64,000 nucleotides of DNA, taken from Pseudo-nitzschia pungens. Lineage: Eukaryota; Bacillariophyta; Bacillariophyceae; Bacillariales; Bacillariaceae. This document shows, in pieces, positions 1-64,000 of the stretch. Both the position numbers and the translations under genes were made by a program. The number at the start of each line of letters is the position of its first letter. Position 1 is the stretch's first letter. The notes beneath the pieces are model-generated. The model did no database searches and was not told the DNA's origin. It was given only the letters and a program-made list of their open reading frames with translations. The DNA is taken from the NCBI GenBank assembly GCA_037355855.1, contig CM074764.1:558001-622000 (forward strand), read 5' to 3'.

Positions 1-1038
1 CCACTGACACTGCTACTATCGTGATATCAAGTTCCAAGGTTCCCATCATCTCAGTGCCATTTCATGCAGATTACAAACGCAAATTAATGTCCATAATTCT
101 TTCGCTCTGCTGTATTGGACACTATATCAGCTGACAGCCCAAGCTCAATTCTAATTCAGCGTCAAATCATGGTCGAGGCTGTACTAGTAGTACTAGTAGC
201 GTATTTGAGTCAAGCATTACTAGTACTATAGGAGGCCTACATTTAGGAAAGAATTTATTCGGAGAACCCCAGGGGTTTACTAGATTGAGGAGGTTATTAT
301 GTGAAGTATTTCTTGTTCCCATAGATTGAGGACCATCAATGAAAATTTCCTGGATATCCCGTATCCAGCAATATGAAGAAATACTACTAGTAGTACTAAT
401 ACTTGTATGAAGTGGTGTTTCTCCTCCTCAACCACCACTCTCCTCCATAAAATAGGTCCTAGTACTACTCCTCTAGTCATCAGCGGATGTAATGGTTGCT
501 CCATTGTCATGCCCTTTTCTTCAGAAGTTACTTCTACAACCTAAGGGTTTGTTGCAGTTTGCGGTTTTCGGGAATCACTCAATGACCAACATTCTTTCAG
601 AGAAAAAGAACCTTTTCGAAAGTCACGACTCAGAAACATTAAAGCCTTGTTCCCGAATGTGACGTCATCGGGTTCAACCGTGAAAATAGACATCCTGCGA
701 ATTCTTATTTTTTGGAATGAACGAGGTTCGCACAAGTCAATGCTGATCATCATCCGTGCGTCATCCGTGCGTGATCGACACAATTTAAATTTCTGCAACT
801 TGAAACTCTCACAGGTCAAGTGACAAGTGAACACACTCTGAAGTACACAATCGAACAGGAACGATACGCAACTTGTAAAAATAGACTGACAAAGTAACCA
901 GTGAGATACGGCTCAAGAAAAAGAAAAGGAGAAGAACTCGATTATAGTTTTGAAACAAGCGAAAATTGAAACGAAGACAGGCATTCCAGCGGAAGACTCG
1001 AAGCACGAAAAGGATACGGTACATACCTCGCCATCCCA
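1..1038. other. Intergenic stretch with CTAG/TAG microsatellite
   Basis: No convincing gene is visible. TAG/CTAG-type tracts lie at about 177-232 and 386-414. Short open frames here have no family signature and mostly consist of repeat. The last 200 bases are presumably the upstream region of the bestrophin gene. Confidence 0.5.
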
Positions 1039-2445
1039 ATGTCGTCCCGTGACAGAATGGAAAAGGCAACCGGGACCGTTCTCCCATTGCATATCCAAAG
1101 ACGCCGCATAAATGATGCAGCAGTATCCAATTGCAACCAAAATGGCGTGAATGGGGATTCGTATTCACCGCCCTACAAGAAAGACGGAAACAACAACAAC
1201 AACCACAACCACGACAAATACTCGGATTTTCCGTTGCTCCAATCGATGATGAAGACGGAAAAACAACGGACCCTGGCACTCAAAAACGAGGGATGCAAGC
1301 AAATAAAGTATCCAAAGAGCAATACGGGTTGGACCCGAACACTTTTCGTCTGGGAGGGGAGAGCTCTGGGTCGGATCCTCCTTCCCTGGTCCGTCGTCAC
1401 GGGGTGGGCCATCCTGTGGGCCGTGATCTACGAGACCCAGTTCCGCGACGGATACGACGACCAATCCAGATCGGAGGACCTTCGCCAGCGCTACGTCGAG
1501 AGCATGCTGGAATTGGTGATCAGCACCACCCTGGGATTTTTGTTGGTCTTTCGCCTCAACCGATCCGCGACCCGCTTCTGGATGGCCCGGGGATCCTGGG
1601 GAATCATAGTGGTCAAGATCCGAGCGATGGTGGGGTCGATCCTGCTGCACGGATCGCACGATCCGTACCACCGGGATCGGGCCGTCAAGTGGCTCGCCGC
1701 CTTTTCCGTCGTGTCCATGAATTATACCCGGGGCGCGACGAGCGGGATCGACCCCGACACGGTGGAGGGACTGCTGACGACGGACGAGCTGGACGCCGTC
1801 AACGCGGCCGCCCACAAACCGCTCCACGCGGCCGACCGGATCCGCTTTCACGTCGGGGAATTGTTTGGTCCTTCCTTCGACGAGGAAGAGGGGCATCATC
1901 GGAACGGCAATGGAACCGGAAACGAAAACGAAAATAATGACGAAAGCGCCGAGGTTGCGGACCCGACCCCCGGCAACGAATTTTCCGCCGCGAGCCACTT
2001 TCGAGCCGCCTCGCGCGCCATTTCCCGATCCAATTTTCGCACCCAGGTACTCATGGGTCTCGAAAAGCAACTGGCGGTCCTGATCGACGAGGAGGGCGCG
2101 CTGGAACGCATCAAGGGGACGCCGTTGCCACTGGTGTACGTGACGCACCTCCGCACCTGGCTGATGCTGTTCCTGCTGTCCCAGCCCTACATCTGGGAAT
2201 CCGCACTGGGCTACGCGACGATTCCGGTGGTGGCGCTGGTGGCGTTTGCCCTGCTGGGACTGGAGGGCGCGGCGGCGGAGGTGGAAGCCCCGTTCCGGAA
2301 GGATCGGACGAACCACCTGGACATGAACTCGTTTTGCGTGACGGTCCTGTCGAACGTTGTCCAGCAGATGAAAGAAGACGCGGATCGCCGTCTCTGGCGG
2401 AAGGAACAACAACAGCAGCAGCAGCAGCAGCAGCAAAAAAACTAA
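1039..2445 (+). CDS. Bestrophin-family anion channel (UPF0187-like)
   Basis: Single-exon protein of 468 residues starting at an ATG. Family knowledge: bestrophins are membrane channels for chloride or bicarbonate; in algae and plants some act in thylakoids or the envelope, including CO2-concentrating roles. Seen here: a polar Asn/His-rich N-terminus (residues 1-95), a first membrane segment near 115-135 (LPWSVVTGWAILWAVIYE), the hallmark second segment with FRLNRSATRFWMARG near 170-190, and a late membrane region (about 375-415) followed by EAPFRKDRTNHLDMNSFC, which matches the bestrophin E-x-P-F...D...LD..xFC motif. The protein ends in a CAG-encoded polyglutamine tail (about 2406-2438). I see no signal peptide or ASAFAP motif, so the target membrane is uncertain. 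The frame is intact. Confidence 0.85.
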   Translation: MSSRDRMEKATGTVLPLHIQRRRINDAAVSNCNQNGVNGDSYSPPYKKDGNNNNNHNHDKYSDFPLLQSMMKTEKQRTLALKNEGCKQIKYPKSNTGWTRTLFVWEGRALGRILLPWSVVTGWAILWAVIYETQFRDGYDDQSRSEDLRQRYVESMLELVISTTLGFLLVFRLNRSATRFWMARGSWGIIVVKIRAMVGSILLHGSHDPYHRDRAVKWLAAFSVVSMNYTRGATSGIDPDTVEGLLTTDELDAVNAAAHKPLHAADRIRFHVGELFGPSFDEEEGHHRNGNGTGNENENNDESAEVADPTPGNEFSAASHFRAASRAISRSNFRTQVLMGLEKQLAVLIDEEGALERIKGTPLPLVYVTHLRTWLMLFLLSQPYIWESALGYATIPVVALVAFALLGLEGAAAEVEAPFRKDRTNHLDMNSFCVTVLSNVVQQMKEDADRRLWRKEQQQQQQQQQQKN

Positions 2446-3558
2446 AGCCATGGCAAAGAATGAAGCATCAACAAGGAACCGATCCATCGGCAATCCAAAA
2501 TCGGCGAGCAAGAACATGACGATGAATCTGTTATGCGACGTTGCAGTGCTCAGCATAAGTATTTCCTGCTGGAAAACCGTAGGTTTCGTTTGGCGTATCA
2601 TTCCAGCATAGAGGATATAGAACTATTCGCATGGTGAGAGCAAAGGATTAAGGATGCAGCAGCGAAGACCACCAACGTACTACAAGAAATCTACTGTCGA
2701 GGGGAATGGTGGGGAAAAAGGATATACCTCCTAGAATAGAAGGGGAGATCATAACTCTACCACATGATACATGAAACTATTGTATTAGATGCTTCCTTCT
2801 TTTTTTTTGAATAGTTTTTTGAACTGAAGTTTGTGTTGCGTGTTTCCCAAGTCAAACTTACATACCGCAGAAACTTGGTGGGGGCCAAGGGATTGATTGC
2901 AACCCAATCTCCCCAAAATAATCCTCTCCTATTTTTTTTGTAAAAAAATGTTTTGGGGTAAGGTTAATCTTATCAGTAACTTACAAGAAGTATGTGACGT
3001 GTAAGCGCGCTACGGCTCACGGCCGATATTTGCTTCGGACCCATCACTGACGCGATGAACGGATCAGCTGCACCGAACCAGAAGCAGGAATGAGTATGAA
3101 TGCCGTACTACAAAATTCTTTTCAGCTGTCCCCCGGTTCTACGTCCCCGACTACTAATTTCTACTGAAACCCGGGGACAGCTGATAGGAATTCTGTAGTA
3201 ATTGCGTACCACCGTTAGTAATTACGGTATGTAGAACACCGTACTCGGGAAAGCTGACTGACAAAAAGGATGTGTCGCAAGGATTGTTTTTTTCTATTCC
3301 AATTCCCATCCTTCGCGTTATCGTCATCGTTGACGTTGTTGGTTGTTTCACGAAAACAATAACCAATCTAGCCCATCTGAGTTGTGTACGGTATTCGCAA
3401 AAACACAAACGAAACAAAGATACCACTCTCGTATCGGTTGCGTGAAAGAGAACCAATCAATCAATCCGTTGGTACTAGAAGTGTAGGCCACACGCACCGT
3501 AACCTTACCCGTACCGTTCGAACATTGCACAATCGATCGATTCAGAGCAGAGACAGTG
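2446..3558. other. Intergenic spacer with an imperfect inverted repeat
   Basis: About 1.1 kb with no gene seen. It holds several GTAAGG/GTAACC motifs, AT-rich runs and a long imperfect inverted repeat listed separately. The region just before 3559 should contain the TrpRS promoter; no specific element is recognised. Confidence 0.5.
3103..3210. repeat. Imperfect inverted repeat, about 40-bp arms
   Basis: The left arm (about 3103-3138) and the reverse complement of the right arm (about 3163-3210) share an ACTACA-AATTC-type outer part and an inner CAGCTGTCCCC core, separated by about 25 bases. It could fold as a cruciform or hairpin. It might be a small foldback element or a transcript-end structure; nothing more can be said. 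Confidence 0.6.
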
Positions 3559-5208
3559 ATGACAACGACGACGACAACATCGACGATACTGATGATGATG
3601 GTCTTGGCCGTTGCGAGTGGATTCCGGGTGGCGTCCGCATTTGCATTCGCACCCGCCATCACGAGACACACGGGCGTCGCCTCGCGAGCGGCCTCGGCGT
3701 GGCAACCTCCAACGCGCCTCTTCCAGTCGACGGCCGCCACCGACGCTCCCACCGGCACCGACCGGGACGCGGAACCCAAGAAGAAAAAGCCCGTCCGCGC
3801 CGAACGCGTTCTGTCGGGAGTCCAGCCCACTGGAAGCCTCCATCTCGGAAACTACCTCGGAGCGATCCGCCAGTGGGTCGACTTCCAGAACGAGGACCAA
3901 TACAACGACGATGGGGAAGTGGTTCCGGTCGAGAACTTCTTTTGCGTCGTTGATTTGCACGCCATTACCATGCCCCACGATCCCAAGGAACTCAAGGAGA
4001 GCACACTGTCGAGCGCCGCCTTGTACATTGCCGCCGGTGCGTAACGAACGGAATTGGCGGTTCTTGTATTTTGTCTTTCCATGTTTTTGTTTTTTGGAGT
4101 TTGCGTTTGAGACGTCGGCTCACTTTCTTCTTTCTCCCAACTTCCATCGATATATTGTCGCGGTGTTGTGGATACGGCGAACGAAATAATGACGTCCGGA
4201 AATATTTGTCTCTCCAACTCCTTCTCAACAACACACGACAATTTACCTCGCAACGTTTGATTTCAAAAAAAAAAATGGAACAAAAATTGCGACACACGGC
4301 AACGCAACGCAACAACAAACAACCAAAACACCGTCGTTATCCCTTTTTGGAACGCGACAGGAATCGATCCGGCCAAGTCGAAGATCTTTGTCCAGTCCCA
4401 CGTCCCCGCCCATTCCGAGCTTGCCTGGTTGCTCAACTGCGTCACGCCCATGAACTGGTTGGAGCGCATGATCCAGTTCAAGGAAAAGTCCAAAAAGCAG
4501 GGCGAATCCGTCGGCGTCGGTCTCTTCACCTACCCCATTCTCATGGCCGCCGACATCATGCTCTACCAATCCACCAAGGTCCCCGTCGGCGAGGACCAGA
4601 GGCAGCACCTGGAATTGACGCGAGACGTCGTCCGCCGGTTCAACGACATGTTTTGCAAGGGAAACCAGTACAAGAAGCGCTGCAAGGCGGCCGGCGTTCC
4701 GTCCCGGCCGGTCTTTGTCGAACCCGATGCCATCATTCTCAAGGAGGGGGCCCGCGTCATGAGCCTGACGGACGGCACCTCCAAGATGTCCAAGAGCGAC
4801 CCCGCGGACGGCTCCCGAATCAACGTCCTGGATGATCCCAAGACCATCCGCGACAAGATCAAGCGGTGCAAGACGGACTCCTTCCAGGGCATCGAGTGGG
4901 ACAATCCGGAGCGACCGGAGGCCACCAACCTGCTCAACATTTTCGCGGCCGTCCAGCCCACCAAGCGATCTAGGGAGGACATCCTTGCGGAGGTCGGTGA
5001 CATGACGTGGGGCGAGTTCAAGCCGGTTCTGGCGGAGGCCATCGTCCAGCACCTCAAGCCCATCCAGGACCGATACCACGAGGTCCGATCCGATCCCGCC
5101 TCCCTGGAGGCCATTCTCAAGGATGGCGCCGACGCTGCCAACGCCGTTGCCTCGCAAACCCTCGCCAACACCAAGGTTGCCATGGGATTCGTGCCTCCCT
5201 CGGAATAA
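3559..5208 (+). CDS. Plastid-targeted tryptophanyl-tRNA synthetase
   Basis: Two exons (3559-4036 and 4361-5208), 441 residues. The intron 4037-4360 has a GTGCGT donor and CGACAG acceptor and joins in frame to give [10 protein letters not shown]. The enzyme charges tRNA-Trp with tryptophan using ATP. Class I signatures are visible: [11 protein letters not shown] (HIGH-type, about residue 97) and SKMSKSDP (KMSKS loop). The N-terminus is a hydrophobic signal peptide followed by VASAFAFAP, the diatom plastid-import motif, so an organellar, bacterial-type enzyme is inferred. GTG at 3556 is in frame but the ATG at 3559 is the better start. The intron contains a GCAAC pentamer run near 4297-4315. 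An overlapping AATAAA lies at the stop. Confidence 0.92.
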
Positions 5209-5867
5209 ATCGATCGATTTTCTAATAAACAAACCTGTATTGCGAATAATCCCTCGTTTTCCAGAGTTAGAAGAGCACTGTAGAAAGAAGATACGTTTGA
5301 CACCGTTACTAGGAAAAGAAAATATTGATTTTATGCGAAGTGTCGTTTACCACACGTTCGTTTCATGACATTCTCTCAGACGGACCAACAAAGTTATCTG
5401 ATAGGTTCATAAAGTCTGTTCTCTGAACTACTTCCAGACATCTCAAGTCAACGAAGGCAGGTCGAAACGTTTCGTTACACTACTGTAACTAACAGTACTT
5501 CTTACCGTAGTAGCATAAAAAAAGGAGTAGTATTTATTTTACGAAAAAATAGTGTGATAGTGTAGTAATGATCTGCTTGCTTGCTGCTGGATAGGATCGT
5601 TCGGAATAGTTTGCAACAACACCACACAATGTCCGCATCCATCGGATTGCCCCGCTTCAATTCGTTTGTAACCCATCCACAACGATGCGGAACGGTACTG
5701 GTTGGCGTGTGTGTGTATGTGTGTGTTTGCTACGCTTTTGGTTGTGTTCTTTCCTCCTGGTTTTGTTTGTTTGCACGTCTGCGACCAATTTCCTCGGGCG
5801 GTTGTCTCACAACAGTGCAGTTCGGACCGTACCAAACCGCAATTTTCGGGGGTCCCAACGAAATCGC
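5209..5867. other. Convergent intergenic region
   Basis: Lies between the 3' ends of the TrpRS gene and the minus-strand plastid protein. AT-rich with a GTGTGT run near 5706-5730. No gene or RNA recognised. Confidence 0.5.
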
Positions 5868-6949
5868 TTAGAATCCTCCGACGGGATCGAGCATGATTCC
5901 GGCCGCCAGGGCACCAATTCCGAGAACAACGATTCCAACGGCGGCAATAACAGCACCTCGCTGTTCGTCGGCGGTTTGGACATCGACGAGTGCCTGGCAG
6001 ATATCGTTTTCGGCTCCGGAGGTCTCGCACTCAGTGATGCGGTAGACCCATCCACCGGGAGCGACAGAGTCGTCGAGGTAGGAGTACTTTCCTCCGTCGA
6101 CGCCCTTGGAGGCGAGGGGTCCCCAGGTCTCGTACGAAGCGATCACCTCGAAGTCATCCGTTCGGGCCTTGCGGCGCTTGATGGCGAATCCCTTGGTGGA
6201 AGCCTCCGAGCTGGTGGCCCAGGTGAGCTCGACCTCGTTGTCGGAGACGACCTTGATGTTGAGGCCACCACCGGAGAGTTCCTGCGCCTGGGAGTCCATG
6301 AGGAGGGCTCCGGAAACGCCGGCCTCCTGGTCCTTGCGCTTGCGGCGGGCCTCGGCCTTTTGCTTCATGACGGTCTTGATCTCGGCCTCCTGTTCGGGAG
6401 TGATGGCCATCCACGGAGCGTACTCGACACCGTTCGCGTTTCGCAGGTTGGAGGCGCGCTTCATCTTGGAGATCTCGACCTCGGCCAATTGCTCGACCTC
6501 TTCCTCGAGGGTCATGTCGTCAACGTTCATGGTAGCGGCCGCGGGAGCAGCAGGGGCGGGCTCCGCAGCATCGGAGGAAGAAGATTCCTCCGACGCGAAA
6601 AAGGGGGCGTTCATGTTGAGGGCAACTGCGAACGGTATCGGGATGGAAAGAAACAAGAACGGCGATTCGTGAGAACACAAATAGATACACCGAGCGAAAA
6701 TTCGACGGCAACTTGAATTCTATTCAGCTCGAATCCGATTCTTTAAAAGTAACTCCTGACCAAAACCTAAAGGAGTCATAAGCGTAACTTTGACTTCTCT
6801 CTGTACTGAAACGAAAAGGCTCAGCATATCAAAGTTCCGTCCAACTCACCATCCAAGCGAGGCTGTTGGATAGCAGCGAGAGGCTTTCCAGCGGGAGCGA
6901 AAGCGGTGGCTCCCTGAACGAGAAGTGCAACAGTGATAAGCTTGTTCAT
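5868..6949 (-). CDS. Conserved plastid protein with C-terminal membrane anchor
   Basis: Two exons (6949-6850, 6625-5868), 285 residues. The first exon encodes a signal peptide ending in the import motif ATAFAPAG. The intron (6849-6626, GTGAGT...CGCAG) joins in frame to NMNAPFFASEE. The mature part has an acidic Ala/Pro-rich start, a helical segment rich in Glu/Lys/Arg (MKRASNLRNANGVEYAPWM, then Ala/Arg/Lys-rich), a beta-rich middle resembling a fibronectin-III-like fold (ELTWATSSEASTKGFAIKRR, WVYRITECETSG) and one C-terminal transmembrane helix (GAVIAAVGIVVLGIGALAAGIML) with a short tail. I infer a thylakoid or envelope anchored protein. It resembles unnamed diatom plastid proteins; I do not recognise a named family and assign no reaction. 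Confidence 0.85.
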
Positions 6950-7775
6950 CTTGACTTCTAATGTTTTCGGTATAAATAAATAACTATGAGCAATTTCGTT
7001 AGGAAGTCGAGTCCGTCGTCGGTCCGAATCTTCGAGGATAGGTGAGGAGGATCGAGGATGATGATTGTTGGAGCAGTGCTGCGGTGTGTGTCTCTGTGTC
7101 AGTAATTCGATTCAACACCAACAGGCAATAAGCGCACGAAAAGATGATTCGCGGTTTCCCGTTAAATCACAAGGTATCATTTTTGGGAAACATCATCCTG
7201 GAAGTTTCGTATTGTTTGTGCGTGTTGGGTGAATTTTGATGGTTTCTACTGACGTCGTTGGAGCATGCGTGTCAGTGTAGACCGTCGCGCAAACAATCCG
7301 GGACCGAAAAGTATTCGGGATTGATTAGTATTTTCCTCTTTGGCCAGGTACATGTAGTATCATAAGATAAGTAGATATTAATATACATTTAGTAGGTATG
7401 GAGGGAAAGACCCTATCCGATTCATTCGTTCCCCCCCTTTTCGAAATCCAAAACTTCCAAACCCTAGAGTTTAGCAAATGCAGGCCATACCGGGTAGCAA
7501 ACCTACCGGTAACCTTTTAAGGTTACCTTTTGTGCTTTTTCGAATCCCATCCACCAAAAAGTGTTAAATGTAAACTGCCAAGAGGTTTGTATCTGTCGGC
7601 AACAATAACTTCACAACAGAGGTAAATTACAACGGCACTCGTACCAGGTGCAACATCGTCAGTACTTTCAACTTTTTGACAAGGCGCAATCGGACCTGAC
7701 AGTCCCATCGATCCGAACTAGAGGCGCAGAAGGCCAAAGAAGCGATACGATAGATACGATAGGATACAACCAACA
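6950..7775. other. Divergent intergenic (promoter) region
   Basis: Separates the minus-strand plastid protein from CLP1 on the plus strand. It carries a palindromic GGTAACC...GGTTACC element at about 7507-7527, one instance of the motif recurring through the window. No gene seen. Confidence 0.5.
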
Positions 7776-9545
7776 ATGGCATCCAATAGCGGAGACGTCG
7801 CCATGGGCAGCAGCGGAGACCCAAGCAACAATAACAGCAACATTTCTACGGAGGGCCTTCCACCTCTGGCCCCTGGACGGGAACGCCATGTCCTCCAGAG
7901 ACGCGAGGAACTCCGCTTCGAGGTGACCTTTGGGGGATCCGCCTCGTCCACCCTGAGCAACGCCTCGGGAACCACCAGTTTTTGCCTGCAAAAAGGATCC
8001 TGCGAGCTCTACGGCTGCGAGCTGGCCCTGGGAAAGACCTACACGATTGCCCACGGGGGAATCAAGGCGGCCCTCTTCACCTGGCACGGCTGCGTCATTG
8101 ATCTGGGGGCCGCCGATGACGGAGAGGGATCGTCCTCTGCGGGGGTGGACTTTTTTTCCTACACCAGCGACGAAACGGACACCAATGTGGCCTTTGTCAA
8201 CACCCACGCGCAGCTGGAAGCGTTGCGGGACGATGCGGCGGCGGCCAATGCCAGCAGCAACAACAACAATAATAATAACAACAGTAACGGCAATAGCAGT
8301 GCTCCGCAGAACGACTCTCCCGAGCACAACGGGCAGGGTCCGCGGGTCATGGTGGTGGGACCTCCCGAGTGCGGAAAGACGACCCTCGCCAAAACGCTGG
8401 TGGCCTACGCCTGCAAGGTGGGACGGACTCCGCTCTACGTCGATCTGGATCCCATGGACAATTCCATCTCGGTTCCGGGATCCCTTGCGGTAGCGCCGAT
8501 GCACCAGTCCGCGGTGTCGGTAGAAACCTACGCTACCACAGGGCTTCCGATCCACGGAGGAGGTGCCAGCGTCGGTGCTGGAAACAGCAACAACAACAGC
8601 GGGTCTGCGACCGTCCATCCGCTCGTGGTTTACCACGGATCGACGGAAAAACTCCACCCCGATCTCTTTCGGGGACAGGTCGACTCGATTGCCAAGCGCA
8701 TCGAAGCGCGCCTGCGAGCGGACGATATGGCGCGATCCTCGGGAATCATCGTCAACACCAACGGGTGGATCCGGGACGAGGGATACGAGTGCCTGCTGCA
8801 CGCGGCCAAGGTCCTCAAGATTTCCGTTCTTCTGGTCCTCGGCCACGACCGTCTCTACAGCATGCTGACGAGCCACTACAAGAAACAACAAAAGCAGCGC
8901 GACGAGGCCAGCGCCAATGCCGCGGAGGGAGAGGGTGCAGCATCGTCGTCGTCGTCTCTTCCGCCGCCGCCTCCGAAACTCCTCAAGCTCCCACGCTCCG
9001 GGGGCGCCGTCAGCAGGCAGAGCCGCTTCGTGGCGAGTTGCAGATCCCGGGCCGTTAAGCGGTACTTTTACGGGGACCTGGTGGCCGATACGAGCGAGAC
9101 CGGCGCCGACGACCCGGCGGTGGCCGCCGCTGCCGGCAAGGTCTATCGCCTGGCCAACCAGCTCACTCCCTTTGCGGTCCAGGTCCCCTTTGGGGAGGCC
9201 CGGGTCTACAAGGTCAGCAGCATGGCCCTGAGCAACTCGCTGCTGCCGGTCAACGCGGCCCACCAGTCCACCGACGCCATCCAGCTGGCGGAGGTCGACA
9301 TTGTGGGGGATCCGGAGGCCGCCAAGTTGCTCCAGCACGCCCTCCTGGCGGTCTGTCACCCTTCGGCCGTTGAGGCCTACGAGGCATCGGGTGTGGGCCG
9401 GGATCTGGTCACGGCGGGGGTTGCGGGATTCTGCGCCGTCGACAAGGTCGTGACGGAGACCGACCAGCTCCACCTGCTGAGTCCCTGCGCGGGGGGGCTG
9501 CCCTCCAAGACATTTGTAGTGGGGGACATTACATGGATGGAATAA
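7776..9545 (+). CDS. CLP1, pre-mRNA cleavage complex / polynucleotide 5'-kinase family
   Basis: Single exon, 589 residues from an ATG. Family knowledge: CLP1 is part of cleavage factor II in mRNA 3'-end formation and, in animals, an RNA 5'-kinase in tRNA splicing. Seen: an N-terminal beta domain (about 45-150, LRFEVTFGGSAS), a Walker A loop GPPECGKTTLAK at about residue 196, PLYVDLDPMDNSIS shortly after, the central P-loop domain with GIIVNTNGWIRDEGYE, and a C-terminal domain ending GGLPSKTFVVGDITWME, which matches the usual CLP1 end. It is longer than the animal protein because of Asn-rich (about 160-180), Gly/Ser-rich and Ser/Pro-rich insertions. Kinase activity cannot be judged here; the P-loop lysine is present. 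Nuclear localisation is inferred from the family. Confidence 0.93.
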   Translation: MASNSGDVAMGSSGDPSNNNSNISTEGLPPLAPGRERHVLQRREELRFEVTFGGSASSTLSNASGTTSFCLQKGSCELYGCELALGKTYTIAHGGIKAALFTWHGCVIDLGAADDGEGSSSAGVDFFSYTSDETDTNVAFVNTHAQLEALRDDAAAANASSNNNNNNNNSNGNSSAPQNDSPEHNGQGPRVMVVGPPECGKTTLAKTLVAYACKVGRTPLYVDLDPMDNSISVPGSLAVAPMHQSAVSVETYATTGLPIHGGGASVGAGNSNNNSGSATVHPLVVYHGSTEKLHPDLFRGQVDSIAKRIEARLRADDMARSSGIIVNTNGWIRDEGYECLLHAAKVLKISVLLVLGHDRLYSMLTSHYKKQQKQRDEASANAAEGEGAASSSSSLPPPPPKLLKLPRSGGAVSRQSRFVASCRSRAVKRYFYGDLVADTSETGADDPAVAAAAGKVYRLANQLTPFAVQVPFGEARVYKVSSMALSNSLLPVNAAHQSTDAIQLAEVDIVGDPEAAKLLQHALLAVCHPSAVEAYEASGVGRDLVTAGVAGFCAVDKVVTETDQLHLLSPCAGGLPSKTFVVGDITWME

Positions 9546-10651
9546 TCGTGATAGCAATCACTCTGAAAGCCACTGCCGGTACCAGGGGACAGACGAGTGC
9601 CGGGTCGGCACCGCGAAAATGCATCCTCACGAGGAACCACAATTTTGACCAAACCAATGGGAACCACCACCGCCGCCGCCGCAGTCACAAACAGAGGGAG
9701 ATGGATCGCGGTGCCCCTACCGCAAAGTAATAATGCGATGCGAGACAATGGATTGCGCTATGCAATACAGACTTTTTGCCGTTCAGTCGTAGTGAAAGGT
9801 CGTGCGTCACGGGAAATGTGCTAGAGTTGAAGTAAAAAAGTCAAATTAATACTAGCAAACCTTAGATTCATGGAAGAGCTTGCCAGCGGCACGAGGCGGT
9901 TGGATCTTGCGATCCGCAAATCGGAAGCAAGGAACGCCAAAACGATTTCGATGCTAATGTTGGAAAATTGATCGGTTGGGGGTTATCCTAAGTAGGAGGA
10001 GTAGTTTTTCTAGCAATGGTACTAGTAATTCCTTCGCTAAGATCCAAAGCCATCAAATACAGCAACAACGTTCTTTTTGTATTCGGCACTTTCCAATCCT
10101 ACCTCAGTGCATCGTAGCATAGAAATAACATGCGTTCCATCGTCAAAAGATGCTTGGATTTTGTCGTGCTCCCCGGAGTTATTGTAGCAGGTAATTCGTA
10201 CATTGTAGCGGGTAATTCGAACTATTCCCTCGCAAGAGACTGCTATGCGGGTGACCCTCGTGTGCCACTCGGGAACCTAACCTTCGCATAACTTTCCTTG
10301 TAGAACAGCCTAAGATTTCCCTTCATTCAAGAGGATGAGAGGGTCGAATGCTTCCCTATCTCACAAAATTGCTGCGGTAAAAACAACTTCATGTGAATAA
10401 TTATTTTTACTAATTTACAGTACACTTCAATATACTTCGTCAAACACATAAAAAGGGCAAGAAGGTCGGTAAATGTTCTTTGGCAGTACAGGCAAGGTTC
10501 TCTATTCGGTAGAGAGCCCAACCGTTCTCCGACCCCTCATTCGTCACAAGTGAATGCACACAACGATTTGCACCCTGTGCTTTTCATTTTAGTTGAGAAC
10601 TGCAAAAACGTCGCGTTTCTCCCGGTGGGATTAGGCTTTTCGTAGGAATGT
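9546..10651. other. Intergenic spacer
   Basis: About 1.1 kb between the ends of CLP1 and the minus-strand TPR gene. No gene, RNA or repeat family recognised apart from short CTAGTA and GTAGC repeats. Confidence 0.5.
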
Positions 10652-12258
10652 TTATGCGTACGTCATACGATGTCCCGACATCTTGCTTCCGTTCACGGGC
10701 TTCTTTGGTATCCAATTCGATACGTTCACCGTCGCACGATCGTCGGAACATCCGCAACCATTCGTGCACGAGAGCCTGCTCGTGTAGTCGGAGAGTGTTG
10801 GGAACTTGAAAATTTGGTAGTTGACTTCTCCCATGAGTTGGTGAGTTTTGCGCAAATCGGATGCCGCATTCTTGACCTTGTCGCGGGCTCTGGAAGTAAG
10901 GTATTCCTCCAACAGTCGCAGGTTGTCAAAGGCGTCCTCGAATTCGAACAAAACGACTTGGCAGTAAATGAGTTTTTTGAGAGATTGCGACCAACCACGC
11001 TGTGACTGTTCAGTATATGATTCCGACTGGAGCTTAACGAGATCTCTGTAAACGACTCGGGCTTTTTCAAGCTCCTGTGACTTGCAGTAACAGTAGGCAA
11101 TGTTAGTCATTGTGCTCAGAATGAGCTTGTTGTCAGCTTCCAGCAAAACCTTCTGTATTTTCAGAGATTCCATGAATGTATCAATAGCATCCTTGTACTT
11201 TTCTTGCTCTAAATCAATGTAACCCTTGTTGCACATCGTGGACGCCATCGTCAGGTGTCCGGGCTTCGAAGTATTCGAAACAAGTCTAAATGCCGAGAAC
11301 CACGACGAACCAAAAATTTCCTTTTGCTCTTGAATCGCTTGCATGTATTTCCTTCTAGCCTCGTCGTAATTTTTGATCTCGAAGTTCACACAACCTATGT
11401 TGTGCTGGATTTTCGCCTTTTTCAATTTCGCTTCCCGTTTGGTTGCCGCATCTTCAGCCTCGCAACACTCAATTTCTCGCAATTCAAGCGCATCCTCGAA
11501 CACCTGGATGCTCTTCTTGTACTTCTTCATTGATAGAAGAATAATACCATACTCCACTAATGAATCAGCAACTTTGGGCTCGTCTTCTCCGAGGGTAAGC
11601 TTCCTGATTCGCACGGCCTCTTCAATGGCATCCCTGGCATCGTCAAGGAGACCGGAACGCAGATTTGCAACTGCAACATTGTGAAGAGCAGATCCCACTC
11701 GATGATGCTCTTCTCCGTATCTATTGAGTAGAGCTGATAGAATGCTCTCGAATATTTTGATCGCTCGAGCGTACTTTCCGATCTATTGTGTGATCACGGT
11801 TTTGATTGAAAGGAGCATGAGGATAAAAAAGACGTTAGTTTTTTTTTCGACCGACGTCCGGACGATACAGAAAGAAACAGAAAAAGAGGTGCGAATAAGC
11901 TTACCGTCATGCTTTTGCAAGCCGCACGATGCTTCGCTCGCAAATCTCTGTCAAACCGAACAAGGGAGGAACCATTGCTGCGTGCCGTAGAGCTTTCCTC
12001 ACTACCCGAATCCGAATCACCAGTCACGTCGGTGTAGTAGGTCCCCGAACCTGCACTTTCATCAGAGTCGCTATCGTACTCGTCATCGTCAGTGTTCTCG
12101 GAAACGGAGGTGTCGACGGTTCCAGGAGAAAATAGCCGGCCGAAGAAACCATCATTTTGATGTTCTTCATCGTCTTCCTCCTCCTCTTCGGAGGGCTTCG
12201 ACTTTGCCTTCCGATCGTTCTTGCTCATCCGCGTCGCCTCTTTGCTCTTCTTGGCCAT
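10652..12258 (-). CDS. Tetratricopeptide-repeat protein (kinesin-light-chain-like TPRs)
   Basis: Two exons (12258-11905, 11782-10652), 494 residues. The intron 11904-11783 (GTAAGC...AATAG) joins in phase 0, giving ACKSMTIGKYARAIKIF and thereby completing the first TPR. The N-terminal 110 residues are Lys-rich, then strongly acidic and Ser-rich, with GFFGRLFSPG; probably disordered. From about 115 onward, TPR helices follow each other: SALHNVAVANLRSGLLDDA, SLVEYGIILLSMKKYKKSI, HNIGCVNFEIKNYDEARRKY, CNKGYIDLEQEKYKDAI. The role is probably a protein-binding scaffold; no enzyme domain is visible. TTG at 12267 is in frame but the ATG at 12258 with ACAATGG context is preferred. Confidence 0.85.
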
Positions 12259-13203
12259 TGTTTCCAATTATATATTTGTCCCAATATTTGTGTGAAAGCA
12301 ACACTGTGAGATTTATCGTACAGTATTTGTGCCACTTCAACGTATGTTGTTGAAGATCGATAGTGGTGGCAGGAATCTATGGTAGATCTTGATAAAGTAT
12401 GCGAATAAAGTAGTGTCGACAATGTTAGTGGAAGCAACCATACTCGTACCCATGCAAATTTTCTCTTCGTCGAGGAAGGAGGGAGGATTCATGACGGGTT
12501 CAGGAGATGGTTAGGAGGTGACAAGATGAAGTATCAAAGGCTAAGTTCGTCATGGCGAAGTGCGAGCAAAAAACTTTTCGATACTTATGACAAATTTGAC
12601 AAGTCCATCAACATTGGTCATATACATTAAGCAATATATTGCATATCATTTGTAAGCCGTTAGAGATACAACTATGCGTTGGAGGCAATTATCTTTTTTC
12701 GACCAGTGTGGACAATCTTGTACAGACTATACAATCATAAAGGTATGCAATTGGATTATTATGGCAGATAGAACACGGAAGCACCAAAATTGGCGACTTG
12801 GGCGAGCAAAATGTTCGGAACATGTGTTCAGTATCAGGCTCACCTTGCGAAAACGACTCGCGCGCGAGCATCGTGCGCGCACGACGGACAAACTCAATAG
12901 ACAAAGGTGCACTTTTGAGGGGCGATGAGTTGAGCGAGATCAAATCAAAGCGTTAGCGACGGAATTTCTCAATTACTTTATTCAGAAATGAAGGTATTGA
13001 ACGCGAGCCAGCACTTTTTTTTCGTGCTCGCTGATACAACGATAGTCCTCGACAGTTCCGATTTTGGCTGGGACGCTCTCCAGGCTTCCGTTGCTCCGAT
13101 TTTCTTGCAACTACTCACCTGCTCACAATTTGCGATTGACACAAGAACAATCAAAAGCTTCACTCACAGAATTCTTTAAGTTTCAAACGACAAAACAACA
13201 ACC
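12259..13203. other. Divergent intergenic region
   Basis: Between the TPR gene (-) and the Pro/Glu-rich protein (+). A short palindromic run of GCGCGC/CGTGCGCGC occurs near 12858-12883. Overlapping short frames on both strands (12674-12943) show no family signature and are not called. Confidence 0.45.
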
Positions 13204-13701
13204 ATGAAGCTCCAGATCAAGCGTCCTTCCCTTCCTAATGTCAAGAAGCCCACCCTTTCATTCCGAAAGAAGTCTGCTTCCCCTGTTGAGGAAGAGGCTG
13301 AGGTTTCCACCTCCACCACGAAGGTCCCTCGAGGAGGAATCCTTGGAAAGATGGGAATGAAAAAGAAGGAGAAGGTCAAGGCCGCTCCCGCTCCTGTCGA
13401 AGAGCCCAAGCCTGAGCCTGTCAAGGAGGAACCTGCCCCTGTTGAGGAAGCCCCTGCCGCCGAACCTGTCGATGCTCCTGTCGCTGAGGAAGCACCCAAG
13501 GAGGACGCCCCCGCTGAGGAACCCGTCGAGGAGGAAGAGCCTGTCGAGGAACGCGAATCCGAGGAACCACAAGAGGAGGAACCCGCCGCGGAACCTGTTG
13601 AGGAAGCCGCCCCTGCCGAGGAGGAAGAAGTTGTAGAAGAACGTGAACAACCCGAAGCCGCCGCCCCTATCTCCACCGGAATGCTCTGTGGATGCCTGTA
13701 A
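13204..13701 (+). CDS. Small Pro/Glu/Ala-rich protein with basic N-terminus and C-terminal CGCL
   Basis: Single exon, 165 residues, ATG in the context ACAACCATGA. Residues 1-25 are basic with spaced hydrophobics (MKLQIKRPSLP, KPTLSFRKKS). A second basic patch GKMGMKKKEKVK lies near 55. The rest is a long low-complexity run of Glu, Pro, Ala and Val. It ends ISTGMLCGCL. The final CGCL has a cysteine four from the end and a terminal Leu, so prenylation (geranylgeranyl type) or palmitoylation is possible; this is inference. A membrane-associated disordered protein would fit. Codon choice (AAG, GTC, GAG/GAA, CCT/CCC, few rare codons) suggests good expression. No named family recognised. Confidence 0.7.
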   Translation: MKLQIKRPSLPNVKKPTLSFRKKSASPVEEEAEVSTSTTKVPRGGILGKMGMKKKEKVKAAPAPVEEPKPEPVKEEPAPVEEAPAAEPVDAPVAEEAPKEDAPAEEPVEEEEPVEERESEEPQEEEPAAEPVEEAAPAEEEEVVEEREQPEAAAPISTGMLCGCL

Positions 13702-14292
13702 GCTGCTTGTACTGAAGGGAAAGCAATGAATCACCTCTGCCGCGTGAGATGAAAAACCACATCATCTCGTAGACGACTCAGCTGAGCGAGACTATCAAGT
13801 CATACGGCATGGCACTCGTTCTATAATATATATGTCTGCGTGTAACTGTATAACCTATAATATTATTACAATAAAATTCTGTACACCAACATCGACTTCC
13901 AAAGTTTATTGTGTTTCTTGATGTTTCTCGAATGAACCCATTGATGGGTTTCATACCATTAAATTTCGGGAGGCAGTTGGTAAACGTGATGGGTCCGTCG
14001 CCTTATCAGTCAGACCCATTGAAAGGGTAGACAGTCAATCGCCTCTTCCCAAACGGATCGCAAGGAATTAAAAAAGGGGCCTACAATCGTCCTGTGATCG
14101 GAGTTGAACGGAGTGATTCGTGGCCTCGACGGAGTGTCACTAGCAACTCCGAAGTTTCGGAGCGAAGGCTTTTTGTACCAGTAGTCGTGACGTCGTTGCG
14201 ATCAAAAGCACCAAACGGAAAAATAACAGCATTGCTAAAATTTGAATAATAAAATGTGATCATTAGTGTTTGTTCTCCTACTAGCATTGCAA
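13702..14292. other. Convergent intergenic region
   Basis: Between the 3' ends of the small Pro/Glu-rich gene and the ABCF gene. It holds AATAAAA-type signals near 13871 and a short imperfect repeat around ACCCATTGA (13936 and 14016). No gene seen. Confidence 0.5.
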
Positions 14293-17200
14293 TTATTTCT
14301 TGACTTTCTTGAGACGGGCGATCTTCTCCGCCTTGGCCTTGGCGGCGGCTTCCAACTTCTTTTGCCGGGCCTTGTTCTGGGCCTCGACCTGTTCCTCGAG
14401 TTCCCGCAGGATATTCTCCTTGTAGTCGTCGAAGCCCTCCGTCCATTCGGTGACACCCTGCTTTTCCACGACCCAGAGCGTGCAGTCGCACTCCTCGATC
14501 AGCCGCTGGTCGTGGGTGACGACGACGATGCCCCCGTTGAATTCGTTGATGGCATCGCACAGCGCGTCGATGGTTTCGATGTCGAGATTGTTGGTCGGTT
14601 CGTCGAGGAGCAAGATGTGGGGCATCTGGAGACTGAGCTCCACCAGGACGACACGGGCCTTTTGTCCTCCGGACAGGTCTCTCATGACTACCTCGTGGGC
14701 GTGGCCCTCCAATCCGTAGCGTCCGAGCCGGTTGCGGCAATTCTGGTAGTCCAGTTCGTTGAACCGGGATCGAAGGTGCTCGACGGGGGTCTTGCCCATG
14801 GGCAATCGGTCCACAAAGTGCTGGTTGTAGATTCCCATTCGCAGGCGGGGATTTCGTTTGACATCTCCCGTTGTGGGATTGATTTCTCCCGTCAACAATT
14901 TCAGGAGCGTCTAGCGATCCCAAAAAAAAATCGAACAACAAACAAATCGAAAAGCAAGGACCGGGAGAGAGAGAGAGAGAGAGAGAGAGGCAGAGAGAAA
15001 ACGAACGAAAAGAAAAAATACATGAGACAAATTGTATCGGCACCCATGGCAACCACTTCCATTTCATTCCATTCCATTCCATTCCGTTCCAAACGAAATC
15101 GAAAATTCCCCACTCACCGTTTTACCCGCACCGTTGGGTCCGACCACACAGATGCGGCTGTCCATGTCGATACCGAAATCGATCTTGTTGAAAATGACCG
15201 GGTGCTTGGGCGAGTACCGAAAGTGCACGTTGGTGACCTCCATGACGGGTCGGCCGAGCTCCGGCACCTCGGAGAATTCCAGCTTGACGGTGTACTCCTT
15301 GGGCCGCTTGATGAGTTCCTGGACCTCGGCGGCCTCGGTTCCGGCCGCGATGGCCTGGTTCTTCTTCTTTTGGCTGCGGGCACCGGCCTCCCGCTTGGAC
15401 TTGCTGTTCTTCATGGTCTCGGCGGCCTTGGACTTGGACTGCCCGCTTTTCTTGAGCTCGCGGAGTCGTTTCTCCTGTTTCTCCCAGGCCTTGATCTGCT
15501 GCTTGTGGCGGTCCGCCTCGGCCTTCTTGAAGCTGTCGTAGTTTCCCTTGTAGGAAATGAGCTTGAGGTCCTCGATGTGCAGGATTTCCTGGCACACGCT
15601 GTTCAAAAAGTCCTGGTCGTGGGAAACCACAAAGAGGGTCTTCTTCCAAGACTGGAGGTAGTCGTCGAGCCAGATGACGGCGTTGAGATCCAAATGGTTG
15701 GTCGGTTCGTCGAGCATGAGAAGGGTGGGTTCGACAAAGAGGGCCCGGGCCAGCGAGATGCGCATTCGCCAACCTCCCGAGAACATCTTGGTGGGCTTGG
15801 TCTGCATCTCGGTGGTGAATCCGAGACCGGAGAGGATTCCGTGGGCCTTGGCCTCCATGGAATCGGCCCCCATGTTGGCGAGTTCCTCCACGACGACGCC
15901 GAGGCGATCGATGGTCTCGTCGGACTCGTCTCCGGCGTCGACCTTGGCCATGAGTTCCTTTTCTTCCTCGACGAGGCTCCAGCGGACCTTGTCGGCCCGG
16001 AGGACTGCCTCGACGGCGGGCGTGTTGTCGGCGACGACCTCCTGCTCGACGTACAAGAAGTCGATGCGCGGTGGGAGCTTGAGGTCCCGGGAGGCAATCA
16101 TCTTGAGGAGGGTCGATTTACCCCTTCCGTTGGGCCCGACCAGTCCGTACCGGCGCCCGTGGGCAATGGTCAGTGACGCGTCCTTGAAGAGGATCTTTCC
16201 GGCGGCGGAGATGCTAAAGTTGGGAACGTTGATGTCCAGTGAGTTTTGCCACTGCGGGTCCTTTTCGTTGACGGCCGTCTGCGAGCAGGCAAACTGGGCT
16301 CCCTCGCGGCTGGCCTTGGCGGCGACCTTTTCGTACTCGGCGGCCCGAGCCGCGGCCTCTCGCTCCTTCATGAGGCGCTTGCGCTCCTTGTTGCTGAGTT
16401 TTTTGCCGTTCTTGCCGTACAGCAGCTGGTTGCGGAATGGAAAGGTCGAAATGTGTTGTTGTTGTTGTTGTTGTTGTTGTTGTGTGCGAATTGAATGGAT
16501 AATTTGAATCGGGTTTTGGTTGTGTTGGAAAAGCCATTGCCCATTTCGATCGCAAGAGAAGAGCATTAGTACGTGTAGTGGATGCACGCAAGAAATTAGA
16601 ATTACAATTACAATTACGATTACATTACAAACGATTCCGAAAACAAAGTGATTCGAAAACGCAACAAAGAACAAGTAAGAACGGTGCAGTGATTGGTGAG
16701 TCAGCGTTCCCCAGCAGAAAGAACCGAAAAATAATTACAATCAATCAACAATCGAATTATCTGAAGTCAGTCCAAACCGTGCTTCTTCTTCTTACCTTGC
16801 TCGGATCGTCTGCGGCCTCGGCTTCGGCGTCCTTCATTGCGTTGCTCTTGTCGGACCAGACCACGTCGTCGGGAGCACCGTACATGAGTTCCTCGCCGTC
16901 GGCGTCTCCACCGTCCTCCCCAACCAGCTCGTCGGGAGTCTCGGGAATCTCTTCCTTTGGAGCCGGTGACGGCGCTGCCTTGGCCGGTGCCCCTCCGTCC
17001 TCCTCCTGCCTGCTCCTTTTTCTTCATGGTCCGCCTCCATCTGCAGCTCGAACTTGGACTTTGTCTTGGAAGCCGGTGCTGCTGCTGCTTCCTCCTTGTC
17101 GCTGTCGCTGCTGTTGTCCTTTTCCTTCTTGCTCTTCTTTTCCTTCTTGCTCTTTTTCTCCTTCTTTTCTTTTTTCTCCTTCTTTTCCTTTTTCTCCTTC

Positions 17201-17847
17201 TTTTCTTTCTTTTCCTTCTTGTCCTTTTTGCTCTTCTTTTCGGGTTCGAGAATCGTAAAGGCAATCTGTTCCACATCGTCATCTTCGTCTCGTCTTCGTC
17301 TTCCTCTTCGGGATCGCTATCGCTGTCGTCGTCCATCATGGCGGCCAGCTGCGCCATGCGACCTCCCTTCTTTTTGTTCTTTCCCTTGCGCGCCGCGGGC
17401 TGGGGCTTAAAATCGTCGTCGTCGCTGTCATCATCATCGTCGTCGTCGTCGTCGTCGCTATCGTCCATCAGGAGGAAGCGGAGCGGGTCCCTTCTTTCCC
17501 TTTCCGCGGTTGTTCTGTCGCTTGGCGGGAACGGGCGGGAGCATCATGTCGTCGTCGCTGCTGCTGTCGTCGTCGTCGCTGTCATTGGTGATCCCGAGCT
17601 TTCCTCCCATGAGGGCCGCCAGATCGTCGCTGTCGCTGTCGCTCTCCTGCTTCTTGGCGGCGGTCGCCTTTTTGGCTTGCTGCTTGGCCAGCTTTTGCTG
17701 CTTGCGGGACAGCTTTGGGGCGGGGGCCGCTTCCGCCTCGGCGTCCGCGTTTCCCTTGTTCTTTCCGCCCATGGGGATTTCTTCCTGGTCGGACCAGTCG
17801 TCGTCTCCCCGGTTCTTCTTTCCTCTTCCTCCCTTTTTGCGACCCAT
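14293..17847 (-). CDS. ABCF ATPase (ABCF1/plant ABCF4/GCN20 type) with charged N-terminal extension; frameshifts in exon 1
   Basis: Three exons (17847-16796, 16425-15118, 14910-14293), about 992 residues if the exon 1 frameshifts are consensus errors. Both introns join in phase 0: DDPSK to LLYGKNGKK, and AGKT to TLLKLLTGE. Two ABC modules are complete: Walker A GPNGRGKSTLL, signature FSGGWRMR, Walker B LLMLDEPTNHLD; then GPNGAGKT, LSGGQKARV and LLLDEPTNNLD. ABCF proteins have no membrane domain and act with ribosomes or eIF2 in translation control. The 350-residue N-terminus is acidic, Ser/Asp-rich and holds a long KEK tract (about 17240-17110). Exon 1 changes frame at about 17490 (one surplus base), 17290 and 17015 (each one base short, or two surplus); net correction of one base restores divisibility by three. 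Intron 1 contains (GTT)n, intron 2 (GA)n and (ATTCC)n. Confidence 0.88.
14963..14998. repeat. (GA)n microsatellite in ABCF intron 2
   Basis: A GAGAGA run of about 26 bases inside the second intron of the ABCF gene, followed about 60 bases on by an ATTCC pentamer run at about 15057-15090. Confidence 0.85.
16454..16483. repeat. (GTT)n microsatellite in ABCF intron 1
   Basis: About ten GTT units near the acceptor end of the first ABCF intron, which read CAA on the coding strand. Confidence 0.85.
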
Positions 17848-18474
17848 GGTGTTGTATGACTAACGAGGATTCGTCCAGTGCGGTGTGGTGAGGTACAATA
17901 GTACCGATAGTGTAGTGTTGATTGTGGATGATACCTTAATTACTGTATTACAGCGCTTGCGGTTGTAAGAGGATCCGCGATCGACCCGGGAGAAGCAGGA
18001 CTCGTACTCGTACTCGTACTCGTATGTACGGTTCGTACTCGGGAGAAAACGTACTCGTTGCGGAAACAAAGGTGCAGGGCAGGAACCAGGAACGGCAACA
18101 GAACCGGTGCGCAAGTACGGTAACTTACCAGGTAACCTTAGCTCTCCTTCCTCACTTGCTTTGCTTGGTTTTGCCGCGAACCACGTGTGGGGTTCAACAA
18201 TCTAGAGAGTGGACGGCAAGACGACAAAGAGAAATCGAAGGAACGAACGAACAACGAAGAGGATTGTTGTTGAAACCCACGACTGAAGAAGGCATGAATA
18301 ATGAACACGGAGTAAGGTGAGAAGTACAAGTAAGGTTAGTTACAGCAAAACCTTTATCAGAAGGCATCCGGAACCATGGGACACAAAGGGATACAACAAC
18401 ACGATTTCTTGCAGAAGCGAGAAGCAAGAAGCAGAAGATGAAAAAGAGAAGCAGTAGTAGCTAGAAGTAGTAGT

Positions 18475-18605
18475 ATCCCACATCAGCCTCAAAGAAAATG
18501 AGAACAGCTCCCACATCAGCCTCAAAGAAAATGAGAACAGCTATAAGAACCAGCAGCAGCCTGTATCCCACATCAGCCTCAAAGAAAATGACAACAAGAA
18601 CAGCT
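18475..18605. repeat. Three near-identical copies of a ~30-bp unit
   Basis: The unit CCCACATCAGCCTCAAAGAA continues with AATGA and A/CAACAG. Two copies are directly adjacent and the third follows about 25 bases later after a CAGCAGC spacer. Confidence 0.85.
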
Positions 18606-18647
18606 ATAGCCAGCAGCCTTCTCCTCGCTGCCACCACCATCAACCAT

Positions 18648-18690
18648 TAGTAGTAGTAGTAATAGTAGTAGTAGTAGTAGTAGTAGTAGT
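18648..18690. repeat. (TAG)n microsatellite
   Basis: A run of about fourteen TAG/TAA units, one of many TAG/CTAG tracts in spacers of this window. Confidence 0.9.
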
Positions 18691-19415
18691 CAACAGGAAG
18701 AAATGATTCAGCTACTGGTGGTGGAACAATAACAAAAACAACAACAAAACAAGCACTAATCTGCCTGCTGCTGACCACAGCATTCTTCCTCTTGCATAAT
18801 CTACTGCCATGCCAATTGAGGTTTGTGGGTGCTTCTTCAAAGAAGATGTTTAGAAACAAAGTCCCATTCCATTTATGTCTAATGGAAAGGGAATCTAGTA
18901 TAACAGCCTATGATTCCCAAAACACATCCTCCATGGACGATCACCAGCAATCAACGAAGAAGAAGAAGTGCTCCTACTACTAGTACTAGCACTAGTAGTA
19001 GCTAGTATTCGTGATATCATTGTTATTAGCTAGTAGGCAGCACCAGCAAACTTCTCCGGTAGAACTAGTACAGTAGTAGTTGACTCGAGAATGGAAAGGA
19101 CTGCTGCAGTTTTCTGGTGTTCAGACCACTAGTAGTCCAAAAGACAGAGATTCTAGTATTTCGTCGCTGTAAAGAGAACTGGAAATAGATCGTGGAAAGG
19201 CAATATGCAATAGACTACTACTGATCATGAACAATGGTGATTAAGTTTACGTTGGTCGGAATATTCAAAACGTTAAAAGCGAAAAGGTAAGCATTCCGAA
19301 GACATCAAAAAATATAGAGTGATTCGGGACGAAACTGCCAATGTCGATCGAGTAGTCGCTCTCACCCCACGAAGCGTATAGGAAGAAGAAGTGCGAGAGA
19401 GGCGAGCAAAACAAC

Positions 19416-22400
19416 TCAAAAGGTTTCGTCGTCGTCGTCGTCGGTATCAGAGGCGATGGGGACAGAGCTGGGAAGGAGCACGTTGCTCATGAAATGGATG
19501 AGGCCGTCGCAAGCCTCTACATCCGCCTCGACAATCTCGGGGAGAAGATTGTTTCTTCGATTGACAGTTCCGAACTGGGTCCAGGGGCTTTGGTTGTTGC
19601 ACAAGGTGCGGGTAGACCCGCCCGAGATCATCTCGAGGGTACCTCGGCACTCCAAATCGTCCACACCGAGGATTCCCTCGGTGATGTGAAAGAGATAGAC
19701 AGAGTATAGTTCTTCCTCCGAAATCTGAGCGAGCAAATCGGCAACAATGTCGAAGCCAGTGTCTGGTGCAGCGAAGAGGGTGTAGTTCGACGGGAGCGCC
19801 GCATTCGTCAAGAAATTACAGAACTTATTGAAACCATCACGATTGCAAATGAGATCCACTGAAAGCGATGAACAATATCATCAAAACCGGGGGAGAATGT
19901 GAGTACGAGCATCAGCGTCCACCTTGGCGAGCTGTCGATGTTCATAGCGATAACTGCGAAAAACAACAGCAACAGCAAGTGAAATGGACGACAACAGTAG
20001 TGCGACGCACAACATTATTTGTTTCGACGTACCAATGTCATAGCATCCCGGTGAAGGCGAAGATGACGGTGACCCCGTCGGCAAAGATGATGGTGACTCC
20101 GTAGGAGCGGACGATGGTGACCTCGTTTCGCCGAATGCCAATGGCATCTCCGATGGCGAATCTGTCATCAGTGTTGGCCTTTGCGATTCTGTTGGCGCAA
20201 ACGACAAGGAAGGCAGGAACGATTCAGAGGGCTTTCCCGAGGGCATTGTTGATACCGACGGCGCTTCCGTAATGCACGATCGGAATGTGTTCAGAGAGAA
20301 GCAAATCTCTTGTGCATTTTGGTTCATTTTTTTAAACTTAGTGCAATCTACCGAGCCACACAAGGAGGGGTTCATACCTACAATTTTTCAGTATCCGCAT
20401 AGTGGTGAGATCGAAGATCAAACTCAATACAATCAAAGCAATCGAACTTCTCCGTAACATAACTCACTTAGATCGAGATAACGCAAATCCTCCAACAATT
20501 CAATCTCGTATGGAATAGATCCTGTCAACGTATTGTTGCCTTTATTGATCAATATTACCATGGTGTGAGGGATCAGCAGATTAGACGATGCAGTATTCAA
20601 ATCATTGAAGAGTCAACCGTAAGTCGGACGCCAATAGGCAAAACTCACTCAGATCTAGGTAAGTCATTCCACGTAATTCTCCAATTTCACTTGGAATGAA
20701 GCCTTGTATTCTGTTGGAACCTACAAAAGTCCGACAAACGACACTACAGTCAGAACGCATGCAGGATTTCAAAGAATAGGAAACGCGAAATGCAGACTTT
20801 ACTCCAAGAGATGGACGAAATCTTGGTTCAACGTACCTAATTCCATGTTTCTCATATTCTCTAGCAATCCAATGCTTGAGGGGATTGTACCAATCAATTG
20901 ATTTTGACCTGTGAATTCCACGTCAAAAATAAAACCCAAAGATGACAGGGCCATTTAGGACCGGTAGCATATCAGCATACTTGAGCTGCAAACGAAAACA
21001 TTGACTCACTTAAATTGATTTTTTCAAGCAAATTCAGAAACCCGATCTCGGTTGGAATAGTTCCCGTCAACGCTTCGTTCCCTGAACGTATACAAACGTG
21101 AAGAGCAGAAAACAATGGGAATGATACGAGAGAAGTTTAATTGAGCCAATACTTCCGACGCAAACATGGCAACAAACCAACCCACTTACCCAGATCAAGC
21201 TCGATCAATTCCTTAAATAGTCCAATTTGACTCGGGATCGCATACGACGGTTGAGGTTTTACAACAACTTTCGTTTCCAGATCGTCATCTCCGTCAACAG
21301 TGACGTCTATTGAGACACGAGGTCTGAAGTGCTTCATGACAATTGTGCAAACCGATTCTACTTCAACTTTTGCGGTCATGTTTTGGCCCATCATCATTTC
21401 ATTGACTGGAATGGATAACACCATTCTTTCACCTGGATCACACGTGAGAATCACGACTGGCGTGTCCCAGAAATTTTCGAAGTCGATGTACGTATCATTG
21501 GCCCATTCGGGGAGTTCTTTCCTCATCTCAGAGAGAGCAATTGTAAGAGTCACCAGGTCTTCATTTTTGCAATTAGGAAATCCTTTGGCTTCAAGTCCTG
21601 GATCCACTGTTTGACCAAATGCTGTTTCTAGATCAACTGCCATGCAATCGGGATGGGTGCATGTGGTAGCGCAGCAATCTCCACCATCGTATTCGTAGTC
21701 AAAAATATTCAACTCTTCGTTGCACCTGCCGTCGTTGGCAAACGATTCGCAGTGGAAAAATTTTGCTGTATCGTTATTATTGGGATTGTCGATGAAGTAC
21801 ACGTCGAGTGGTTTGTTGTATGGGGAAAGCCACGAGCTTTCAAAGGATGTTGAAATATCAAAGGAGTTTGTCTTCTCGGAATGTGCCAGCTCGGACTTAA
21901 TGTCGATGATGCAAGGGTCGATCTCTCCCCCATCGGACTCAAAGAAAATCCAACGTCGATCACGTTTGCAGTAAGCAAGCACGGTTGTGCTGGTTTCTTC
22001 CTTGTGGAACCCTCGATACATTTGTCTCCCATCGTTCGAATCACCTGTATACTGGTAGCAACCACTTTGGTCCTGCAAGCCCGATTCTTCATCGAATTGA
22101 ATTCGAAACATGTGAGTTGTCCACTCGGTATCCGAAACTTGTGTCGTCACAATCCCAATGCTTATGGTAAAGAGCACCACTCCCACGGTAAATGCGGATA
22201 TGAGATGAGACTGGAAAATCCAATTGTTTTCGATTTCCTCTTCGTCGGATTCGGATTCGGGTTCCGGTTCCGATTCTTGATGCAATTCGAATTCTTCATC
22301 GTCGTCGAGTTCAGTTCTGGTTCTCTTTTTCGGTACAATCCACCCAATTTTCCTCCTCCAAGGCCCTTTCCTACAATCCGTGAGTTTTCGTTCCTCGATG

Positions 22401-23329
22401 TACTCTGCAGCCTCTCTCAATGTGTCCCCATACTTTCCATCCTTTGCGATGTCGAACGCGACGTCATCAAAAGCAGAAATGAAATTCTGTTTGATTCGCG
22501 AACAGTACGCGGTGAGAGGAAAAAAACAAAATTGCGTGAATCGACACCGAACAAAGAAGAATAAGGCAGTGTGTGAGGCATGCTTTTGATGTTGTTGTGA
22601 ATGGTTTCTTTTGGTTCCGTTGCATACCGTACTACGACATTTGCATCCAGGCAACGAATGCAACGCGCATGGCACCGTTCCGTGTTTCCGTTCCGTGCTC
22701 CGATTTCATTCACTCACAACCGCCGCAAAGTTCAGAATAATGTCGATCACATCGTCGGACGTCATCACCAACAGAATCACGCACGAGCAGGCAAAAAAGC
22801 CCTGGACGCCCTTGACGACCGCGGCAATCCGTGCCCAGAACAGGTTGTTTTCTTTTTCCCTGCTGGCCGGATACTCGGCGCCCGGAAAGAACCGCACGGC
22901 ACTGGACAGATCGTTCAGACTCTCGTCGGAAAACAGGACGATCGCAAAGACGGCAAAGATCTGCGTGATGCGAACGATCCCGGTCGAGTTGGCCGGCAAC
23001 CAGTTGGCGTAGGTGGCATTCTGGGCAAACTTGTTGGGGTTGTCGACGTCCTCGTTGGCGCTCATGGGCCGGTACGCCTTGCTCAGAATGATGAGAAGGA
23101 TGAAGGACAGCTCAAAAAAGGCCACCATCCAGCCGTACCAGAACGGGAGGGACGATGCGTCGCCCTGCGCGATGAAAGAGAAACAATCCCTCGGGTACTT
23201 CCCGTCGGGATCGTCTCGGCAGTGGCAACAAGTTCCGTTGCAAGAATGTTTTTCGGTTGTTTCGGTTTTGAACTCGTCGTCATCCGAATCATTGGAATCA
23301 GAAGGAAGCCAGTTTGGTCGAATGGCCAT
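19416..23329 (-). CDS. Multi-pass membrane protein with LNR, exon-per-repeat LRRs and a FAS1 domain
   Basis: Eight exons reconstructed: 23329-22718, 22486-21190, 21081-21010, 20908-20837, 20720-20649, 20539-20468, 20377-20033, 19858-19416; 994 residues. From exon 2 on, every intron is phase 1 and the four LRR exons are each exactly 72 bp (24 residues). Membrane segments appear near 65-83, 118-138, 170-195 and 298-320. After these comes a Notch-like LNR segment (about 446-478, FANDGRCNEEL...DYEYDGGDCC), then LRRs (about 615-732, pattern N-x-L-x-G-x-IP-x-EIG-x-L), a Ser/Pro/Thr-rich linker typical of diatoms, and a fasciclin FAS1 domain (about 848-985, TLFAAPDTGF...LIHFMSNVLLPSS). The role is probably cell-surface adhesion or recognition, by inference from domains. 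The exact splice sites of exons 1-2 and 6 are the least certain. Confidence 0.82.
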
Positions 23330-24734
23330 GATTCCTTATCGATGTGGTCTCGTGGACGTCGCTTGCCGAAGGTGGCTGTTTCCTCTGTGAGATCCAATGG
23401 CGCAGTCAACCGCTGTGTCAAAAGCGGTAGACGCTTCGATTGTTGTTAGGTTTCTTTGTTTGATTGCTTGCTTGCTTGCGCCTTTTACAGAGGATACTGA
23501 TCGTCTCCGAATGATGTGTGAATTCGATAGAAACGACAGTTGATCTGGTGATGAAGAATGGGAATCTAAGCTGGACGCAGGATCCTAAGATTGTTTGTCG
23601 GTAGAGATCAAGATCGATAGAACGTTGGAATTCGAATCGTCAGTACCGGTACGTGTAGAGGAAGTAATCTTATCTCATCACGCATCAGAAATCGTATGAA
23701 AACAGAAATCGATTCCAGTGCAAACCTACGGTAACCTTACCGGATCCACATACTGTGCGTGACATAGCTTCATTCATTTTTGCCATTAGGTGCCGGGACC
23801 AGTAAGGTTACTTGTAAACCTTACCGGTGCGTCGGGCTGAAACCTCCAAAAATCGTATTGGAGCGTAGATAGAATGATCCAAAAGCGGGGCGAAAAGCAA
23901 AGAAAATACTTCGTAGTAAGATACTTCGTAGTGTTTTTTTAATTTTTATTGAGCATACAATCAACAATCTGTTGACAACATTCAACGGAAAAAGATGTGC
24001 TCGGGACACGTGCATTCGCTCCTATGTAATGTTGGGAAAATGAGATGAAATACTACAACCGCAAAATAATAACGATGGTTTCCCAATGATGGACGCGTCA
24101 AGGAAAAAAAGTTATAAGTTCGAAGTAAGGTTACCGTACAGTAAGGTTTTATTAGCCTGGTAATCTTATTACTTTAACGCGCAAACGAGTTACATTCCTT
24201 GCATGCAATTCACTCGTGTAGCAGTAAGGTTAATTACCGTACATTCCGCATTCCAATTTTAAACCGACCAATCAAAATCAACAAACCAATCAAATCAAAC
24301 ATCTCCATCCAAACGATCGACAGGGCACGACTCACTCACTCAGGAGTAAGCCTTATCTCTGTCCCAGTTGGAAATGCAGTAAGTTACCGGTACGAGGAAG
24401 TAAATCTTCAGATTACTTACAACTTACAACTTTGTTCACAGAAACTAATCGAAACCTTTCTAATGCCTCGGAGTGCTCATGTTACAATCGTCCTATGATG
24501 TAAGCTTCGGGTTCTGCCTTTCAGAAGCTTATTTCGGATTGAATTGGTTGCCCTTTCAGCAATGTTCCTACTATGAATTGTTGGGATACTTCGGCAGAGG
24601 ACACCTACTAGTAGTAGTAGTACTAGTAGTGATATGAATGCTGCCTTTTATCAACAGAAATCCTTCAACGAGCCACTCACTGTCTTGCTGGAATACAGGT
24701 AAGGTCACAGCTATGACTGTCATGTTTTTTAAGT
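23330..24734. other. Intergenic region rich in the GTAAGGTTAC motif
   Basis: No gene seen. Multiple copies of GTAAGGTTAC / GTAACCTTAC-like elements occur (near 23733, 23803, 24127, 24225), often beside CCGGTA. A TAG/CTAG tract lies at about 24604-24634. Confidence 0.55.
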
Positions 24735-25005
24735 TCGTCTTTCAACCAAGCCATTGGATCGTGGAACACACCAGGAAAGGTCACCACCAGCATGATGCAA
24801 GAAACAATGTTTTCTTTCAATTCTGCTTGTTTCAACAAGAACCAACCCATTGCATCGTGGAACGTAGAAACAGTCCGACCGATGACAGCCTGCTTTGCCT
24901 CTGCCGAATCTTTCAACCAACCCATTGGATGATGGAATGCTGCAAACTTGGAATCAATAGTCACCACCAGCTTTCAATCAACCCATTGATGACCGGGATG
25001 ATGTT
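24735..25005 (-). repeat. Degenerate repeat translating to FHxPMGWLK-type units
   Basis: Four divergent copies of a unit containing TTTCAACCAACCCATTGGAT followed by a TGGAA-like element, spaced roughly 75-100 bases. On the minus strand an open frame (24967-24677) repeats F-H-x-P/A-M-G/A-W-L/F-K/L-D. Diatom genomes contain predicted proteins with such tandem WLK units, but whether this is coding or a decaying minisatellite cannot be told here; no start or splice context convinces me. Confidence 0.45.
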
Positions 25006-26724
25006 TCAGAGGAGGTTAGTAGAAACATGATAAACTTCTTGTTGCACGGTGCAGAAAAATTCCACCCACTGCTTGGCAGCACGGCCATCGAAGAAGGTAT
25101 ACACGTATAATTCTGCTGACCCTTTTCGTGCGTTTACAGGTTCTGGATGCCCTGTTGCTGTTGCTGGTACACCATCAATAAATGCTTCCGCGTGGTGTCA
25201 GAACGCAACTCATGCTGGGTGTTCTGTGCCTCCTACGGTGCCCCCCATCGCTGCAAAGACATTCGGCAAACTCGGGGTTGCACGCGCAAAAGTACCGAAC
25301 GAAACTGCTCGCGCGTGTCCTGCTGAACAACTCTGGAACCTTTTCACCTTCGAAATCGTTTTCGAAGCCGGGGACGAATCCAATGTTGCGATGGAGCTCC
25401 GTGTCGATGAACAGTCGCTGCAGAATACGCAATCCCGAGAGTGACAAGCGCCGCCAAAGCTTACAAAGCGGAAACCTTCTCGCGCGCCCCCGGCAGACCC
25501 GCGGATCCCTTCCCTCCGCGAGACGGGCGAGGAATTCGGAGTCCGCGTTCGTCCCACCCACCCACCCACCCAAAAAAAATATACCGTACTCGGGAGGGGG
25601 GCCGCTCCGTCACCGGTTTCGTCGGTCGGGGCGGCGGTGGTGCGCTCCGATGCGAACGCGACTCGAACCGTTTTCCGCGGATGCCCCGACCGCGGATGCC
25701 CCGACCAGGGTCGCGGATGCCGCCGCAACCGCACTGCAAAACCGCGACGAGAACGAGAACGGACTCGCGGTGGGCTCCGCGGCGGCCGGTGTTGCGGGTC
25801 GGCGGCGCGGGTCGTTCCTGGGGGGAAAAGCGGTTTCTCCCGCGGCGGGGAAGCCTCTCCCTCCGAGCGATTCATTCGTTCTTCCTCCGGCGTTCGCTCG
25901 ACTCGACTCGACTCGACTCGACTCGGCGTTGCGAGCGAGTGAGTAATTGCGCTTTCGGTGGCCATCACACCGACGCGAAGCGCCTCCTCCTCCGAGAGGA
26001 GGGCAGTAGCAGCAGCAACACCGGCAACACCGGCAACACCGGTCCCTTCACTACCTCAACCATTGTCCCGGACACCAAAACCGTCCCCGAGTTGAGTGCC
26101 GGTGGATCCTTGGTTGGCAGTGTGTGGGGGTGCCTTGTTGTCGCTCTCGGTGTTCTTGGCGATGATGTAGCACTACAAGTAAGTTACTACGATTCCCACG
26201 AGACACGAGCCTTGTGCTTCCTGGGAAGGTGACCGTAAGGTTGCGATTGATTTTGAAAACAAACGAAACTACGAAGCAAGCTTACTTCGTAATTACTACT
26301 ACTGTACTTGGTAACAAAGATCTCCCTTGACACTCTCCCCCCTCGAAGAACGAAGTAATTACGAATTACGACGAAGTAATCTTAACCTTGAGTTATCTAG
26401 TATCAGTAATTTTTTAAAAAAATTTAAATCCCCAACCGAAGAGCTACACGTACGGGACTCGTTCGTTTTCGAACGATGGACTAAAATTAAAAAATAAGAT
26501 TCCTACGTACAAAACAATTCACAATTCAGAATTACTCATTCCACCGCAAGTCTCAAGTCATAAGGTCTTAGTACGTGTAGTAAGTTAGTATTTGACTCGA
26601 TTGCATTGCGCAAGAACTTCCCTGGTCCCGCCAATCGGTCGCATCGCAACCCCCCTTTTGTTCCGTAGCACCGCGGTAATCTTATCTCACCGCACGATAG
26701 TCCACAACGCGCCTCCACAGAAGT

Positions 26725-26761
26725 ATCCATCCATCCACCCATCCACCCACCCATCCATCCG
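26725..26761. repeat. (CCAT/CCAC)n microsatellite
   Basis: Tetranucleotide run of CCAT and CCAC units upstream of the rhamnosyltransferase-like gene. Confidence 0.85.
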
Positions 26762-26973
26762 TCCCGCGGTATCCACTCACACAAGCACGCCACGAACCGA
26801 CAGAGGAAACCCGATTGCCTCGTCAAAGCACGGCAGCATTAGTACGGTGGTAGTAGTGGTAGTGGCAGCGGTACTTTGTTTGGAATTCCGATCGATGGCA
26901 ACAGCGATCACGACGAATGGGAAAGCAGCAACTCATCGCTCGGAATAATTACCGGCCTCCCGCAGCATCGGGA

Positions 26974-26999
26974 GCAGCAGCAGCAGCAGCAGCAGCAGC
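26974..26999. repeat. (CAG)n tract in the 5' region of the rhamnosyltransferase-like gene
   Basis: Eight or nine CAG/GCA units directly before the first in-frame ATG at 27011. It would encode polyglutamine if translation began upstream, but no ATG lies in frame between the stop at 26840 and 27011. Confidence 0.8.
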
Positions 27000-27010
27000 G
27001 ATCGGCAAAC

Positions 27011-29143
27011 ATGGTTCCGACCGCAACGGCGCCGGATGCAATGCGCGCGGCGCCAACAAAATCGGCAGGCAACGGCAAAGGCAAACCCAAAAGCGTCGGC
27101 GGCATCGGGACGCACCGCAGGCGCGGCGGTTCGGCGTCGAGAATCCTCCTGGCGGTCGGCGGAATTTTTGTCGCCCTGCTCCTGGCGTCCTACGCGATTC
27201 TCTTTCGATACGTTTCGAACATGACGGATTGCGATGCGGGTCGGGGCATTGCGTCTTGGAATTCGAATGGCAACATCAACATCAACAACCACAACAACAA
27301 CAACAACAACATCAAGAACAGTCCCTTTCGCTCGCCGCTGTCACCCTTGTCGTTGTTGTCGTCCGCAAACGACGCGGCGGTGCCGATCTACCAGCGCTCC
27401 CTGGAAGACACACTGCGGGCGGCAGAAGCAGGGACCACGGATACCGACACCGACAACAGCAACAGCACCGATCCCTACACGGTCTTGCACACCGTCACCA
27501 CCCGTTTCATGGTCGGCCAGGCTCCCAAGAAGAAAAGCGGTATGTCACGCCTCGATCGGATGTACGAGCTCACCATGGCGCGATACCTGCTGTTCGAAAC
27601 CTTTTGCTGGCCGACCATGAGGTACCAGACGTGGCAAAACTATTTCTGGATCGTTCTGGTGGATCCGGGTCTCGACGAGGGCATCGTCCGGAGCCTGATC
27701 GACCTCCTGGGGAGTCTCCCGTCGCAAAATGCCTTTGTGGTCCTCACCGACAACACCGCCTGGTCGTCGGACGGGATCGGCGTCGAGAACTCGACCGGCT
27801 ACTCGGTCGGCCTGTGGCCGATTGCGGAGGGATTCCGCGACGGGACCGTCGAGGTGGTCACCGGGAACACGGACTATTTGCTGCGGGCGCTGGACGTCGC
27901 GGAAGGGAGGACCGAAACGAAACGGAACACAAACGACCAACCGCAAATACGCGGCGGCGGCGGAAGCAGCAACGGCAACGGTCGCAACCACACAAAGCCC
28001 GTTCTGCTCGTCGAGACGCTGCTGGATGCCGACGACGGACTCAACAACCGCGGCGTGGAATGGATCCAGACCAGAGCCGTTTCGCACACCACCGAGCTCC
28101 GAGAGGCCGAGGCGCGAGCGCTTTCCTCGTCGCGGTCATCACCGCTCTCCTCCTCCGCTTCGGCTTCCGCTTCGGCTTCCGCGCTCCCCCCTCCCCGCCT
28201 CAACTCCACCTGGTGGTTGCTCTGCGGGACGGACCACATCGAGTGGCACAACCGCGAGATCTATAAGCGCGGCGAGGGCGACTACGCGGAGCTGGGGATT
28301 TCCAGCGGGATCGCGGGGCTGCGCAAGAGCCCCCTCTTTTGCACCTCGGCGGGATTCACGAGGGTCGGGCTGACCACCGCCGGAAGCGGCAGCGTCGCCG
28401 AAACGACGACCTTCCCCAGGGACGCCTACAGCAACCACGCGCTCACCTTTTACTTTCCCGAGTGCGCGACCACCGCGCCCTCGCGGCAAGCGGGAACCGG
28501 AACCATAAACATAAACATAAACGGAACCGGAACCATCAATGGAACCGGAACCATAAACGGAACCGGAACCATCAACGGAACCGGAACCGGCAATTACTCG
28601 GCCTGCTGGCACCGCGCCTTTCCCGACGAGGTCTTTGTCCTCAAGTCCCGGACCATCACCTCCGACAGCATGGACCATCTCAACCCCCGACGGTCGGCCA
28701 GCGATTACCGGGACATTTCCTGGCTCAACAAGACCGACTATCCGCTCCTCTTTCGAGAGTCGGAACACTGGTGGTCCGTCCTGCGGCAGCAGTTTTCCAT
28801 CCTCCGCGAGCGGGCCTGGGAAACGAGCGTCTACATGATCGAGAACCGGCAGTACATCCTCCGCGAAAACGCAAAGTCGCGGTGCGCCAAGGGATTCCCG
28901 TGTTACAAGGAGGCCAAGAAGAACCACATCCGGATCGAAAAATACTGGCGCCTCATGAAAAAGGCTAGCGCGGCCGCGGAACTCGAGCGCCAAACCAAAA
29001 CCAAAACCAAAACAAAACCCGCAAAGGCAAAGACAACCACAAACACAAACACGACGGCAATGGCAATGAAAATGGCAACGAAAATGAAGGAACGTTTTTC
29101 CAACAAGGCGAAACATTCGAAGTCCAGTTCAGCCGCACGGTAG
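27011..29143 (+). CDS. Putative rhamnosyltransferase-like type II membrane protein (PF11316-like)
   Basis: Single exon, 710 residues from the first in-frame ATG; the frame is open upstream to 26843 but without ATG. A basic N-terminus is followed by one membrane anchor (about 44-66, RILLAVGGIFVALLLASYAI), then an Asn/Ser-rich stem. The lumenal domain begins near 158: VLHTVTTRFMVGQ, LFETFCWPTMRYQTWQNYFW, IVLVDPGLDEGI and a later WLLCGTDHIEWHNREIY, the pattern of the family named putative rhamnosyl transferase. A Golgi glycosyltransferase is inferred; donor and acceptor are unknown. Anomalies: a large low-complexity insertion around 345-400, an 18-bp minisatellite inside the coding frame (28494-28591), and a Lys/Thr-rich repetitive C-terminus. 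The reading frame is uninterrupted. Confidence 0.8.
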   Translation: MVPTATAPDAMRAAPTKSAGNGKGKPKSVGGIGTHRRRGGSASRILLAVGGIFVALLLASYAILFRYVSNMTDCDAGRGIASWNSNGNININNHNNNNNNIKNSPFRSPLSPLSLLSSANDAAVPIYQRSLEDTLRAAEAGTTDTDTDNSNSTDPYTVLHTVTTRFMVGQAPKKKSGMSRLDRMYELTMARYLLFETFCWPTMRYQTWQNYFWIVLVDPGLDEGIVRSLIDLLGSLPSQNAFVVLTDNTAWSSDGIGVENSTGYSVGLWPIAEGFRDGTVEVVTGNTDYLLRALDVAEGRTETKRNTNDQPQIRGGGGSSNGNGRNHTKPVLLVETLLDADDGLNNRGVEWIQTRAVSHTTELREAEARALSSSRSSPLSSSASASASASALPPPRLNSTWWLLCGTDHIEWHNREIYKRGEGDYAELGISSGIAGLRKSPLFCTSAGFTRVGLTTAGSGSVAETTTFPRDAYSNHALTFYFPECATTAPSRQAGTGTINININGTGTINGTGTINGTGTINGTGTGNYSACWHRAFPDEVFVLKSRTITSDSMDHLNPRRSASDYRDISWLNKTDYPLLFRESEHWWSVLRQQFSILRERAWETSVYMIENRQYILRENAKSRCAKGFPCYKEAKKNHIRIEKYWRLMKKASAAAELERQTKTKTKTKPAKAKTTTNTNTTAMAMKMATKMKERFSNKAKHSKSSSAAR
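28494..28591 (+). repeat. Coding minisatellite, GGAACCGGAACCATNAAY units
   Basis: Roughly five 18-bp units, translated as alternating Gly-Thr-Gly-Thr-Ile-Asn. The length is a multiple of three, so copy changes keep the frame. Each unit carries a potential N-glycosylation site N-G-T. Confidence 0.85.
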
Positions 29144-30258
29144 ATACCGTACTACGAGCAAGGTACTCGTAAGTTACTATGAATAATTACCGGTATGAAT
29201 ATCGATTTTTAGTATTTTTTTAAAATTAATCGAACGAGTCTTTGTCCAATTCCCGAACGATTTCGGACGACTCACTCCCGTTTTCTCATGTTTGGAGCCA
29301 GTACGTACGTGCAAGGTTACTCGTAAGATTACTCGTAGTGTCCGAGAAAATTCACACCAGTGTCCGTTACAATAACGATAGCAACAACAAAACAACAACA
29401 ACAACAAAACAACAACGACACCAACACCGGCATGGGAAATTTGCGGGTCAACGACCTTTCCATCGCTAAACCACGGAACCGCAAGAAAAATCCAAGTGTT
29501 CGAAAGAATGGGAGATGCAACCAAGATTGATTGATGGATGGATTCCCATCGACCTTTCCACGGAGTTGGTCTACTACCGTACCGTGAAAAGCGCCGTGGG
29601 ATCGGCCGAAGCATTGCTGGCTACAGTTCGTATCGCGGCAAGACACGACACACCGTTCATCAATCAAAAAACAAACAATTCGTTTTCGCATCTCGTCACT
29701 CTCGGTGCTCGGCAAGATTGATGAAGAACCCGAAGCGAGATCGGTATCGATATCGATATATCGATATCGATCGATCCGCCGAGATCTTTCTTTCTGCGGC
29801 ATTGGTGCGGGATCGAGTGCGGGATCCACCGAAGCATTGCCGGCAACGGTAGGACACGACAGAGTGCGCATTCAATCCACAGTTTCCGTCTCGTCACACC
29901 ATTCTTGGCAAGATAGGTGGGCATAACAGTCGCAAGCAAGACTCTGGCACCAACCACGATTCCAATCGAACGCAAAGGATCGACCCCAAGATCGATCGGG
30001 AGCAAATCGTTGCAGACCTGCGAAGAGCGGGGAGAAACGCAGTGAAGTTCATAGTACCGGGAGATCGGTAACGGGTGCTTTCGCGAGGACGAACAGCAAA
30101 TCAATCAAAAAGTTGCGAGAGACGCTGTTCCAAAAAGTCTCACAAAATCAAATTCGATCTCGAATCAAAAGCAACTCTCGAGCAACAGCAAGAGTCGCAT
30201 ACAGGACCGCATTCTTCATATCAATCATTCGCAAACGTTTTTCCTTCTTCCATCCACC
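29144..30258. other. Intergenic region
   Basis: No gene recognised in 1.1 kb. It contains an ACAACAA-rich run (about 29380-29415), a palindromic ATCGATATCGATAT cluster (about 29746-29772), and GGTTACTCGTAAGATTACTCG repeats near 29314. Overlapping short frames show no family signature. Confidence 0.5.
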
Positions 30259-31158
30259 ATGATGCTCTTCAAGAACAACGCAGGCTCCATCCTCGCCTCC
30301 TTTCTTTTCCTCGCCGCAACCGGTAACCCGGCCTCCTTCTTCTCGGATTCCTCCGCTTCTTCCCTTCTTTACGCCTCCGCCAACGAGTTGGCGTGCACCG
30401 CAACCGCGACTTTCAACACCTGGGAAGACAAGACCATCCCGCGAAAGGATCTTCCCGTTCCCAACGCTGGCGTTCTCAAGTACGGAATCCCCACGGTACT
30501 CGCCGAGCGGTTCGACATGAACGCCGGAGAGGGCAGCTGGATGAAATCCTTCGATTTCCAATCCTTTCAGATCGAAGCGGGCGATCCCGACGATGCTTCT
30601 TCCGAGGCGCTTTCCCGAGAAGTCTCCCGTTCCCTCCGCGGAGTAGAGGGCAAAATGCCCAGCCAATGTTATTACAGTCGCAAATGCCGTGAGCAATATA
30701 TGAAGGAGAGAAAGAATAGATGGCGGGGAAGGATTCGCCTCAATAACCAGGTTGAAATCGGGTGCAATCTCTGCGAAAAGGACGACGACGATGACGCTGC
30801 TGCCGCCGCCGCCGCTGCATCATCCCTGAGCGAACGCCTCGGGCCCGAGGAACGCAACCTGACCCTCGATCAATTGAAGGGCGAGGTGGCTCTGGACAAC
30901 TACGACTATCAACCTTCCCACGCGGAATTCGAACGCGACTTCTGCAACGAACTCGCCTTGCTCAAGGACTATTCCAGTTTCGAGACGGTCATGAATTGCG
31001 AGGTTCAGTTGCACTGCCGAGCCGTCACGGAAGACGAGGAATCGGACCGAGACAACCTCACCGTCACCGACTACCGTGACATCCAAGGCGGAGATGCGAA
31101 CGGTCTCTCGTATGTGGTTACCTCCACCGCCGAGGCTTCTTCCGAGGATGAAATGTAG
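30259..31158 (+). CDS. Secreted acidic protein of unknown function
   Basis: Single exon, 299 residues, start context CACCATGATG. Residues 1-25 form a signal peptide-like segment (SILASFLFLAATG). The mature protein has cysteines at about 46, then a CYYSRKC motif, a CNLC motif, FCNEL and NCEVQLHC, suggesting disulfides. A run of five Asp followed by eight Ala lies near 175-188, encoded by GAC and GCC/GCT runs. Two N-x-T sites (NLT) are present. The tail is acidic and Ser-rich. I recognise no domain and propose only a secreted or vacuolar location. Confidence 0.7.
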   Translation: MMLFKNNAGSILASFLFLAATGNPASFFSDSSASSLLYASANELACTATATFNTWEDKTIPRKDLPVPNAGVLKYGIPTVLAERFDMNAGEGSWMKSFDFQSFQIEAGDPDDASSEALSREVSRSLRGVEGKMPSQCYYSRKCREQYMKERKNRWRGRIRLNNQVEIGCNLCEKDDDDDAAAAAAAASSLSERLGPEERNLTLDQLKGEVALDNYDYQPSHAEFERDFCNELALLKDYSSFETVMNCEVQLHCRAVTEDEESDRDNLTVTDYRDIQGGDANGLSYVVTSTAEASSEDEM

Positions 31159-32316
31159 AGTCGGTTTCTCCGGTGCTTTTTCGGCTTCCGAGCTTCCTTT
31201 TCCCCAGTGATCACTGTTCCGGGGACGATCTACATGATTACACACTTACATATTTACATTTATACATACACGCATCCGATTGATGGTGCATTGTTGCATA
31301 TTACACATTAAAGAACGAAAACCACGGTATTCTTCAATACCCGTTGTCGTTCTTACATTGTTATAATTATTCGCGTTTCCGAATAGTTCTGCCTCTGCCG
31401 TCTCTTTCGTTCTAGATCTCTCGCTGTTTGTTGCAGTAAGTTGGGTGGGAGACAACGCTACGCCGAAAAAAACACGAACGATCATGGTGCAAGCAACCTA
31501 TCCCTCCTTGGGATGGATTTCTGGAGCAAGTCTACTACTGTATGTGTTTTTTTTTGGCGCTGTGGGTTGCCAGTACCCGGTGGTTCTTCTTGCCCCAAAA
31601 TTCGAGCGCGGATTCATGGTGCAAGGACCCATTGCGGTAGTTCGGCATCCAAGAATAGTAGTGGCGGAAAGGTTCCTTCGCGCCCTTGGTATCCAGCGCG
31701 GGCGACGGCTTGCGCTCTTTGCCGTTTTGCAGCAGTGGCTAGCACTTTGTAGGATCGGACCGATTCCCCCCGCCCTTTGTTCGCTGTTGTGTCGCGGGAG
31801 TCATTCTTCGGACCTAGCTCTAGAGCCGTTGGCCTTAGCGTAGTATTACTATTCGTAGTAGAAGTACGGATTGGTATTAGTAGTATTAGCATTAGCATTA
31901 GCATTAGTACTGGCACCGATCTCTGGCCTTCGAAACGGATCTACCGACGGAACTCCGCTTGGGTCTTTGCTTCGTGGATTGAGTGAAAATGGATGGAAGA
32001 TTCTTTGGCGTGGCATTACAGTATCGTAGATTGGGGCGGAGCACATGTCGCGACCGCTGCCGCGGCTCCTAAAGCGTTCAAAATGCCAAAGCACGGGGTC
32101 AATAATCACTAGTAGGAGAGAGAGTTTTTTTTTTTTTTTTTTACGCCAATAATTTACGTTGAATTCGAATGTTGATAGTATAGAACGGTGGCGGTTGCAT
32201 TGTATTGCATTGCACTTAAAATGCATGGCACTTTTCGCACCGCACGTTTGCACCGCGGCATTGTGCGACACGTAGTAGTAGTAGTATTATTATTATGATT
32301 ATCAGTATCCGTATCC
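31159..32316. other. Intergenic region
   Basis: No gene supported. A weak plus-strand frame at 31445-31843 has one hydrophobic segment but no family signature and ends in repeats. There is an (ATTAGC)n run near 31886-31905, a poly-T run near 32127-32142 and a TAGTAGTATTATTATTAT run near 32274-32297. Confidence 0.5.
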
Positions 32317-33780
32317 TCACAGCTTGGGCATTCCCAGCAGCTCGGCAAACCGCAGCTGCTCGTCCTCGGAGAAGAGTTGCTCTCCCCCCTGCAGCCGCTC
32401 CATGATGGCCACGTCGTGCGCCATGTGCACCGGGTTGGTGGTCCCCGACAGCGGCGTGACGTATCCCAGGGACATCAAAAAGGCGAACATGAGCGTCTGC
32501 GCCGTCAGGTCCTTTTCCGACGCCCACTCGGCGGCTTTCTCCGTGGCCAGGGCCTTGCGGTTGGCGGTCAGCGTCCAGAAGGACTGGTAGCGAATCTCCC
32601 GGTCCCGGCAAAAGTGCCGGAGGGGCGTGTCGAACTTGGTTTCGGCGTAGAAGCGGTTTTGGAGGACCTGCAAAGCGAGAGCGTGTGAGTGTGAGCGTGT
32701 GAGCGTGTGAGCGCGTGTTGGCCTGGCATGAGTGGGATAGAGAGTGTGCGTAGCGCAGTAGAGCAATCGTCATTGGTCTCGCGAGCGAGAAGCGCGAAGC
32801 GATCGCTCAATGCGAAGAATCGATCGACCCCGGGCGCAACGGTTCGATATCCAATCTGCCGTTGCCGCAGACCAAAGCGACGAAATCGAAATCCCAACAA
32901 CAACAACAACGTGTAGTTCAAAATAAATAGTACGGTGCGGTGCGGTGCGTTGCGTTGCGTTGCGTCGCTTTGTTTTCGTCGCGCTTCGCATTGCTTTTCA
33001 TTCATTTCATTTCATTCCCAATCCCAATCCGAATTTCGCTCGCAACCAACTTACCGCTGGTTTGTGTCGCGCCTGTTGGTAGAGCAACCGAAAGGTATCC
33101 ATGTCGTAGCAGTTGGAAATCCCCAGCTGCCGGACCGTCCCGGCATCCACCGCTTCCTCCATCACCCTCCAGACCGCCATGGTGTCCTCGAAGGCTTCCA
33201 GCGGCGAGTGCAGGACCCAGCTGTCGAGGTAGTCCGTCTTGAGGTTGCGGAGGGAGACCTTCAGGGAGGCCCGCGCCTGGTCCGCCACGGGAAGCTTCGG
33301 ATCGTACGGAATGTTGTTGGGATCCTGGCCGCTCACGGGGGTGAACTTGGTCTGCAGCCACAGATCGGCCCGGTCCAATCCCAGTTCCTGCGCCGCGGCG
33401 GTCCAGCCGTTCCCGACCCCCGCTTCGTTGTAGTGCCTGGGCTGGCAGGCCGTGTCGATGAAGCGAAACCCGGTGCGGATGGCCTCGCTCACCAGCCGCG
33501 CCGTCTCCTCCTTCTTCCAGGCCGTCCCGTAGACGAGGTGCGGCTTGCGGAGGAGCGTCCGGGCCGAGTGGGCGTCGACCATCATCAGCAATCCGCGGAT
33601 TCCGCTGTCGCTGCCACTGCTGCGCAGCTGGACGCTTCCGTTGTTGCTATTTGTATTTGTATTTGTCGCGACAAACACCCCCGTCCCGCACAAGAGACAG
33701 GCGGCGCTCGCCACCAGGAGGTACAGGCGGGTCGTGAATCTCGCGGTGGATTTGGTCTTTTGGGACTTGACGGTTACCAT
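32317..33780 (-). CDS. Aldo/keto reductase with N-terminal membrane anchor
   Basis: Two exons (33780-33055, 32667-32317), 358 residues; intron 33054-32668 (GTAAGT...TTGCAG), phase 0, joining KPA to VLQNRFYAE. The AKR barrel tetrad is present: Asp109 (FRFIDTA), Tyr117 (HYNE), Lys145 (LWLQTKF) and His191 (DSWVLHSP), with GISNCYD following. These enzymes reduce aldehydes or ketones with NADPH. The N-terminus is basic then hydrophobic (LYLLVASAACLLCGTGVFVA, about 19-38), an anchor or signal unusual for soluble AKRs, followed by an Asn/Ser spacer. The substrate cannot be told. The start at 33780 has CACCATGG context. The intron includes GCAAC/GGTGC pentamer repeats at 32935-32967. Confidence 0.9.
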
Positions 33781-35711
33781 GGTGGGGTGTAGTGGAATGC
33801 AGTAAAGTGCAGTGGAGCAGTCTGTCGGGTGTTTAATTAATTGCGTCGTGTTGCCTTCCAAGTAAGCTACGCTGCGGAGAGGATGATGGGATTGATTGCG
33901 AAAGCCGCTTCTTGTTCTTTCGTGCGCTGGGTGTCTTGTGTCTTCGTCTTTCCAACGATGAAGAAGCAGGATCGAAGAAGGGAAAAACAAGAAACAAGAC
34001 AATCAATCTCAAGATTTTCGGAACAAAAAGAATAAGGCTAAGGATACAGGATTGAGGATACAAGTAAGCTACTACGGTAAATCCTTAGTAGGAACCTTCG
34101 CAAAATTTGAGAAGAAAAGTAATGATTTCTTGTATCATCAATTGTAAAAATGAAGTGGTACCATATTTTAAAAAATGGTAGGCTTTGGCATCTATCTTCA
34201 GGAAAAAAGTTGCACTATTCAGGCTAGCATTAGCACTTTCGAGAGAGGTATGCTGCAGTTGAAATCCTGTCGAGATAGCACCACCACCAGCACCATCAAT
34301 GATGCTGATGTTTGTTGAAAGAACAAAGACACCACCACCAAGAATGCCAGTGCTACTACTACTATTAGTTGTACTACTACGAGGCTTCAGCAACATCAAG
34401 GAATCATGCTAGCTAGTACCTATGCTAGTAGTACTAGTAGTTCTAATGTTACCCAAATCTTCAGTAGTCGTCAATGGTTGAACTGCAGTACTAGTAGTAA
34501 GAAGCACCACCTTCAAAGCCACCGCAAATAGAACTGCTGCTGCTGCTAGTACTAGTAGTAGTACTAGTAGTAAGTAAACAAGCTTGGAATGGAGTATCAT
34601 CATCATTCTTGTCTACATTCTAAATATTTGGGCTACTGATGCTGATGATATGTCTTTAGCAGAGACTTTAACTAGTACTTTTAAAATGGCTGGAACAGGA
34701 AGAGCACTAGTGAGCACTAGTACTAGTAGCACTGGTGGTGATATTTACAATGCTAAGCTTCTTGGGAGTCGTATCTCCGGTAGAAATTTGTACTGTATGG
34801 CCCAACACGATCTTCAAAATGATGCTAAAAACTACATTTGTTGAAAGTGGAATAATGCTGGATAGAAATAAGGAGGCAAACAACCGAGCGGTACGTCGGC
34901 ACCGGTGAAAATAGCAGCAGCACTAACACTACTACTAAGAATGCTATCTTTCGGCGGGCATGCGTGTTCCGTGCACGAAAATTCAACTGCATGTTACGAT
35001 GAAGGAATCAGCAATCTTTCACGGACGAGGAGTAACACACCCTTGACGCAATACTACATAACGATTGGAACGTTCGACAAATAGGAAATCTGAGTTGTGA
35101 GTAAATTGTTACTCACTGATCGATTTTGAATTGGTTTCATTGTGTTGTGCCTTGTTTTTTCGGAGAGGCGACACTGGTGGTACTAGTGCGTGGTGGAGCT
35201 TGCAGTTAGAAATACTCACAGCACTAGTACGTGCGTGTAGGCTAATCATGGGTCAGTCCATCCGTATCCCAACACTTTTCCCTTCACCAACAGAAGATCT
35301 ATAGTTGGGTGGAAGAAGGATATCGGTATTGCACACCCTTCTTGGCACCATGAAACTACCGACGATGAATGAATGAACGAAGTCATTGGCTCTACAGTTC
35401 ACCCCACAACAAGTGGGGCACCAATTTGCATACTCCGAAGAAGCTTCATCAGACGAGAGAGGAAACCGTAAAATATGTTTTTCGACACTAGCTATTTCGT
35501 TACGTGCGTTGTTTGCTTCAATCCGAGATGTTTCCTGCATCGAGAAAACATTCATCTTGATTACATTGAAAAAATGGGGAGTAATATCGCACCACGGACC
35601 CCTGCTCCCTCATGTGTAATGCTGGTCGTGAAATGCACAGGACACTGCCCAAGAAACGACGATGACGTTTCCACTCCACTCCACTCCGCACTCCGCACCG
35701 CACCGCATTGC
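33781..35711. other. Repeat-rich intergenic region
   Basis: About 1.9 kb with no gene supported. TAG/CTAG tracts lie at about 34375-34440 and 34485-34575. Open frames at 34409-34606 (-) and 34584-34844 (+) are mostly translations of these tracts. A minus frame at 35253-35555 has no start or family support. Confidence 0.5.
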
Positions 35712-37123
35712 TTACTTGCGCGGGATCAAAAAGACCGCATCCGGGGCCTGCTCCCCCAGCCTCTTGGCCGCCCACGACCGGGGGACCACCCGGACTTCCC
35801 GCATTCCACGATACTTATCCAGCTTGACGACCACGTTGTTGGTCTTCTCGGTCGGGGGGTAGACACCGATCAGGATTCCCGTCTTGCCCTTGTCGGGACC
35901 CTTGCACAGTACCACCAGGTCGCGGACCTCGGCCGGATCCTTGATCGGGTCGCTGTACACCAACGCGTCGTTGTAGTCCGTAAAGAGGACCTCGTTGTCC
36001 ACGACGCTGTCGTAGTATGTGTACAAACCGCCGACCCGGAGGTAGCGATCCAGATGGAGGCTCATATCGGCGTAGGCTGAATGTTTGTTTGCGTGTTTGC
36101 GTGTGTTGTCGGATGAGGCGAGAGAACGCGGAAGAACAACGACATCGATTGTTGCGTGCGTCGATCATTGGGAAAGGAAACACGAATCAAGATCGCACGG
36201 CACATCGCGTAGTACGAGAACCGTCAAAACCGTCGACCAAATAGGTCGTCAACGTTGTCAAAATGGCATTTTCAAAAACAAAAAGATTTTGGTCAGTACG
36301 ATCCGTGATGGTACAACAAATCCATCCTAAAATCAATATCACTGTTGATATGTCACATGCCCTCGGTCTTCGCAATTGAAATCCATTCTTGTCGAAATTT
36401 CAATCACTCCACTCTGCTACGATATACTCCTTTGAACTTACCCGTGCTGGCCTCTTGTAACGATTGCTTCGCAATGGCCCGTTTCAGCCTTTCGACAGAG
36501 GCAAAATAACGCCCCACTTCGTACCGAAGTGCCACTCGTAGACCGTAGTCCGAGGGCGAATCGCTTGGAAAGGCCGCGTCGGTGTAGGTCGTGAAGACAG
36601 AAACGTAGGAACGCAACTGGGCGGGATACGGCTGCAAGAGGTCCCATCGCTCCTGCATCAGATCCCGCTGCAGCTCGTCCATCTTGAAGCACAGCCCTCC
36701 CCGGATGCGCTGTGCCAGTCCTCCAACGGTCTTGCTGACCTTGATTCCGCTCATCTCCGAGGCCGCCGCGGCGTTTTTGCTGGCTGTTTTGCTATCCATG
36801 TCCTGGGCGTTGGCCGATGTCAATTCTAACTGCGAGAGTCCGACCAGGACCGAGGCAGCAACAGCTGCCTTTTCCAGAAATTCGCGTCGACGCGGATGTA
36901 ATTCTCCCTTTGAAAGCAATTTGTTGTCGTTGTTCTCAAGTTCTTCGTCGCCGTCCTGTCCAAAAAGCTCGGACCGTATCCCCGTTGTCCGAACCAAGGG
37001 AGATGTGAAAGCTGAAAGTTGAAACGCGTCCACTGCTAACGAGAACGTCGACCCCGATGTATCTCCGCACAGTGATCCCCCAGCTACCAAGATCACCAAA
37101 ACGGTGCATACCGAACGTAGCAT
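35712..37123 (-). CDS. Thylakoid-lumen protein, Tat substrate, helical bundle plus beta domain
   Basis: Two exons (37123-36442, 36076-35712), 348 residues; intron 36441-36077 (GTAAGT...TTCAG), phase 1, joining EAST to AYADMSLHLDRY. Three-part targeting is visible: a signal peptide (residues 1-20), a cleavage region AVDAFQLS resembling the ASAFAP motif, and a twin-arginine signal RRREFLEKAAVAASVLVG ending SANAQ. That route leads into the thylakoid lumen. The mature part is a helix-rich region (MDELQRDLMQERWDLLQPYP, RYEVGRYFASVERLKRAI) with some resemblance to PsbQ-like bundles, followed by a beta-rich C-terminal domain (VVLCKGPDKGKTGILIGVYP, NNVVVKLDKYRGMREVRVVP). I do not assign it to a named photosystem subunit. 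Confidence 0.82.
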
Positions 37124-38340
37124 TCTGCATTTAGATACAGGATGGTTGGCGAGAGATTTTCCGCCGGGGCTGCATATTGAGGCTGACGGAATCTGTTGTG
37201 TACGGAAATCGAATCGGGGCGTTCCGAACGTACCACCAAGGTAGTTACAGTATCGGGGTGCAGATGTTTACGCAAGCTATCTTTCGTTTCTCACTCTCCT
37301 CTCATCTCATCGAGACGTAGTCGCTTGTCGGCGCCTTATTTCTACTCTCTTATTCTTTTCGGGTTGACCGGTAATAGAATGTGGAATTGTCCTCCATTTA
37401 TCATGAACGCTCGTACGAACTTCTCCAAGTTTTCTCCATTCTTTGCATTCCGTGTTTGAGGTTGAAAAGATACAAGTACCTACCTTACTCGTAATTTACT
37501 CGTAACCTTATGTCATTTACTACGTATCATTTACGCTAGTTACATACTGTATTACATATTGACCTGAGTCACGAGTGTCACGTGTGTGGCGCGCTTCGTG
37601 GGCACACGCCTTCGGCACCAGTGAGCCAGTGAGTGAGTCCAGCCGACGAACTCAGGCCGGGCTGAATATCTTCCATGCGAAGGGTGGTTTGTTGCCAATC
37701 ATTCCGGTACGTAAGATTACGGTAGGGTCAAAGGGTAAGGTTACGGTACTGTAATCATCTGTGCGCTCCTTTCAGCGCAGTGTTCCGAAACTTCACGTGA
37801 ATAACAGAACTTCCCAAAAACTTCCCGAAAATTATGCAAAAAATAATTCATTCCGAGTCGATCTTCCGTCCGATTTTCGACTTCCGTACACGTTACGTAT
37901 CATCAATAGGTCAACGTGGCTCTCAATGCTGTTCTTACCATTGGTACAACAAGGTAAGGTTACCAATACTGTAATGGAAATCCACGTAGCAAACTCGAAA
38001 GCTGCAGGACACCTTCAGTTTTCAGACAGAAGAAGGTTACTAAGGTATGTTTCGAACGAGCTTCGTACGATCAGTACTGAAAATACATGAATTTTTGAGA
38101 ACTGAACGTTCACAAAATAGTGCGATGATAACACGTTTGGACAACCATGAAATTTTGAAATTTCATCATTGCCGTCGCTCGCAGATGGAAAATGCGTTCT
38201 GATAGGGTATCAGTTTGTCGAGAAAAGAAGCCTTGTTCCCCATAGTTTGAGTTTTACTTGTGCTCCAAATCCTTCACCAGCATACGAGACAGTTGCACTA
38301 AAGGAGAAAAGCAATTCGGAAACAAAGCAATACGAAAATC
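37124..38340. other. Intergenic region with GTAAGGTTAC motifs
   Basis: No gene seen. Motif copies near 37497, 37714-37750 and 37955. The 5' part separates the minus-strand lumen protein from the plus-strand Mpv17 gene. Confidence 0.5.
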
Positions 38341-39151
38341 ATGCATTATGGATCATTCGCCAAGTGGTATGTTGCCCGGCTCAAGGCGCAGCCATTCCTG
38401 GTGAACGTGAGCTCGGGATTCTTGCTGATGTCAACGGGTGATGTGCTCGCGCAACGAGTTGAGGTCGGGGCCGGCGAGCCGCGAAAACAGGTGGCAACGG
38501 CCGGAGCAAACGACAACAGCAGCGACAGTAGAAGAATCGTCCTCCTCAAATACTGGTCTGGGATCCGTCATCCTGCAGGCGACCGACGCCGCCTACCGAG
38601 CCTTGCAGGACGAGATCGCCTCGTTTGGTTGGGACAAGTCCAGGACCGCCAAGATGGCTGCATGGTCTATACTTTTCACGCCCTTTTATGTCGGAATCTT
38701 CAAAATGTACGACCGATATCTGCCCAAAAAGAACCTGCCGAGCATCGCGGCTCGGGTTGGCTGCTCTTTCTTGTCCAGCATTCCCATTAACTTCGCCTTT
38801 TACACCTACGGGACCTTTGTCGAACACACGGCCGGCTGGTACGAAGAGCGGCAGCAACAGCACCAAACGATCAAGCTGGAAAGGAAAAAGAACAATGAAG
38901 TGCATATGGACGTAGATGTTCCCTATCGGTGGGATCACCTGGTCGAAAAAACCCGACTGAAGCTTGAGGCGGAATTCGTCACCACCATCAAAACGTCGGC
39001 CCAGTTCTGGATACCGCTAAACTTTTTGTCCTTTTCGGTGATACCGTCTCACATCCAACCACTGAACCTCATGTTCTTTTCCGTCTTTTGGAACTGCTAT
39101 CTGAGCATGTCACAGCACCGCGAGGTGAAAGCATCTTCTGCCGACGCGTGA
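38341..39151 (+). CDS. Mpv17/PMP22-family membrane protein; one frameshift
   Basis: About 269 residues if one surplus base near 38520-38540 is discounted; as given, the first 65 codons lie in one frame and the rest in the next. Frame 1 starts at ATG with KWYVARLKAQPFLVN...GDVLAQ, the typical Mpv17 opening. Frame 2 carries ILQATDAAYRALQDE, WSILFTPFYVGIFKMYDRYLP, and the C-terminal signature FWIPLNFLSFSVIPSHIQP...FWNCYLSMSQHRE. Family members are four-helix proteins of peroxisomal or inner mitochondrial (or plastid) membranes. No GT-AG intron of suitable length explains the shift, which lies in a low-complexity Ser/Asn stretch; a consensus error or a polymorphism is likelier than loss of function. 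Confidence 0.8.
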
Positions 39152-40593
39152 GCAACGATCTTCTGCGATCAGCACCACAAACCCTTATCTAGGCGAGGAA
39201 ACGAGTGGATCAGATCAAGGCTGGGAGTTGTGATTCATGCAAACTTTTGGGTTGCAACTATTGATGCTGCGGCACACGCTTTGCCGTTAACGCATTTTGT
39301 TGTGCTCACTTTCTGTGTGGAATGCGAATCGGTGAATAAATGTCGACCCGAAGAACAAGATGGGAAAGTGCCGATTTCCAATCCAGATCCGTGACCGTCT
39401 CGGTGTCAGCGGTCGCGATCGTCCTTTCTTCGCACCGTGGAAGTCCTGACTGGACGGTCATCGATAGGATCGCGGAAGCAACTGACTTCCCCGATCGTTC
39501 AGCACCGCAACAACGGGAATGGAGTAGTGCGTATGCGGGTGAAATGATAACTACACGTGCTTTAGCGGAAGAGAAATAATTATAGTACTTCGTAATAGAA
39601 AACCAAAGTATCACAACAAAAAGAACCAATCAGCTGCAACAAGGACCAAGGACCGTTGTAAGGAGGATGAAAACCCTTTCGCTATCTTCACTTTCGATAA
39701 GAGCAACAGTAACGACAATAATCAGCTTCGAGCTTCGGCACTAATTGAATCAGGGAGGTTTAGGTGCTTACAGAATAACCTCCGAAATGTCTGTATGCTC
39801 CTTTTGTCGATATACGGGACGGATGTACTAAGGATTTTACCGTACCGGTAGGTATTACACTCAGTCTGAGGGTTTCGTCACTATTGATTGGGGATTCATC
39901 CTTACAAACTACAGTACCGTACTTCATGTTTTATTACTTCTTGTACGGTAAACCTTACTTCTAGAAGTAAACTTAAACCTTACTTCTTCACCTTTTATCT
40001 ACTTCACTTTTTTTCACTGTACACGTACGAGTACCGTACGGTAAGACTTACCGGTAAGGCCTTGCCGTATTCTTCACTTGTTGGTATGTTCCGAACCATC
40101 TCTCCCGGTAGGAGTGATGGATGCCGCTTGCTGCTAACCTTACCGTACCGGTATGGAGGAATGTCACTTCAAGTCGTGCGAGTAACCTTACTTGTACGTA
40201 GACTTCATTCCTGCCATATGTGACGACAAGGTGCTCCATTGCACTGTACTAAATTCACCGTATAAGCCCCAAAAACTAAAAATTGAATCATCGATGGTTC
40301 AACTGTGACAACGGTGCGCAATCAGGTGCGCGAGATCCGTGAGAACCTGGGTTTTGTTTGGGAAACTTTCTTCACGATACGTTTCGACGCGAAACATTTA
40401 TTTTATTTTCACCGCGGCGTTAGGGCCAGCAGTCGACTTCATCAATCAATTGCCGAAAGCTCTGATCCCATTTACCAACTACGAAAGCATAAAGGTCGAG
40501 GATCAAAAGTTAGTTCAGCAAGAGCAACGACGACGACGACGACGACAACGACGACGACAACGACGACAATAACCTTTCGAACGAATCCCTGCA
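39152..40593. other. Intergenic region with GTAAGGTTAC motifs
   Basis: No gene supported over 1.4 kb. CCGTACGGTA/GGTAAG elements cluster at about 39840-40200, and a CGACGA run (40526-40570) lies just upstream of the next gene. Confidence 0.5.
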
Positions 40594-42148
40594 ATGAAAA
40601 TCCATCGTCAACTGCTGAATCTCGCCCTCTCACTTCTTGTCTTGGCAACTTGTGCGCCACTCGCGTCTGCTGTCGGTCACAAGGGTGCGGAATATCGGAG
40701 ACGGCGAAACAATGCTGCCATTGAAAAACTCGGCGCATCGTTGTTGACTGACAACGACCAGAATCTGGAGACGCACACGACTGCAAAAGAAAAGGATCGA
40801 CCCAGAAAGTTGGTTGGACGAAACAGACAAGTGAGGGGATCGAATAGTAACACAAACACAAATACAAGACAAAACAGACGTGAATTAGGCAAGTCCAGCG
40901 GAAAATCAAGCTCCGGAAAGTCGAGTTCGGGTGGTTCTGGAGGCTCGGGTGGATCAGGTGGATCGGGAGGCTCGGGTGGATCGGGAGGATCGGGAGGATA
41001 TTCGAGTCACTCGGGTATGGGTTGGAGTTCCAGTGATGGATCGTACTGCGGGTGCCTGTGCATGTCGAACTACGCAACCAATGGAATCAACAATCACGGC
41101 ATGAGCTGTGACTTCACGGTGGATCAAAATAGCTATGGCTATGGCAGACGGTAAGCACGAAGAAGCAATTCGAATGCAAATGGCTTTCGGAATCCTGGAT
41201 GTAATTCGTCGACTCGAATATCTCACACGAAAGAATTTTTCTTTTAAAAGGTCAAGCAATGGTCAGCAAGAAAACAGATATGGAGAATACCAGTCGTTTT
41301 TTGAGTGGGGTACATGGTCGAACTGGAATGTGGTCGAAGAGGCACCAGATGATTATTTCACAAACTACTACCAGGGTAGAAACGGAATGAACGATGACTA
41401 CCAAAACAACCAAGGTAACGAAAACGGACAAGAAGATGGCGCTGACGATGATCAGGGCCAGACTGTTGTTGTAGATCAAATGAACAGCGGATACGATCCC
41501 TACATGGCATTCGATGTCGGCAACTGCGATACCTATGCACACCTCTGGACCTACGACCTCCTTGTCTCCTGTGCGACCGGCGATCAAAACTGCGAGTGCA
41601 CCTTTACGGAGGAGCTCATGCGCATGGGTCTGCTATCGTGTTCCGATGCAGCGAGTTGTCCGGACGAATGCGGTGTGTGTGCCAACTGCATCAACAGCGT
41701 TTGTGGTCAGTACATCCCAAGCAAACTCATTGCATCAGAAATCAGAAACAACAAAGCGATCAGTACGGTAGTGATTCTGGGTACACTATGCTTCATTCTG
41801 ACCATTTTGTTCGCAGTGCATCGAAGACGAAGCAACAGCAAGTTGAACGAGAGCTTGGTGGACAAGCACTGGATGGTACCCGTGAACGAAGGGAACGGCC
41901 TTCCTTCCGACAAGGGCAAAAATTGCAAACCGGTGTGGCTGGCTCCCGACATCAGCACCGTCCCGAGAAAACCCTTGTTTCCCGATCTTTTGGAGGGCAC
42001 GATCGAAACAAAGGGCAAAACCGGAGCGAGAGCCAAGACGGAGACGAAAGGCACAACTCGAACCAAGACCAAGATGGAAACAAAGGCTGCGTCATCGGAG
42101 AGTCACAAAACTCCAACAGAGGAGCCCAAGCCCAACCCAACAAAATAG
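40594..42148 (+). CDS. Gly/Ser- and Cys-rich type I membrane protein
   Basis: Two exons (40594-41150, 41251-42148), 484 residues; intron of 100 bp (GTAAGC...AAAAG), phase 2, joining GYGR to RSSNGQQ. A signal peptide spans residues 1-27 (LNLALSLLVLATCAPLASA). The ectodomain has a basic Asn/Arg-rich part, a GSGGSGG tract (about 110-132) encoded by GGATCGGGAGGCTCGGGT-type repeats, a CGCLC motif, acidic Asn/Gln-rich sequence, and a cysteine-rich block (CDTYAHLWTYDLLVSC, NCECTF, CPDECGVCANCINSVC). One membrane helix (about 354-376, STVVILGTLCFILTILFAV) is followed by a Lys/Thr-rich cytoplasmic tail of about 110 residues. Probable cell-surface protein; no named domain recognised. Confidence 0.78.
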
Positions 42149-43996
42149 AGTCGTAGAGCTATCTCCGGTGACAAGCGAAGGATCGGACGATAGTACCAGG
42201 CGACACCATCCGGGGCCGTGGCTCATACCATCATCGCACTCATCTGTACCCTCCAGCATTTCGGAGAGCACGGAGAGTCGACGAAGCATCGGAACGATGG
42301 AGGGAGAGATATAACAATAACAATCGCAAAGACTTTATGAACGGAACGAAGTGAAAATGTGATAACTGCATGTGAAACGAAAGGATTGAAAAGTTTAATA
42401 TTCTAACAACAAAATTTAGCCAACCCACCCCCTGGCAGGATTTCTCCAGTCAGATAGCCTTGACCCTGTAACTACTATTGTAATCCGGGCCTCGAGTGGA
42501 TTCATTGCAACAACAACCACTAACGGGAGCAAGAATTACTTTTTTTACCGGTGCGTTGTCGATGTAGCTTTTTGTACTAGTACTACTAGTACTACTACTG
42601 GTGGTAGTAGCTACTACTACTCTAGTAGTATTAGTAGGATCTACATTCCCGAATGAATTCTGGACTTCAAAAAACATCAATAGTAGTAGACACCATAATG
42701 CCAGTACATAGAAGAAGTGGTTCTTACTAATATCTATGTATATTACTAGTATACTGTCCACTTCAGCGAGTGAAGCTGCTGAAGGAGAGCCTTGTTGCTT
42801 GTTCTTTGCTGGTAAATCAACAATAGAAGATAGCTAGTACCAGTACTAGTAGTACTCCTCCTACTACTACTAATAGTACTACTACTACTACTTCCACACA
42901 GTGGTTTTAGCCGAACGAGAAATCCTCTTTCTCCACCTGCAGGTGTGTACAAAAGATATTCAACTTGCTGATGGTCGTAGTACTACTAGTAGTACTACTA
43001 GTACTAGTACCAGTAGTACTACTACTAGTACTACTAGTACTACTAATAATACCATGGTGCTGCTGAAGGGGATGCAAACAGAAAGTGGAAGTCACAACAT
43101 CTGGTGGTTGTCATCTTTTGTTGCTACTAATAGTAATAGTAGGAGTACTATTATTTTTTGAACAAATACTAGTACCGGTAGGGAGATCATTAAACTTTGC
43201 TCAATCTTCCTCTCAGAGTAACCTAAGTACTCTCGCTTCGTGCGAAGTACATACGTAAGGTTTAGTATTATTATTTTTCACCTAAATACTTCTGTTGAAC
43301 GATGCTTCACCTTCCATAACAAAAGAGATTCCTGTGTCCCCCGAACATATGCTTCGACTTGCTGGAGAATGGAGCAATCAGAGAGGAGAAAAAAGCATCG
43401 ACAATAACTTACTTCTCCGACACCCCTTATTTCGGTCGTGATATCTGATTTTGGAATATTTTTGTCGAGAATAGACTTTTTTTTCCTGGATAGAGGAGAT
43501 CGCGATAGAATGAATAATCTGCTAATTTTCCCAATTCAGGTATCTTTCAGAAACTTGTTTTCATACGCACCATAAAAACAACTATCATCGATCCGGCAGA
43601 ACATTGTTGTCGTCATCCGTGGTACAAGTAATTAAGTTTTACTAAGTGCGTTGATACCCGTACGGTATGCCATTCCCCCGCCCAAGCCCAAAAATCCTAC
43701 TGACGGAAGAAGAGACATCAATTGCCAATTGGAACCAGATGGTTGTAGCCAATGAAAATTGATGAAATTGCATTTTCGATGTCTCTCTCACCACACAAAC
43801 GTCAGTGACCGGCACCACGGATTTTAAGATTTCAGATCTTTTGCTTACGAACTATGGTCGAAGCCGAACAGTAATGATGCGGTGTCGTTAATCTCACGAG
43901 AGACGACAGAATTTTGACAACAATTTTCTTGACTGACTCCCTATTCTCACAATTCGTCTTCGACATCAAATTAAAACAGAAAATTAAATAGCAAAA
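42149..43996. other. Repeat-rich intergenic region and gapC1 upstream region
   Basis: No gene supported. Dense TAG/CTAG tracts lie at about 42570-42645, 42829-42900, 42978-43045 and 43125-43150. The last 600 bases are free of these and presumably contain the gapC1 promoter; no specific element is recognised. Confidence 0.55.
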
Positions 43997-45408
<1,412 letters not shown>

Positions 45409-46510
45409 GGTCTCTGCCTAAGCGTTGTCAATGAGAACGTGAATATCAATCCAAGCTTTTCGATTGGCATCGGAAGGCATGCGATCGATGAATCACGTCG
45501 ACACCAAGTCTTCTTGAGTAGAACGGAGAATCTTCGTTGTGGGAGTTATGAATGCTAAATTTTGGGTACACAATACTTCGCTGCCGTTTCCAATAATTTA
45601 GAAACGAATCAATTTTTTATTTTAGACTAGGAATCGAAAAACATACATGTGCGTTGCTCAACCTTCGTATTACGAAGTTACTTATGTTTCATCGATGATT
45701 ACTTTGATACATCCGATCAGTACGGTTCTCAGAAAAAAATGCAGGTCTGAAAGCATGGAAAGAATACGCTGGTGACGACCCGACTTATGGCAGGAGCACC
45801 GTCTAAACATCTTATCCTTCTCTGTGTACCGTACTAGTCTGCGGTCTATCCAGTTCCTAGATCAGGTTCGAGCGAAAAGATTAGATCTCGATCGCACTGA
45901 CCTCTGTTCTCTTTCGCAAAATGCTGACAGCTGCCGATATCTGTTGTGAAAAACAATCCTCGAAAATCTTCGAAGATCTTGAAAATGATTGTTCCTTTTC
46001 CCATTTTCGATTTTTTTTAGCAAAGTGATAAGAAGTGAATAATTTTTGTTGGTTTCGTACGTACGTACGTACGTACGTCATCCATTCCTTCCGAATCATC
46101 ATCGGAAATCTGATTGCCGTGTTAAAATACGGTAAGTTTTTACTGTAGAGGTAAGGTTACGGTAAGTAAATAATAGCAACCCCGTAAGGTTACTTGGTTA
46201 CTTGTTCGGTAACCTACCCAAAGGTACTCGTCGACGTACGAAGCATTTGTACTTGTACGACGATGAGTCCGTACGTCATACGTGTCTGTACCAGCGTACG
46301 AAAAGACTAAATTTTTCCGACTCATGCGGTAAGATTAAGATTTCAGTTTTTACCTCGCACATCGCGTCTCGAATCGATCAGTCAGCCAAAAAATACTGGA
46401 CAATAACGGACAACACCACAACATCTACTTGTACCGGTTCACAGTTCACAGTAGCAAACGACCAACAGCTGCTCAGTGATCGCTGCATGACAGAATTGGT
46501 TGGGTTTAGA
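45409..46510. other. Intergenic region
   Basis: No gene supported. It includes an (ACGT)n run at about 46057-46079 and a dense group of GTAAGGTTAC motifs at about 46130-46215. The frame of the next gene is open upstream to 46202. Confidence 0.5.
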
Positions 46511-47813
46511 ATGAGGGTGAACATTATCATGCCCAGATCTATTTCGTTAGGAATATTTGTACCCTTCGTGCTGGCATGTTTCATTCGAACATCGGTCTCG
46601 TTTTCCCCTTTGTCGTCGGTATCTTCCTCTTCGACTTCTAACCCCGTAACCGATAACAGCATCACGGACCTTATGCATGAAACCGCTGTAGCAGAAACAG
46701 AGAGGCTATTTCAATTCTACAGCAATTGGGGGAATGGTGAAAATCAAAAAACAGATAGTAGCAATGCCGCTGCAACCTTGACAAAGCCTCCCACAGTGTG
46801 GCGATCCCGCGAGGAGGCCGCTGCATACGTCCGCGACAACATCGACACAGTTCTTTTCGACTGCGATGGTGTATTATATCGAACAACCTCTATTTGTCCC
46901 GGAGCTTCGGAATGCATAAGGGAACTGATGGATTCACACGACAAGAGAGTATTATTTGTTACGAACAATGCCGGTGTCAATCGACGCGAACTGCGCGAAA
47001 AGTTGTCCCGGTTGCTGCAAATCGAACACTTAACAACCGATCAAATGATCTCGAGTTCTTACTCGAGTGCCCAATATCTCCGAGGAGAGCTCTCGGGAGC
47101 ACGCAGCAAGAGCAATACCCCCTCGCGTCCATGTTATTGGAAGCAGTGGTCTGTGTGAAGAACTCGAAGGCGGCCGGATTCAACGTCACCACGGGTGGTT
47201 TGTCTACCTCGCCGTCTTCTCCCGACTCTGAACCCGGCAGCATGAGCCGCGAAGAACTGGCCGCCTACGATTTCGAACGGCTGCATCCCATTGATGCCGT
47301 TGGTGGTCGGTCACGACACGGACCTCAACTTTCGAAAGCTTTGCATTGCGGACAATCTCCTGCTGCGAAATCCCGATGCCCTCTTTGTGGCAACCAACAG
47401 GGACTCTTTCGACGTCGGTCGACGGTGATGATTCAGACGACAACCAAAGACGGCACATCATGGGAAACGGGGCAACGGTCGTAGCACTGGAATATTCATC
47501 GAAACGAACCGCAATCAATGTTGGGAAACCCAGCAAAGACTTGTTTGAATTGATACGACAACACGGAAGCAAGAGCGATGACGAACTACAAAATCAATTT
47601 CAAGAAAATGACGTTTTTGACGATCCTTCTCGATGTCTGTTTGTGGGGGACAGGCTAGATACTGACATACGATTTGGAAGGGACAACGGGATGAAATCCC
47701 TATTGGTCATGACCGGGGTTACGACCGCGGACACCATGAAGGAGCTGGCCAATGGAACGGAGGAGGAGCCCCTCCCCGATTTCATTGTCCCTTACGTTGG
47801 AATGTTGGTATAA
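46511..47813 (+). CDS. HAD phosphatase, phosphoglycolate/4-nitrophenyl phosphatase type, probably plastid; four +1 frameshifts
   Basis: Intronless; about 432 residues if four surplus bases are discounted. Start uncertain: ATGs at 46487, 46511 and 46529 share a frame; each gives a signal peptide (SLGIFVPFVLACFIRTSVSFSP) whose end resembles the plastid motif. HAD motifs: VLFDCDGVLYR (nucleophile Asp117 and Asp119), LFVTNNAG, NVGKPSKDLFELI (motif III Lys) and CLFVGDRLDTDIRFG (motif IV). This matches P-glycolate phosphatases that start photorespiratory salvage of 2-phosphoglycolate. The frame slips at about 47118-47122 (C run), 47169-47173, 47302-47303 and 47417, always by one surplus base; between them typical sequence continues (RVHVIGSSGLCEELE, VVGHDTDLNFRKL, HIMGNGATVVALEYSS). 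Confidence 0.82.
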
Positions 47814-48027
47814 CCACCAATCAAAGCTTAAACTCGCTTTTCCATTCAGTTTTTTATAACGCTTTAGACCGATGTTTGAAGCATCGTCGCGTGTTTGATG
47901 TGATATGATCTATGGTTGCACAGTTTTTCGGTCTAAGGTATCTATTGTGTTCCCAGTGTACGAACCCTAGGCTTACGCCAGTGGTTGGGCTCCGCCTGAG
48001 AGTTCGAGAAACTCGTTACAGTTTATC

Positions 48028-48926
48028 TCAACCGGCGGGAGGAACAAGGGATTTTTTCGTCGGCTTGGTTCGGGTCGAATCCATGCCCCTCCTGGCAAAC
48101 AGCGCCCTAGAGCTCATCTTTCCAACACCAACGACGCTCCGCTCCGCAGCGGCTTTCATCCCGAGCACATCAATAGTTGCCTTCAAGGCTGCGCCAGTTG
48201 TTTCGACCGCTCCGTTCAGGAAGTCGAGAGCACTGTTCCGGCCGGTTGAGGCGCGGAGCGAATCCGTGCGTTGCCCCTTGATTTTATTCACGGTGCAGAT
48301 TGCAGTGCCAATTTCCTCCAGGGTGTGTCCCTCTGCGAGAAGACTGCATCGATTTCAAAACAGATCGCAAAGAGAAAGCATTCGAAGCGAAATGCATGTT
48401 TGTGATTTGGATTAGCCATAGATCATTGTATGCACCAGAAGGTTACGGCACAGCATGGGTTCGAGACGAAATATCTTACATTTTTGTTCGTTTCATGGAG
48501 GATAACTTTGTCCTTTTCCTTCGTCTTGATTTGCGTCTGGATAGCTCGTAGTAATCGACCTCCATGGTGTACTCGCTGTGAAACTTCCAATCGATGGTTA
48601 CCGGTGGACCTGTGTTTAGTCAAAGGCATTTAAATTGTAGGTGCATAGCAATGAAACTTGTGAGCTGTCCATTACTTGATAGTCGGGTGCTGTTTCGCTC
48701 TATCACCGAACACACTTTGAGCTCCGAACTTACCGCAGCCAACCGCAGGATTGTCACCGAGGATTAGCGGGTATTCTCTCACAGTGATTTCATCAAATAT
48801 TACTTCCTTCAGTTCGTACTCTTTACCGATGACTTGTTCTTCGGTCGAACCTTTCAGACAGCTCTTGTGTTGAGGATACCTCCACACCCCTGAACTTGCT
48901 CCGATGGACGATGACGACGAGTTCAT
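48028..48926 (-). CDS. Diatom REY..LGDNP-family protein of unknown function
   Basis: Three exons reconstructed by reading through splice sites: 48926-48734, 48609-48480 and 48343-48028; 212 residues. Introns are phase 1 (GTAAGT...CACAG) and phase 2 (GTAAGA...TGCAG). Exon 1: Ser-rich start, then VIFDEITVREYPLILGDNPAV; exon 2: GPPVTIDWKF...YYELSRRKSRRRKR; exon 3: LLAEGHTLEEIGTAICTVNKIKGQR, helical and basic. This order (V-F-x-x-I-x-V-REY...LGDNP, GPP-x-T-I-x-W, then a basic region and a helix starting after a GH/GY...EI) recurs in a large unnamed family in diatom genomes. Function is unknown; the basic helical end would suit nucleic-acid or protein binding. The ATG at 48926 is the first in frame. 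Confidence 0.78.
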
Positions 48927-50733
48927 TTTGTTTTTCTGTTGTATATTGGCGGATTGCTTGTTATGGTGACTTCGTATGAATTCAATCACCACAAGTTTTT
49001 ATGCAACTGTATCCATGTCGTTCAACCTAAATACCTCCCGCACCTTTTGCTCTGACTCGCGAACTTTTGAGTGTCCCAAAACGTACCGTAGTTCGGTAAT
49101 CTTGTAATATCAATTTTCCGTCCCAGGCAAAAATGTGACCATCACTGTTCTTCTTCGTCGAAACGTTTTTGAATTTTGATTCCAAAAAATAATGTCACTG
49201 GGTCCTGATCAACGATGACCCAAGAGAAATTCCACGTTCTTACCTCAGCTTAGCCCTTAGCAACGTTTTTTGGTCGTAAATACGAAGAAAGAATCATCGA
49301 CTGTTCTTCACCAGCATTTTTGAACCATAAGTAGTGATGAAAAGGAACAGAAAAGATAAACTCCTTGAAACAAAAGGTGTAGGCTTAATCCTTCTTTTCT
49401 TCCCTTTGGTACCGTTTATCACTTTTGAAATGAAAACAAAGAGGTGCGCAATCCATTACACGTCACCTCATGATCGGAGGGAGAAAAAGAAGAACTATAA
49501 TTACGAATTTCTTTACAATTATAGAATGCACCTGGTTCTTCACGAGCATGGGAGTCTGAATCCCCGAATTTTACATAAGGTTTAATGGATAACGTAACCT
49601 TACGGCATGAAGTGATCAAAACCACCACAGAGAGGATGGGACAGGATGATGATACGAACCTGAATTCCATAGGACTCACTGTATTCTTTATTTCATGGTC
49701 CTATGATATATTTAACGTAATCTTACGTCATGATATTCGTAATTGTTTTGGTGGACCTGCCCATACGTGCCCAAATCCCCAATCGACAGACCATCTAATC
49801 CACAGATGTTTCTATCAGTTCTCTCTGATAAGAGCTCTATGTAGAAGAAAGTGACCAGCGAAAAAAGATCTAAATCGGGTTCGGGTTCCAGCGCCTTTGG
49901 ATTTAGAACCACATCTGCGGGTACTTTCACGGTACCTTATGGAGAGGGAAAGATTTGGGTTTACCAAGACGAGAACCAAAGTGAGATGGACTGTGATTTC
50001 GATAACTTCAGGGGACTATCTAACGCCATCGTGGAACTTGATTGCGGCTGTCTATGATATCGATTGATGTTGTCAATAGATTGTAGGTGGTTTGCACGAT
50101 GTCGATACACAATGATTCCTACGAATTCAGAACCAAGTACACATTGGTTTTGGAACCCTGCTCAGTAGATCGACACTGGAACCAATCTTTCCTACGGTCT
50201 GCCGATCTATTCCTTGAAACATTCGCGGGGAATTTCATTTTAGATGCTTTATTTGTTCAACAATATTGTAATGCATGGGGTGATGATAGGAATGCTCCAT
50301 GAATTTTTGTTTTGGTGGATGCACATTGCGTAATACACACGCAACCAATGTTAACTGTCTGGGCAGCAAGTCTGCAAGCACCACAAATCGACTGCGGACA
50401 GACTCTATGAATCGACCATCCACCCCTTGCTTGTACCTTTTATTCATTATTAGTTGATAGCGTGTGAGTTCGAGAGATTTGGTAGCCTTTCAGTCTCCTC
50501 CGTACCATTCTACACCAAGGTCGGGCCGGATGCAAACCGCTATTCAAAATCTCACAAATATAGATCCAGAACTGCATCTGTAAGAGCAGCTGTACCGTGC
50601 AAGCACTCATGGCATAAGAGCTGTCATTTACAGCTATCTGAATGATTGTAATTCATACATTCGCATACTACCACTTCACACAACGTGCAACGAATGATGA
50701 ACGAATCCAGAAAACTTTGAAGCAAGCAAAGAT
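48927..50733. other. Intergenic region
   Basis: About 1.8 kb without a convincing gene. A plus-strand frame at about 49851-50057 (FGFRTTSAGTFTVPYGEGK) and one at 50099-50302 look mildly protein-like but lack ATG or splice support and known motifs; they could be remnants of a lost gene. A GTAACCTTACGG motif is at about 49595. Confidence 0.45.
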
Positions 50734-52360
50734 CTAGTTGTCATTGCTGTCCGTTAAACTTTCATGCGCTGCAATCCGAAAAAGCGCATCCCGCTGATCG
50801 CCAAAACACTCCCTAACTAGCCCGTTCATCCATCGTACTGCGAAAATGACAAAAGGTCGGACAACAGCCGAAGACCGATCTCTTTCATTGTTCGAAGGTT
50901 CGATCCCATTGACCTCATCGTCTCTACAGCTTCCGATTCCCGAGAAGATCCATTTGTCAATGACGATGGGCTCAATTACTCCCTGCAGAATTTGATACCG
51001 AATGTTGCTTACCACCGCCATAAAGCATCCAGTATAGATGGAGGCATGGAGTGCGTTTACGGGAATCGTTTCTGTTTGGAACGAGGGCATCAGTTTGGAC
51101 CGAATGAGCAATACAATGGAAACAAATCCGTAACCCAAGCCACTAGCAATGATTCCTGCTCGAAAGAGCGCCGGAATCGACACCAGGAAAGATCCTAGTC
51201 GCTGCTTGGGCGTCGGGAGAGTTACGCCATCGGCCATGCGTGCCTGAAAGGCATTTGTCGGGACCGGAAGGCGACCGAAGAGGATTGGATCTTGGCTATC
51301 GGAGGACGTTTCTGTCTCCTCCACCTCATCCCCATCCAGAGTCTTTGCCGTCCTCCACATGCTTTGTTCGTGAGAGAATCAACGTTCGATGCGAGAGAAA
51401 ATCAGTTTTTGTCAGTCAATTCACCTTACATATGAAAACAAAGTGTCAAACAACTGGACGCATCCGTCAGGGCCCAAAGAAAATTCGAAAGGGTTTTACT
51501 TTGGGCCAGACAAAATAGATGCAACGTGCAGAGCTGCATCGAATTCCGTGAACGGTCCAAACAAATGGCTCCGTTGCACGTACTATCGACAAACTCGCAC
51601 AGATACCCAATGTTCCAGATGCATCGGCATTGAAGACGCCATGGGAAAGGCATTCCAATAATTTGACATAGATCTGGTGGTAATATACAGTGTGTCCGAT
51701 ACGGGTTGTGATGAGTTCTACAAGAAAGAGTGCTTACCTGTAATATTTTCCAGCGATCGCGGTAAGGATTGCCGGCACCACAAAGTCGAGTTCGTACATG
51801 ATTCTCGAGGCACCGCGGCGATTCCATTCTGCCATCAATTGTGTACCTGCAGCGACCAGTACTTCCGTAATGGACTTTCCTACAAACGAGGGATCGGCAT
51901 TTATGCGCCTGGTGTATCCCCTCTGCACTTGTTGTTTCCACGACCGGACTTGAACAATGGGAGATGAATGCAAAGTAAAGGCTACGGCAACTGCCCTCGA
52001 AACAGGCGAACTGGATATTGGTTGGGGATTGTTTGCAACATCGTTGTCATTGTGATCACTGTCATTGCTGTTGATGCCACTATTTCTGGGTTCTGCGGCA
52101 AAAAGAACAGAGTTTGCTGCTTTGCTCTGGAAGCCGTTGCGTATTGTCTTTCGATGAATGGAAGGAACAGATGTCGACCCAGAAGTTGTTAGTGCGGTCA
52201 CTGGTTGATAGCAGTCAAATCCTAGCAGCGGCGTCCCGACTAAGAGTACGGCAGCAGCGGCCCAGAAGAAAAGCACAGATCTGAGCATATCAGTCGAGCA
52301 CTCTCCGTACCGTCGACAGTGTCGAAGCGTCCGTCCAGTACCAAGTTCCTTGCCACTCAT
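50734..52360 (-). CDS. RETICULATA-related (DUF3411) plastid membrane protein
   Basis: Two exons (52360-51738, 51361-50734), 416 residues; intron 51737-51362 (GTAAGC...CAAAG), phase 2, joining GKYY to SMWRTAKTLDG. Family members sit in the plastid envelope and affect leaf/plastid development in plants; the biochemical role is unknown. Seen: a signal peptide (LRSVLFFWAAAAVLLVGTPL), a variable Asn/Asp-rich part, then FVGKSITEVLVAAGTQLMAEW, RIMYELDFVVPAILTAIAGKYY, FRAGIIASGLGYGFVSIVLL and NALHASIYTGCFMAVVSNIRYQILQGVIEP, the family's best conserved block, followed by a region with VVRPFVIFAVRWMNGLV. The ATG at 52288 (MLRSVLFF) would give a more typical signal peptide than the first ATG at 52360. 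Confidence 0.85.
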
Positions 52361-53410
52361 AGTTGCGAGGCACCAACTCCTGTTATCGTCAAGGACTCGA
52401 GCAAGACAACATTCTTCGTCAATGGTAAATCAAAGTCAACGCAGTCTGTTGGGTGATGGTGTCTCAACGAATAGGATTCCTAGACTCGCTTCTCAGTGTC
52501 TGCCTCTGATACGTAGTCTGAATCTGAAACATGATGAGATAATAACATTATGATTTTAGTCCGCTTGATGCTTTTAATGCATTCGACACAACACTTCCAA
52601 TGCATCACTCATGCGAGTGTACCTGGTTCGTACCTTTTGCTTCGTGACCTTACTTCTCACTTCGTCTTTCATGTTGTAACTCGTACAAGTAACATTACCG
52701 GTAAGGTTACGGGTTTTCCACATTACGAAGAATTTCAAAGGCTGATCGGTTCATACGATAATTTCCTGTACCGGTAAGGTTACGGCACTCAGCAGACTTG
52801 GCAACCATTCATTTTCTTTTTTACGAGACTGCGGTGCGTGATTAGTGATTCGAATTGGCGGGACTGAAAAGAAATACGGTAGGGTTATTTACTTCGTAAA
52901 AAATAAAAATGATGTAAAGTTTGCGGTGTGACGCAAAACCTTGGAAATGCACACGTCAGAACTCTGTGTGGCGAATACTACTTTTTCAAGACAACACCGC
53001 GGTATCTTACGAGAACATTCCCACATCCCATCTGGTGTTTTGAAAAAAATAAATGTCCCTTCTCGTTGTGCGACCCATTGTAAACTCAGGTCATCTCGTG
53101 TGGCTGCTTACATCATCTCCTTATCGTTGACCGTACGTACTGTAGTTACTCGTACGCGAACGTGCTTTTACGACCACGCCACATGTAAAATCATTGGTAC
53201 CAGGTACCGTAGGAGTAAGGTAAGACAGACTTAATTACTGGTAGTTCGAGTTCGCCGCGCGGATTAGGAACACAAAAACTTTATTGGAAGGAAGATTATG
53301 CTGTAGATTTCACCGGAAGGAGAAAGAAAGCCATTGAGACAGTCGAGGAGGTATTGGATACAATATTGTCTGTACTGAAGCGTTTGAAATAACACAGCAA
53401 CGAAAAGAAC
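52361..53410. other. Divergent intergenic region
   Basis: Between the RETICULATA-like gene (-) and the elongase (+). Two strong copies of ACCGGTAAGGTTACGG at about 52695-52712 and 52771-52788. No gene seen. Confidence 0.5.
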
Positions 53411-54649
53411 ATGTGCGGTCCAACGAGTGTTTCGAAATCTGGAATCGCAACAGCATCGGCATCCAAAGCTCCCGTCGATGTAGTGATGGAGCCCCCTAGT
53501 GTGTCAAGCCGTTATGCTTGCGCCACGCTCATGATTGCCATCTTTGGCGTTTGGGGAAAGTTTTGCTTTGATTACAGCGGAGATGGAACTTTCGATGAAT
53601 CAACGGCTCCCGGGGTGGGTGCCGAAATCCACAGCTGGAAGGTTCCGTTGACGCTAACGACTTCCTACCTGCTTGGCCTACCGGTACTGAGGATGTTTAC
53701 GACAAAGTTTTTGACTCCATCGGTAGATGTGAAGTTGCTTTTGAAAGAAACCATGGTGGTCTACAATGGTGGACAGGTTTTGCTTAATGGATGGATGGTC
53801 TACAGGTTCCTTGATGCCGTGATCAACAAGGGTCATCCTTTCATCGGAGATATTTACACTGTCGACACGGGAGCTACGTTTGCCGTATGGATCCATTACA
53901 TGGACAAGTATCTCGAATTTTTCGACACGATCTTCATGGTTTTGAGGGGGCGAATGGATCAGGTACGTGCAAGGAAAGGGTCTCGGGACAAAGTCCATGC
54001 AATCAGAAAAGATAAGACACCTAAAGGAATTGAACGGTATAACATGCCTATTACGAGATAACCATGTCGAAGTCCTAATTTGGGGAGTTTTTCTATTTCG
54101 AGTCTCACCGCTCGCATGGCTGTTGTTTTGTCTACTGCCGTCACACGATTGCAATGGTACTGCCAGGTTTCCTTCCTTCATACATACCACCACGTTTCCA
54201 TAGCATGGGCCTGGTGGTTTGCTCTTCGTTGCTACCCCGGCGGAGATGCCTACTTTGGCGCGCTACTAAATTCATGGATCCACGTCATGATGTACTCTTA
54301 TTACACTCTCTCTTTGCTGAAATTTCCTTGCCCATGGAAGCGATTCATAACGCAGGCACAGCTCCTACAATTTACATCGGTCGTGGTGTACACCGGCTTT
54401 TCCTTTGCAATCGTCCGAAAGGGAGGCGAGGCCGAAACGAAACACTACCTTTGTTATGCATGTCAGGTATTCGAAATGGTTAGCTTGTTTTATTTGTTTA
54501 GCCTGTTTTATTCCAAAGCCTACAAGAAAAAGAAGGCGCAATTTAATCGGACCTCCTCGGAACTGGAATTGCCCGAACAGTCTTCGATATCGTCCGACAA
54601 CAGCGATACATCGAACTCTTCGTCCGAGGAATCCAAGAAGGAATTATAA
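53411..54649 (+). CDS. ELO-type fatty acid elongase (PUFA elongase-like)
   Basis: Two exons (53411-53962, 54167-54649), 344 residues; intron of 204 bp (GTACGT...TGCCAG), phase 0, joining RMDQ to VSFLHTYHH. ELO proteins are the ER condensing enzymes adding malonyl-CoA to acyl-CoA. Seen: YNGGQVLLNGWMVY, WIHYMDKYLEFFDTIFMVLRG (K-x-x-E-x-x-D-T), the catalytic HTYHH box (residues 189-193), NSWIHVMMYSYY, and QLLQFTSVVVYTGF, with seven or so hydrophobic segments. The box spacing and HVSIAWAWW resemble elongases of C18/C20 polyunsaturated chains, common in diatoms, but chain preference cannot be fixed. The Ser/Glu-rich cytosolic tail ends SKKEL; a lysine-based ER-retention role is possible. Confidence 0.92.
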
Positions 54650-56376
54650 TTACTGCAATTCAGCTGAAGACAACTGTCAGCTTCTTTCTTGCAAACCTAT
54701 CGGTTTGCCCACAGATTGCACTCGAACGAAAAGCATCGATCACGGAAGAAACGAACGACCACGCGAATGCGTCCTCACAAACCAACATTAAAAAAATAGA
54801 CAATCCGTCATCGAGCGCACTCATTTCGCCTTTCAAGCTTTTCGATTACCGAAGTGAACATCACTTCTACCACCCGCTACTCCGCAATAAATTTACCTTG
54901 GCCTAACATGTATAATCCTCACTTTTTTCTTTCTAGTCGACTCCATGTGAACCGCAATCACTATGAGCTTTGTGCAGTTCTGAATCCAACACTCTAATTG
55001 CATATTCATATTACCGAACTGTGGTTTTATTCATCTATCTCCAACGTGTATATTGGTTTCCCAGGCGGAGCTTTTATTATTGAATGATTCTTGAATTATT
55101 CCATCGCTATGTGCACTGGATCTGATTGACCGACTGACTGACTTGCTCCCCACTCTTCCACCTTTGTACTCGTCGGGCATCGAAAAACATGCAGTGTTGG
55201 ATGTGGTGACAGTCACGGGACACAATCGTACAAGCCAGGGAAGAAGTGGAACCGAACGACTGTCTAAATGAATGAATGAATCTCGATGCAATACGATTCG
55301 ATGCGATGTGATGCATCCGATAGCAAAGATAGTAGCGCATAATTTCATCTCATCTTATCTCATCTCATCGCATCTCATCCATTTCATTTCATTGATATGC
55401 ATCTCATCGCATATGATACGGAGTTTCTTGCCCGGTCTAGTTCGTTTGTTGGTTCATTGTTGGAGAAAAAACCGAAACTGATTTATTCGCTGCATGCTTC
55501 GATGGAGGACTGGAATTAATAAGTGAATGAATGAATGAATGAGTCAATCAATTCGATCCCTTTTGGAACTGTCGATCAAATGCATTGAATCCAGGTTTCA
55601 ATCCATTGCATTGGATCCGGTTTCGCCACTTTATGATGATGGTGTCGAGCCGTGTCGTGTCGCTCGAGCGGGAACGTCACCCGGCAAAGGGATACCTTTT
55701 ATCGAAATAGCGCTGGCTCACTCGCTCGTTCCTGTCCTTTCCTTGTGCGAATCCGATTCCATCCGACCCAACCCATTCTTCCACGGACGGATCGACCGAC
55801 CTTGAAATGCGATGCAATGCCGCGTGGATTGGATTGGATTGGATTGGAATGGAATGGAATGGAACGGATTGCATTGGAGCACGCCGATTGAATGGCGTGT
55901 CTGCGCGGATCTGTTCGATTGCCTGCCCGACCAGTGAAGAGGACGTGTATGTTTGTCCTGCATTCCATTCCATTCTATTCCATCTCATACAAACAGCTCG
56001 GAGTCAACGATGAAAGAAAAGCAAACCTGCAAACCTGCATTTAGAACCGTGTGTTGGTGGAAAAATTCATGGGCTCTCTTGCATTCAACCATATTATGAG
56101 ACGTCGCTATACGAATCGCCACTGGTTGGCTTCCTGTGCTGCGCACGCGCGCACACACAAACACAACGACGCCGCGTGCCCCCGCCGCTTGGAGTGCTCT
56201 GTTTCGTTTCGTCTAGTGTTCCCCCACAGAGCTAGTGCTGGTTCGGATGCCGCCTGGGTGCCTCCGCACCTGTCTTGGCCCCGGATGGTTGGTCCGATGC
56301 GGATTCATCGTCGTTGTCGTTGTCGTTTCGTTGTCGTTGTCGTTGGCATCGTCCGTCTTCGCTTCCGCTTCCACAC
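54650..56376. other. Intergenic region with ATG-rich simple repeats
   Basis: No gene supported. Simple repeats include (ATGA)n near 55269-55280 and 55525-55540, ATCTCATC runs at 55345-55378, and a (GGATT)(GGAAT)n block at about 55828-55863 whose complement recurs as ATTCCATTCC at 55960-55982. Open frames across it are repeat translations. Confidence 0.55.
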
Positions 56377-57771
56377 CTACCGGTGCCGGTTTGGGTGGGG
56401 TGCTCTCGGCTCGCAGTGGCGCTCGCAGTGGCGCTCGCACTCGCGGTGGCGCTCCGCTTGGCCCGGTGCAAGACAAACTCGGACGGGCAGGGGGCACCGC
56501 CCCCCTCTTCCCCAAAGCCCCGGCGACGGTCGGCAAATCCGCCAACGTCGCCCCTGGGCGTGACGACCGCCATGAGCGCGTCGGGAGGATTGGCAGCGAA
56601 TGTGCTTTGCGACGAGCAGGGACGCCTCGGTCTCGGTCTGGTGCAGCGCGTGCCGGAGTGCCAGCACCCCTGCTCGTGCCCCGGAAGCTCTTGCGTCCCC
56701 GTGCGGAGCGCCGCCGCTTGCGCTCGACCGCAGCTCCCTCTTGCGGGCCACCAGGAATCGTCCGACGTGGTTGTTGAAGGCGGCCGACGGCGAAGCCAGC
56801 GCCGGTGCGGAGCAACGCGACGATGACGATGACGAGGACAACGGGGACAGGGACCGGTCCGATACCACCGTGCCCCCGAACTGGTGAATGAGCCGTTTTG
56901 TGGATTCCGCCGCCCCCGACACTGTCGTCGTCGTCGTCGTCGTCGCTGTCGACGTTGCGAGCAACCGATCGTCCACGACGTGGAGACAGGGCAGCTCCAG
57001 GGGGTCCGTCAATGGTTCCTCTTCCCCGAGGAGGCTGCCCCCGTGGACAAAAATCAGAAATGCGGGAGGAATCCGTCGGGAGTTTCCGTTGCCGCTGCCA
57101 TTGGAAGGTAGCAAGGGGAGGAGCGCCGCGACCCCCGCGGCCTGTCCCACGGCAAGGATTCCCCAGAACGGCGAGGACGCCCAGACCTGTCGCAGGAGCA
57201 ACAGGGAGGCGTCCAAACCGACGTAGTGGGGAGGAGGCGCTGGTTCTGGTGATGGTGCTTTGCCCGTGGTTTCCGTTGCCGTTTCCTCGCGTAGATCTTC
57301 ATCCTCTGCTATTGGTTCGTATTCATTCGAATCTTTGCTGCGGGCTGGTGGTTGGTTCATTTCGTCGCCGTCGCTGTCGCTGTTGCTTTCCGATCCATCT
57401 CGCGTCCCTGACGAATGCGGGAACAAAGCGGTCTCTGCCTTGGTCTCGGTGTTGGTTTCCCACCACGCTCGAGGGGGATGATCCCTAAAGGCGTTCCTGG
57501 GCCGGACGGGATCGTCGCTCTTGCAGTCGCGTCTCGATGACTCCGCATCAAAATTTGAAGCAGAATTTGAAGCAGAATTTGAAGTGGAATTGGAATCGAA
57601 ACCCGAACCGATCGAATCCTTCACAATCAGGGGGGCGTCGACAAAGACCAGATCGATGCCGTGCTTTTGATACAGTTGGGTTCCCAGCGAATCCATTGCT
57701 CGGCTGAGCTCCATCGAATTCGATCCCGCGTCGTGGAGGCACAGCACCCGGAGCAACGACGACGATGCCAT
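56377..57771 (-). CDS. FSH1/serine-hydrolase-like protein lacking the nucleophile serine; C-terminal frame uncertain
   Basis: Open frame of 464 codons from ATG at 57771. The start LRVLCLHDAGSNSMELSRAM and IDLVFVDAPLIV matches the FSH1 serine hydrolase family (alpha/beta fold). In the nucleophile-elbow position, where family members have G-x-S-x-G, this protein has ILAVGQAAG: Gly (codon 57147-57145, residue about 209) replaces Ser. The usual later Gly-Gly-His is also not seen; the sequence reads QFGGTVVSDRS. A long Asp/Ser/Glu-rich insertion separates the first and second parts. After about residue 350 (VGRFLVARKREL) the frame becomes Arg/His-rich, whereas other frames look more protein-like (DALMAVVTPRGD; DDESASDQPSGAK before a stop at 56232), so one or more frameshifts near the 3' end are likely. 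Confidence 0.65.
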   Translation of the reverse strand: MASSSLLRVLCLHDAGSNSMELSRAMDSLGTQLYQKHGIDLVFVDAPLIVKDSIGSGFDSNSTSNSASNSASNFDAESSRRDCKSDDPVRPRNAFRDHPPRAWWETNTETKAETALFPHSSGTRDGSESNSDSDGDEMNQPPARSKDSNEYEPIAEDEDLREETATETTGKAPSPEPAPPPHYVGLDASLLLLRQVWASSPFWGILAVGQAAGVAALLPLLPSNGSGNGNSRRIPPAFLIFVHGGSLLGEEEPLTDPLELPCLHVVDDRLLATSTATTTTTTTVSGAAESTKRLIHQFGGTVVSDRSLSPLSSSSSSSRCSAPALASPSAAFNNHVGRFLVARKRELRSSASGGAPHGDARASGARAGVLALRHALHQTETEASLLVAKHIRCQSSRRAHGGRHAQGRRWRICRPSPGLWGRGGRCPLPVRVCLAPGQAERHRECERHCERHCEPRAPHPNRHR

Positions 57772-59424
57772 TATTTGTTGTTGTTGATAATGCTGATGCT
57801 GATGTAAAATGCACGGTGCGTATCTGCAGTTAGGTGCTGATCTCTGCCGGAATTCGAATTCGATCGATCCGCTGTTGCGCTGCTCCGTCCGGATCCGATG
57901 CTGTTTCGATTCGAGACCCTGCTTTTTTCGTACCGTGCCGTAAGGTTTACCAGGTACTGTATTGTTTGTTGGCGTTCGAAGGGGAATGCGGTATGTCCCC
58001 GTTGCGTTGTTAGTAAGTTAGCTAGTTGGTTACGCGTACTCGTACCGGTTCTTAGCGAGCTAGTTGACGGCACCCGAAAGTCTACCTATTGCGGTGATGA
58101 GCTTGGTAGTGTTTGGATGCTCATAACATAACCTGCGAAATGCTGTGTTGCGCCTATTGACGATATTACTAACACAACATGTATTTCAATACGGTAAGAG
58201 TGAGGTTACTTCTGTTCACCAAGGCTTACGCGTAGTTGAGAACTACAGAAGGGACGATCCGTCCTCAAACGTACGCTACCGTACGCGAGGAAGCGCAGGG
58301 TTCAATAATGGATAACAGCGATAGTATCTAATAGTAGTACTAGGCCTAGTAGTACTACGAGCAGGGACAACTAATGGAGAAAAGGAGCTGCAACAAGAAC
58401 AAGCAGTGGTGGTGGCAGCAGCAGCAAGAACAAGACTTAATTTTCTACACTTGTAGTATCATCATACATGCAAATAGCAGTGATGTAGAGTACTAGTTTT
58501 ACTACTACTATTGTACTAGTTACATGGGAAATCAGAATCCTCAAAATAGTCTAGTAGTAGTAGGAAAGCCCGGGAAGAAAAGGCATGATTGTACTACACA
58601 GACGTCTTGCTTGCTTCGTGGTTCTTGCATGCATGCAATCGGTCATTTGCTTCTTGGTGGGTTCACTTTGCAATCCCAGAAATCCCCCCTTGCACACTCT
58701 AGAAGTACTACTACTACTATTAGTAGTACTTGTACTACTAATAGTATTAGCAGCTACTACTACTAGTAGTACTGCATCCATCAGATCACTAATTATTCCT
58801 ACTACAAGTAATAGTACTAGTACTACAAAAGAGTCAGTCAGTGGTGGTCCTCCATTGCCAAGCCGGAGATTGGTATGAGCCTTTCCTTCTTGCAATCAAT
58901 CAAGAAATTGTTGAATCAATCAAGAAATTGTTGAATCAATCAAGAAATTGTTGAATCAATCAAGAAATTGTTGTTCTGCACGAACCATGTCAAGAGCTAC
59001 ACCTTGTACGTACTAGTAATAGTATTACAAGTAGTAGTAGTACTAGTAGTACCACCAGTATGAAGAAATAGTGGCGAGACTACCTCTGGTATTACGGTAA
59101 TTATCCGAAGTAAAAGAAGCACGGACAAAAACAACCCACGAATTTAGGTCGTACGTAGTACGTGAAAAAAACATGAATGTAGGTCGTACAAGTACGAACG
59201 TTGTCACGTACTTGTACGTATGTTCGTGGTGGGGGAGCATCGGGATTGCAACCTCATGAAGCCCATACTAACCTTACTGCTGCATGACATGACCTTTTTT
59301 TCTTCTTCAAGCACATTGCACTCCTCGTCGTTGGACGCATCAAATTCTCACAACACTACACACTTTCAAACAATTCTCAATACATAGGAACAATCAAAGT
59401 TCTCGTCAAAGTTCTCGTAAACAT
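57772..59424. other. Repeat-rich intergenic region
   Basis: No gene supported. TAG/CTAG tracts at about 58320-58360, 58535-58565, 58700-58835 and 59005-59062; a 20-bp tandem repeat listed separately; GTAC/CGTACTTG repeats near 59150-59225. Confidence 0.55.
58894..58973. repeat. Four exact tandem copies of a 20-bp unit
   Basis: Unit AATCAATCAAGAAATTGTTG repeated four times head to tail without a mismatch. It is noncoding as far as can be seen. Confidence 0.95.
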
Positions 59425-59884
59425 ATGATGTCCGAAACCGACCGTCAAAATGGTTCGCCTCGTCTGTTGATCCATACTTGCTTGACGGAGGATGACGACG
59501 GAGATGACAATAAGGACATTGGGGGAGATGACGACGGAGAGATTGACGGAAATGACGCCGATGCCTGCAAGTGTGACCGGGAATAACGACTACGTCGTTC
59601 CACCGCTCGGTGATGCGAGAGAGGCACACCAGCACTTCACCGGATGGAACCAACGAAACGAGCACCAACGGTGCGCAATTCTGGAACAGCACGGAATGCT
59701 CGTGGCACTCCCACTCGCGGTGGTGCGTCGCGCTGTTATGAATGCTAGACAAACAGACGGACGCTGGTTTTTCGAAGATAGAAGTCACACGAAACCCGAG
59801 ATGGAGATGGTGTTCGTAAGAATCAAAACGGTCCAAAGACGAACTACATGTTATTGCATCATAATGCTACTATACTGCTACTAA
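59425..59884 (+). CDS. Possible small gene, hypothetical protein with one frameshift
   Basis: Tentative. A plus-strand frame from ATG at 59425 encodes an acidic Asp/Gly-rich start (TEDDDGDDNKDIGGDDD) and stops at 59586; discounting one surplus base near 59584 joins it to a frame continuing to 59884 with NDYVVPPLGDAREAHQHF and RCAILEQHGMLVALPLAVVRR, about 152 residues. Both halves look protein-like but no family is recognised, and a minus-strand frame (59836-59366) overlaps the whole. The C-terminal end, rich in Cys/Tyr/Leu, may not be real. Confidence 0.35.
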
Positions 59885-60595
59885 TACTGAAGTAATATTC
59901 CGACAAGATTTCGTACCAACAAGAGAACACACGCACGGCACATCGACACGACAATCATATCAATATCATATCAATCAACTGAAATTCGCACTTTTCGGAA
60001 ATGAAGTTACAAAATCTACTTATCTGATCAGCGAATGCAGACCTCTATCTACATATTGATCATATTATAGTGAAGTGATTGCTGCGGATTCGTTGGTTTG
60101 AACGCCCACAAAACGATTGCGGCACCCGTTTCGATTCGTTTCTATTCGATTCGTTTCTCCGTGATGCTGGAATGAAAACCGAACGAAAACGAACCGAACC
60201 GTCATCACCCCGTTGCTATTTGCGTTGTGTAGAGGGAACCAACGGGAAGACCTTAACGAGTATGAGTTTTGGCAATCGATTGGGGACGCTACGACATTGT
60301 GTTGGACTGAAAAAAGACTTCCGTTTCTTTAATCCATGACGGAGTGTAGTTCAGCTTAGTGTATTGTATTCGATAGTGCGATGCAGTACGATTTGTCGTA
60401 GTTAATTTTGCCTCGTCAAGACCCATGGAGCGGTCTCATTTCGTCCTCCTTTTGCATCCATCTGCGTTTGTTGTATGTGTGCTGTATGTATGTTGTATGT
60501 ATGTTTCTATGTATGTATGTCGCGTTCCCTGGTTGTCCCTCTCATTGTTTTGCATCGTATCGCATCGCATCGCATTGCGTGCATCGTGGTCCGTG
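59885..60595. other. Intergenic region
   Basis: No gene seen. A TGTATGTATGT run lies at about 60486-60520 and a CGCAT pentamer run at about 60556-60580, just downstream of the DUF6824 gene end. Confidence 0.5.
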
Positions 60596-62453
60596 CTATG
60601 TCGCCGACACGGTAGCGGGGGCACCGGCCGGAGCCGGGGTGGCGCTCTCGCTTGCGGCGCGCGTCGCGGTCTCGACGGTGGCGGCAGCAGCAGCAGCAGC
60701 CAGAGCCCCGGTCGCATTGGGGACCGGTGGCGCATGGGACTTGGTGCCCGCCGTGGGGGACGTCATTGCCATTGCCGTTGCCACTGATTCTGTCTTCGTT
60801 GTCTTCGTCGTCGTTGTCGTCGTTCCCCCCCAGCTTGGGCAGAGACGCCGTCAGCGTTGACACCGCCGTTGCCTCGGCTCGAAAGGAGAGGGGCAGGGGC
60901 TGCTGCGGGGGAGGTCCCATAACCGCCGCCGACGTGAATCGCTCCGTTTCCTTCTGGATCATCCCCCGCAGGAGTTCCTGCTGGTCGCAGATGAGGCGGC
61001 GGACGATCTCGTCGAGTCCGGAATTGGAGGAGGACAGCGACAATGACGACGACGACGACGACGACGACGACGAGTGCTTGGCCTTGCTGCTCGACGCGGC
61101 CTTGTGCGGGAGGATCTTGCTCGCGGAGCTGTTAGTGGCACCGTTCTTCTTCCGGGAAGGACCGCCGGAAGGCTTGAGACTCTTTTTCGGAGTAGCGGCG
61201 CGGATGCCGCTGCCGCTGCCATTCCTACTGCCGCGGTTGAGGGCCGGATGGCCGTTGCTTCCACTGCCCGGATGCAAGGGAGCCGCCATCACCGAGGAGC
61301 CCGGAGCAGAGCTGCTCCGGGGGGCAATGGTGGTGACCCCGCTGTCGCTTTCTCCGTTGGCATTGAACGTTGGAGTTGGCGTTTCCATTGTTGTTCCCAA
61401 GAAGGCTCATGCTGGTGCTTATGCTGTTGGACGGTGTGGCTCGCGCATCGCTGGTGGTCGCTTGATGACCGACTCCGCAGCGAATGGGACACCTTTTCTC
61501 TCGCGTACTCCTCCGATACCTCGTACCACAGCTTGGTGCCGGGATCGAACAGGACAAAGCTGCGGCACAAACCAAGGCGAAAACGAAACGAAACGAAACG
61601 AAACGAAACGAAACACACCGAGATGCAGAAAGATGCAACAAAACAATGTAAAGGTGAGAACCCAGTCCGCGGTCCTTCATCCATCGGTCGATCATGAGGT
61701 TGCAAAAGGCAAAAGGCCAAAGAATAAACCCCAAATCTCGAAAACACGAGCAACAACACGCAACAAATCACGCAAAACAAAACGCAACAAATCGCGCAAA
61801 ACCTGTACGCATCGCTACGCAACGCAACGCAACGCTACGCACCGCCCCTCGCCCCGTAGCTGGTCGACCAGCTCACAGGTGATCCTCGTCTTTTCGTCCC
61901 TCCGCTTGGAATTCTGGTAGGAGGCCTTGTGGGAATCGACCAGCTCGCGGAACCTCCGGTTGGCCGGATGGGAGGCCGTCATCTTTCCCCGACCGCAAAT
62001 GACGTCCGTCGGTCTCGGCTCCGGGACGCCCTCCCCGCGGGTGAAGCGGGGATGGAAATTGGCGTTGGTGTTGGAATGATTGCTGCTGCTGGAGTGTTGG
62101 TGGTGGGGGATTGTAGCAGCAGTAGCAGCAGTAGCAGCAGTGTTGGTGGTGGAAAGGCTTCGTGACGGGTGGAGGGCAGCAGTATCTAGTAGGCTGGATT
62201 TCCCGCTGCCGGTATCGAGCGGCCGAGCAGTCGGCTGAGGTTTCGGAAAGAGTTGTTGTTGCTGCTGCTGCTGTGGTGGTGGTGGTGATTGTTGTGATTG
62301 TTGCTGCTGGTGAAAGACAGGAGTGTTGGGTTCCGATTTCTGCTGTTGATGCTGCGGCTGCGGCTGCTGCGATTGTGGTTCGGCAGAAGCACGCAACTTT
62401 GCTCCTGAATTCCCGCCGGCGCTTACGAGGATCTGCGAGGCCACCGAAGACAT
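60596..62453 (-). CDS. DUF6824-domain protein (probable regulator); three +1 frameshifts in exon 2
   Basis: Two exons (62453-61843, 61559-60596), 523 residues if three surplus bases are discounted. The intron 61842-61560 (GTGCGT...CCGCAG, phase 2) splits the domain exactly as RGEG-R-FVLFDPGTKLW. Residues 20-145 are Gln/Pro/Ser/Thr-rich. The domain at about 150-232 reads DVICGRGK...HPANRRFRELVDSHKASYQ, SKRRDEKTRITCELVDQLR, LWYEVSEEYAREKVSHSLR; such domains are abundant in diatoms and suspected in transcriptional control, though function is unproven. The rest is Ser/Thr-rich with a poly-Ser run and a short helix (LDEIVRRLICDQQELLRGMI). Frame slips at about 61477-61469, 61384-61382 (A run) and 60795-60788; the corrected total length is a multiple of three. 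Start ATG 62453 is the first in frame. The intron holds (CGAAA)n and (GCAAC)n repeats. Confidence 0.82.
61583..61613. repeat. (CGAAA)n pentamer repeat in an intron
   Basis: Six or so ACGAA/CGAAA units in the DUF6824 gene intron; a second pentamer array (CGCAA/CGCTA) lies at about 61809-61841 next to the donor. Confidence 0.85.
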
Positions 62454-63620
62454 GAGTGGTCTGTGTTTGTTTCGCGGATGCCGTGTGGTATGTACAGTAC
62501 CAGGTAGTTGGGGATTCTGGTGGATGTTCTTTCCACAGTGCCAGAACGATAGCAGAGTGGTTTCCTGCGTTCGAACGGGATCCGGAATCAATCAGTCAGT
62601 TCCCGTTGGTGTTGCAATCTAGAGGCTTTCACTATTTGTCCGAGTTGTTGGATCGGTTTGTTTCGTTCCGGAGTCGTGACTTCTCAATCAACAACACACA
62701 AAAGAAAGATCGGTAATCTTAATCGATGGTGGCGGTTCTGGGTTCTGAACCAAACGCGAGAATCGAGCCAAAAAAGATGGGTATTTTGTATTTTTGCAAT
62801 TCGTTGATGATGGGCGCGTATGTTGCGTACCGCACGCACGAATACGCGGTTTCGCTCTTTTTCGATCGTGTCCGCAAATTTCAAGGATTTTGATTGATTG
62901 AGATGATAGGCGGATGATAAGGGTGTCTTCGTGGAGGGCTGTGATGCAGGATGATGATGATGATGATTCATCTTGTCTGGTCGTAAACCTTACGACTGTC
63001 GTATGATTTTTACACGCATACCGCAAACGGTTGAAGGCCAGAGCTTGGTGTTCGTTCGGTCGTGAAGGAACGAAGGAATGAATAAATCATCATCATCTCA
63101 CGTTTTTAGTCGCGGAAGGATGTGATTCGATTGATTCATTCATGAGAGGAAAGTTGCGAGCAGAGTTGGGGTAAGGCTTAGGCCTTACCTTATATAGTAG
63201 GATATGTATCGCATCTAATAGTATATATGTACTAATACGCAAGTACGTACATACATATGTAAGTACATGCTGGAGGGGTACACGTACCAGGTAACCTGGT
63301 ACCATATACTGTTACATACGTGAACAATACGTAAGGTTTACCGTTAGAATTTTCGACGCATCAAAACTCCTTCAACGGGGAGTTCGTACGAGAAGCGGAG
63401 TGGAGATCCTGAATCCTAATCGATCCTCGTCATCAATCGGCAAACCGAATCATCAAAATCAAAATACTTCGTAATCATCATCATCACTCGCAACAATCAC
63501 GTGCACTAAACCTTCAAGATCTCAATAGCGTGCCTTTCCGGTCGAGAACAGAAAGGGCTAGTGGAATTATTATCTGTACCACTTTCACACCATCCACTGC
63601 AGCGCACAGAAGATTACCGT
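62454..63620. other. Divergent intergenic region
   Basis: Between the DUF6824 gene (-) and the partial HAD gene (+). It contains ATGATGATG runs (about 62950-62970 and 63088-63098), GGTAACCTGGTACC near 63290 and a TACGTAAGG motif. No gene seen. Confidence 0.5.
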
Positions 63621-64000
63621 ATGACACGCAATCTTTCAGCTTTTTCTGCCTCTCGAAGCTCGGTTCGATCCGGCACCACCCACACAAAATCAGCACCACC
63701 AAGATTATCTTCTTCCGCTGCCTACCGGTTTGTGTTGCGAGCCTTCTTCCTCGTTGCGGTGGCTACAACATCTTCCAGCGACAACCCGAGCAAAGGCATG
63801 ACCAGCATTCCCATCCACGTCGTCGACCACGGCAACGATCGGGCCGGGCACGCCGCCACAGGGGTGGCCACCGCCCTCTCTCCAACGGCACCAGCGCAAC
63901 GACAGCGACCGAAGCGCTGGGTGGTGGTGGATTTCGATGGGACGTGCACCGCAAAGGACACGACCCCACTGCTGCCCCGACTGGCAAGTCTCGTAGAGAG
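63621..64000 (+). CDS. HAD-family phosphatase, 5' part only (cut by window end)
   Basis: Open frame from ATG at 63621 to the window edge, 126 codons, no stop. An organellar-type N-terminus (Ser/Arg-rich, LSAFSASRSSVRS, then a hydrophobic FVLRAFFLVAVAT) is followed by a low-complexity linker and the HAD motif I WVVVDFDGTCTAKDTTPLLP. That form (DFDxTCT...D) resembles the HAD half of plant TH2/thiamin-monophosphate phosphatases and related TenA-associated phosphatases; this is a suggestion only, because the rest of the protein lies outside the window. Confidence 0.7.
   Translation, partial: MTRNLSAFSASRSSVRSGTTHTKSAPPRLSSSAAYRFVLRAFFLVAVATTSSSDNPSKGMTSIPIHVVDHGNDRAGHAATGVATALSPTAPAQRQRPKRWVVVDFDGTCTAKDTTPLLPRLASLVE

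Follow-up and report, generated by a model that had tools for sequence, protein, structure and literature searches.

Little is known of the means by which diatoms recognise mates, bacteria, viruses and parasites. A gene on the minus strand of the window (the whole stretch of 64,000 nucleotides analysed, C7:558001-622000) raises the question whether such recognition could be carried by surface proteins whose leucine-rich repeats (LRRs) are encoded one per exon, and whether a C-terminal fasciclin (FAS1) domain belongs to the same protein. The genome searched comprises 66.9 Mb in 28 contigs. In our reading the gene is likely a short, FAS1-bearing member, with an old repeat array, of a family of surface recognition receptors built from exon cassettes.

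Structure of the gene

A gene of eight exons, encoding 994 amino acids, was rebuilt from splice sites between 23329 and 19416 (minus strand). Each modelled intron begins with GT and ends with AG; intron 1 (231 bp) is in phase 0, introns 2-6 (lengths below) and intron 7 (174 bp) are in phase 1. From the N-terminus the protein is predicted to consist of membrane segments followed by a cysteine-rich ectodomain, which includes an LNR-like motif, then by four LRRs of 24 residues, a Ser/Pro linker and, at the C-terminus, a FAS1 domain. The features of the gene are:

22718..23329, minus strand: exon 1, 612 bp, ending in phase 0, with the N-terminus and hydrophobic membrane segments (gene model, hydropathy)
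21190..22486, minus strand: exon 2, 1297 bp, ending in phase 1 (gene model)
21644..21754, minus strand: LNR-like cysteine motif, about residues 449-485 (PF00066 below cut-off)
20378..21189, minus strand: LRR exon/intron stretch including introns 2-6 of 108, 101, 116, 109 and 90 bp (gene model)
21010..21081, minus strand: exon 3, 72-bp phase-1 LRR exon (gene model)
20837..20908, minus strand: exon 4, 72-bp phase-1 LRR exon (gene model)
20649..20720, minus strand: exon 5, 72-bp phase-1 LRR exon (gene model)
20468..20539, minus strand: exon 6, 72-bp phase-1 LRR exon (gene model)
20033..20377, minus strand: exon 7, 345 bp, phase 1 on either side (gene model)
19416..19858, minus strand: exon 8, terminal, with the FAS1 domain and the stop codon (gene model, Pfam)

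Four hydrophobic stretches were detected by hydropathy (residues 60-92, 113-139, 163-218 and 292-325), of which exon 1 encodes the first two and the beginning of the third. Exon 2 encodes an acidic loop, the membrane segment 292-325, the family ectodomain, the LNR-like motif and the end of a first LRR, additional to those of the 72-bp exons, while exon 7 carries the LRR cap, the Ser/Pro linker (about 20046-20267) and the first FAS1 residues. The four consecutive 72-bp phase-1 LRR exons of the original prediction are thus recovered as exons 3-6. It had also placed the linker and the FAS1 domain on phase-1 cassettes, which holds for the linker exon (phase 1-1), whereas the FAS1 exon is terminal and therefore no symmetrical cassette.

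The LRRs of the protein score above the Pfam cut-offs (LRR_8, PF13855, 44.8 bits against 27; LRR, PF00560, 34.9 bits against 20.6), as does Fasciclin (PF02469, residues 869-977, 30.5 bits against 22), which reaches 35.3 bits in a genome-wide profile scan. With 11.4 bits (E 0.45), the match to the Notch LNR profile (PF00066) falls short of the cut-off of 21.2, and the motif is therefore named LNR-like; the "Notch-like LNR" predicted before was overstated. Matches to PF00066 up to E 1 occur in 16 of 50 aligned family members (best E 0.017), and the six cysteines of the motif are listed as invariant across the 50 aligned rows. Pfam detected neither a kinase nor another signalling domain in the protein up to E 1.

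LRR exon arrays in the gene family

The intron cuts the repeat at residue 1, within the beta-strand segment, so that each exon opens with the last part of a strand segment and closes with the first part of the following one. When LRR-like stretches between an acceptor AG and a donor GT[AG].G were collected from the gene and 20 paralogue loci, 214 candidates were exactly 72 bp long, against one of 90 bp, and the antisense control gave none. The next commonest lengths in the range of 60-99 bp were 70 bp (41), 76 bp (28) and 97 bp (21), all of which begin at 72-bp candidates and represent second GTs beside those exons. The exon length of 72 bp is not due to chance.

With residues 1-637 as query, 53 further places of the ectodomain family were found, not every one of which is intact (one holds a stop), and which together with the gene itself make at least 54; since 69 of 123 candidates were scored, the 53 are a lower bound. 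In the 28 genes examined (the gene itself, 20 with longer stretches and seven with 1.5 kb of flank), at least one 72-bp phase-1 LRR exon is present in 26, and most LRRs of the family are encoded by such exons. The other two, L041 and L048, are close paralogues whose LRR runs are mostly intronless, with an in-frame spacing of 72 bases. The highest counts of 72-bp exons were obtained for L052 (22), L054 (20), L051 and L058 (18 each, the latter in 223-bp units), followed by L043, L055 and L057 (17 each), L053 (14) and L050 (12), and the lowest for L040 (2) and L042 (1); for some arrays the count stops at the edge of the analysed stretch and the array continues beyond. Three further array exons of L050 (near 4126, 4323 and 4519) are apparently 75 bp long, with an extra codon directly after the acceptor, and thus keep the frame. 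With a 24-residue LRR as query 678 candidate places were found genome-wide, and all 150 that were scored matched; the open frame is shorter than 100 amino acids in 147 of these.

Several arrays contain higher-order repeats, with a spacing of exactly 835 bp on C9 (seven successive places, 2816082-2821160), taken to be of recent origin, a spacing of 1323 bp on C11 and a period of two exons in L054. At L058, identity is 99% among the introns and 91% among the exons. No 23-residue exon sequence is common to different genes among the 214 exons (197 distinct sequences) of the gene and the 20 loci.

The original prediction had held that the exon structure permits gain or loss of repeats without a frame change. 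For the family this is well founded, as loci carry between 0 and 22 of the exons, with identical units and higher-order repeats. In the gene itself, however, the four LRR exons are about 50% identical to each other and their introns show a similarity no more than chance-like, so recent gain or loss is unsupported there. Repeat change without frame shift is borne out by the relatives rather than by this gene.

Diversity could also arise at the level of the transcript. As the LRR exons have phase 1 on both sides and a length of 72 bp (in three cases apparently 75 bp), any subset of exons would stay in frame, and alternative use of LRR exons has been reported for ROCO genes of Ectocarpus (PMC11378527, partial text), where exon choice by splicing has been proposed as a source of diversity. 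However, 168 of 184 array introns would introduce an in-frame stop upon retention, which would truncate the protein, and we consider it unlikely that splicing, rather than change of the array itself, is the main source of diversity here.

Amino acid change within the arrays

Exons within one gene were compared with each other, and their differences counted, in those 17 of the 21 loci that have at least three such exons; the other four, with fewer than three, were dropped. Eleven arrays with an intron divergence below 0.2 were treated as homogenised, and residues 2, 4, 20, 21 and 23 were taken as concave. In all eleven, pN(concave)/pS exceeds one, with values of 1.4-26 and lower bootstrap limits of 1.11-11.6 (the bootstrap version adds a small constant, which gives 25 for L050). 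These are simple counts rather than a full codon model, uncorrected for multiple hits, and exons within a gene are non-independent. The non-concave residues stay below the synonymous sites in eight homogenised arrays (0.23-0.95) and are slightly above them in L055, L056 and L058 (1.05-1.38). Averaged over the eleven arrays, diversity is 0.57-0.80 at residues 1, 2, 4, 20, 21 and 23 and at most 0.38 elsewhere.

In the six most divergent arrays, that is the gene itself, L039, L043, L051, L053 and L054, the concave ratio is 0.59-0.97 at synonymous differences of 0.64-0.82. The value of the gene is 0.77 with synonymous sites near saturation and therefore gives no signal of diversification. Together with the exon identity of about 50%, this led us to reject the gene as a fast-changing array.

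The starts and ends of the exons are more divergent than the introns in all eleven homogenised arrays. A regional mutation hot spot was rejected, as the intron bases adjacent to the exons are less divergent than the exon ends in each of the eleven, and a single type of base change makes up at most 27% of the differences.

The position of these changes bears on two further explanations. The repeats could mainly be structural or adhesive spacers in the cell wall or a biofilm, whose number tunes length as in adhesins, with FAS1 as the working end. The presence of FAS1 and the long Ser/Pro linker would fit such a spacer, and three FAS1 proteins belong to a set of genes whose raphid-diatom signature has been ascribed to adhesion and motility (PMC7335047, partial text). 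However, the change within the arrays clusters on that face of the solenoid which is turned to the ligand, a pattern for which a spacer would have no need, and of the 54 family places this gene is the only one to have one of the genome's 62 FAS1 places within 15 kb downstream on the same strand. Mainly structural repeats are rather improbable.

Somewhat less probable still is a passive, minisatellite-like duplication, in which surface residues vary merely because they are unconstrained and no recognition is involved. It is suggested by the near-identical units and higher-order repeats and by the lack of pN above pS in the six divergent arrays. Relaxed constraint by itself, however, should stay at or below the neutral rate, whereas the concave codons outpace both synonymous sites and introns in every one of the 11 homogenised arrays, and the three odd L050 exons keep the frame by exactly one extra codon.

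The FAS1 domain and its distribution

The FAS1 domain begins in the linker exon 7 and continues across the junction GCYDI/VDLIC (slash, splice junction) into exon 8. Homology spans this last junction (GCYDI/VDLICNRDGF in the gene, GCYSLAEIICEQNDF in P0005). The homologue search was run against a database of 5.8 billion proteins, with 7988 candidates scored and 60 homologues listed. Five of the 60 listed homologues (P0003, P0005, P0006, P0009 and P0019) carry LRRs and PF02469 in one open frame; they lie on contigs of 3.0-3.7 kb, of either DNA or RNA, and their FAS1 domains are 26-31% identical to that of the gene. The closest relative among the listed homologues, P0001, is 61% identical; its JGI name, Psemu1, we take to stand for Pseudo-nitzschia multiseries, which makes a pennate diatom the most likely source of the gene.

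Because five of the 60 listed homologues carry both domains, FAS1 is very probably part of the gene, which is not alone in having the fusion. The combination predicted originally is therefore real, and its restriction to this genome was rejected. That the LRR and FAS1 exons are two genes joined by the model, or that the linker exon extends into intron 7 and the protein stops there before FAS1, is very improbable: such a read-through would give a very hydrophobic stretch followed by a stop, and a Ser/Pro-rich tail without FAS1 is found in the paralogue L039, but the FAS1 fold spans exons 7 and 8 with homology across the junction and both domains share a single open frame in the five homologues, so that the two-gene reading was rejected.

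When intron 7 (20032-19859, minus strand) is read through, the hydrophobic stretch (highest 19-residue mean 2.75) is followed by a basic tail before the stop. This could possibly represent an isoform without FAS1 or a chance product of the pyrimidine tract.

A search with FAS1 alone found three proteins, none of them listed with LRRs. Among the 21 loci the FAS1 profile found the domain in one, several loci ending inside an array. In a tree of the ectodomain with 82 rows (midpoint root for drawing only), a supported branch (27 rows, 99/97) sets off all six FAS1 rows, that of the gene among them, together with rows without FAS1, some of which are truncated and some of which have Ser/Pro tails. 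The FAS1 rows are scattered, and at least five changes of FAS1 presence are forced, in a clade that includes truncated rows.

Two homologues that fall within the FAS1 part of this tree, P0010 and P0012, have a cysteine-rich end resembling a C-type lectin, so that the C-terminal module may be exchangeable. A Lectin_C match (E 0.0006) is present in one of the 50 aligned members.

For the homologue P0003 a structure model gives pLDDT values of 85-95 for the LRR blocks, 26-30 for the linker, which is thus predicted to be disordered, and 61-89 for the FAS1 part; with a pTM of 0.41 the placing of the domains relative to each other is unreliable. Its best Foldseek matches are ectodomains of plant receptor LRRs.

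Comparison with known LRR systems

Plant LRR receptors (BRI1, FLS2, MIK2 and others) share the 24-residue plant-type LRR fold with the diatom proteins. They have one membrane segment, which follows the LRRs, whereas in the diatom gene several membrane segments precede the LRRs and, in contrast to the plant receptor kinases, no kinase was found. Closely similar repeats whose ligand-facing positions vary are also known from fungal NLR-type nonself-recognition genes, although these encode intracellular receptors with other repeat types, and lamprey VLR-type receptors are assembled somatically from LRR cassettes.

The nearest parallels are found in brown algae and in Tetrahymena. The brown-algal ones are the ROCO genes (LRR-ROC-COR), in which one LRR is encoded per 72-bp exon and exon shuffling, alternative splicing and diversifying selection on the concave face have been described (PMC11378527, partial text, where Zambounis et al. 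2012 is cited on these genes). Both families thus have one LRR per 72-bp exon and tandem arrays in a stramenopile host. In the same source the exon nucleotides 3-71 are counted as 23 residues and the exons are termed phase 2; as read here, this numbering gives a codon split at the exon ends identical to that of the diatom exons. The ROCO proteins are GTPases with ROC-COR, whereas ROC or COR was found neither among the six Pfam families listed up to E 1 for the full diatom protein nor among 25 of the 37 listed for the 50 aligned family members. Furthermore, the selected ROCO sites given there (14, 16, 18 and 19 of 23) lie within one exon, whereas the variable sites of the diatom family are at both exon ends, because the intron lies within the beta-strand segment.

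The LRR genes described in Tetrahymena number in the thousands, their exons being exactly 90 bp long and in phase 2, with a subtelomeric and pericentromeric bias and a link to retrotransposons (PMC6564038, partial text). The ciliate and the diatom are both single-celled, with long arrays of equal-length LRR exons, introns of the same phase and recurrent clonal expansion, but the diatom exons are 72 bp in phase 1 and known from at least 54 places. As far as these partial sources go, the diatom family differs from both systems by its membrane segments, the LNR-like motif, in this gene FAS1, and an intron elsewhere in the repeat; the differing intron position indicates an independent origin. It would be a further case of equal-length-exon LRR arrays beside brown algae and Tetrahymena.

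Of the 47 family places, out of 54, that are on contigs of known length, seven are no more than 100 kb away from an end, where a fraction of 0.039 would be expected (binomial P 0.002; contig ends need not be telomeres), which resembles the subtelomeric bias of the Tetrahymena genes.

Numerous or expanded LRR genes have been described in the diatoms Pseudo-nitzschia multistriata (PMC5485032), Seminavis robusta (PMC7335047) and Nitzschia putrida (PMC9054022), all consulted as partial texts. During sexual reproduction P. multistriata regulates LRR receptor-like genes, two of which have Ka:Ks above 1 (PMC5485032). One-LRR-per-exon arrays, concave diversification and an LRR-FAS1 fusion are not described in these partial texts, and our literature search found no account of such LRR exon arrays in diatoms.

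A possible role in surface recognition

Gene structure, domains, homologues, arrays and the concave excess of the paralogues are computed results, from which we infer splicing, location outside the cell, the mechanism of duplication, recognition and adhesion. The protein would consist of a multi-pass membrane part followed by a family-specific domain rich in cysteine, a short solenoid of LRRs, a stalk of flexible Ser/Pro sequence and FAS1, the parts after the membrane segments all on one side, which is most likely the cell exterior. In other branches of the family, units of exon plus intron were most likely copied in tandem by unequal crossing-over and gene conversion, the former being indicated by the higher-order repeats on C9, C11 and in L054. 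A putative binding strip would be formed by residues 20, 21 and 23 of one exon and residues 1, 2 and 4 of the next. As residue 1 is cut by the intron and the strips span exons, copying, losing or skipping one exon would create new binding strips with the frame unchanged, and the arrays would serve as evolvable surfaces for ligand recognition. In many of the sister genes the predicted binding face varies much more quickly than the remainder, which would fit a repertoire for recognition.

For the gene in the window, the LRRs are the probable binding site for a ligand or partner, and FAS1 probably serves for anchoring or adhesion to the matrix or cell wall; the surface adhesion or recognition role suggested originally is the best inference. 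That at least 50 surface receptors made from interchangeable LRR exon cassettes form a recognition system (self/non-self, mate or parasite), perhaps with variable splicing and separate from those of brown algae and ciliates, is possible, and we put it forward tentatively. Candidate surface receptors with recent in-frame repeat copying and surface-directed change provide genes and residues for testing.

Neighbouring genes in the window

A minus-strand open reading frame at 10655-11782 matches TPR_12 repeats strongly (E 1.7e-30); besides LRR exons, it is those encoding TPRs that are shuffled in brown algae (PMC11378527, partial text). Further neighbours are a CLP1 polyadenylation factor (7722-9542, plus strand), an ABC ATPase (15067-16734, minus strand), a glyceraldehyde-3-phosphate dehydrogenase (44479-45405, plus strand) and an FSH1-type serine hydrolase (56380-58017, minus strand).
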